This document shows, one piece after another, positions 1 through 22,352 of a stretch of 22,352 nucleotides of DNA; within the stretch, counting starts at the first letter, position 1; every line of letters starts with the position of its first letter. The position numbers were made by a program, and so were the translations under genes. This stretch comes from a virus: positions 1-22,352 of the IMG/VR virus record IMGVR_UViG_3300030116_001308. The stretch is one strand, 5' to 3'. Under the pieces are notes generated by a model. That model made no database searches. It worked only from the letters and a program-made list of their open reading frames with translations, and was not told where the DNA came from.

Positions 1-359
1 CCGTCCCAATCACGAAAATCGTCTATATGCCATGCCGCGCCCCACCTAATTTTAACGCCTTCTCGCACAGCTGCTTCTTTCATTGCATCCGCTATGTCAT
101 CGTACAGGTTCAACTCCCAGCTCGCCCGTCCAGAAACATACGCCATTAAGTCGACGGCATCTCCTGTTAAGTGTTTACTTTTCATTGTCTGGGAAGCTCC
201 ACGGGCTACTAAATCTTCTTGTTCTTTTTTAGTTCTTAGCCCACAAATCACTCCGAAGTCGACGTTGCTCACTGTGATGGCGTGAGTAACAACTGAGTGC
301 ATTTCGTTTTTTACTCCGTCTAATCGTCCTAAACTTCTTTGTGATAATTTAAAAGCCAT
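1..359 (-). CDS. Endolysin, M15-family zinc D,L-peptidase (partial, cut by window edge)
   Basis: The reading frame starts at ATG 359 and stays open to position 1, giving 119 residues with the C-terminus missing. It carries the M15/VanY (Peptidase_M15_4-like) signature: SKHLTGDAVD at residues 61-70, with H63 and D70 as probable zinc ligands, and a downstream WGAAWHIDDF stretch whose H111 would be the third ligand. Enzymes of this family cleave peptide cross-links in peptidoglycan (L-alanyl-D-glutamate or D-Ala-D-Ala type), so this is the likely phage lysin. There is no signal peptide, so it would reach the wall through a holin. It lies 10 bases downstream of a holin-like gene, as expected for a lysis cassette. 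The family call is good; the exact bond cleaved is not known. Confidence 0.85.
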   Translation of the reverse strand, partial: MAFKLSQRSLGRLDGVKNEMHSVVTHAITVSNVDFGVICGLRTKKEQEDLVARGASQTMKSKHLTGDAVDLMAYVSGRASWELNLYDDIADAMKEAAVREGVKIRWGAAWHIDDFRDWD

Positions 360-369
360 TGTTTTCCCC

Positions 370-732
370 TTATTTCTTTTTTCTCATGTTAAACAACTTA
401 CTCGCAGACCGTGTCGCAAAGCTCGCCGATACAATAGCTCCTAACGCAATCTGATACCACTGAGGCATACCTGCAAGGGCTTCAAACCCATCAGATACAA
501 TACCTCTGCCCCACTCCCCACAGAAACTAAGCACCAGAGGAATACTAAAAAGCAGGGTCAACCATTCGTCCTTCCATGAGGACTGTGATGCACGCATCGC
601 AGCAAGATCCCAATCGATCTCTCCAGTAGCCTCTTTCATACGAATTGTGGCTTCTGCCTTTTGTATAGCCGTTTTGCCCTCTAGGTATGACGACGCGAGG
701 CTACCGATAGAGCCTATAAGTGCTTGTATCAT
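370..732 (-). CDS. Holin candidate, GTA-type three-transmembrane family
   Basis: This 120-residue protein has a hydrophobic N-terminus (about 1-16), an amphipathic charged stretch with a WKDEW motif at 53-57, a hydrophobic segment at about 57-72, another at about 91-107, and a basic MRKKK C-terminus. This layout matches the 'holin of three TMs for gene-transfer release' family (GTA_holin_3TM) as I know it. It would form membrane lesions that release the M15 lysin encoded 10 bases downstream. The start overlaps the stop of the 28-codon gene upstream in an ATGA junction, suggesting translational coupling. A structural membrane protein cannot be excluded, because a second two-helix holin candidate lies nearby. 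Confidence 0.7.
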   Translation of the reverse strand: MIQALIGSIGSLASSYLEGKTAIQKAEATIRMKEATGEIDWDLAAMRASQSSWKDEWLTLLFSIPLVLSFCGEWGRGIVSDGFEALAGMPQWYQIALGAIVSASFATRSASKLFNMRKKK

Positions 733-815
733 TTTTTCTTGGGCCTTCCTCGTTTAGCAGCAGGTTTCTTCTTTTTAAATAGAATCCCCCATAGTTTTTT
801 AAGATACTCGATCAT
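729..815 (-). CDS. 28-residue basic protein with AT-hook-like tail
   Basis: A short frame starts at ATG 815 and stops at 729-731, overlapping the next gene by ATGA. The peptide has an amphipathic start (MIEYLKKLWGILF) followed by a strongly basic tail, KKKKPAAKRGRPKKK. RGRP followed by lysines is the core of an AT-hook, which binds the minor groove of AT-rich DNA. The tight overlaps on both sides, with the holin-like gene downstream and the 85-residue membrane protein upstream, support a real gene. Its function is unknown: it could bind DNA, or the amphipathic helix plus basic tail could be membrane-active. Support comes from packing and composition only. Confidence 0.55.
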   Translation of the reverse strand: MIEYLKKLWGILFKKKKPAAKRGRPKKK

Positions 816-1056
816 TTTCTTCTCCTGTTGGCTGTTTAGAAACTCTGTTAGTGCTAGCTTCTTTACCTAACCATAATGCAAACGAAGCTGAAAGCATTGC
901 AGTAACGAGAGATACAAACGCGCTTTGTTGAGTTGTAGGATCTTCTAATGTCATAAACCAAAGGCAAACTTTCCATGTTAGAATTATCTGACATAGAAAA
1001 GCTAAACGTGGTAATAACTTTAACTCATCAATGTATCTAGCTGTAATCTGTACCAT
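799..1056 (-). CDS. Small membrane protein with two transmembrane segments, possible holin
   Basis: This 85-residue protein has two predicted membrane helices, at about residues 15-36 and 46-64, joined by a short turn containing DPTTQQ. A charged hydrophilic C-terminus follows (GEENDRVS). This is class II holin-like topology, and it sits among other lysis genes two genes upstream of the endolysin. It overlaps the downstream 28-codon gene by 17 bases. With a GTA-type holin candidate also present, one of the two could be a holin and the other an antiholin or a structural membrane protein. The sequence does not decide which. Confidence 0.6.
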   Translation of the reverse strand: MVQITARYIDELKLLPRLAFLCQIILTWKVCLWFMTLEDPTTQQSAFVSLVTAMLSASFALWLGKEASTNRVSKQPTGEENDRVS

Positions 1057-1058
1057 AA

Positions 1059-1229
1059 TTAACTTTTTGCTTTCTTTTTAGCTGTAGCACTCAAGTCTTT
1101 AAAATGAAACAAACGCTTGCTGTTTTTACCATGTGTCTTTCCAGAATGTAACTGACCGTTTGGCATTTTGTGCGTTCCACCTTTATGTTCAGTTCCATCA
1201 CGAAAATAATGTTTTACAGTTTTAGGCAT
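1059..1229 (-). CDS. Conserved small basic marine phage protein (56 aa)
   Basis: The frame runs from ATG 1229 to a TAA at 1059-1061. The peptide begins MPKTVKHYFRDGTEHKGG and continues with HKMPNGQLHSGKTH and a C-terminal KRLFHF...AKKKAKS. It is rich in His, Lys and Gly. Proteins of this pattern (HYFKDGTEH, HKMPNGxxHxGKTH) recur in cyanophages and pelagiphages as short hypothetical genes near structural and lysis genes; this is my recollection, not a search. The start overlaps the stop of the preceding 42-codon gene by eight bases. No function is established. The basic character would suit a virion-internal, DNA-associated or RNA-associated role. Confidence 0.7.
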   Translation of the reverse strand: MPKTVKHYFRDGTEHKGGTHKMPNGQLHSGKTHGKNSKRLFHFKDLSATAKKKAKS

Positions 1230-1350
1230 AAGATTTACCTTTTTTACCTGATTTCTTAGTCTTCTTAACCATCTTCATTGGTTTTTTGTTAGTGGTCATC
1301 TTCATAGATTTTGTTTTCTTTTTACCCATTGAGTATCCATATCCCGGCAT
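1222..1350 (-). CDS. Lys/Met-rich 42-residue protein
   Basis: The frame from ATG 1350 to TAA 1222-1224 encodes a peptide starting MPGYGYSMGKKK and continuing as alternating Lys, Met and Thr (KSMKMTTNKKPMKMVKK) to a GKKGKSYA end. It is extremely basic, with no acidic residue. It overlaps the next small basic gene by eight bases and lies one base downstream of the preceding short gene's stop. Similar Lys/Met-rich mini-proteins occur in marine phage genomes without known function. Strong charge suggests nucleic-acid binding or a decoration role, but that is inference only. Confidence 0.65.
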   Translation of the reverse strand: MPGYGYSMGKKKTKSMKMTTNKKPMKMVKKTKKSGKKGKSYA

Positions 1351-1351
1351 A

Positions 1352-1480
1352 TTATTTCCTTTCTTTATTTGGTTTCATAAATGTTAGCGCGACATGCCTA
1401 TCGCTAGTTATGACAACGATGTTTCCGTCTTCGTCGTAGACTCCCCAAACGCTGCCAGACTTCCGTCGTATCTCTATCAA
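1352..1480 (-). CDS. Hypothetical 42-residue protein, probable TTG start
   Basis: This frame ends at TAA 1352-1354. The peptide reads LIEIRRKSGSVWGVYDEDG and then NIVVITSDRHVALTFMKPN, which looks like a small beta-rich fold. I chose the TTG at 1480 because a strong ribosome binding site (AAGGGAG) lies five bases upstream of it. An in-frame ATG at 1510 would give 52 residues but would overlap the upstream gene and has no comparable site. The tight fit between the neighbouring genes supports expression. I do not recognise a family. A rare TTG start is the point to verify. Confidence 0.5.
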   Translation of the reverse strand: MIEIRRKSGSVWGVYDEDGNIVVITSDRHVALTFMKPNKERK

Positions 1481-1496
1481 TTTTTCTCCCTTTCTT

Positions 1497-1982
1497 TCAG
1501 AGGTTCCCATCACCTAACCAGTTTGCTAGATAGATCATTCCAATAGAACCTCCTATCCCTAGAATAGATGCAAATATGCAAGTTAGTATATAAAAAATTT
1601 TATCTCGTCGTTTAGCAGCTTCTTCTAAAGCTTTCTTCTGTCGGGTACGAGCAGCAGCTTGTTCTTGTACTACAAGATCCCACATTCCGGGCGGGCCATA
1701 TAAAAGACATGCAGAACGAAGTTCATCTTGCGCTTGTTTGTGTGCCATCTTAGCTTGTGCTATTGCAAACCCCTCTTCTTCAGATGAAGTTAATCCTTTA
1801 GTTAAACGGCTAAAAGGATTCTTATGTTTACCAGTTTCTGCAAGGTTTATATCAGCTTCTAGCTTCGCAAGTTTACCAACTTGAGGCATTAAAGACTGTA
1901 TATCACGCCCTGCTTTTACAGCCGCACTAACAGAACTTGCGACCTTTGTAACCGCTCCAGCTAGTGCTAATACTTCAATCAT
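1497..1982 (-). CDS. Conserved phage protein with C-terminal membrane anchor
   Basis: A 161-residue protein from ATG 1982, preceded by GGTGGG as ribosome binding site; an upstream in-frame TTG at 2009 would add nine residues and is less likely. It has a hydrophobic, Ala/Val-rich N-terminus (about 1-22), a central charged and probably helical stretch, a LLYGPPGMWDLV motif near residues 95-106, a basic coiled-coil-like segment (ARTRQKKALEEAAKRRDK), and one transmembrane helix at about 128-154. Proteins with the 'YGPPG-W' motif occur as hypotheticals in many phages near the lysis genes, from memory. The topology would suit a spanin-like or membrane-scaffold role, but no function is proven. It starts one base from the upstream gene's stop. 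Confidence 0.7.
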   Translation of the reverse strand: MIEVLALAGAVTKVASSVSAAVKAGRDIQSLMPQVGKLAKLEADINLAETGKHKNPFSRLTKGLTSSEEEGFAIAQAKMAHKQAQDELRSACLLYGPPGMWDLVVQEQAAARTRQKKALEEAAKRRDKIFYILTCIFASILGIGGSIGMIYLANWLGDGNL

Positions 1983-1983
1983 T

Positions 1984-2154
1984 TTAACCCACCAAAATAA
2001 ATCCAACAAAGCCAGTAAAAGTAACAGTAAAGTATGTACCTACAGAATACATTACAAATCTTTCTACCTTAGAAACTCTGTTTTCAACATTCTCCATTTT
2101 GGTCTTAATAACTGCTAATTCAGTTAATATTTGTGTTACATCACCTTTGGTCAT
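1984..2154 (-). CDS. Small coiled-coil plus transmembrane protein, XhlA/haemolysin-like
   Basis: The frame runs from ATG 2154 to TAA 1984-1986 (56 residues). Residues 1-33 form a charged helix with heptad-like spacing (VTQILTELAVIKTKMENVENRVSKVE, given as spacing evidence: V6, I9, L13, I16, M20, V23, V27, V30). Residues 34-56 are hydrophobic (FVMYSVGTYFTVTFTG) and would cross the membrane. This coiled-coil-then-anchor layout is that of XhlA-type phage haemolysin accessory proteins, which assist holin function. The start overlaps the upstream stop by ATGA. The call rests on topology, and the peptide could equally be a generic membrane-tethered oligomer. Confidence 0.6.
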   Translation of the reverse strand: MTKGDVTQILTELAVIKTKMENVENRVSKVERFVMYSVGTYFTVTFTGFVGFILVG

Positions 2155-2324
2155 TCTGCGTCCTTAATAGTAAGTGTGCCTGCTTCAACTTGTTTTAGTA
2201 TTTCCTCATAATGTCTATTGTCTTTACTATTTGGCACACTCCATTGAACACCATTTATTTCACATTCAATACTAGATAGAACACCTTGTGCATTTTTTTT
2301 GTATTGTGCATTTTTTATTTCCAT
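2151..2324 (-). CDS. Hypothetical 57-residue protein, tail chaperone-like
   Basis: The frame from ATG 2324 to TGA 2151-2153 encodes a peptide with INGVQWSVPNSKDNRHYEEI in its middle and a C-terminal LKQVEAGTLTIKDAE. The pattern 'V-W-VP-...-N-RHY-EI' with 'I-DAE' at the end is typical of small proteins encoded next to phage tail fibres, where they are often taken for assembly chaperones or XkdW-like proteins (recollection, not a search). It lies just downstream of the 370-residue fibre, with only eight bases between them, and overlaps the next gene by ATGA. The role is inferred from position. Confidence 0.6.
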   Translation of the reverse strand: MEIKNAQYKKNAQGVLSSIECEINGVQWSVPNSKDNRHYEEILKQVEAGTLTIKDAE

Positions 2325-2332
2325 TTTATTTC

Positions 2333-3445
2333 CTACAATTCTGCATCAAATTCCAAAAAGTTCGTGCTATTTCCATATGCGTTTAACATACAGCCTCTTC
2401 CTGCTGTCATATTAGCACCTACAACATTTACAACAATATACTCATGTGTTGAACCACCCTCAACACTTAATGCACTACAAGAATCAGCATCATTTGCATT
2501 CCAAATGTAGTAATCACTAGCAGAACCCCCAATAGATAAAGATGGGTCTACTCTCATATGAACTGGAGGATAAATCGAAATTTCTGCTTCATTAGAAGCT
2601 ACAATTTGACCAGTTCCATATCTGGTGTATCCACCATTAGTACCACCATCATTAGGGTATCTAAGCAAATATCTTTGACATTTTCTAAGTGTTGTTTCAT
2701 AAGGTTCATGCTCAAATGTTGTTGCGTTTTGTCCTATCTCTAATTGCATACCTGTAAGAAACCATGTATTGCCAATAGTATCAAAAACATTAACACCTTG
2801 ATTTGCAGCGTAATTTGCATCTGCATATGTTACAAAAGAAGCTGAATTGTTACCACTTGAGTAGGTTGTACCTGCCGCCAAAATCCAAACTATTTCAAGA
2901 CCATGTCCATTGTCATCATTAATTACCCCAGAAGTATCACCAGTAAAAGTAAGAGACTTTCTTTCCCATGTATTTGCTGAATCAATAGTGTATGTTAAGT
3001 TTGCTTGTTTATAACTATTGTCATTTTGAGCTATATTTACTGAGTAAGTTCCAGTTTTATTAGACTTTACATAAAAAGAAAGAGTAATATTCTTTGCTTC
3101 ACTAGTGCCAAAAGCTAATGACTGTAGATTTTGTGCTTCTATTCTATAAACCATCTGATTGTAATGATTTGTAGCAAGACTACTATCTGCTGTTGTTACA
3201 TTTACTTTAAGTGAGTTTGCAAACCCTTCTGGTGCAGAGCTATCTTGAGTCACAGTTGCTGCTCCACTATTATTCCCAAGACTTGTCATAATCCTATCAA
3301 GACAATATGCGTTGTTAGAAAAAGAAAAACTTGTTCCTCTTTGACTAACATTCATTGCACCATTGATAATCAAATTCCTATTTACTCCACCACCCCCTGC
3401 ATTGATGTTGCCTATAAGATTTGCTAAATCTGCTGCTTTGCTCAT
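2333..3445 (-). CDS. Tail fibre / receptor-binding protein with jelly-roll carbohydrate-binding-like domain
   Basis: A 370-residue protein, the longest in the fibre array and the last one transcribed. Its start has GGAT eight bases upstream. Residues 20-35 read NRNLIINGAMNVSQRG, a motif common at the start of phage fibre heads. Residues about 35-240 are Ser/Thr/Asn-rich and beta-rich, with a 'GMQLEIG' strand, resembling carbohydrate-binding jelly rolls. The TTFEHEPYETTLRKCQRYL motif at about 242-260 is widely shared among phage fibres. The C-terminal ~100 residues are Gly/Asn-rich and likely form the distal tip. It probably binds host surface glycans. Any enzymatic activity is not visible. 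Confidence 0.75.
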   Translation of the reverse strand: MSKAADLANLIGNINAGGGGVNRNLIINGAMNVSQRGTSFSFSNNAYCLDRIMTSLGNNSGAATVTQDSSAPEGFANSLKVNVTTADSSLATNHYNQMVYRIEAQNLQSLAFGTSEAKNITLSFYVKSNKTGTYSVNIAQNDNSYKQANLTYTIDSANTWERKSLTFTGDTSGVINDDNGHGLEIVWILAAGTTYSSGNNSASFVTYADANYAANQGVNVFDTIGNTWFLTGMQLEIGQNATTFEHEPYETTLRKCQRYLLRYPNDGGTNGGYTRYGTGQIVASNEAEISIYPPVHMRVDPSLSIGGSASDYYIWNANDADSCSALSVEGGSTHEYIVVNVVGANMTAGRGCMLNAYGNSTNFLEFDAEL

Positions 3446-3449
3446 GCTG

Positions 3450-3965
3450 TCATCCTATTAAAAATCCAGAACAATGTGTTCCTAAATCATTATTCAAGTC
3501 AGTGCTATTTTCAGCTTGAGGTATGACATAAAAAGTTTCGCCTTGTGAAAAAGTAAGTATAAGTTGAGACATTCTATGACTATATTGACCGCCACTACCT
3601 GTTGGGAGAGGATGTCCAGAGTGCACACTACCTAATTGTGATCCTCCCTTGTAAACCCTAAAAACAACATATCTTGACGCGGTATTATGATGTATGGTCA
3701 ATGCAAAATTAATTTGATATGTTCCTGCTATGGGTGCTGTGAATTGCCTATCTGTTGTACTCCAACAATTTCCAATATTTGTTAATGTAGTCGTGTAAGG
3801 AGCTTTTGACGTTTCACCAGAACCAAAACTGTAACTTCCACTTGCAAAATAAGCAAACCACATGGGTTTTGTAGGCTGTAATACTCTTCCTGCTGTATCC
3901 ACAGTCATAGCCGTAGTAGAGTTTGTTGCGTCTTGTATTGTATTTACTTTAAGAATTGATGCCAT
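3450..3965 (-). CDS. C1q-like fibre head protein (class A)
   Basis: This 171-residue protein has an N-terminal peptide, MASILKVNTIQD, then an AMTVDTAGRVLQPTKP linker (residues 19-34) and a C1q/TNF-like jelly roll with the signature FTAPIAGTYQINF at 75-87. It ends in CSGFLIG. The C1q fold forms trimers and, in phages, is used for surface recognition. The same three-part design recurs in the genes at 3969-4451, 5733-6359 and 7780-8298. The gene ends four bases upstream of the 370-residue fibre's start. The family assignment is by motif, and trimeric adhesin function is inference from C1q-like proteins. Confidence 0.75.
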   Translation of the reverse strand: MASILKVNTIQDATNSTTAMTVDTAGRVLQPTKPMWFAYFASGSYSFGSGETSKAPYTTTLTNIGNCWSTTDRQFTAPIAGTYQINFALTIHHNTASRYVVFRVYKGGSQLGSVHSGHPLPTGSGGQYSHRMSQLILTFSQGETFYVIPQAENSTDLNNDLGTHCSGFLIG

Positions 3966-3997
3966 TGTTTATCCTAGTAAAAATCCAGAAAAATGTG
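3454..3997. repeat. Conserved 25-base end shared by two class A genes
   Basis: The 3' ends of the adjacent C1q-like genes share 23 of 25 bases: positions 3454-3478 and 3973-3997, both encoding CSGFLIG-like or HFSGFLLG-like tails. The middle of the two genes is much less similar. This is a short homology at the variable-domain boundary that could support recombination. Confidence 0.55.
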
Positions 3998-4451
3998 AAA
4001 AATTGTTTTGTGGACTTGTTGTTCCATATGTTGGCACTCCATTATTGACTTGAACATAATCACCAACAGAAAGAGATGCTACTGTAGTAAACGAACCAGT
4101 AAAATCATTATCAAGTTCAGTACGATTTTGAACTTTTGCATAGGATTGTCCATTAATAAATAATTCTGTACCAAAATAAGCATCAGTTCCATCATTATCA
4201 CTTAAAATAGCAACGGAAAATACATATACTCCTGCTATTGGTGCAGTAAATCTTCCATTACTTGTATCATAATGTCCACCTTGATTAACCATAGCAGTAT
4301 CAAATATAACTATCCCTGCATTATTTTGAGATGTTCTTCTTGCCATAAAAGCGGGTCTTGAAGGAGTTAATATTCTACCTGTGCTATCTATCGTCATAGC
4401 ACTTGTGCCACCAGAATGTTTTATTGCATCTACATGAAGTTCGCTTGCCAT
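3969..4451 (-). CDS. C1q-like fibre head protein (class A)
   Basis: A 160-residue paralogue of the neighbouring class A proteins. It starts MASELHVDAIKHSGG, has AMTIDSTGRILTPSRP at residues 18-33, the jelly-roll signature FTAPIAGVYVF at 68-78, and ends HFSGFLLG. The last ~25 bases (3973-3997) match the end of the 3450-3965 gene (3454-3478) at 23 of 25 positions, pointing to recent duplication or recombination between them. The start codon overlaps the upstream stop by one base (TAATG). The probable role is a virion-surface adhesin; the receptor is unknown. Confidence 0.75.
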   Translation of the reverse strand: MASELHVDAIKHSGGTSAMTIDSTGRILTPSRPAFMARRTSQNNAGIVIFDTAMVNQGGHYDTSNGRFTAPIAGVYVFSVAILSDNDGTDAYFGTELFINGQSYAKVQNRTELDNDFTGSFTTVASLSVGDYVQVNNGVPTYGTTSPQNNFSHFSGFLLG

Positions 4452-4996
4452 TACTGTGCTATCTCCTTGATTATAATCATAGGTTTAATATAGCCTATTG
4501 CTGCGGTGTCGGTAACTGTATGATGATGATAGAGGTTAGAACTATGTCCTGATTCATTTTGACAATAAAGAGAGTATGTTCTTGCATTTGTAGTGCCTGC
4601 AACTTCTTGAGCAGTAATAGTCATCATGTCAGCATCATTAGCATCATGGTCACGGTGTCTAGCAGTAGCGTGCATACTAGTTCTACTACCTTGATTACTA
4701 CCTATACTAATAGCTGCGCTAGTATCGTAGTTTAATATTCTCCAATGTCTCATAGTTGTTGCATTGTTACACCCAACCAATAAATTAAATTGAATATAGA
4801 TTATTGAGTTTGCAAACTTAGGAGTAATAGACGTTCTCATTCCAGAACTTACTTCTGTGAAGGTTGTTACATTGAGAGTGCTACCACCTGTATCAGGGTT
4901 ATTTATTATCGTTTGTAGTGTATAACCACTTGGCATCTGAATAGTATCAGATGTACTTTTTCCCTCAATCTTATCTACTAATAATCTACTGGTCAT
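4451..4996 (-). CDS. Fibre-associated protein with ITPKF motif (class B)
   Basis: This 181-residue protein belongs to the second paralogue class. It begins MTSRLLVDKIEGKS, then MPSGYTLQTI (21-30), the class B signature ITPKFANSIIYI at 57-68, and ends MIIIKEIAQ. The Ser/Thr and beta content suggests a single beta-sandwich domain. Proteins of the form 'L-VD-I-G-T ... MPSG ... ITPKF/S-SKIL' are frequent in marine phage tail regions (recollection). It overlaps the upstream MPYIG gene's stop in an ATGA junction. The N-terminal peptide resembles that of the class A C1q proteins, so both may dock on the same virion site. Confidence 0.65.
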   Translation of the reverse strand: MTSRLLVDKIEGKSTSDTIQMPSGYTLQTIINNPDTGGSTLNVTTFTEVSSGMRTSITPKFANSIIYIQFNLLVGCNNATTMRHWRILNYDTSAAISIGSNQGSRTSMHATARHRDHDANDADMMTITAQEVAGTTNARTYSLYCQNESGHSSNLYHHHTVTDTAAIGYIKPMIIIKEIAQ

Positions 4997-5454
4997 ACTA
5001 TTGTATACACTCCGTTAACTGTGATTGTAGCATTTGTAACTGTTATAGGCCCTGCTGACAATCCATTTGTACCACTTGGAATCGTTACATCTGCGGTGAT
5101 ACTATTACCGTTAGTTCGTATTATACTATTATTTCCAAGAAAAGGATAGCGTGTATCTGATTCTGCTTTGGTGTAGCTGTTGGCTATGCTGAAAGCATCA
5201 TACACTATAATCTCAATCACATCATTTAGAGATGCACCAGTGGTTAGAACTACCGTTGTACCAGATGTAGCTGTATAGTCTTCAGCACTTTTTAATAATA
5301 TTCCGTTCTGAAAAACGTCACAGTAAACGGAGTCCGTATATGTGAGGACGTTTGCATTGGCATCTGAGCCACTAAACGAAGTCTGACCTGCTGTGGCTTG
5401 GTATATGAAGCGTGTTCTAACGCCTTGGTTGGGTGCTTTTCCTATGTATGGCAT
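4993..5454 (-). CDS. MPYIG-type tail fibre protein (class C)
   Basis: This 153-residue protein starts MPYIGKAPNQGVRTRFIYQA. It contains a beta-rich domain with 'DVFQNGILLKSAEDYTATSG' (about 48-67), a pattern seen in phage fibre proteins where an N-G-x-L/I turn precedes 'DY', and a C-terminal TIPSGTNGLSAGPITVTN followed by ATITVNG. The gene at 8295-8744 shares the MPYIG start, the same domain order and a similar C-terminal strand pattern, so the two are paralogues. A SYTKAESDTRYPFLGN segment at about 92-107 resembles the KxExD(T/A)RY linkers found in fibre shafts. Likely a short fibre or baseplate-proximal adaptor. Confidence 0.65.
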   Translation of the reverse strand: MPYIGKAPNQGVRTRFIYQATAGQTSFSGSDANANVLTYTDSVYCDVFQNGILLKSAEDYTATSGTTVVLTTGASLNDVIEIIVYDAFSIANSYTKAESDTRYPFLGNNSIIRTNGNSITADVTIPSGTNGLSAGPITVTNATITVNGVYTIV

Positions 5455-5724
5455 TTAAATTTCTGCTTTCTCATTATTATCACTTACATTTTTTGCCGTA
5501 TCGACTACTTTTAAAGCATATGCTTGAGTTATTTGTGCGTCCTCTCCTGTTGCTATAGATATTGAATTAGCATTACAATGTGCAACTAGTTTTGCAATGA
5601 TTTCATCTTTTGCTTTCCTTGCTCTTTCAGTAATAGCATTATCGCACCATTCTTGTACTGAGAGACAAGAATACTCCAGAGCTTTAATTTGTGTGTCCGT
5701 TAAATTTATTGAAATATTTGGCAT
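5455..5724 (-). CDS. Conserved marine phage hypothetical protein (89 aa)
   Basis: An 89-residue protein beginning MPNISINLTDTQIKALEYSC with SVQEWCDNAITERARKAKDEI following. The 'LT-TQ-KAL-Y...W-NAI--RA--A-DEI' pattern is one I associate with small proteins found repeatedly in cyanophage and pelagiphage tail regions, with no assigned function. It is mostly helical, unlike its beta-rich neighbours, which fits a chaperone or assembly helper rather than a structural fibre. An AGGA ribosome binding site lies about eight bases before the start. It ends immediately before the MPYIG gene starts. Confidence 0.6.
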   Translation of the reverse strand: MPNISINLTDTQIKALEYSCLSVQEWCDNAITERARKAKDEIIAKLVAHCNANSISIATGEDAQITQAYALKVVDTAKNVSDNNEKAEI

Positions 5725-5732
5725 TTTTTTTC

Positions 5733-6359
5733 CTAACCTATTAGATGTCCTGCGAAGTATGAATATTGTTGACCTTGAGAACTGTGAAATTCTCCACCAT
5801 TTGCACCCCCTCCTCTTATTTCTACATAATCACCAGAACTAAGATTAATCTCTGCGTTTGCATAAATGCGATGGTATTCGTTATCTGATTGATCTCTTGT
5901 GCTTCTAAATTCAGCATTTAAAACCCCATTAAGATATACTTTTACATAAACCATTCCTGCTGTACCAGTGTTATGCCAATGGGCGGCAGAAAATGAATAT
6001 GTGCCATCTATAGGTGCTGTAAAACGATAATTACTAGTATTATAATTATTACCTATGTCATGGAGTTCAGTGTTGTAGGGTATAGTAGCTTCTGATGATG
6101 TATTTGTGCTACCAGTGGTGGTAACTCTAAATGCAGGATTGCTTGGTTTAGTTACATGACCACTAGCATCAACAACCATATATGGTGTAGTTCCAAGTGT
6201 AGAGCCAAGACCTATAGTTAAACTGTCTGTGCTGTCATCTAGTCCAATGTGAAAGTCTTGGGCATTACCATCAAACACAATAGACCTATCTGATGCTGAA
6301 CCTCCACCTAGTGTTAAGGGATTATCTACTCCACCACCTCTAACTTTAGTTAATGCCAC
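5733..6359 (-). CDS. C1q-like fibre protein with extended N-terminal domain (class A)
   Basis: At 208 residues this is the longest class A protein. Instead of the short 'M-S-L-VD-I' peptide it begins MALTKVRGGGVDN and carries SIVFDGNAQDFHIGLDD at 26-42 and SLTIGLGSTLGTTPYMVVDA at 46-65, a module typical of marine phage fibre N-termini. It then rejoins the class A pattern with GHVTKPSNPAF at 67-77 and the C1q-like signature FTAPIDGTYSF at 113-123, ending in YFAGHLIG. The longer N-terminus suggests it could be the anchor of a complex or attach elsewhere on the virion. A neighbouring chaperone-like gene lies nine bases upstream. Confidence 0.75.
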   Translation of the reverse strand: MALTKVRGGGVDNPLTLGGGSASDRSIVFDGNAQDFHIGLDDSTDSLTIGLGSTLGTTPYMVVDASGHVTKPSNPAFRVTTTGSTNTSSEATIPYNTELHDIGNNYNTSNYRFTAPIDGTYSFSAAHWHNTGTAGMVYVKVYLNGVLNAEFRSTRDQSDNEYHRIYANAEINLSSGDYVEIRGGGANGGEFHSSQGQQYSYFAGHLIG

Positions 6360-6368
6360 TTCTTACTC

Positions 6369-6782
6369 CTAGCTTGGTTTAGTTGGAAACTTTACACTAC
6401 TCATGTCTAATCCACCATTACTATCTAGCTTTGGATCAGAATTAGCAGGTAAGTCTCTAAGTTCTTGTCTATACGTTTTCATGGCACTTGACATGGTTAC
6501 ATCACCTAACGCAGTCCAATCTGTTTCTGCCAGTAATCTATCTCGTTCTACACGAAGCAATCGCATTGGCTCACGGCTTTGCAGTAACGTCTTTTCACCT
6601 GCTACCTGTGCGTAATTTACACCCCAGTCCTTTGGGTCTGCACTTTCTATAGCTGAACCATTTTTATCTGCTCCAGTAACCTTACGAAACATTTCGTTAA
6701 ACTCTTCTTCATTTGTAGGCTCTCCTCTAAGAACCCACTCTGTAACTCCTAAACTCGTTAATGCGTTTGCTATTGTTGTCAT
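6369..6782 (-). CDS. Tail fibre assembly chaperone-like protein
   Basis: This 137-residue protein has an N-terminal motif, LTSLGVTEWVLRGEPTNEEE (residues 8-27) with FNEMFRKVTG following, common in cyanophage tail genes. Near the C-terminus it has RDRLLAETDWT at 80-90 and TYRQELRDLP at 103-112, the hallmark of phage tail-assembly chaperones (Phage_tail_APC, PF16778-like) that help fibre folding. In those proteins the 'R-LL--TDW...YRQ-LRD-P' block is the conserved domain. It sits in the middle of the fibre array and overlaps the preceding gene by ATGA, which fits a role in folding or loading several of the neighbouring fibre proteins. Confidence 0.75.
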   Translation of the reverse strand: MTTIANALTSLGVTEWVLRGEPTNEEEFNEMFRKVTGADKNGSAIESADPKDWGVNYAQVAGEKTLLQSREPMRLLRVERDRLLAETDWTALGDVTMSSAMKTYRQELRDLPANSDPKLDSNGGLDMSSVKFPTKPS

Positions 6783-7279
6783 TGTGAAATCTCCTGTAAC
6801 ATAATTTGTGTTAATCTATGGTCATCATTTGCGGCTATCCCAACACCTGCGGACATTCTGTAATACCACGTTATAGTTATCTCATTGGCATTTGGGAAAC
6901 TTTGTAAAATGATTGTTGGTTGACTTGTCGAAAATCCAGTGCCACTACCACCATAATCAATGTTTCTGTATGGACTTTCACTGTTTGAAATATCAGCACT
7001 ATTAGAAACATCATAAAGTTTTGTCCAACATTGTAAATCACTGCCACCATTATTAAATCCACTTATACCAATAGTTGCAGTAATTAACAGTTTAGAAGTA
7101 GAAAACTTAGGAGTAATAGAACATCTAAAGGCTGTACTCGCTTCTGCATAAGTAGATGAAGAAGTAGATACAAGTGTTCTGTTGATAGTTTGCACTGTCT
7201 GAATAACATGACCACTAGGCATAGCCACTGTTCCTGCTGTTGTCTTGCCCTGTATCGTGTCTACTGATAGTGTACTCAT
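6779..7279 (-). CDS. Fibre-associated protein with ITPKF motif (class B)
   Basis: This 166-residue protein begins MSTLSVDTIQGKTTAG and has AMPSGHVIQTV at 19-29, ITPKFSTSKLLI at 55-66, and an end of IMLQEISQ. It is the same length as, and clearly paralogous to, its upstream neighbour (7276-7776) and the 181-residue protein at 4451-4996. Its start overlaps the upstream stop by ATGA. A beta-sandwich adhesin or fibre-tip role is plausible. The C-terminal EISQ/EIAQ ending is specific to this class and may be an interface. Confidence 0.65.
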   Translation of the reverse strand: MSTLSVDTIQGKTTAGTVAMPSGHVIQTVQTINRTLVSTSSSTYAEASTAFRCSITPKFSTSKLLITATIGISGFNNGGSDLQCWTKLYDVSNSADISNSESPYRNIDYGGSGTGFSTSQPTIILQSFPNANEITITWYYRMSAGVGIAANDDHRLTQIMLQEISQ

Positions 7280-7776
7280 TGGGCAATCTCCATGATGGTT
7301 ATTCGTGTTGGTACTGCTATATCGTTATTAGCTCCTCTGCCACCTATGTTTGTTGCTCCATTATATGCCGCCGCTTTTAATTTATACGTTATTGCACTTG
7401 TCGTTGATGGACTATCTAAAAACTCAAAAGTAAAAGCTTTTACATCAAACCCACTACCAGAACTGTGAGTTGGGGTTGTTACTGCTCCAATAACATTGTA
7501 GTAGTCGCCACCAGTCCCACTACCTATTTCTGTGGAATCTCTGAATAGTTTAAAGTAACACGCATTATTTTGGTCAGAATTTGCTACACCACTGCACTTA
7601 ATCAGTATTTTTGAAGTATTAAATTTTGGTGTTATTGTTTGTGTAACAACATCTGCATAAGTATTAGAAGCGTTTGCTTGTATTGTAAGACGTTCTCCTT
7701 GCAACACTTGAACAACATATTTGTGTACACCATCTGCTGTCTGTCCTCGTATGCTGTCTACTCTTAATGTACTCAT
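7276..7776 (-). CDS. Fibre-associated protein with ITPKF motif (class B)
   Basis: Another 166-residue class B protein: MSTLRVDSIRGQTADG at the N-terminus, ITPKFNTSKILI at 48-59, and ITIMEIAQ at the C-terminus. The first ten residues differ from the neighbouring class B protein (MSTLSVDTIQ) at three positions only, while the middle diverges strongly. That is the expected picture for a conserved docking peptide attached to variable domains. It lacks the MPSG element present in its paralogues. It sits three bases downstream of the class A gene at 7780-8298. Confidence 0.65.
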   Translation of the reverse strand: MSTLRVDSIRGQTADGVHKYVVQVLQGERLTIQANASNTYADVVTQTITPKFNTSKILIKCSGVANSDQNNACYFKLFRDSTEIGSGTGGDYYNVIGAVTTPTHSSGSGFDVKAFTFEFLDSPSTTSAITYKLKAAAYNGATNIGGRGANNDIAVPTRITIMEIAQ

Positions 7777-7779
7777 TGT

Positions 7780-8298
7780 TTATCCTACTAAATATCCTGT
7801 GCAAACATTCCAACTAGTACCTGCTGACAAAGAAATACTACTTTGTGCCTGTGCAAAAAACTGAATGTAGTCATTAGCTGCAAGTAAAAGAGCAATACTA
7901 GCACTATAGTTTTGGTCTCCAGTAGTTTGACTATCATTATATTCAAGGTACTGAATACCACTACCATTTTTAAAAATTCTTTGTCTGATGTAATCTCCAG
8001 AACTTATTCCATAAACATTTAAGTTCCAATTAAACTGATAAACCCCTGCCACTGGTGCTCTAAAACTGTGGTTGTCACTACCAGAGCTTGAAGTGTTAAA
8101 ATGTCCACCAACATTACTTACAACTCCATCAAAAGGAATAATCGTTAAAGTACCAAGACTAGTAGGATTTGAACCACCATTATCTACATAAACATGAAAA
8201 AAAGGTCTGGCAGAAGTAAGTACACGACCACTAGAATCAATAGTTTGAGCCGTAGTGCCATTTGTATGTTTTATATTCTGTACTAGAAGGTTGCTCAT
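7780..8298 (-). CDS. C1q-like fibre head protein (class A)
   Basis: This 172-residue protein has the N-terminal peptide MSNLLVQNIKHTNG, AQTIDSSGRVLTSARP at 17-32, the C1q-like signature FRAPVAGVYQF at 79-89 and the class A ending VCTGYLVG. It is the first C1q-like protein in transcription order. It overlaps the preceding MPYIG gene by ATGA. The GHFNTSSSG...F-AP-AG-Y pattern matches the C1q/TNF-like jelly-roll core. It is probably a trimeric surface adhesin; the receptor is unknown. Confidence 0.75.
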   Translation of the reverse strand: MSNLLVQNIKHTNGTTAQTIDSSGRVLTSARPFFHVYVDNGGSNPTSLGTLTIIPFDGVVSNVGGHFNTSSSGSDNHSFRAPVAGVYQFNWNLNVYGISSGDYIRQRIFKNGSGIQYLEYNDSQTTGDQNYSASIALLLAANDYIQFFAQAQSSISLSAGTSWNVCTGYLVG

Positions 8299-8744
8299 AT
8301 GATTGCTAAATTGCCCCCTGAGTTTACTGTGATAGTTACACCTGAAGATACTGTCAAAGGCCCAGTTGCTGTAGCATTCTCTGTTGCTTCTATGGTTGTA
8401 TCTACATCTACAGTTTGTGAGTTAACTCTAAACATACCACCATTTTTAAAGTTTCCTTTATTCTGAACAGGTATAGTTGTGCTTACATCAGTTGCGCCAA
8501 GATAAATTACAAAAATATTACCTGTGCCACTTGATGGTGCTTCTGTAAATGTAAGACTTGTCCCGTTTGGTACAGTAAATGCGTCTACGCTCTCCTGTAT
8601 TACACCGTCAACACTTACTACAATGTCTTCTTGAGTAACAGTATGGTTCAACGTAAAGACCGTTGTAGAGCCATCTCCGTTGAACTCCTGCGTTGCAGGT
8701 CTTGATGAAAAACTAGAACCAACTTGGCTTCCTATGTATGGCAT
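8295..8744 (-). CDS. MPYIG-type tail fibre protein (class C)
   Basis: A 149-residue protein beginning MPYIGSQVGSSFSSRP. Residues about 17-80 form a beta-rich domain with 'TQEFNGDGSTTVFTLNH' and 'EDIVVSVDGVIQE' strands, a pattern widespread in phage fibre proteins. A C-terminal part carries NKGNFKNGGMFRVN, then TATGPLTVSSGVTITVNSGG. It is the paralogue of the 153-residue protein at 4993-5454, sharing the MPYIG start and the C-terminal strand repeats. The start has a GGAG site. It may serve as an adaptor between the tail and the C1q-like and ITPKF proteins that follow it. Confidence 0.65.
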   Translation of the reverse strand: MPYIGSQVGSSFSSRPATQEFNGDGSTTVFTLNHTVTQEDIVVSVDGVIQESVDAFTVPNGTSLTFTEAPSSGTGNIFVIYLGATDVSTTIPVQNKGNFKNGGMFRVNSQTVDVDTTIEATENATATGPLTVSSGVTITVNSGGNLAII

Positions 8745-8752
8745 TACTTCTC

Positions 8753-9079
8753 CTACGTACTAATTGCATCAACCGCAGACACCCAAACATCTGCACTACT
8801 TGCTGTATTACTTTTTACTTTAAGTACATCATTGTTTTGTAGCACAATTTTTGCACCTCCGTCTAATACTTGTAACGCTGAACCTGCAGGTATTGGCGCA
8901 TTCTTTACGATATAAAAGTCGTTAGATTGATCATTAATAAATACATCCACAGTTATTTGACTTGTTGTAACATTAGCTACATTAATCCCTACAATAGCGT
9001 CATCTGAGTTTGCTGTGCGTAGAGTTACAGCACTTGTTCCTACATTTCGCTGTTTGTCTCTTTCAAAATCTTGTGCCAT
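8753..9079 (-). CDS. Small beta-rich tail-associated protein
   Basis: This 108-residue protein starts MAQDFERDKQRNVGTSAVTL and consists of alternating beta-strand-like stretches (VGINVANVTTSQITVDVFI, IPAGSALQVLDGGAKIVLQN, NDVLKVKSN, ADVWVSAVD). That alternation is the usual look of small Ig-like or beta-sandwich phage proteins found just before fibres in marine phages. The ribosome binding site is strong (AGGAGGTTGA directly before the ATG), suggesting high expression. No enzymatic motif is visible. A head-decoration or tail-adaptor role is possible, and the exact role is unknown. Confidence 0.6.
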   Translation of the reverse strand: MAQDFERDKQRNVGTSAVTLRTANSDDAIVGINVANVTTSQITVDVFINDQSNDFYIVKNAPIPAGSALQVLDGGAKIVLQNNDVLKVKSNTASSADVWVSAVDAIST

Positions 9080-9089
9080 TCAACCTCCT

Positions 9090-9434
9090 CTACAATGCGA
9101 TCGCCATTGCGGTAGCAAAACCCTTAGTTGCCGATCCTATATCGTCAGCAACTTCTGATGCACTTCTGCCCTCAATGCTCGTTCCATTTACTCGAAGAAA
9201 GTCGTCATCGGCAACTCCGCTAGTCGCAACTAGAATATTTCCATTTGATATACCAGTCGCTAATCCTAAAGTTGTTCTAGCTGCAGCTGCGTCTGCGTCA
9301 TCGATTAAAGAAGCGCCAAACGTGCTTATCGTGCTTGTTTCAACTTTATCCGAGTTAAGATTTGTAAAGTTTGCATCTACTTCATTGTTAGTTAGGGGCG
9401 AACCTTTGCCCGATCTTGTTACAATAGTAGCCAT
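9090..9434 (-). CDS. Tail fibre N-terminal-type protein, short version
   Basis: This 114-residue protein begins MATIVTRSGKGSPLTNNEVD, followed by ANFTNLNSDK, the virion-attachment start seen in many long phage tail fibres. It continues with DDADAAAARTTLGLATG and FLRVNGTSIEGRSASEVADDIG, shaft-like repeats that in long fibres lead into several hundred more residues. Here the frame stops at residue 114, so only the anchoring part is made as a separate protein. A ribosome binding site (AAAGGGG) precedes it. It may connect the separately encoded heads downstream to the tail. It might instead be a truncated remnant, though the frame is clean. Confidence 0.65.
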   Translation of the reverse strand: MATIVTRSGKGSPLTNNEVDANFTNLNSDKVETSTISTFGASLIDDADAAAARTTLGLATGISNGNILVATSGVADDDFLRVNGTSIEGRSASEVADDIGSATKGFATAMAIAL

Positions 9435-9451
9435 GATTTACCCCTTTCCTA

Positions 9452-9910
9452 TTAACTTGCTGACAATGTTATTGTCCAAGTCACAGACATTGTATCATCA
9501 GCGGCTTTATTAACAACACTAAATACGGTTCGGCAGAGCATGTCACCACCAGAAGCCGCATTAAATATACCTGCTTCGGTTACTGCACCAGTTGCATCAC
9601 CTGCTTCAAAAGCAGACACGTAAACAACTTTTTCATTGTTCGAGCCTGAAATTGTTGTGCTATCAAGTGCTTCTCTTGACCCTAGTAAAGTTACCAAATC
9701 AGTTTGAGAAGCTGCTGCGGCTGTTGTTCCAGAGCCCAACCCCATATGTGACATGACGCTTTTAGAAGCATCTTTCATACGGGAGGCTATGTACTCCAAG
9801 CCTTTGTTGACAACAAGGTTTTTTACTTCCCTCTCGTCCTTGATGTTTCCGGCCTTGTCCTTTAGGACGATGTTAAGCTGACCGGAGAGCTTTAAATTTT
9901 CATTTATCAT
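9452..9910 (-). CDS. Conserved phage tail-region protein (152 aa)
   Basis: This 152-residue protein starts MINENLKLSGQLNIVLKDKAG and has EREVKNLVVNKGLEYIASRM, then a Gly/Ala/Ser-rich beta domain and a C-terminal VTWTITLSAS. The 'GQLNIVLKD--GNIKDER-VKNLVV--G' opening is one I recognise from hypothetical tail-region proteins in many phages; no specific activity is known. The VTWTITLS ending resembles the last strand of small fibre domains. The start has AGGAGA five bases upstream. It lies between the repeat protein and the fibre anchor, which suggests a tail structural component. Confidence 0.6.
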   Translation of the reverse strand: MINENLKLSGQLNIVLKDKAGNIKDEREVKNLVVNKGLEYIASRMKDASKSVMSHMGLGSGTTAAAASQTDLVTLLGSREALDSTTISGSNNEKVVYVSAFEAGDATGAVTEAGIFNAASGGDMLCRTVFSVVNKAADDTMSVTWTITLSAS

Positions 9911-9919
9911 AACGATCTC

Positions 9920-10762
9920 CTAAAAGGTTCGGGAAGCGCCGACGTAATCTTCCTGAAAATATGTGAAGTCACAATAACCCTGACTTCTTAAAGACCCCGC
10001 GTCGGTCATCGAGGCCGTATTTGATGGTCGTTTTCCAAAATTCAAAACGTCTCCATCGGTCACTCCAAAACTATCTCCAAATGCTCTGTTAAAAGTAGTT
10101 GCTATTGCAATAACTTCTGAAACAGTTGCAACGTTTGTTGTATTTTTTACAAACTGCATTTCTTGGTCGTCTAATATTGAGGCTTCGCCGTCGACGTCGT
10201 CTGTTGCATCAACACTATTAGCAAGCGCTTTTGTAAGGGCTCTAGCAGTAATTGCATCAACAAAAGAAGGTGTTTCGCTCAATCCTTTATTTGCCGATGG
10301 TCTTAAAACATCAGTTACTCCGGGCGTTTCACTAAAAGGCTTACTTAACCCAAGAATAGCTGCGTCTTCAGCAACTGAAAAACTATCTGCAAATGACTTA
10401 GGAAATGATTTAGAAATTAATTCTGCGACAGCGGCTGCGTCTCCAAGTGGTTTTCCATAAGAAACAACATGAGGATCTGTTATGTTAATTGTTTCAGATA
10501 ACCCTTTGTTAAAAGCCAAAACCGCATCTTCTGCCAGAGCAGTGCTATCAGTAAGTGTTTTAAAGAAGTGTAGTAGCGCACCATCAGCCCCGCCAACACC
10601 GTCAGCCGCATTTACTGCATTGCCAAACTCTGAAAATATTGCAAACATTCCTTGTTCTGCTTTCATCTTCATTTTAGCAATTTGCACAGGCGTCATCTTA
10701 GTTTTAAGCTGAGTAAAAGCTGCGTTAAGCGCGTTTAGAAATACTGCTGATTTTAACTTCAT
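9920..10762 (-). CDS. Repeat-containing tail protein, fibre shaft-like
   Basis: This 280-residue protein has a basic amphipathic N-terminus (residues 1-35), then imperfect repeats of about 22-30 residues over roughly 66-255. Their core is F-K-LSET--VTD: KGLSETINITD (86-96), KPFSETPGVTD (141-151), KGLSETPSFVD (159-169), RAFGDSFGVTD (226-236). The last 20 residues (GYCDFTYFQEDYVGASRTF) form a distinct aromatic tail ending that recurs in phage structural proteins. Repeats of this kind are found in marine phage genomes as thin fibre or shaft proteins (recollection). It overlaps the BppU-like gene's stop. Function is inferred from repeats and position. Confidence 0.6.
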   Translation of the reverse strand: MKLKSAVFLNALNAAFTQLKTKMTPVQIAKMKMKAEQGMFAIFSEFGNAVNAADGVGGADGALLHFFKTLTDSTALAEDAVLAFNKGLSETINITDPHVVSYGKPLGDAAAVAELISKSFPKSFADSFSVAEDAAILGLSKPFSETPGVTDVLRPSANKGLSETPSFVDAITARALTKALANSVDATDDVDGEASILDDQEMQFVKNTTNVATVSEVIAIATTFNRAFGDSFGVTDGDVLNFGKRPSNTASMTDAGSLRSQGYCDFTYFQEDYVGASRTF

Positions 10763-11094
10763 GCAAAATCCTCTCGTATTCTAAATTTAAGAATTTCAAA
10801 AATTGTTTCTCGTAGCCCTGTAGACCTAACAATCTCTATTTCACCTTCGTATGTACCGGGTTCTTGGTTTAAATCATTAGTCTGCCACTGAACAACAGCA
10901 ACGCCTGTATTAGCAGTGCCCGGATTTATATATGCTTGTCGAGAAAATAATACTGTAGATTCTCCAGCAGCCCTAAAATGAAGTGTAACTGTTGCACCTG
11001 TTAGATCAGAAGCTGTGTTGGTATCTTCATCCGTAAAAGTTAATTTTATTTGCGGGCCTGTGTCACCTTGAACATAGTTGAATGAAGTACTCAT
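10759..11094 (-). CDS. BppU N-terminal-like Ig-fold tail protein
   Basis: This 111-residue protein has the pattern NYVQGDTGPQIKLTFTDED...DLTGATVTLHFR at the N-terminus and GTYEGEIEIVRSTG with ETIFEILKFRI near the C-terminus. That matches the N-terminal domain of the baseplate upper protein family (BppU_N), a small Ig-like fold used to attach receptor-binding proteins in other phages. Here it stands alone with no C-terminal extension. It starts one base inside the upstream gene's stop (TAATG) and overlaps the repeat protein downstream. Its likely role is linking fibre components to the tail. Confidence 0.7.
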   Translation of the reverse strand: MSTSFNYVQGDTGPQIKLTFTDEDTNTASDLTGATVTLHFRAAGESTVLFSRQAYINPGTANTGVAVVQWQTNDLNQEPGTYEGEIEIVRSTGLRETIFEILKFRIREDFA

Positions 11095-11741
11095 TAGTAT
11101 GCCACCCTCTTTGTTGCACTACCAGTAAAATTTGGGCCGCGAACACGTGTTCCAACACGACGATAATCTCGTCGTTTTGCAGCGTCTGCGTCCTTCTTAA
11201 ACTCTGTCTGATAGTAGATTGACAGCTCTGGACTTGTCCATTCTTTATTTGGTATTGAAGTCAACATACCAATAGCTCCATAAGCAATACAACGACCATA
11301 AGTTTGGTAAATCCAATCTTCTATACCTGTCGCCGTAAGTTTTGTTTTTAACACACCAGTGCCTGTAAACTCATACTTTTTATCAGGAGTAGGGTAAAAT
11401 TTTATAGAAGTATCTTGATATATTGCGTAATACTTAGGGCATCCTTTTTCATTAAATGCAGTAGTAGTTATATGTCTGTCTGTAATACGAGGAATACACC
11501 TACCATCAAGAACTATTTCATAGATATTTTCTAATACAGCTTCGTTAGACGGCAAAAATATAGTATAATCTGCAACATTTTTGACTGCGAAATCTTTTTC
11601 AATATCAAAACGCCATATTTCACTGCGCTGAAGAAATTTTGCTGCAGCTTCTTGTAAGTGAGATTCCATAACAATTTCAGGACACCCCGGAACATAAGGT
11701 TGTATATAAGGGTAAAGTTGATCCCATAAAACTGTTGCCAT
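11094..11741 (-). CDS. Head-tail adaptor / tail protein of podovirus type
   Basis: This 215-residue protein begins MATVLWDQLYPYIQPYVPG with CPEIVMESHLQEAAAKFLQR, a helical start typical of connector or adaptor proteins near the portal and capsid genes in short-tailed phages. A beta-rich centre with CPKYYAIYQDTSIKFYPTPD follows, and a C-terminal helix-rich, basic segment (FKKDADAAKRRDYRRVGTR). The 'FYPTPDKKY' block is a frequent signature in this class (recollection). It is overlapped by one base on both sides. It probably forms part of the ring that joins portal to tail. It is not a nozzle, being far too short. Confidence 0.65.
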   Translation of the reverse strand: MATVLWDQLYPYIQPYVPGCPEIVMESHLQEAAAKFLQRSEIWRFDIEKDFAVKNVADYTIFLPSNEAVLENIYEIVLDGRCIPRITDRHITTTAFNEKGCPKYYAIYQDTSIKFYPTPDKKYEFTGTGVLKTKLTATGIEDWIYQTYGRCIAYGAIGMLTSIPNKEWTSPELSIYYQTEFKKDADAAKRRDYRRVGTRVRGPNFTGSATKRVAY

Positions 11742-12439
11742 TACGCTACCGCCTTCCCTGTTGTTGGTGTAACCGCCAGATCTGCTTGTGTTTTGACACC
11801 AATTGCAGCATTAAAAGCCTGATACGCAGCGGCAGCACGGGCTTCGTTTGCTCCATATTCTGCGTCTTTTGAGTAAGCACGATATAATATCCAATCTGTA
11901 ATTGGGCTTAAGTATATATCATCGAGTTTTATAACTTCAGCACTGCCCGTAATTGGATCTAAATCAGACGCAGATAAACTATGTGCTCCCGGAGCATCAG
12001 TATAAATAACTTCTAACTGTGCCGAAGAAGTAGCCGGAGGATATACATAAAACTCCTTAGGTATTCTAGGATCATAAGTGTAGTGCTGTATGTTGTCTGT
12101 TTGTGTTTCAGTATGCCAGCTGGGACGCTGATCATCTAAAACAGCTCGATCAACAACTCTAACCACTTTTCTAAGCGATCCAGTTTTAACATTTCGAGTT
12201 ATGTCAAGCAAACGTAGGGCTGAAGGAAATCCCCCGCTTGATGCAGTTAACTCTTGTTTTGTCCCAGCTGCACATGTAAATGTTGCACACTTTGCGTTTG
12301 CATCAGGTCTTAAAAGAACAATACTCAAGTACGACTCGTTTAACCAGCTTTGAAGTTCTACACGAGGCCAACGTACACCTGTGTCTTGTAAGATAGATTC
12401 AACGCGTGAAATTATATCTATTACTTTAAATGTCGCCAT
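11741..12439 (-). CDS. Head-tail adaptor protein, DUF6682-like
   Basis: The protein has 232 residues from ATG 12439; an in-frame ATG at 12454 would add five, and neither start has a convincing ribosome binding site. Residues 1-30 (MATFKVIDIISRVESILQDT, then GVRWPRVELQSWLNE) show the conserved 'I-ILQD----RWP--EL--W-NE' pattern of the phage adaptor family I know as DUF6682. A beta-rich core carries REF-type 'PKEFYVYPPA', and the C-terminal third is helical and Ala-rich (NEARAAAAYQAFNAAIG). In short-tailed phages such proteins bind the portal ring. It overlaps the upstream 88-residue gene by 14 bases. Confidence 0.7.
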   Translation of the reverse strand: MATFKVIDIISRVESILQDTGVRWPRVELQSWLNESYLSIVLLRPDANAKCATFTCAAGTKQELTASSGGFPSALRLLDITRNVKTGSLRKVVRVVDRAVLDDQRPSWHTETQTDNIQHYTYDPRIPKEFYVYPPATSSAQLEVIYTDAPGAHSLSASDLDPITGSAEVIKLDDIYLSPITDWILYRAYSKDAEYGANEARAAAAYQAFNAAIGVKTQADLAVTPTTGKAVA

Positions 12440-12692
12440 CTTCCCAAGCTTCATTTATATCAGGCGTAGAAGGATCATCTGCTTTTAGAGTTCCGTCTTT
12501 ATTACGAGCTCGTATTCTTTTTTCAGGTTTAGAGTCTTGATTAGCCTCTGCTAATTCTAAGCCTTTTTCGTTTAACTTAAACTCATTATCTACAATGCCT
12601 CCAACCTCAACAGGTTCGCCATCAATTATAACTATTGCTTTATTACTAACTATTTCGCCATTAAGTTTTTTAAGTAGTTGGTATACATCCAT
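12426..12692 (-). CDS. Hypothetical acidic protein (88 aa)
   Basis: From ATG 12692 the protein has 88 residues; the frame also has a GTG one codon upstream, but GGAG lies seven bases before the ATG. It begins MDVYQLLKKLNGEIVSNKAI and contains a short beta-rich part (VIIDGEPVEVGGIVDNEFKL) followed by a helix (NEKGLELAEANQ) and a charged, low-complexity tail rich in Asp/Glu/Lys. It is the first gene after the terminator-like hairpin that follows the major capsid gene. Similar small acidic proteins often sit between capsid and adaptor genes in phages. I do not recognise a family. Confidence 0.6.
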   Translation of the reverse strand: MDVYQLLKKLNGEIVSNKAIVIIDGEPVEVGGIVDNEFKLNEKGLELAEANQDSKPEKRIRARNKDGTLKADDPSTPDINEAWEDGDI

Positions 12693-12713
12693 CACAAATC
12701 TCCAATAAAAGTA

Positions 12714-12731
12714 GGGGGCCGTGAGGCCCCC
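12714..12731 (-). terminator. Terminator-like hairpin after the major capsid gene
   Basis: A perfect 7-base-pair stem GGGGGCC / GGCCCCC closes a four-base loop, nine bases past the capsid stop codon. On the transcribed strand the stem is followed by TACTTTTATT, a broken T tract rather than a clean one. It would act as a partial terminator or as an RNA stabiliser, so that capsid mRNA exceeds that of the adaptor genes downstream. The plus strand has CCTTTGTTGTT after the stem, so termination in that direction is also possible. Confidence 0.6.
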
Positions 12732-12739
12732 CTTTGTTG

Positions 12740-13750
12740 TTAGGAAGGATCACCTACTAACGCAGTAACTAAAGCCTCATTTTTAAGGACTTTTCGGCCA
12801 TACACCGCTAATCCTCTAACTTTGTCACCAAAGTCAGTTTGGTTACGAAGCTGTTCAGTTTTACTGATTTGCGAAGCAAATGAACAAGCAGCTGAAGTAC
12901 CTGCTACCATCATTCGTCTAGGTTTAGCATTAGAAAGTGATGCACCAGCTGATGTTGCTGTTAAACCATTGACAAGGGCCTTACTAGTTGTCCCTTTTGG
13001 AAGAAGGTTAGATACATAGACAGTAAACCTATCTAGCATACCAACTTTACCTGTTCTGATGGTGCTAGCTGCATCACCAGTAAAGTAAGCTTGTGCAATA
13101 TCAGTCTGCATAAGAAGATGACGATCCTGCGGACTCATAATTAACCAACGACCGTCCTCTGGAACGCTCTGCTCATCAAGAGCAGCAGACATTTTAAGGA
13201 TAGTTTTTAGCACGTTTGCTGGAGTTGCCTGATCAATCGGCGCAGTATCTGACCCTAAGTTATAAGCTCCTGATTTTGCACCTGCAGTAGTACCTTTGTT
13301 CGCTGCTGCTGCACCTTCGGTTACAAAGTATTGAAAAAATACTTCGTTCTCGATTGCAATTTTAAGTTGTTTTGCAGCGTCCTCGGTAAACATGTTCATA
13401 AGATCCATGTCGGCTTGATAAGCAAGCACATCATTAACCTGAACACTAAAGTATTTACCTTGGTTGATTTGCATATCAACGGTAATAGGTGTTGGAACCT
13501 CATCACTTAGTGTCATACCAGCACCAGTGTAATCATTGATAGTGATTGATGGGGCAGTACGAATTGTGATTGTGTCACCCTGATTTTGAATTTCGCCTTC
13601 CCAATCAGTGTTAGCGATTTCAGTCATTATGGTGTTCGCATAGAATTTTGCATTCAGCTTCTGCGACCAAAGCTGAGGAATGAATGTCGATGAATACGAC
13701 GGGTTTGTGTCGAATGCGCCTGAGCCTACGACGGGGAATACAGCAGCCAT
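12740..13750 (-). CDS. Major capsid protein, HK97-fold family
   Basis: A 336-residue protein placed after the scaffold gene and before a terminator. It begins MAAVFPVVGSGAFDTNPSYS and contains FIPQLWSQKLNAKFYANTIM (about 23-42), the N-arm-like pattern with 'W-QKL-AKFYANTIM--IANTDWEGEI' that I know from phage major capsid proteins of the P22-coat/N4-gp56-like group. GDTITIRTAPSITINDYTG (57-75) is the usual next block, and the C-terminal part has the AVYGRKVLKNEALVTA ending. HK97 fold is inferred. The ribosome binding site is very strong (AAAGGAGG seven bases before ATG), as expected for the most abundant virion protein. No cleaved delta domain is seen, consistent with a separate scaffold. Confidence 0.85.
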   Translation of the reverse strand: MAAVFPVVGSGAFDTNPSYSSTFIPQLWSQKLNAKFYANTIMTEIANTDWEGEIQNQGDTITIRTAPSITINDYTGAGMTLSDEVPTPITVDMQINQGKYFSVQVNDVLAYQADMDLMNMFTEDAAKQLKIAIENEVFFQYFVTEGAAAANKGTTAGAKSGAYNLGSDTAPIDQATPANVLKTILKMSAALDEQSVPEDGRWLIMSPQDRHLLMQTDIAQAYFTGDAASTIRTGKVGMLDRFTVYVSNLLPKGTTSKALVNGLTATSAGASLSNAKPRRMMVAGTSAACSFASQISKTEQLRNQTDFGDKVRGLAVYGRKVLKNEALVTALVGDPS

Positions 13751-13809
13751 TTTGGGCCTCCTTTAAAAGTTAGTGTTAAGACGGCTGCTTTCCAGTTAAC
13801 TCGTTAGAA

Positions 13810-14796
13810 CTAAGCCCTAACGCGATTTTCCATATATGCAGCAGTCAATTCCGCTTCAAGTTTTGCCGCATCTTCATACTTTCCTCTTGTATTTAACGTC
13901 CGAACTTTTGTCCAAGCATTATCCATATCTCTTGGAGAATAGATTTTGCCATTTGGAGTTACAGGCGCTTTTGCAGAGTTAGCACTCCGATTTGGCGCGA
14001 CCTGCTTTTCAAGCTCTTGTTTAGCTACTGGTTTTTCAGGCTCGTCTGATGTTTCAGGTAATGATGCTTTCCAGAGCTTTACATAATCAGCTATGGCTTC
14101 TGCATCGCCTTTATCAAACGCTTCCTGAGCTTGAACTCTTCGCGGGGCTCGTAACATAGGGTCATGTTCATTTAACCACGCTATCCAACGTTCATCGTTG
14201 TCAATTTGAGCAAAATCAGGGATTAATTGTGCTAACCTCTGACTAAACCCAACATCGCCAACTTGTTTATTAGTACCTGCAATTTGATCTTGCAGTTCCT
14301 GAATAATTTTATTTTGTTGTTCTAGTTTTTCCTCATAGTCCTGAGCAACTTCTTGAGCAACTTTACGTTGGACGTTCAACAAATCTTCGCCAAACTCTTC
14401 TCGATCTGCGTCGGTCACTAAACTGACTTTCTCCTTCGGCTTTGCCGGCTCTTCTTTTTTTACAGTCATTTCCTTTCGGAAAGCGCTTATTTCCTCTGTT
14501 AGCTGCTTAACTTGTTGGTGCAGCCTAGGAACTTCAGCGTCGTACTTACCTTTGAGGGTATTGTACTTCTGTTTAAAATCGTCCTCTACGTCCGTCGGTG
14601 GCGTGTCAGCTGGCTTTACTTCTTCAGGTTCAGCTTTTTTAACCTCCGTTTCTGTCTCAGATTTTGTTTTAGTATCCGGTTTGATCTCTTCTTCAGAAGT
14701 AGTTTCTTCTGTTTTGGAGTCAGATTGGGCTTGTAACGCTTTCTCGAGCTCTTCAACTTCGTCTAATTGTTTCTGTACCTGTTTTGGTAACGCCAT
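13810..14796 (-). CDS. Scaffolding protein
   Basis: A 328-residue protein directly upstream of the major capsid gene, as scaffolds usually are. Residues 1-75 are low-complexity and highly charged (runs of Glu, Lys, Thr, Pro). Residues about 76-180 are predicted coiled coil with heptad-like leucines (YNTLKGKYDAEVPRLHQQVK and EEKLEQQNKIIQELQDQIAG). The C-terminal third has FAQIDNDERWIAWLNEHDPM (about 195-214) and the helical, basic end KVRTLNTRGKYEDAAKLEAE, the type of segment that docks on coat protein. The protein is removed before maturation in other phages. AAGGAG lies six bases before the start. Confidence 0.8.
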   Translation of the reverse strand: MALPKQVQKQLDEVEELEKALQAQSDSKTEETTSEEEIKPDTKTKSETETEVKKAEPEEVKPADTPPTDVEDDFKQKYNTLKGKYDAEVPRLHQQVKQLTEEISAFRKEMTVKKEEPAKPKEKVSLVTDADREEFGEDLLNVQRKVAQEVAQDYEEKLEQQNKIIQELQDQIAGTNKQVGDVGFSQRLAQLIPDFAQIDNDERWIAWLNEHDPMLRAPRRVQAQEAFDKGDAEAIADYVKLWKASLPETSDEPEKPVAKQELEKQVAPNRSANSAKAPVTPNGKIYSPRDMDNAWTKVRTLNTRGKYEDAAKLEAELTAAYMENRVRA

Positions 14797-14878
14797 ATTT
14801 TTCTCCTTAAAGCTCCAACTCTGTTTTGTAGCGCCCGAAGGTAAGCTACTCCCGTCTTTGGTCTGCTTCGTCGTGCTC

Positions 14879-15112
14879 TTACGAGCGGTTTGCTACTTTA
14901 GGCGAATCGTCAATTGCCTTTAGTAAATCTTTAAATGCTTCGCAACGACCTTGCAGACGGTGGATTGTAGCCATGTCATCTGCTTGCAGTAGCCGCGAAA
15001 CGGCTTTTTCAGTTTGCTCCTCTAGCAGTGCTATCAGAGCGTTATTGCCTGTTTCTTTTATTCTTAGCAGCGCATTTATTTGCTGCTGGTCACAAAGATT
15101 CAAGTCAATCAT
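14879..15112 (-). CDS. Hypothetical helical protein (77 aa), first gene behind an internal promoter
   Basis: This 77-residue protein starts MIDLNLCDQQQINALLRIKE and is helical throughout, with a basic and acidic mix (EEQTEKAVSRLLQADDMATI, HRLQGRCEAFKDLLKAIDD). Proteins of this size and pattern ('...LQGRCEAFKDLL--I') occur between the portal and scaffold genes in many short-tailed phages without an assigned role; this is recollection. There is no ribosome binding site. Instead a TTGACA / TATTCT promoter ends six bases before the ATG, so the transcript may be leaderless. Confidence 0.65.
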   Translation of the reverse strand: MIDLNLCDQQQINALLRIKETGNNALIALLEEQTEKAVSRLLQADDMATIHRLQGRCEAFKDLLKAIDDSPKVANRS

Positions 15113-15118
15113 AGGGCA

Positions 15119-15147
15119 AGAATACTAAATATGTTATATCGTGTCAA
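15119..15147 (-). promoter_or_regulatory. Sigma70-type promoter TTGACA-N17-TATTCT, probably leaderless
   Basis: On the minus strand a perfect -35 box TTGACA (15147-15142) is followed by a 17-base spacer and a -10 box TATTCT (15124-15119; four of six consensus matches). The expected start point, seven bases further, falls on or within one base of the ATG at 15112. The -35 box lies in the last codons of the upstream 56-codon gene. It would drive the 77-residue protein, scaffold and major capsid genes separately from the packaging genes. Confidence 0.65.
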
Positions 15148-15304
15148 CAGGTTGTATATTTAGCTCTTTTGCTTTCTTTAAAGCATTTTCTGCAAGCATC
15201 CCATAAAATGCAGCAGCTCTGCCTTCAGAAACATGAGCTATGCCCTTTATTTCTTCTAGTGCATCTTGGTAAATTTTAATTATTTCTTCGGTGCTATTGT
15301 CCAT
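15134..15304 (-). CDS. Small helical protein overlapping the portal end (56 aa)
   Basis: A 56-residue protein from ATG 15304 to TAA 15134-15136, overlapping the end of the portal gene by 11 bases. It reads MDNSTEEIIKIYQDALEEIK and GIAHVSEGRAAAFYGMLAEN, then a basic ALKKAKELNIQPVDTI end; the whole is helical. Overlapping translation suggests coupling to the portal. I do not recognise it. In similar phages a small gene at this place is common but unassigned. Its last codons contain the -35 box of the promoter for the scaffold and capsid genes. Confidence 0.6.
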   Translation of the reverse strand: MDNSTEEIIKIYQDALEEIKGIAHVSEGRAAAFYGMLAENALKKAKELNIQPVDTI

Positions 15305-17330
15305 TTGGTCTAGGGCTAACTAAATTTTCTTGGCGCCCGCCTTGAGGTGTACCATCTTCCTGCAAGTTTTCTTGGGCTGCTTGAGCTTGCATTTGTTGCA
15401 TCATTATAGCTTGTTGCTGAGCAATTTCTTGTTGTTTCTGAACATCTTCGCGAGATGGAACCAGACGATCAACATTTGTGTTAAGGTTTCCTGCCATATC
15501 GCGCATAAGCTCTGCAGTTCCCGGAAGTCCAACAATCTGTTGTGCGATTGGACTTTCCAGTACAAGACGCAAGAACTCGTTTTTACGTACAGCTTCTGTT
15601 TCTTTAACCACCAGAGACATAGCGCCCCGCGCTAGTATCTGTACGTCACCGATAAGATCAGGATCGTCAGCGTATCTGAGGTTTCTTTGGTATTGCCGCT
15701 CGAGCATTGGACGTAAAACGTCAAAATCAATATTACTTATAACCTGCTTGATAGATTTCCCTGCATTGCTCATAAGCATTGACAGACCAGACGAAGTTCG
15801 TCCTGCACCCGGCACATGGGAGCCTGTCATATATTTGGGTATACCAGACACCTCATCAGCTAAATTCATAAACTTATCGAACACTCCTAAGAGCTCTGCA
15901 GCATTAGAATTTGGCTGAAAAAATGTCATTGGGGGCGAGGAATCGTTGTAATCAGAAGCTTGAAACTGCCAGATTTTCCAAGGGTGCATCTGTGTGATGT
16001 CCTCGCCCGGAGGGAGACGACTGATATTTACACCAACTTGTGGGCCGGAAGATATACCCATATTATTTGCAAGTGCTCTGGCGGCAGCATTACACATATT
16101 CTGAGCATCCATACACAAATCGGAGACTCCGTTACCGTCTAGGCGACCTGGAACTTTCTCGAACGAGGTAACGTAGTAAGGTTTACGACCAAGAGGGTCA
16201 TAATTCAGAACAGCACGAATGACAGTGTTATTAACCATCCATACTTCACAAGGATAAGATTTTTGTGGGTCAGGAATTTCTTCTTCAGATAAACCCCAGT
16301 CAAGCAATAAATCGCCGGGGATAGTATCCCACAATTGTATTGCTGCAACTACATCTGAACTAGCTTCATCCATATCAACGCTTGTAACATCTTCATACTC
16401 TTGGTGCTCCTGATCAAGCCAGCTCATTCCTCCAGCACCAAAGTCTATCAAAATAGATCGAACAGACGCTTCGTCATATCCTTCTACACCAAGCATATTT
16501 TCTACATCTTCTCGTGTAAGATGATGCACTTCGATTACGGGCATGTTTTGTATATCGTCGCCCCAAGGACACCAGTAAAATTTAAATGGGTCAACTCGTT
16601 CCCATTCATCCCTAATAACTTCTACAACAGTTAACTTACCATCAACATATTTCATAGTCTTTCGTTTTCGTGGAGTTGGCCCTTTCATAATTGCATACGG
16701 AAAGGTCGCTATATCGTTGGTAAATTCAAACAACGCCTTGGTGTACCCACCTTCTGTCATTTGGTCTTCCATCTTTTTTTCCATGCGCTCAACACGTTTT
16801 TCTGCTTCAAACTTCATGGCTCGCATAGCCGTATCTTTCATACCACTAGCTAGTTCTTTTAGCTCCTCTGGTGTTGGCGGTGTATTACCAGCTTGATAGT
16901 ATGCCATAAGATTTTGACGCATTATGTTTTGCATTGTCGCAGTAACATCGGGCGGTACTTCAGGTATCGGTGTAGCAGAGAGCGACCAAGGTTTATCATT
17001 ACCTTGTCCTAAAAGTGTATCCCTAAGCCAAGCTGTCGCTGTACGACACTTTGTGCTTACGATACCCATAAAAATTTCTGAACCCCCGTGCTCTCGTATT
17101 TCTGCCAGTTTATTTGGATCGTATTCCATGTTTCGCGCACGAAGGCAATCTACTAGTCTGTCCTCTAGTTCATCTCTAAAATGTTCACGCATCATTTCCC
17201 AACGATGTCGGGTATGAGATGCAAGACCTTGAACCATAGCTGTGTTTTGGTTCATATCAGACTGTCGTTGCGCTTCTTCTTCTATATCACTAGAACGCGC
17301 AACAGGTATTATAGAGGGGCCAAGATTCAT
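15294..17330 (-). CDS. Portal protein
   Basis: This 678-residue protein lies between TerL and scaffold and has the length of short-tailed phage portals (P22 portal is 725). The N-terminus is hydrophilic. RHRWEMMREHFRDELEDRLV at about 42-61 begins the conserved helical region. ATAWLRDTLLGQGNDKPWSL at about 99-118 and WERVDPFKFYWCPWGDDIQN at about 242-261 are the blocks I recognise from portals of this type. GRLDGNGVSDLCMDAQN and later KYMTGSHVPGAGRTSSGLSM (about 501-520) match the 'G-GRT-SG-SML--NA' portal core. The last 50 residues are Gln/Met/Ala-rich, probably disordered or in the tunnel barrel. The start overlaps the preceding small gene's stop (ATGA). Confidence 0.85.
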   Translation of the reverse strand: MNLGPSIIPVARSSDIEEEAQRQSDMNQNTAMVQGLASHTRHRWEMMREHFRDELEDRLVDCLRARNMEYDPNKLAEIREHGGSEIFMGIVSTKCRTATAWLRDTLLGQGNDKPWSLSATPIPEVPPDVTATMQNIMRQNLMAYYQAGNTPPTPEELKELASGMKDTAMRAMKFEAEKRVERMEKKMEDQMTEGGYTKALFEFTNDIATFPYAIMKGPTPRKRKTMKYVDGKLTVVEVIRDEWERVDPFKFYWCPWGDDIQNMPVIEVHHLTREDVENMLGVEGYDEASVRSILIDFGAGGMSWLDQEHQEYEDVTSVDMDEASSDVVAAIQLWDTIPGDLLLDWGLSEEEIPDPQKSYPCEVWMVNNTVIRAVLNYDPLGRKPYYVTSFEKVPGRLDGNGVSDLCMDAQNMCNAAARALANNMGISSGPQVGVNISRLPPGEDITQMHPWKIWQFQASDYNDSSPPMTFFQPNSNAAELLGVFDKFMNLADEVSGIPKYMTGSHVPGAGRTSSGLSMLMSNAGKSIKQVISNIDFDVLRPMLERQYQRNLRYADDPDLIGDVQILARGAMSLVVKETEAVRKNEFLRLVLESPIAQQIVGLPGTAELMRDMAGNLNTNVDRLVPSREDVQKQQEIAQQQAIMMQQMQAQAAQENLQEDGTPQGGRQENLVSPRPNGQ

Positions 17331-17518
17331 TCTTCTTCTTTAATGTCTGTTAATTCTGGTCGGCAATAAGCTGAGTAGGGACTGTTATTTCCTGCGACAT
17401 TGATCTTAGAGACGTGCCATGAACACGTCTGATAGTTGCCAACTATTCCTTCGTCCACTACTTCCGATCCTTTCATTAGCACTAAAATAAATATCACAGT
17501 CTTCACTACAAATATCAT
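17327..17518 (-). CDS. Small membrane-anchored or exported protein between TerL and portal (63 aa)
   Basis: Chosen start is ATG 17518 (63 residues); the frame also has a TTG one codon upstream. The N-terminus is hydrophobic (MIFVVKTVIFILVLM) and looks like a membrane anchor or signal peptide. The remaining ~48 residues contain cysteines at 32 and 52 and a charged C-terminus (TDIKEEE). If exported, the two cysteines could form a disulfide. Its stop overlaps the portal start in an ATGA junction, which argues for translation. A membrane protein at this point of the head operon is unusual. The ribosome binding site is weak, and I do not recognise a family. Confidence 0.55.
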   Translation of the reverse strand: MIFVVKTVIFILVLMKGSEVVDEGIVGNYQTCSWHVSKINVAGNNSPYSAYCRPELTDIKEEE

Positions 17519-17541
17519 CAAACCGATAACGCGTCAACAGA

Positions 17542-18957
17542 TTATGTCCACCCTGCAGCTGACACCTTAACGACTTCCTTTCTCTGCACATTTAAACTCA
17601 CAGCGCCAAAAACTTCTCCGCCGTCTGCGTGTAGACACATATACTGAAACGCATCAGCTATGTCAGACCACGGATGGGATTTTTCTGGCTTCTCATCACG
17701 TACCCCCTTCGTATTTATTTTATAACGATATTTTCCTGCAAGAGCCTGTATCAAATTGCCAGCATTAATAGGGCAGGCAATGAATCCATACTTGCCGTCG
17801 ACCACACGTGTGAGGTATTTGTCGACCGCAGATATTCTAGCGGCAACAGAATTTGTTCTTGCAGGACGTATACTAAATCCTTCGTTCTTGTAGATGTCAG
17901 CTACCGTACGTTCGTCGGTCTGTACACGCTGAAACGCAGCGGGGTCGATTATAACCACAGCTTTTCGCCCGCCATATTTGTTCGCCAGCAGAGGTTTCAG
18001 TCTTTCTCTAACAAATCGTAACGCACCCATGCCATCAGAGATAAGTGAATCGTAAACTACCAGACGCCCGTCATATGCGACGTTGCCGATTACTGCAGCA
18101 GGCGTCAGTCCGGCGTCGACACCTATTATCAGTGGGCTGTCTGTAAACATTGGTTTGAGCTCGTCGTCTGCCACGTGCACTGATCTGTCGAACGATCTAA
18201 ATACGGGTTGTCCACTTAAAGACTTACCAAACTGGGCGTGTATATACACATCCACCCAGTCTTCCGTCTTACCTTGAGACAGATTATCGTAGTAATCATC
18301 AGGTAAATACTTAACCCAGTCTGCTTCAGGGCTCATTCCGCTCGGTTGTAGGGTCACATGGACGTTTTCAGGGGGGTCTGTGAGCAAATCTTCCCAATAT
18401 GTGTCCATATCAGGGGGGTTTGTCATGCCCCAAAGGTGCATATTTGGCACTCCATTATCGGTCTGACACCCCACTCCATTCATCATTTTGTCCGGATATC
18501 GCCCTATTCTACCCTGTGCAGCGTTGTAAATATCGGGGTGAATCTCCCTAAATTCGTCAAAAATGAAGAAACTAGCCTGTAAAGACAGCAATCTACGCAC
18601 ATCATTGGCATCATCTAGCCCTCTAAACAGCACTTCACACTCAATTTCACCCACTTTTATGATAAATTTGTACTCAGTTTTGAGAAAACTACCCATAATT
18701 CCATCAGGAATCCACTTTAGGAAGTCCGGAATGGACGTATCTCGCAGCTGTTCACGCGTATTTCGCACCCAAATTGCCCTAGAACGGCGTATTCCGTCCT
18801 TACATGGGGCCATTCTAGCCGCATGATGCAGTATTTTCATGATTCCGGCTGTAGTTTTCGTCGATCCTACGGGGCCAACAGCCAACGAGATGAATTTTTC
18901 ACTATAAAAGAACTCGTCGAGGCTCTTTATGACCTCAAAATTGATTTCATGAGCCAT
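17542..18957 (-). CDS. Terminase large subunit (ATPase and nuclease)
   Basis: A 471-residue DNA packaging motor. The ATPase domain has a Walker A variant GPVGSTKTT at 28-36, a Walker B FFIFDE at 130-135 with catalytic E135, and coupling motif WGMTNPP at 176-182. The RNase H-like nuclease has acidic residues in IIGVDAG (D281), VVIIDPA (D338) and HPWSDIADAF (D432/D435), in the order usual for TerL nucleases. This enzyme translocates DNA into the procapsid and makes the cuts. The lysine of Walker A is K34. It overlaps the candidate small terminase by 11 bases and is followed by the small membrane protein and then the portal. The call is secure; the end type (cos or pac) is not shown. Confidence 0.9.
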   Translation of the reverse strand: MAHEINFEVIKSLDEFFYSEKFISLAVGPVGSTKTTAGIMKILHHAARMAPCKDGIRRSRAIWVRNTREQLRDTSIPDFLKWIPDGIMGSFLKTEYKFIIKVGEIECEVLFRGLDDANDVRRLLSLQASFFIFDEFREIHPDIYNAAQGRIGRYPDKMMNGVGCQTDNGVPNMHLWGMTNPPDMDTYWEDLLTDPPENVHVTLQPSGMSPEADWVKYLPDDYYDNLSQGKTEDWVDVYIHAQFGKSLSGQPVFRSFDRSVHVADDELKPMFTDSPLIIGVDAGLTPAAVIGNVAYDGRLVVYDSLISDGMGALRFVRERLKPLLANKYGGRKAVVIIDPAAFQRVQTDERTVADIYKNEGFSIRPARTNSVAARISAVDKYLTRVVDGKYGFIACPINAGNLIQALAGKYRYKINTKGVRDEKPEKSHPWSDIADAFQYMCLHADGGEVFGAVSLNVQRKEVVKVSAAGWT

Positions 18958-19297
18958 CGTCTATAGCCTGACCCTCAATTGTTATGGCATCTTCCTGATC
19001 TTTGGCGCGTGTGATGTTGATTACCACCTGCGGGCCCGCTCCAGCGACGTCGGTTTTACTATCAGGTTCTAATCTGCCCATTTTATTCAATAACTTTTGA
19101 AATTCTATACGAGCAGTGGGGTTCACCTCCGGACTTTGCATAGTTCTAAAAAGATTATCAAGGTTCACCGCCCCTAATAGGCGCGCGACTGTCTCCATTA
19201 GAGACGGATCTTCCTCGATCTTGGCTAGCTCAGTGGGAGTCAAGATAGGTTCATGGACTTTCGTAGGGTCTATTACATGATTAACACGTTCTGTCAT
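18947..19297 (-). CDS. Terminase small subunit candidate
   Basis: From ATG 19297 the protein has 116 residues; an in-frame GTG at 19303 would give 118. Neither has a ribosome binding site. It begins MTERVNHVIDPTKVHEPILT, then a helical LTPTELAKIEEDPSLMETVA, a Leu-rich RLLGAVNLDNLFRTMQ, an acidic middle and a C-terminal VVINITRAKDQEDAIT, then IEGQAIDDGS. It directly precedes TerL and overlaps it by 11 bases, as TerS genes usually do, but no helix-turn-helix is visible by eye. The assignment therefore rests on position and size. A promoter-like pair just upstream suggests transcription begins at its start. Confidence 0.55.
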   Translation of the reverse strand: MTERVNHVIDPTKVHEPILTPTELAKIEEDPSLMETVARLLGAVNLDNLFRTMQSPEVNPTARIEFQKLLNKMGRLEPDSKTDVAGAGPQVVINITRAKDQEDAITIEGQAIDDGS

Positions 19298-19303
19298 AGC
19301 CAC

Positions 19304-19332
19304 ACGTTAACAGATGAGCTGCTTCTGGTCAA
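19304..19332 (-). promoter_or_regulatory. Candidate late promoter TTGACC-N17-TAACGT, leaderless geometry
   Basis: On the minus strand TTGACC (19332-19327; five of six matches) is followed by exactly 17 bases and TAACGT (19309-19304; three of six) with a TGT extension just before it (TGn-type extended -10). Six bases separate the -10 box from ATG 19297, the same distance as at 15119-15147. It would start the packaging and head operon. The -10 match is weak, so the call is tentative. Confidence 0.4.
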
Positions 19333-19391
19333 CTAACAGCATGACGAAGAACAAAAGGGGAACAATAGAAAAAACAGGGGTTGCGATGAAC

Positions 19392-19445
19392 GGGATACAT
19401 AAGGGCCGGGCCAGGGGGGGCTGCCCCTCGTCCCCCCTACCCCCC
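19392..19445. other. G/C-tract element, hairpin and G-quadruplex potential
   Basis: On the plus strand four G runs (19392-19394, 19403-19405, 19408-19410, 19414-19420) with loops of 8, 2 and 3 bases give a G-quadruplex pattern. The seven-G run can also pair with six C at 19432-19437 across an 11-base loop, or with six C at 19440-19445. The minus strand carries the G runs of those C tracts. It sits about 95 bases upstream of the candidate small terminase gene. Confidence 0.55.
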
Positions 19446-19724
19446 TTGTTTACCCTACGCTGTTATTAGAATGTAAGACCATGCGAAAAAACGTGGCAGT
19501 TCTCGGCAGATAACCTCTCGCGGTAGTGGGTATGGGCAAAGCGGTTACACGTGATGCACGTATTCCCTCGCGGGCTGAGGGGAGACGACACGGCGGTGGT
19601 GGCGAGCCATGGTAGTACGGGTGTCAGAAGGTTTGGGGTCGTTAGTTGAGTGGATAGGGTAGCGTAGCCATACCATATACAATGCAAAGTATGGAGCGTC
19701 CTCACCGATTAAGTTCGGCGGCAC

Positions 19725-19742
19725 TGTAACCAAAGGGTTACA
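19725..19742. promoter_or_regulatory. Operator-like palindrome TGTAACC-AAAG-GGTTACA
   Basis: Two perfect 7-base arms are separated by four bases. It lies 59 bases upstream of the first rightward start codon, in a position where a repressor or activator could act on early transcription. A half-site GGTTACA also occurs at 19543-19549, about 190 bases away. As RNA it could instead form a small hairpin in the leader. Confidence 0.5.
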
Positions 19743-19801
19743 TACTGCACATTCCACGAGTGTGTAGTACCACAACCCTTTAACAAACAATGGAGAAAAG
19801 T

Positions 19802-20287
19802 ATGCTTACATCAAAGCAAATGGGTATCAAAATTGGTGGCATCAGAAAGTCATCTGAAGCTATCAGAAACAATGTTCATGAAGTACTCTGCAATGCAGCT
19901 GGGTATGTACTGAAAGACGGCGACGCAACATTCTTTACAAGGTTGTTGCAAGCAACCAATGGCATCAACCAACAACGCATCAAGCGTTGGATAAAGGACA
20001 ACGGGTTGGTCACTTGGAACAAGCAAAAGAACCAGTACACTGTGAACAAAAACGCTAGAAAAGAAGCAGAGGAAAAGTTTGCAGACGCACACGATTTCTG
20101 CTTGTACCTTTTCACAGACGTTCCACAATGGCACATTGACCCACCTAAAGCTGAGACTGAGAAGAAAGAATTCGACGTCAAGGTTTGGGCGGCTCGACAG
20201 TACAAAGCACAGCCAGATCATCTCGATGCTATGATCAAGGAGCTTTCAAAGTACAAGGAAAAAGCACAGCTTGACCTTGTCGCTTAA
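19802..20287 (+). CDS. First rightward gene, hypothetical protein (161 aa)
   Basis: The start is taken at ATG 19802 because GGAG lies six bases upstream; the in-frame ATG at 19790 overlaps that site. The 161-residue protein begins MLTSKQMGIKIGGIRKSSEA, is helical, and has a basic middle (INQQRIKRWIKDNGLVTW, then NKQKNQYTVNKNARKEAEEK) that could be a winged-helix-like nucleic-acid binding element. A tryptophan-rich DVPQWHIDPPKAETEKKE part and a helical C-terminus ending YKEKAQLDLVA follow. I recall similar unassigned proteins as early genes in marine podoviruses. As the first gene of the operon, immediately before a repeat array, it may be the protein that binds those repeats, but this is inference only. 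Confidence 0.75.
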   Translation: MLTSKQMGIKIGGIRKSSEAIRNNVHEVLCNAAGYVLKDGDATFFTRLLQATNGINQQRIKRWIKDNGLVTWNKQKNQYTVNKNARKEAEEKFADAHDFCLYLFTDVPQWHIDPPKAETEKKEFDVKVWAARQYKAQPDHLDAMIKELSKYKEKAQLDLVA

Positions 20288-20288
20288 G

Positions 20289-20321
20289 TGACGTCATGCG
20301 AAACGTCATGTAAAACGTCAT
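20289..20321 (+). repeat. Three ACGTCAT repeats at exact 12-base spacing
   Basis: ACGTCAT occurs at 20291-20297, 20303-20309 and 20315-20321, each copy beginning 12 bases after the last. The first copy is part of the palindrome TGACGTCA (20289-20296), and the other two are AACGTCAT. The constant period suggests binding of protein copies on nearly the same face of the helix. Confidence 0.8.
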
Positions 20322-20362
20322 ATTGGGAAACTCAATAAAAACAATCACTTGGGTGTACCTTT

Positions 20363-20386
20363 ATGACGTTATGACGTTATGACGTT
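20363..20386 (-). repeat. Three head-to-tail ATGACGTT repeats
   Basis: ATGACGTT, the complement of AACGTCAT, is repeated three times without spacing (20363-20370, 20371-20378, 20379-20386). The set is inverted relative to the copies on both sides, and an AT-rich stretch with TATAAT follows immediately. It sits where the -35 region of that -10 box would be. Confidence 0.85.
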
Positions 20387-20465
20387 AATATAAAGTATAA
20401 TCAGATATTTCAAAGTGTGCATGGTTAACGTGTATACGACCGCTTATGTTATGTCTCTCTCAATG

Positions 20466-20552
20466 AGCGTCATAACGTCATAAGCTAACGAACTCAATAA
20501 CTTAAACAAATCGAAACGTCATAATGAGCGTCATAACTCGTATGAACGTCAC
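20466..20552 (+). repeat. Five AACGTCAT/AGCGTCAT repeats before the next gene
   Basis: AGCGTCAT (20466-20473) and AACGTCAT (20474-20481) abut each other. AACGTCAT recurs at 20515-20522, AGCGTCAT at 20527-20534 and AACGTCAC at 20545-20552. The last copy ends ten bases before the GGAGG of the next gene, so a bound protein could block its transcription or translation. Confidence 0.8.
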
Positions 20553-20570
20553 ATACTATTGGAGGTACTA

Positions 20571-20855
20571 ATGAAGTCTTATCATAATTATCAAAAGCCA
20601 ACGCCTAAAGTATCATGCAATTGGCACAGAAAACTATCCTCTGCTGACAAGCAAGATAGGGCAATCGCACGTAGCGTATCCGAAACTGCAACCAACAAGC
20701 ACGAGGATATTCTCAAGAAGTATTCGATTACATCGGATGACGGTGCGTGGCTAGTTGTGATGAAAGGTAGACACGACGTTCCTGTCTATAGATCTGCCAC
20801 GCTCAACGACGCTATCGAGTACACACATTATTTCGATCGTGTCTACAACGCGTAA
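20571..20855 (+). CDS. Hypothetical protein (94 aa)
   Basis: The start is ATG 20571 with GGAGG five bases upstream; a TTG at 20559 lies in frame inside that region and is unlikely. The 94-residue protein begins MKSYHNYQKPTPKVSCNWHR, is basic and hydrophilic in its first half, and ends in a compact part (SDDGAWLVVMKGRHDVPVYR, then SATLNDAIEYTHYFDRVYNA) that looks like one helix packed on beta strands. I do not recognise a family. It is followed nine bases later by the tRNA gene, so it probably belongs to the same early transcript. Confidence 0.65.
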   Translation: MKSYHNYQKPTPKVSCNWHRKLSSADKQDRAIARSVSETATNKHEDILKKYSITSDDGAWLVVMKGRHDVPVYRSATLNDAIEYTHYFDRVYNA

Positions 20856-20864
20856 ACTGTTTAT

Positions 20865-20938
20865 GGGGGTCTGGTGTAATGGTAGCACGACAAGTTCCAA
20901 CCTTGTAAGCGTGGGTTCAATTCCTACGACCTCTGCCA
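20865..20938 (+). tRNA. tRNA-Trp (anticodon CCA)
   Basis: A complete cloverleaf can be drawn. The acceptor is GGGGGTC / GACCTCT with two G-U pairs, and the D stem is GTGT / GCAC with loop AATGGTA. The anticodon stem is ACAAG / CTTGT with loop TTCCAAC, giving anticodon CCA at 20897-20899. The variable loop is AAGC, and the T stem GTGGG / CCTAC has loop TTCAATT. The discriminator is G and a 3' CCA is encoded (20936-20938). It lies within the rightward operon of small genes. It reads the single Trp codon UGG and may supplement host supply or replace a damaged host tRNA. Confidence 0.92.
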
Positions 20939-20957
20939 ATTCAAATGAGGTAGTGAA

Positions 20958-21065
20958 ATGAAGAAAAGAAATCGACAACAACTCGAAGATCTTATCGGAG
21001 TGCTTTGCATATTCGGTACATATATCGTGCTGATATTTCTAGCGTATGGACTAGAGAGGTATTGA
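20958..21065 (+). CDS. Small single-span membrane protein (35 aa)
   Basis: The frame from ATG 20958 to TGA 21063-21065 encodes a basic N-terminus (MKKRNRQQLEDL) followed by a hydrophobic stretch of about 20 residues (IGVLCIFGTYIVLIFLAY) and a short end GLERY. GAGG lies seven bases before the start. It lies between the tRNA and the next membrane or exported protein, one base from the latter's start. Short membrane proteins of this kind are typical early phage genes, acting on host membranes or transporters, but no specific role can be given. Confidence 0.6.
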   Translation: MKKRNRQQLEDLIGVLCIFGTYIVLIFLAYGLERY

Positions 21066-21066
21066 T

Positions 21067-21330
21067 ATGTTTACACAATACGTAACTGCTCTTGTAATAT
21101 CATATGTAATAACAATAGGTGGCGAACCCAAAGTAGTGGATAGCGTGACCTATTTTCAAAATGCTGAAGATTGTCAACAAGCATTTCAACACACAAATGT
21201 TGGGGAAAATTTATACGCTCATCTACGACGTGTTTACGGCGAGCGTATGAGTATGAGTTGCGAGCCTACAAACATTGTAAGCAAGCCAATGAATATCCCA
21301 CCCCCACGACCTAAAATATTGGAGGACTAA
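21067..21330 (+). CDS. Probable exported small protein with two cysteines (87 aa)
   Basis: This 87-residue protein has a hydrophobic N-terminal segment (FTQYVTALVISYVITIGG, about 2-19) that could be a signal peptide or anchor, followed by YFQNAEDCQQAFQH with C36 and a second cysteine C65 in MSMSCEPTN. A proline-rich end (NIPPPRPKILED) follows. The 'F---EDC--AF...C-P' layout is common in small periplasmic or secreted proteins in phages and bacteria, where the two cysteines pair (recollection). AGAGG precedes the start, with only one base between the upstream stop and its ATG. Exact function unknown. Confidence 0.6.
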   Translation: MFTQYVTALVISYVITIGGEPKVVDSVTYFQNAEDCQQAFQHTNVGENLYAHLRRVYGERMSMSCEPTNIVSKPMNIPPPRPKILED

Positions 21331-21331
21331 T

Positions 21332-21502
21332 ATGCGTTTACGTTTAGCGACCAAATGGAAAACTGATGCTCATTACTACAAGTATGAGCGTCGATACGAT
21401 AACGGAAGACTTGCGAGCCGTTACATCAAGTCCCAGGCGGCGCGGGAACGACGACGCAACTCTAAAGCAATAACACGTTATGAACTTAAGATGGAGGTAT
21501 AG
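21332..21502 (+). CDS. Small basic protein (56 aa)
   Basis: The frame from ATG 21332 to TAG 21500-21502 encodes MRLRLATKWKTDAHYYKYER with a very basic centre (RYIKSQAARERRRNSKAITR) and an end YELKMEV. GGAGG lies six bases before the start. It is Arg/Tyr-rich and likely binds nucleic acid; it may be a small ribosome-, RNA- or DNA-associated protein. Its last bases contain the ribosome binding site (GGAGG) of the following gene, and its stop codon touches that gene's ATG, so the two are probably coupled. No family recognised. Confidence 0.6.
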   Translation: MRLRLATKWKTDAHYYKYERRYDNGRLASRYIKSQAARERRRNSKAITRYELKMEV

Positions 21503-21700
21503 ATGAAACGACCAAGGTGTTTCAAGTGTGACGAGTTCTTTCCGACCAAGCGTTGGAAACTTGGGTACAACACTTGTCTAACGTGTGGGCAATCGGTAGC
21601 GGAGCAAGTAAAGTTCTGCGTCGTTCCCATGCACAAATCAAACTACGTTGTGGTATCTAACAAAGCAGAGCTAAAAGGTATCAACAACAAAACACAATGA
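21503..21700 (+). CDS. Zinc-ribbon protein (65 aa)
   Basis: A 65-residue protein with two CxxC knuckles: CFKC at residues 6-9 and CLTC at 25-28, separated by 15 residues, a zinc-ribbon layout. Basic residues between them (FPTKRWKLGYN) and the start MKRPR fit nucleic-acid or protein binding. The C-terminal part (VKFCVVPMHKSNYVVVSNKA) looks like a beta hairpin. Such small zinc proteins are frequent among early phage genes. The start directly abuts the preceding stop codon and uses a GGAGG inside the upstream gene. The specific target is unknown. Confidence 0.7.
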   Translation: MKRPRCFKCDEFFPTKRWKLGYNTCLTCGQSVAEQVKFCVVPMHKSNYVVVSNKAELKGINNKTQ

Positions 21701-21711
21701 TGGAGGAGTAA

Positions 21712-22035
21712 ATGAATTACGAAGTAATAATGTTCGTCGTCGCGTTCCTGTGCAGCGGGGCGCTCGTCACCGTCTACATACTCTGGCTAGCAGGACTGTT
21801 CAGTAATCGTTCAAAGCCACAATCCGTATATGACGCAATCATAATGGACGCAATCGTACTCAAGAAAGTAGAGGAATGGCTTGAGGAAGAAATAAAAGAT
21901 GCTGACGATATTTTAAAAGATGCCGACTACCCACAAAATGATGACATAGTTGAGGGTAGATATGAGTGTGCTGAAAGTTTGAAAAACATGATCAAACAAT
22001 GGCGAAGTGAAGTAGATATAACAATTACAAAGTGA
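21712..22035 (+). CDS. Membrane-anchored acidic protein (107 aa)
   Basis: This 107-residue protein has a transmembrane helix at about residues 5-30 (VIMFVVAFLCSGALVTVYIL), then a cytoplasmic or periplasmic acidic helical part (VEEWLEEEIKDADDILKDAD) and a helical end (ECAESLKNMIKQWRSEVDI). GGAGGAG lies four to five bases before ATG 21712. It follows the zinc-ribbon gene by 11 bases. No family is recognised; it would tether an acidic helical domain to the membrane. Confidence 0.65.
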   Translation: MNYEVIMFVVAFLCSGALVTVYILWLAGLFSNRSKPQSVYDAIIMDAIVLKKVEEWLEEEIKDADDILKDADYPQNDDIVEGRYECAESLKNMIKQWRSEVDITITK

Positions 22036-22042
22036 GGACTAA

Positions 22043-22352
22043 ATGTTTACAACCAAAGACATTGAAAAAATAAACAAGTATATCGACATCTTAGATGCCA
22101 AACAATTGTATAACTTACTACAAGTAGTGGCTGATGGTATACAAAGTGCAGAAAAAAATTCAGACAAACCCTTAACGGATAAAGAGAAAAAAGTTATTGC
22201 TGTGCATCAAATATGCCATGAGTTAGTTAAAGCTGAACGTACCTACAACGTAGCTAAAGATTTCGCTATAAATGATATAATAAATAAAGATGACTACATC
22301 TATCGCGGCGGGAATGACGACGTCGTTCGCAAAGCCGGTTGCGATATGTGGA
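22043..22352 (+). CDS. Hypothetical helical protein (partial, runs off the right edge)
   Basis: The frame starts at ATG 22043, preceded by GAGGACTAA, and stays open for 103 codons to the window end. It begins MFTTKDIEKINKYIDILDAK with QLYNLLQVVADGIQ, and is helical and hydrophilic, with a later DDYIYRGGNDDVVRKAGCDM. The end of the protein is outside the window, so length and family are unknown. It follows the membrane-anchored acidic gene by seven bases and continues the rightward operon. Confidence 0.6.
   Translation, partial: MFTTKDIEKINKYIDILDAKQLYNLLQVVADGIQSAEKNSDKPLTDKEKKVIAVHQICHELVKAERTYNVAKDFAINDIINKDDYIYRGGNDDVVRKAGCDMW

Follow-up and report, generated by a model that had tools for sequence, protein, structure and literature searches.

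A DNA fragment of 22,352 nt from an ocean podovirus (IMG/VR record IMGVR_UViG_3300030116_001308; this whole stretch is referred to as the window) probably encodes a receptor-binding apparatus that is split over several proteins: heads would dock on the tip of an adaptor through N-terminal tags, much as in phage K1-5, although here each adaptor would take three tagged TNF-like heads. Two short trimeric adaptors would each plug into the tail via a T7-type fibre N-domain and, instead of carrying a fused receptor-binding domain, end in a C-terminal motif of ~45 residues, which would form a dock. Three separately translated heads, in this window all predicted to be TNF/C1q-like jelly rolls, would attach to the dock via short, position-specific tags, and a chaperone encoded in the operon probably helps them to fold. 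As attachment would depend on the tag only, head domains could be freely replaced by recombination, allowing rapid changes of host specificity. The layout, the conservation of tags against the replacement of heads, the three-head rule and the covariation of adaptor and tag are established by sequence comparison, and the folds of heads and adaptors are predicted by modelling; we infer that the adaptors are trimers and that the heads dock on them physically, are incorporated into virions and bind receptors.

Architecture of the adaptor and head genes

The window contains two repeated units, each consisting of an adaptor followed by three single-domain heads, all encoded on the minus strand. The head classes are, in order, C1q, EIA and EIA after adaptor 1, and EIA, C1q and C1q after adaptor 2; all six heads carry the N-terminal tag. 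An earlier note on this DNA had described one array of at least seven short proteins, six of them with a nearly identical start. The seven are indeed intact minus-strand ORFs and the array does consist of separately translated tagged heads, but these form two units of an adaptor and three heads, and the seventh protein is untagged.

Adaptor 1 (149 aa; 8295..8744) combines a T7-type fibre N-domain with the ~45-aa putative dock motif (..TENATATGPLTVSSGVTITVNSGGNLAII). It matches Pfam Phage_T7_tail with an E-value of 1.4e-4, just under the curated cut-off, and the tail fibre family phrog_18673 (E 1.5e-21). Its first head (7780..8298) has the tag MSNLLVQNIKHTN and a C1q domain (PF00386, E 2.9e-8). 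The second (7276..7776; tag MSTLRVDSIRGQT) has a TNF-like domain of the EIA (ITPKF) class, as judged by AF2 and Foldseek, and the third (6779..7279; tag MSTLSVDTIQGKT) aligns with the EIA family. Directly before adaptor 1 lies a 108-aa virion-like protein (8753..9079; phrog_1276, E 9e-10), whose position is conserved, in phage HMO-2011 as well. The next protein, of 114 aa (9090..9434), has a weak match to the tail fibre family phrog_2282, and in relatives proteins as long as 991 aa start with the same N-terminus. The earlier note had named the 114-, 149- and 153-residue proteins as candidate partners of the heads; the latter two, the adaptors, are likely docks, while the first showed no link to the heads.

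Between the units are three further genes. A Tfa/APC-like tail assembly chaperone (6369..6782; PF16778, E 1.7e-12, 47.4 bits against a cut-off of 26.6) is 84–97% identical in most relatives and 67% in one (L017). It is followed by the untagged C1q fibre (5733..6359; E 3.5e-11), which has a GTG start and its own N-terminus, MALTKVRGGGVD, beginning MALTKVRGGG. An 89-aa protein (5455..5724), with no match in a Pfam search, is placed after C1q-ended fibres in relatives, and this synteny suggests a possible fibre-class-specific helper. Adaptor 2 (153 aa; 4993..5454) again has a T7-type fibre N-domain and the C-terminal motif (..SAGPITVTNATITVNGVYTIV). Its heads are an EIA protein (4451..4996; tag MTSRLLVDKIEGK; E 7.9e-6 to phrog_6942, a tail fibre C-terminal region) and two C1q proteins (3969..4451, tag MASELHVDAIKHSG, E 1.3e-18; 3450..3965, tag MASILKVNTIQDAT, E 3.1e-5, above the cut-off). 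The 370-aa protein beyond them (2333..3445; MSKAADLANLIGNI..NRNLIINGAM) is not a tagged head but a terminal tail fibre protein (phrog_4492 tail fibre, E 8.6e-52). The C1q-like class, as reported, thus comprises four proteins above the Pfam cut-off for PF00386 (E 3.1e-5 to 1.3e-18), the seventh protein included; the linker near AMTIDxxGRVLxPxxP is found in three forms, with the modified form in the seventh.

The predicted folds are among the evidence for the split apparatus. The AF2 model of the EIA head at 7276..7776 (mean pLDDT 79.5) matches the TNF-like trimeric lectins Pgp3, PLTL and BC2L-C in Foldseek (E < 1e-3, probability 1.00), from which the EIA heads are predicted to be TNF/C1q-like. 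The adaptor 2 model matches the fibre N-domains of LME-1 (9efk), P-SCSP1u (8i4m) and T7 (7boz), although this model has low confidence (pLDDT 69.7, pTM 0.45), above all towards its C-terminus. Sequence searches returned no solved relatives of the adaptor profile or of the GDLA heads found in other phages; the latter gave one weak Pfam match among 44 members, and in PHROGs they match only tail-fibre families and one family without function. No head matched the T4-like gp38 tip adhesin family in PHROG and Pfam searches.

Neighbouring genes of the arrays abut or overlap by 1–4 bases and most are preceded by a purine-rich, ribosome-binding-like site; separate translation within one operon, as the earlier note proposed, therefore fits. 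Close relatives do have long fibres at this locus (L012, with 94% capsid identity), which would suit an origin of the array by fragmentation of a long fibre gene. However, every gene has its own start, and we reject this extremely improbable reading because such own-start arrays, and their tags, are preserved in hundreds of loci as well as in isolates.

Conservation of the tag and replacement of the heads

The six tagged proteins begin MTSRLLVDKI, MSTLSVDTI, MSTLRVDSI, MASILKVNTI, MASELHVDAI and MSNLLVQNI. A strict pattern, M[SAT]x(1-2)LxV[DNQ]xI at the protein start, matches 6/6 of them and none of 824 control ORFs taken from array-free loci of relatives, by which chance N-terminal similarity is rejected. 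In profile–profile comparisons, EIA and C1q heads align only over the first ~25 residues (E 5e-8), as do EIA and GDLA heads (E 2e-7), with 94–95% probability in both cases.

Comparison of the same locus in relatives, a check proposed with the original observation, shows that the tags stay fixed while the heads vary. Between the window and eight relatives the adaptors are 85–98% identical and the heads 12–38%, with 13–14 of 14 tag residues kept in nearly all. Head 1 of adaptor 1 has an identical tag on heads of 20–32% identity, and head 3 keeps 13–14 of 14 residues with heads at 20–30%. When the heads after each adaptor are selected by position and not by tag, those after adaptor 1 have pairwise identities of 91–100% at residues 2–13 and ~10% past residue ~32. 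The same tags are found on different head classes: MSNLLVQNIK on 43 C1q and 13 GDLA heads, and MASELHVDAI on 19 C1q and 17 EIA heads. Head 2 of adaptor 2, a C1q head in the window, has a tag that is found on EIA heads in other phages. A diversity-generating retroelement was considered as the source of this variation, but the heads are replaced as whole domains and not point-varied.

It could be argued that the tag is not a dock but acts as a leader in folding, in translation or in recognition by a chaperone, as it sits at the gene start in an operon with a tail assembly chaperone gene. At most head positions, however, the tag peptide is conserved with mainly synonymous codon changes. Codons 2–14 of the heads after adaptor 1 have 2796 synonymous and 842 nonsynonymous differences; after adaptor 2, where two tag families are mixed, the counts are 2280 and 3008, and nonsynonymous changes are not rarer than synonymous ones. 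Since codons vary synonymously under a fixed peptide, the tag is not an RNA signal. It also covaries with the adaptor C-terminus (see below), leaving a slim chance for the leader reading.

Adaptor C-terminus and the number of heads

Adaptors with and without the ~45-residue C-terminal motif were compared across more than 300 loci. With a loose tag pattern, the next gene is tagged in 242/248 cases after motif-ending adaptors, compared with 71/2546 after genes that are neither; the position-defined sets and strict control described above followed this count. Adaptors that share the MSGYIGTQPVPQATQ N-domain but, instead of the motif, have a fused C-terminal region form a natural control, and they are not followed by tagged heads. 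Likewise, the motif and three EIA heads occur together in P-SSP7, while the fibres of P-SSP2, NATL1A-7 and SS120-1 have neither. Fused fibres, too, can end in an EIA or a C1q head domain; within the loci collected, none had the adaptor motif fused straight to a head in one chain.

From the C-terminal subtype of adaptor 2 one can predict which tag stands at position 1 (15/17 versus 0/45, Fisher p 1.5e-12), even where the N-domain is 94% identical. As the first tag lies next to this C-terminus in the DNA, the covariation could partly be co-inheritance, and the loci are related, so the counts are not independent events. The subtype also predicts the tags at positions 2 and 3, beyond the variable heads, which reduces but does not remove the co-inheritance reading. 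The suggestion that a common start on different beta domains is a docking tag is thus well supported by its conservation, by the unrelated head families that carry it and by its covariation with the adaptor C-terminus.

The idea of a single shared virion site has to be modified: there are two adaptors, the tags are position-specific within each set, and exactly three heads are present in 103/132 complete arrays, allowing for chaperone genes lying between heads. We consider it quite improbable that the heads compete for one site, giving virions with a random mix or just one; the general pattern LxVDxI common to the tags would suit such competition, but their position-specific sequences are strongly conserved and the head number holds at three without drift.

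The multi-receptor adhesin set suggested by the earlier note is one candidate arrangement, and a single heterotrimeric tip another. Within the docking model, each adaptor's three heads may form three homotrimers at three adaptor sites, or a stack, as separate receptor binders. Position-specific tags and the free mixing of C1q and EIA heads favour this form, to which we give somewhat less than an even chance; the ~45-residue end of a homotrimer offers little room for three distinct sites, and a constant number of three is not specially predicted. Alternatively, and rather doubtfully, they may form an obligate heterotrimer capping each adaptor trimer, a single A-B-C tip with one tag per adaptor chain, whose subunits the tags would address, giving combinatorial receptor tips. 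The head of human C1q is such an A-B-C heterotrimer; in phages, we know of no receptor tip that is a heterotrimer whose subunits can be exchanged freely. This arrangement fits the head number, exactly three in most arrays, the three position-specific tags and the trimer-forming fold, as well as head classes mostly fixed by position and GDLA heads that are mostly all-or-none within a set. Against it, EIA and C1q heads occur in one set and would need to form a trimer with each other, although no relationship between them is detectable beyond the tag; the head class at position 2 of adaptor 2 changes while its partners are unchanged; and in HMO-2011 one set combines GDLA heads with an EIA head and the other combines them with a C1q head.

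Comparison with known receptor-binding systems

If the docking model is correct, a phage could change hosts by swapping a domain of ~130 residues, with no need to remake the tail. In abundant ocean phages (HMO-2011 type and related cyanophages) host-recognition genes are mostly labelled tail fibre or hypothetical, and an adaptor with the C-terminal motif followed by three tagged heads provides a sequence rule for finding them. Tag, dock and head are defined parts, testable in already cultured isolates.

The same layout is found in HMO-2011, P-SSP7 and two freshwater cyanophages, where most of these genes are labelled tail fibre or hypothetical. The heads of P-SSP7 and MEP402 are mostly without the exact tags of this window, and no virion proteomics of the P-SSP7 heads was found in the literature examined. 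Puniceispirillum phage HMO-2011 (GU557055, phage1322_28 to _42) has the same order, with adaptors of 149 and 153 aa (56.7% and 71.9% identical to adaptors 1 and 2, respectively), three tagged heads each and chaperone genes; it differs in that two heads in each of its two sets end in GDLA. Its genes are annotated only as tail collar, tail fibre, tail-related, C1q or hypothetical.

The earlier note's interpretation is partly supported, and its remark that no function had been described for such an arrangement needs qualification, as both short-peptide adapters and hypervariable marine C1q genes have been described. According to the account in PMC6872550 (citing Leiman 2007), E. coli K1-5 and Salmonella SP6 have a small adapter, a trimer whose N-terminus resembles the T7 fibre, to which tailspikes attach by a conserved N-terminal heptapeptide or undecapeptide, and one K1-5 adapter binds two different tailspikes at two sites, a precedent for the homotrimer form. 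The window shares the T7 gp17-like adapter N-domain (Foldseek; Pfam weak for adaptor 1) and short conserved N-terminal peptides on the receptor-binding proteins. In contrast, its adaptors are ~150 and not ~300 aa, with two per phage and three heads each, and its heads are single C1q or TNF-like domains and not large tailspike depolymerases. The T4gp10-like docking domain is not clearly seen: the adaptor model, of low confidence in its C-terminal half, matches the T4 baseplate entry 5iv5_AC only with E 0.42.

In the branched systems of Klebsiella phages KP32/KP34 and the Menlow group, secondary receptor-binding proteins also have conserved N-terminal peptides, e.g. MALxxLV (PMC6872550), but the branching protein has its own receptor-binding domain, which the window adaptor lacks. 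In marine metaviromic islands, hypervariable C1q genes adjoin a phage tail fibre and are proposed to act in receptor binding or host recognition (PMC3909814); the parts of that account examined do not mention an adaptor, a common tag, sets of three heads or any specificity for position, and the present model suggests a reason for those genes. LME-1 orf22 (PDB 9efk), present as 18 chains in the portal–tail complex, likewise has a T7-type N-domain and an EIA head, but there a single fused chain of 658 residues contains both anchor and head.

Two adaptor-head units in the window

The window is a 22,352-base viral fragment from IMG/VR whose minus strand carries terminase, portal, scaffold, capsid and tail genes; a tRNA-Trp gene (20865-20938, +) lies on the strand opposite to these structural genes. 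Seven fibre heads proposed in an earlier note are all present where it had placed them, and six of the seven share the N-terminal peptide. By Pfam, four are C1q proteins; the remaining three form a class, denoted EIA, that contains ITPKF, ends in EIAQ or EISQ and is similar to long tail fibres at their C-terminal end.

The genes fall into two units, each an adaptor followed by three heads bearing a short N-terminal tag. Adaptor 1 (8295-8744) is followed by C1q, EIA and EIA heads and by a tail assembly chaperone (PF16778), after which come a distinct C1q fibre and a gene of 89 residues; the heads after adaptor 2 (4993-5454) are EIA, C1q and C1q. Both adaptors consist of an N-terminal fibre domain and a C-terminal motif of ~45 residues, with an end like GPITV..TVNG.YTIV. 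In the window (5455-5724) and the relatives L284, L286, L301 and L310, a ~89-residue protein (MPNISINLTDTQ..) comes after C1q-ended fibres and a ~92-residue MALTE.. protein after fibres with other ends; these are possibly helper genes specific to fibre class. A 152-residue protein (9452-9910, -) is strongly similar to phrog_5417 and weakly, below the cut-off, to the podophage GP4 fibre I protein gp80.

The array in relatives and isolates

A capsid scan yielded 80 loci, extended by three adaptor scans to more than 300. In this larger set, the gene after a motif-bearing adaptor carries the tag in 242 of 248 cases; where adaptors with the same N-domain have a fused C-terminal region and lack the motif, tagged heads do not come next. 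A strict form of the tag is found in 0 of 824 ORFs from relatives without the array. Exactly three heads are present in 103 of 132 complete arrays; on inspection, many of the exceptions listed seem to reflect an intervening chaperone gene or the counting of the next fibre. One relative (L017, capsid 84% identical) carries this array with different heads; another (L012, 94%) has two long fibres of 591 and 631 residues in its place. In L078, despite its close capsid (82% identical), the region downstream of the capsid gene showed no tagged heads; a 645-residue protein and then unrelated genes lie there.

Among isolates, HMO-2011 carries a pair of adaptors, each with three tagged heads. In P-SSP7 the motif forms the end of gp17, and three EIA heads whose N-termini are different come next; P-SSP2, NATL1A-7 and SS120-1, which are related to it, have neither motif nor such heads. 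In the freshwater cyanophages Mel-JY33 and Nsp-JY18 the motif is on a fibre of 422 residues, accompanied by exactly three heads; the tags largely match between the two phages, and the heads differ. In Methylophilales phage Melnitz (filed under Kyanoviridae), one head precedes the motif protein and two follow it. The fibres of the cyanopodoviruses P-SSP3, P-SCSP1u and P-GSP1 share a different C-terminal end, ..KKYKFNLTEVS/L, and are each followed by one short protein, head-like in P-GSP1 (E 1.5e-6); this end may be a second dock type, for a single head. Limnohabitans phage DC33 (PQ492659) is filed under Inoviridae, yet has 39 kb with tail-fibre-like genes, and that taxonomy line looks wrong.

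Tag conservation and covariation with the adaptor

Tags differ by position, with MSNLLVQNIKHTN, MSTLRVDSIRGQ and MSTLSVDTIQGK after adaptor 1 and MTSRLLVDKIEGK, MASELHVDAIKHSG and MASILKVNTIQDAT after adaptor 2. Between the window and eight relatives, adaptors are 85-98% identical and heads 12-38%, with 13-14 of 14 tag residues alike in nearly all cases. One tag is found on different head families, and only the tag aligns when family profiles are compared. In genes following adaptor 1, chosen by position alone, residues 2-13 are 91-100% identical and identity falls to ~10% beyond residue ~32; codon differences comprise 2796 synonymous and 842 nonsynonymous. Genes following adaptor 2, where two tag families are mixed, give 2280 and 3008, respectively.

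Adaptor 2 has three C-terminal subtypes. The end GVYTIV pairs with tag RLLVDKIEG and GFYTIL with ELRVDNLKG (Fisher p 1.5e-12), and GYWTVL accompanies QLKVDKLQG. The N-domain of one relative (L132) is 94% identical to that of the window, yet its adaptor has the GFYTIL end and its head the ELRVDNLKG tag. The same split holds at position 2 (11/11 tagged genes versus 0/41) and position 3 (10/10 versus 0/37), with variable heads in between. For adaptor 1 the split is similar and runs by head class. Part of this covariation could be due to the genes being neighbours in the DNA.

Predicted assembly and known systems

The EIA head model (pLDDT 79.5) matches TNF-like trimers, namely the Chlamydia Pgp3 C-terminal domain, the lectins PLTL and BC2L-C, BclA and C1q; the adaptor model, which is weak (pLDDT 69.7), matches T7-type fibre N-domains. 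Most simply, an adaptor would have lost its own receptor-binding domain and would hold three separately made heads through tag-dock contacts, the heads presumably being incorporated and binding receptors. The three may co-assemble as a heterotrimer, as the constant number and the mostly all-or-none sets of a further head family, GDLA, would suggest, or may form three independent homotrimers, which the mixing of EIA and C1q heads and, in HMO-2011, of GDLA with EIA or C1q would favour.

A search of open-licence papers found the tag, dock motif and three-head rule nowhere described. PMC3909814 and PMC7468147 describe C1q genes adjoining marine tail fibres as hypervariable host-recognition genes. 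C1q-head fusions are present in close relatives, and in the LME-1 phage (9efk) a single protein combines the N-domain with an EIA head as a fusion, with 18 chains in a portal-tail complex. In K1-5 and SP6, peptides of 7 and 11 residues attach two tailspikes to a ~300-residue adapter; in Klebsiella phages, conserved peptides serve the secondary RBPs (PMC6872550).

Follow-up and report, generated by a model that had tools for sequence, protein, structure and literature searches.

An array of short sites beside the early genes

The window, by which we mean the whole stretch of 22,352 bases analysed here, is a phage fragment with leftward structural genes (terminase, portal) at its left and rightward early genes from 19802 onwards. 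The leftward block includes the terminase large subunit, terL (17542-18957, minus strand; phrog_2, E 9.7e-29), and a probable terminase small subunit, terS, of 118 aa (18947-19303, minus strand), which was named from its position and tail sequence and for which we found neither a family match nor an evident DNA-binding domain. The rightward operon begins with gene 1 (19802-20287, plus strand), encoding a 161-aa protein of the phrog_1448 family with a winged-helix-like model (pLDDT 76; best PDB match E 0.68), and continues with gene 2 (20571-20855, plus strand; 94 aa, function unassigned) and a tRNA-Trp (CCA) gene (20865-20938, plus strand). Among 11 loci scanned, a tRNA-Trp(CCA) near the array is also present in L058, L063 and L049.

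Between gene 1 and gene 2, where the original prediction had placed it, lies an array of 11 sites in inverted sets (20289-20552). The left set (20290-20321, plus strand) consists of GACGTCAT at 20290 and AACGTCAT at 20302 and 20314, in 12-bp steps, and its offsets are conserved in relatives; the leftmost copy, a variant, is also a palindrome, TGACGTCA, and can thus be read as an inverted site. It is followed by an IHF-like site, AAACAATCACTTG (20339-20351, plus strand), with one mismatch to WATCAANNNNTTR and weaker than its counterpart to the right, and then by a triple tandem repeat on the minus strand (20363-20386; copies at 20363, 20371 and 20379) whose 8-bp period in the TTATGACG register is the useful repeat unit. 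The adjoining AT-rich tract (20387-20412), a candidate melting element, contains the predicted TATAAT (20396-20401) between the inverted sets. The five forward copies beyond it comprise a pair in an 8-bp step (20466-20481, plus strand; AGCGTCAT at 20466, AACGTCAT at 20474), an outer pair in a 12-bp step, 41 bp beyond the inner one (20515-20534, plus strand; AACGTCAT at 20515, AGCGTCAT at 20527), and a border site, AACGTCAC (20545-20552, plus strand). Between the two pairs stands the right IHF-like site, ACTCAATAACTTA (20492-20504, plus strand), with one mismatch.

The count of about eleven copies and their three-fold grouping were thus borne out, all 11 sites at 20290-20552 being AACGTCAT or a one-mismatch variant of it. 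Seven are exact, and these are the only exact copies in the 22-kb window, all within 20302-20522; the four one-mismatch members are GACGTCAT (20290), AGCGTCAT (20466 and 20527) and AACGTCAC (20545). Dinucleotide shuffles of the window (n = 100) contained a mean of 0.91 exact copies and a maximum of 4, with 0/100 reaching 7, in agreement with the earlier assertion that such a density cannot be chance. Likewise, the commonest 7-mer of a 273-bp stretch occurs 8 times, which none of 200 Markov shuffles equalled. Comparable density of the 8-mer elsewhere would have spoken against a dedicated function, and no other dense cluster was found; both relatives that appear to be whole genomes, G001 and G012, carry one such cluster each.

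Largely conserved geometry and a changing word

A scan of IMG/VR for two tandem copies of the word (a 16-mer) returned 54 stretches, of which 12 belong to the window's own phage group (terL 90-99% identical to that of the window over the aligned part) and one to contig G008, the others being isolated pairs or smaller groups, including those of the distant relatives L006 and L029. Spacers diverge among the same-word relatives, while sites and their spacing are constant. Taking the start of the triple as reference, its sites fall at 0, 8 and 16 in 13/13 same-word arrays (window included; one is cut by a contig end), the left sites at -61 and -49 in 12 of the 13 and at -61 and -48 in one, and the second site of the following pair at 111, 121 or 123; a further site stands 41 bp beyond the latter in all 12 same-word arrays that extend that far. 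Across the 13 arrays the gap to the second cluster varies only by 10-12 bp, approximately one helical turn, a pattern more in keeping with proteins on DNA than with pairing in RNA. Two alleles exist in this group: gene 1 either precedes the array, as in the window, or is replaced by a homologue, about 27% alike, that follows it. Close relatives thus differ by a swap of the first early gene, the two diverged phrog_1448 forms lying on different sides of the array; in other relatives, such as L215-L217, this gene has no phrog_1448 match.

In G008, an apparently unrelated phage, ten exact copies of AACGTCAT in both orientations (L064, 11066-11329) directly follow a gene that by eye resembles a primase/helicase. 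This cluster is probably another origin, although G008 (L051, L064) was located by searching for the word itself and so provides no proof of homology. Comparing the array with phage records gave no meaningful match, only 26-bp hits; the comparison with plasmids gave no meaningful match, and the search of bacterial genomes for the geometry pattern gave no match.

The wider family was reached through a search with terL, which gave 210 relatives, 80 of which supplied the locus counts. An array was detected at the same place in 34/34 loci that extend 1,850 nt or more upstream of terL, confirming the conservation that the original prediction had called for, whereas the same detector scored 0/78 on terminase and downstream coding DNA and 0/34 on shuffles. 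With the requirement lowered to at least 1,000 nt, 42/55 loci score, and all 13 that do not end within 1,813 nt of terL; many of the arrays are near-identical, so that these counts overstate independence. The distance from terL is about 1.0-2.2 kb.

What changes across this set is the word. Read at the triple, it takes the forms TTATGACG, TTATTACG, TTATGACA, ATAAGACA, GTAAGACA and TTAAGACA in similar geometry, G001 having TTATGACG and G012 a word of the TTAAGACA type. From phage to phage the change affects almost every copy within an array together, whereas spacing and orientation mostly stay the same. The triple is not always uniform, its first copy being unlike the other two in several arrays, and the array of G031 has an xxTAGACA form. 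The geometry is not universal, since in G025, a 63-kb relative, gene 1 is followed by copies of TTAACCCC spaced in 16-bp steps (L267, upstream of terL); the distant phages L006 and L029 (terL 35%) carry copies of TAACGTCA beside their terminase genes in a different arrangement. The isolates HMO-2011, CRP-1 and RHph_TM3_14A, related via the portal protein, gave no significant 7-mer excess in four gaps tested near the terminase block or strand switch, and repeats that we had suspected in HMO-2011 were withdrawn. Literature searches on the words, HMO-2011 origins, phage iterons/IHF and phage DUF927 returned no description of the array among the titles and abstract openings of open publications.

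Two further features keep their place as the word changes. The 26 nt after the triple have a mean AT content of 0.79 in 42 arrays, against an average of 0.51 for the loci, and in 28 of them the most AT-rich 26-mer begins 15-60 nt from where the triple starts. The IHF consensus, TAAnnnnTTGATW (PMC10380432), is matched as WATCAANNNNTTR at a single position beyond the right pair in all 22 placeable arrays, 21 of them with at most one mismatch, against a background rate of 0.012 per spacer; one of the 22 was reported at offset 24 instead of 16 because the script took the first member of the pair. Such a match to the consensus at a fixed place is what an IHF-dependent origin would be expected to show. 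The remaining 20 of the 42 arrays lack a partner site at +41 and do not enter this count; among 11 of these inspected, a match with at most one mismatch lies on the same strand in 8 and on the opposite strand in 2, with none in L169. In the left spacer, where the window has its weaker site, a match to CA[AG]NNNNTTR stands at this offset in 5 of the 8 arrays shown.

Candidate readers of the word

The original prediction named the 161-residue product of gene 1 as the likely binder, a proposal that comparison among relatives does not support, as words do not track gene 1. L156 and L163 share a word although no resemblance between their first genes can be recognised (13% when alignment is forced; the gene-1 model does not hit L163 at 1e-3). 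The words of L156 and L188 differ although their first genes are 76% alike, and within the window's group both alleles share the word despite their diverged gene 1 on opposite sides of the array. In addition, four unrelated phages with a phrog_1448-family gene have no array beside that gene.

Other proteins were rejected on similar grounds. The terminase small subunit is 94% identical between L175 and L176 (terL 100%) and 99% identical between L168 and L172, and the words differ within both pairs. Five early families, namely a MoxR-type ATPase, a 350-aa protein, a VWA-like protein, a 234-aa protein and a helix-turn-helix-like protein, do not track the word over 6 to 10 genomes. The last of these is a small protein with an apparent C-terminal membrane helix (L057, 14814-15134), found in 6 of the compared early regions. 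The early operon of G001 also encodes a 102-aa protein that is mainly sigma-70 region 4 (L057, 15136-15444; Pfam E 3e-15), and this is present in G004, G014 and G016 as well.

The remaining attractive candidate is the phage's own AEP primase-DUF927 helicase. The window stops short of this gene, which is known from relatives: it is present in G012 as one 982-aa frame and in G001 as three overlapping frames (L057, 4590-7444), a split that is either a sequencing error or a real frameshift, and some 13 kb separate it from the array in G001. The gene product matches Pfam DUF927 (E 1.2e-13) and PDB 5dgk, 'Active helicase' (E 1.3e-9), which we take to be SCCmec Cch, consistent with a match to the SCCmec replicative helicase model (E 2.2e-10, below the model's cut-off). 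For the C-terminal part, the best fold match is SaPIBov1 Rep (8tch), which at E 0.08 (next 2.1) and a model pLDDT of 59 falls below significance; a virus fusion glycoprotein, the best PDB hit of the C-terminal profile (E 5.9e-6), was taken as spurious. Between G001 and other genomes with linked arrays, identity is 51-62% in the C-terminal domain, 78-85% in the helicase core and 49-51% in the primase domain; L246 and L248 cluster with G001. Across the linked genomes, grouping by the C-terminal domain roughly follows the word. The primase domain splits likewise, so the divergence of the C-terminal domain is only compatible with a change of specificity, and shared descent could explain its clustering with the word equally well.

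A candidate replication origin and its relation to known systems

On this evidence we think it probable that the array serves as the replication origin for a phage family distantly related to HMO-2011, with the primase-DUF927 helicase as its probable initiator. Inverted sets of short sites, an AT-rich tract, an IHF-like site and a single cluster per apparently whole genome fit an origin best. Several copies of one initiator would bind the 8-bp sites, IHF or a relative would bend the DNA between them, and the assembly would melt the AT-rich tract beside the triple and load the helicase there. The likeliest initiator would read the sites through its C-terminal domain, as the Rep proteins of staphylococcal islands do, and a drift or exchange of its specificity would carry almost every copy of the word with it. 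Cumulative GC skew, originally suggested as a check, does have its minimum near the array, yet the skew follows transcription, and its maximum lies 17.6-18.6 kb from the divergent boundary rather than opposite; it is uninformative for placing an origin.

The original prediction had offered iteron origin and operator array side by side, and of the two the origin is the better idea given the place, the geometry, the AT-rich tract, the IHF-like site and the single cluster per genome. The operator array survives as the main rival, one that we consider rather unlikely: a phage regulator would act on many operators, together with IHF, to switch the early operon or divergent early/late transcription. 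The array does sit at the boundary of divergent gene blocks and, in one allele, directly upstream of gene 1; TATAAT adjoins the triple, G001 encodes both a sigma-70 region-4 mini-protein and a helix-turn-helix-like protein, and an operator array would likewise be expected to be conserved and unique. In the window, however, the array follows the operon's first gene, promoter-like sites show no clear enrichment (4 found against 2.5 expected; 1 found against 2.4 expected), the word is tracked neither by the helix-turn-helix-like protein nor by four further conserved early proteins, and an AT-rich tract at one fixed place and a single cluster per genome fit an origin better.

Three other readings carry far less weight. 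A packaging site (pac or cosB-like), at which the terminase small subunit would bind the repeats together with IHF, is improbable: lambda cosB pairs repeated sites with IHF in this way, the relatives' arrays lie close to terL and contigs look circularly permuted, but the repeats do not track terS, which in the window has no family match or evident DNA-binding domain. Still less probable is an RNA element, a regulatory hairpin formed in the transcript by the inverted copies. The folding energy is low (z = -6.4), but any inverted repeats give such an energy, the 12-bp-step and 8-bp-step sets cannot all pair, the gaps vary by about one DNA helical turn, and the array occurs on either side of gene 1. 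Clustered sites with IHF also resemble attP, but no integrase or partition gene was recognised among the G001 open reading frames read (by eye, with family scans of part of them), and we give an attachment or partition site the least credence.

The array provides a candidate origin for phages whose record is almost entirely metagenomic, a setting in which origins have rarely been mapped. A kept geometry against a word that changes in nearly all copies amounts to a natural experiment, from which initiator specificity may be readable in sequence pairs. We tentatively entertain, as a possibility of modest likelihood, that a widespread phage group with its own virion genes uses a satellite-type origin with a distant initiator gene, that origin and initiator switch word together by mutation or module exchange, and that near-identical co-infecting phages consequently cannot fire each other's origins, a replication-specificity barrier. 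The array also gives a handle on whether close relatives shut one another out at the initiation step.

Among known systems, HMO-2011-type phages share a distantly related portal protein (about 26%) and similar kinds of genes, and differ in having no significant array in the tested gaps of HMO-2011 and CRP-1. In satellite phage P4, the alpha protein, a primase-helicase initiator, binds short repeats in both orientations at ori/crr. The candidate initiator and the bidirectional short repeats described here are alike in kind; P4, however, is a satellite, and no P4-type origin-binding domain is seen here. A keyword search of an article on HMO-2011-type phages (PMC9038755) turned up no reference to an array of this kind. 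Iteron plasmid origins and E. coli oriC likewise combine initiator boxes next to an AT-rich melting element with an IHF bend, and oriC also has box sets in opposite orientations (PMC4980987, PMC10380432); iteron plasmids mostly have direct repeats of 17-22 bp, in contrast to the 8-bp sites in both orientations found here.

The closest likeness in layout is to the origins of phage-inducible chromosomal islands, PICIs (SaPIbov1, E. coli PICIs), which have multiple short iteron sets flanking an AT-rich region and an initiator with primase and DUF927-type helicase parts (PMC6092414, PMC7581432); a helicase of the SaPI Rep kind is present in the relatives G001 and G012. An AT-rich region between two sets of iterons is described as invariable in PICI origins (PMC6092414). 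In SaPI Rep it is the C-terminal domain that recognises the iterons, and SaPIBov1 Rep has a relative in the DUF927 protein Cch (PMC7581432). The present array differs in belonging to a phage with its own structural genes, in having 8-bp sites in both orientations, an IHF-like site and three to four site clusters, and in lying about 13 kb from the helicase gene (G001), whereas PICI origins are directly 3' of rep. On account of that distance we regard the array as origin-like in the PICI manner and not as a PICI origin. Finding a comparable layout in a phage that has virion genes of its own is relevant to the question of where the replicons of satellites came from.
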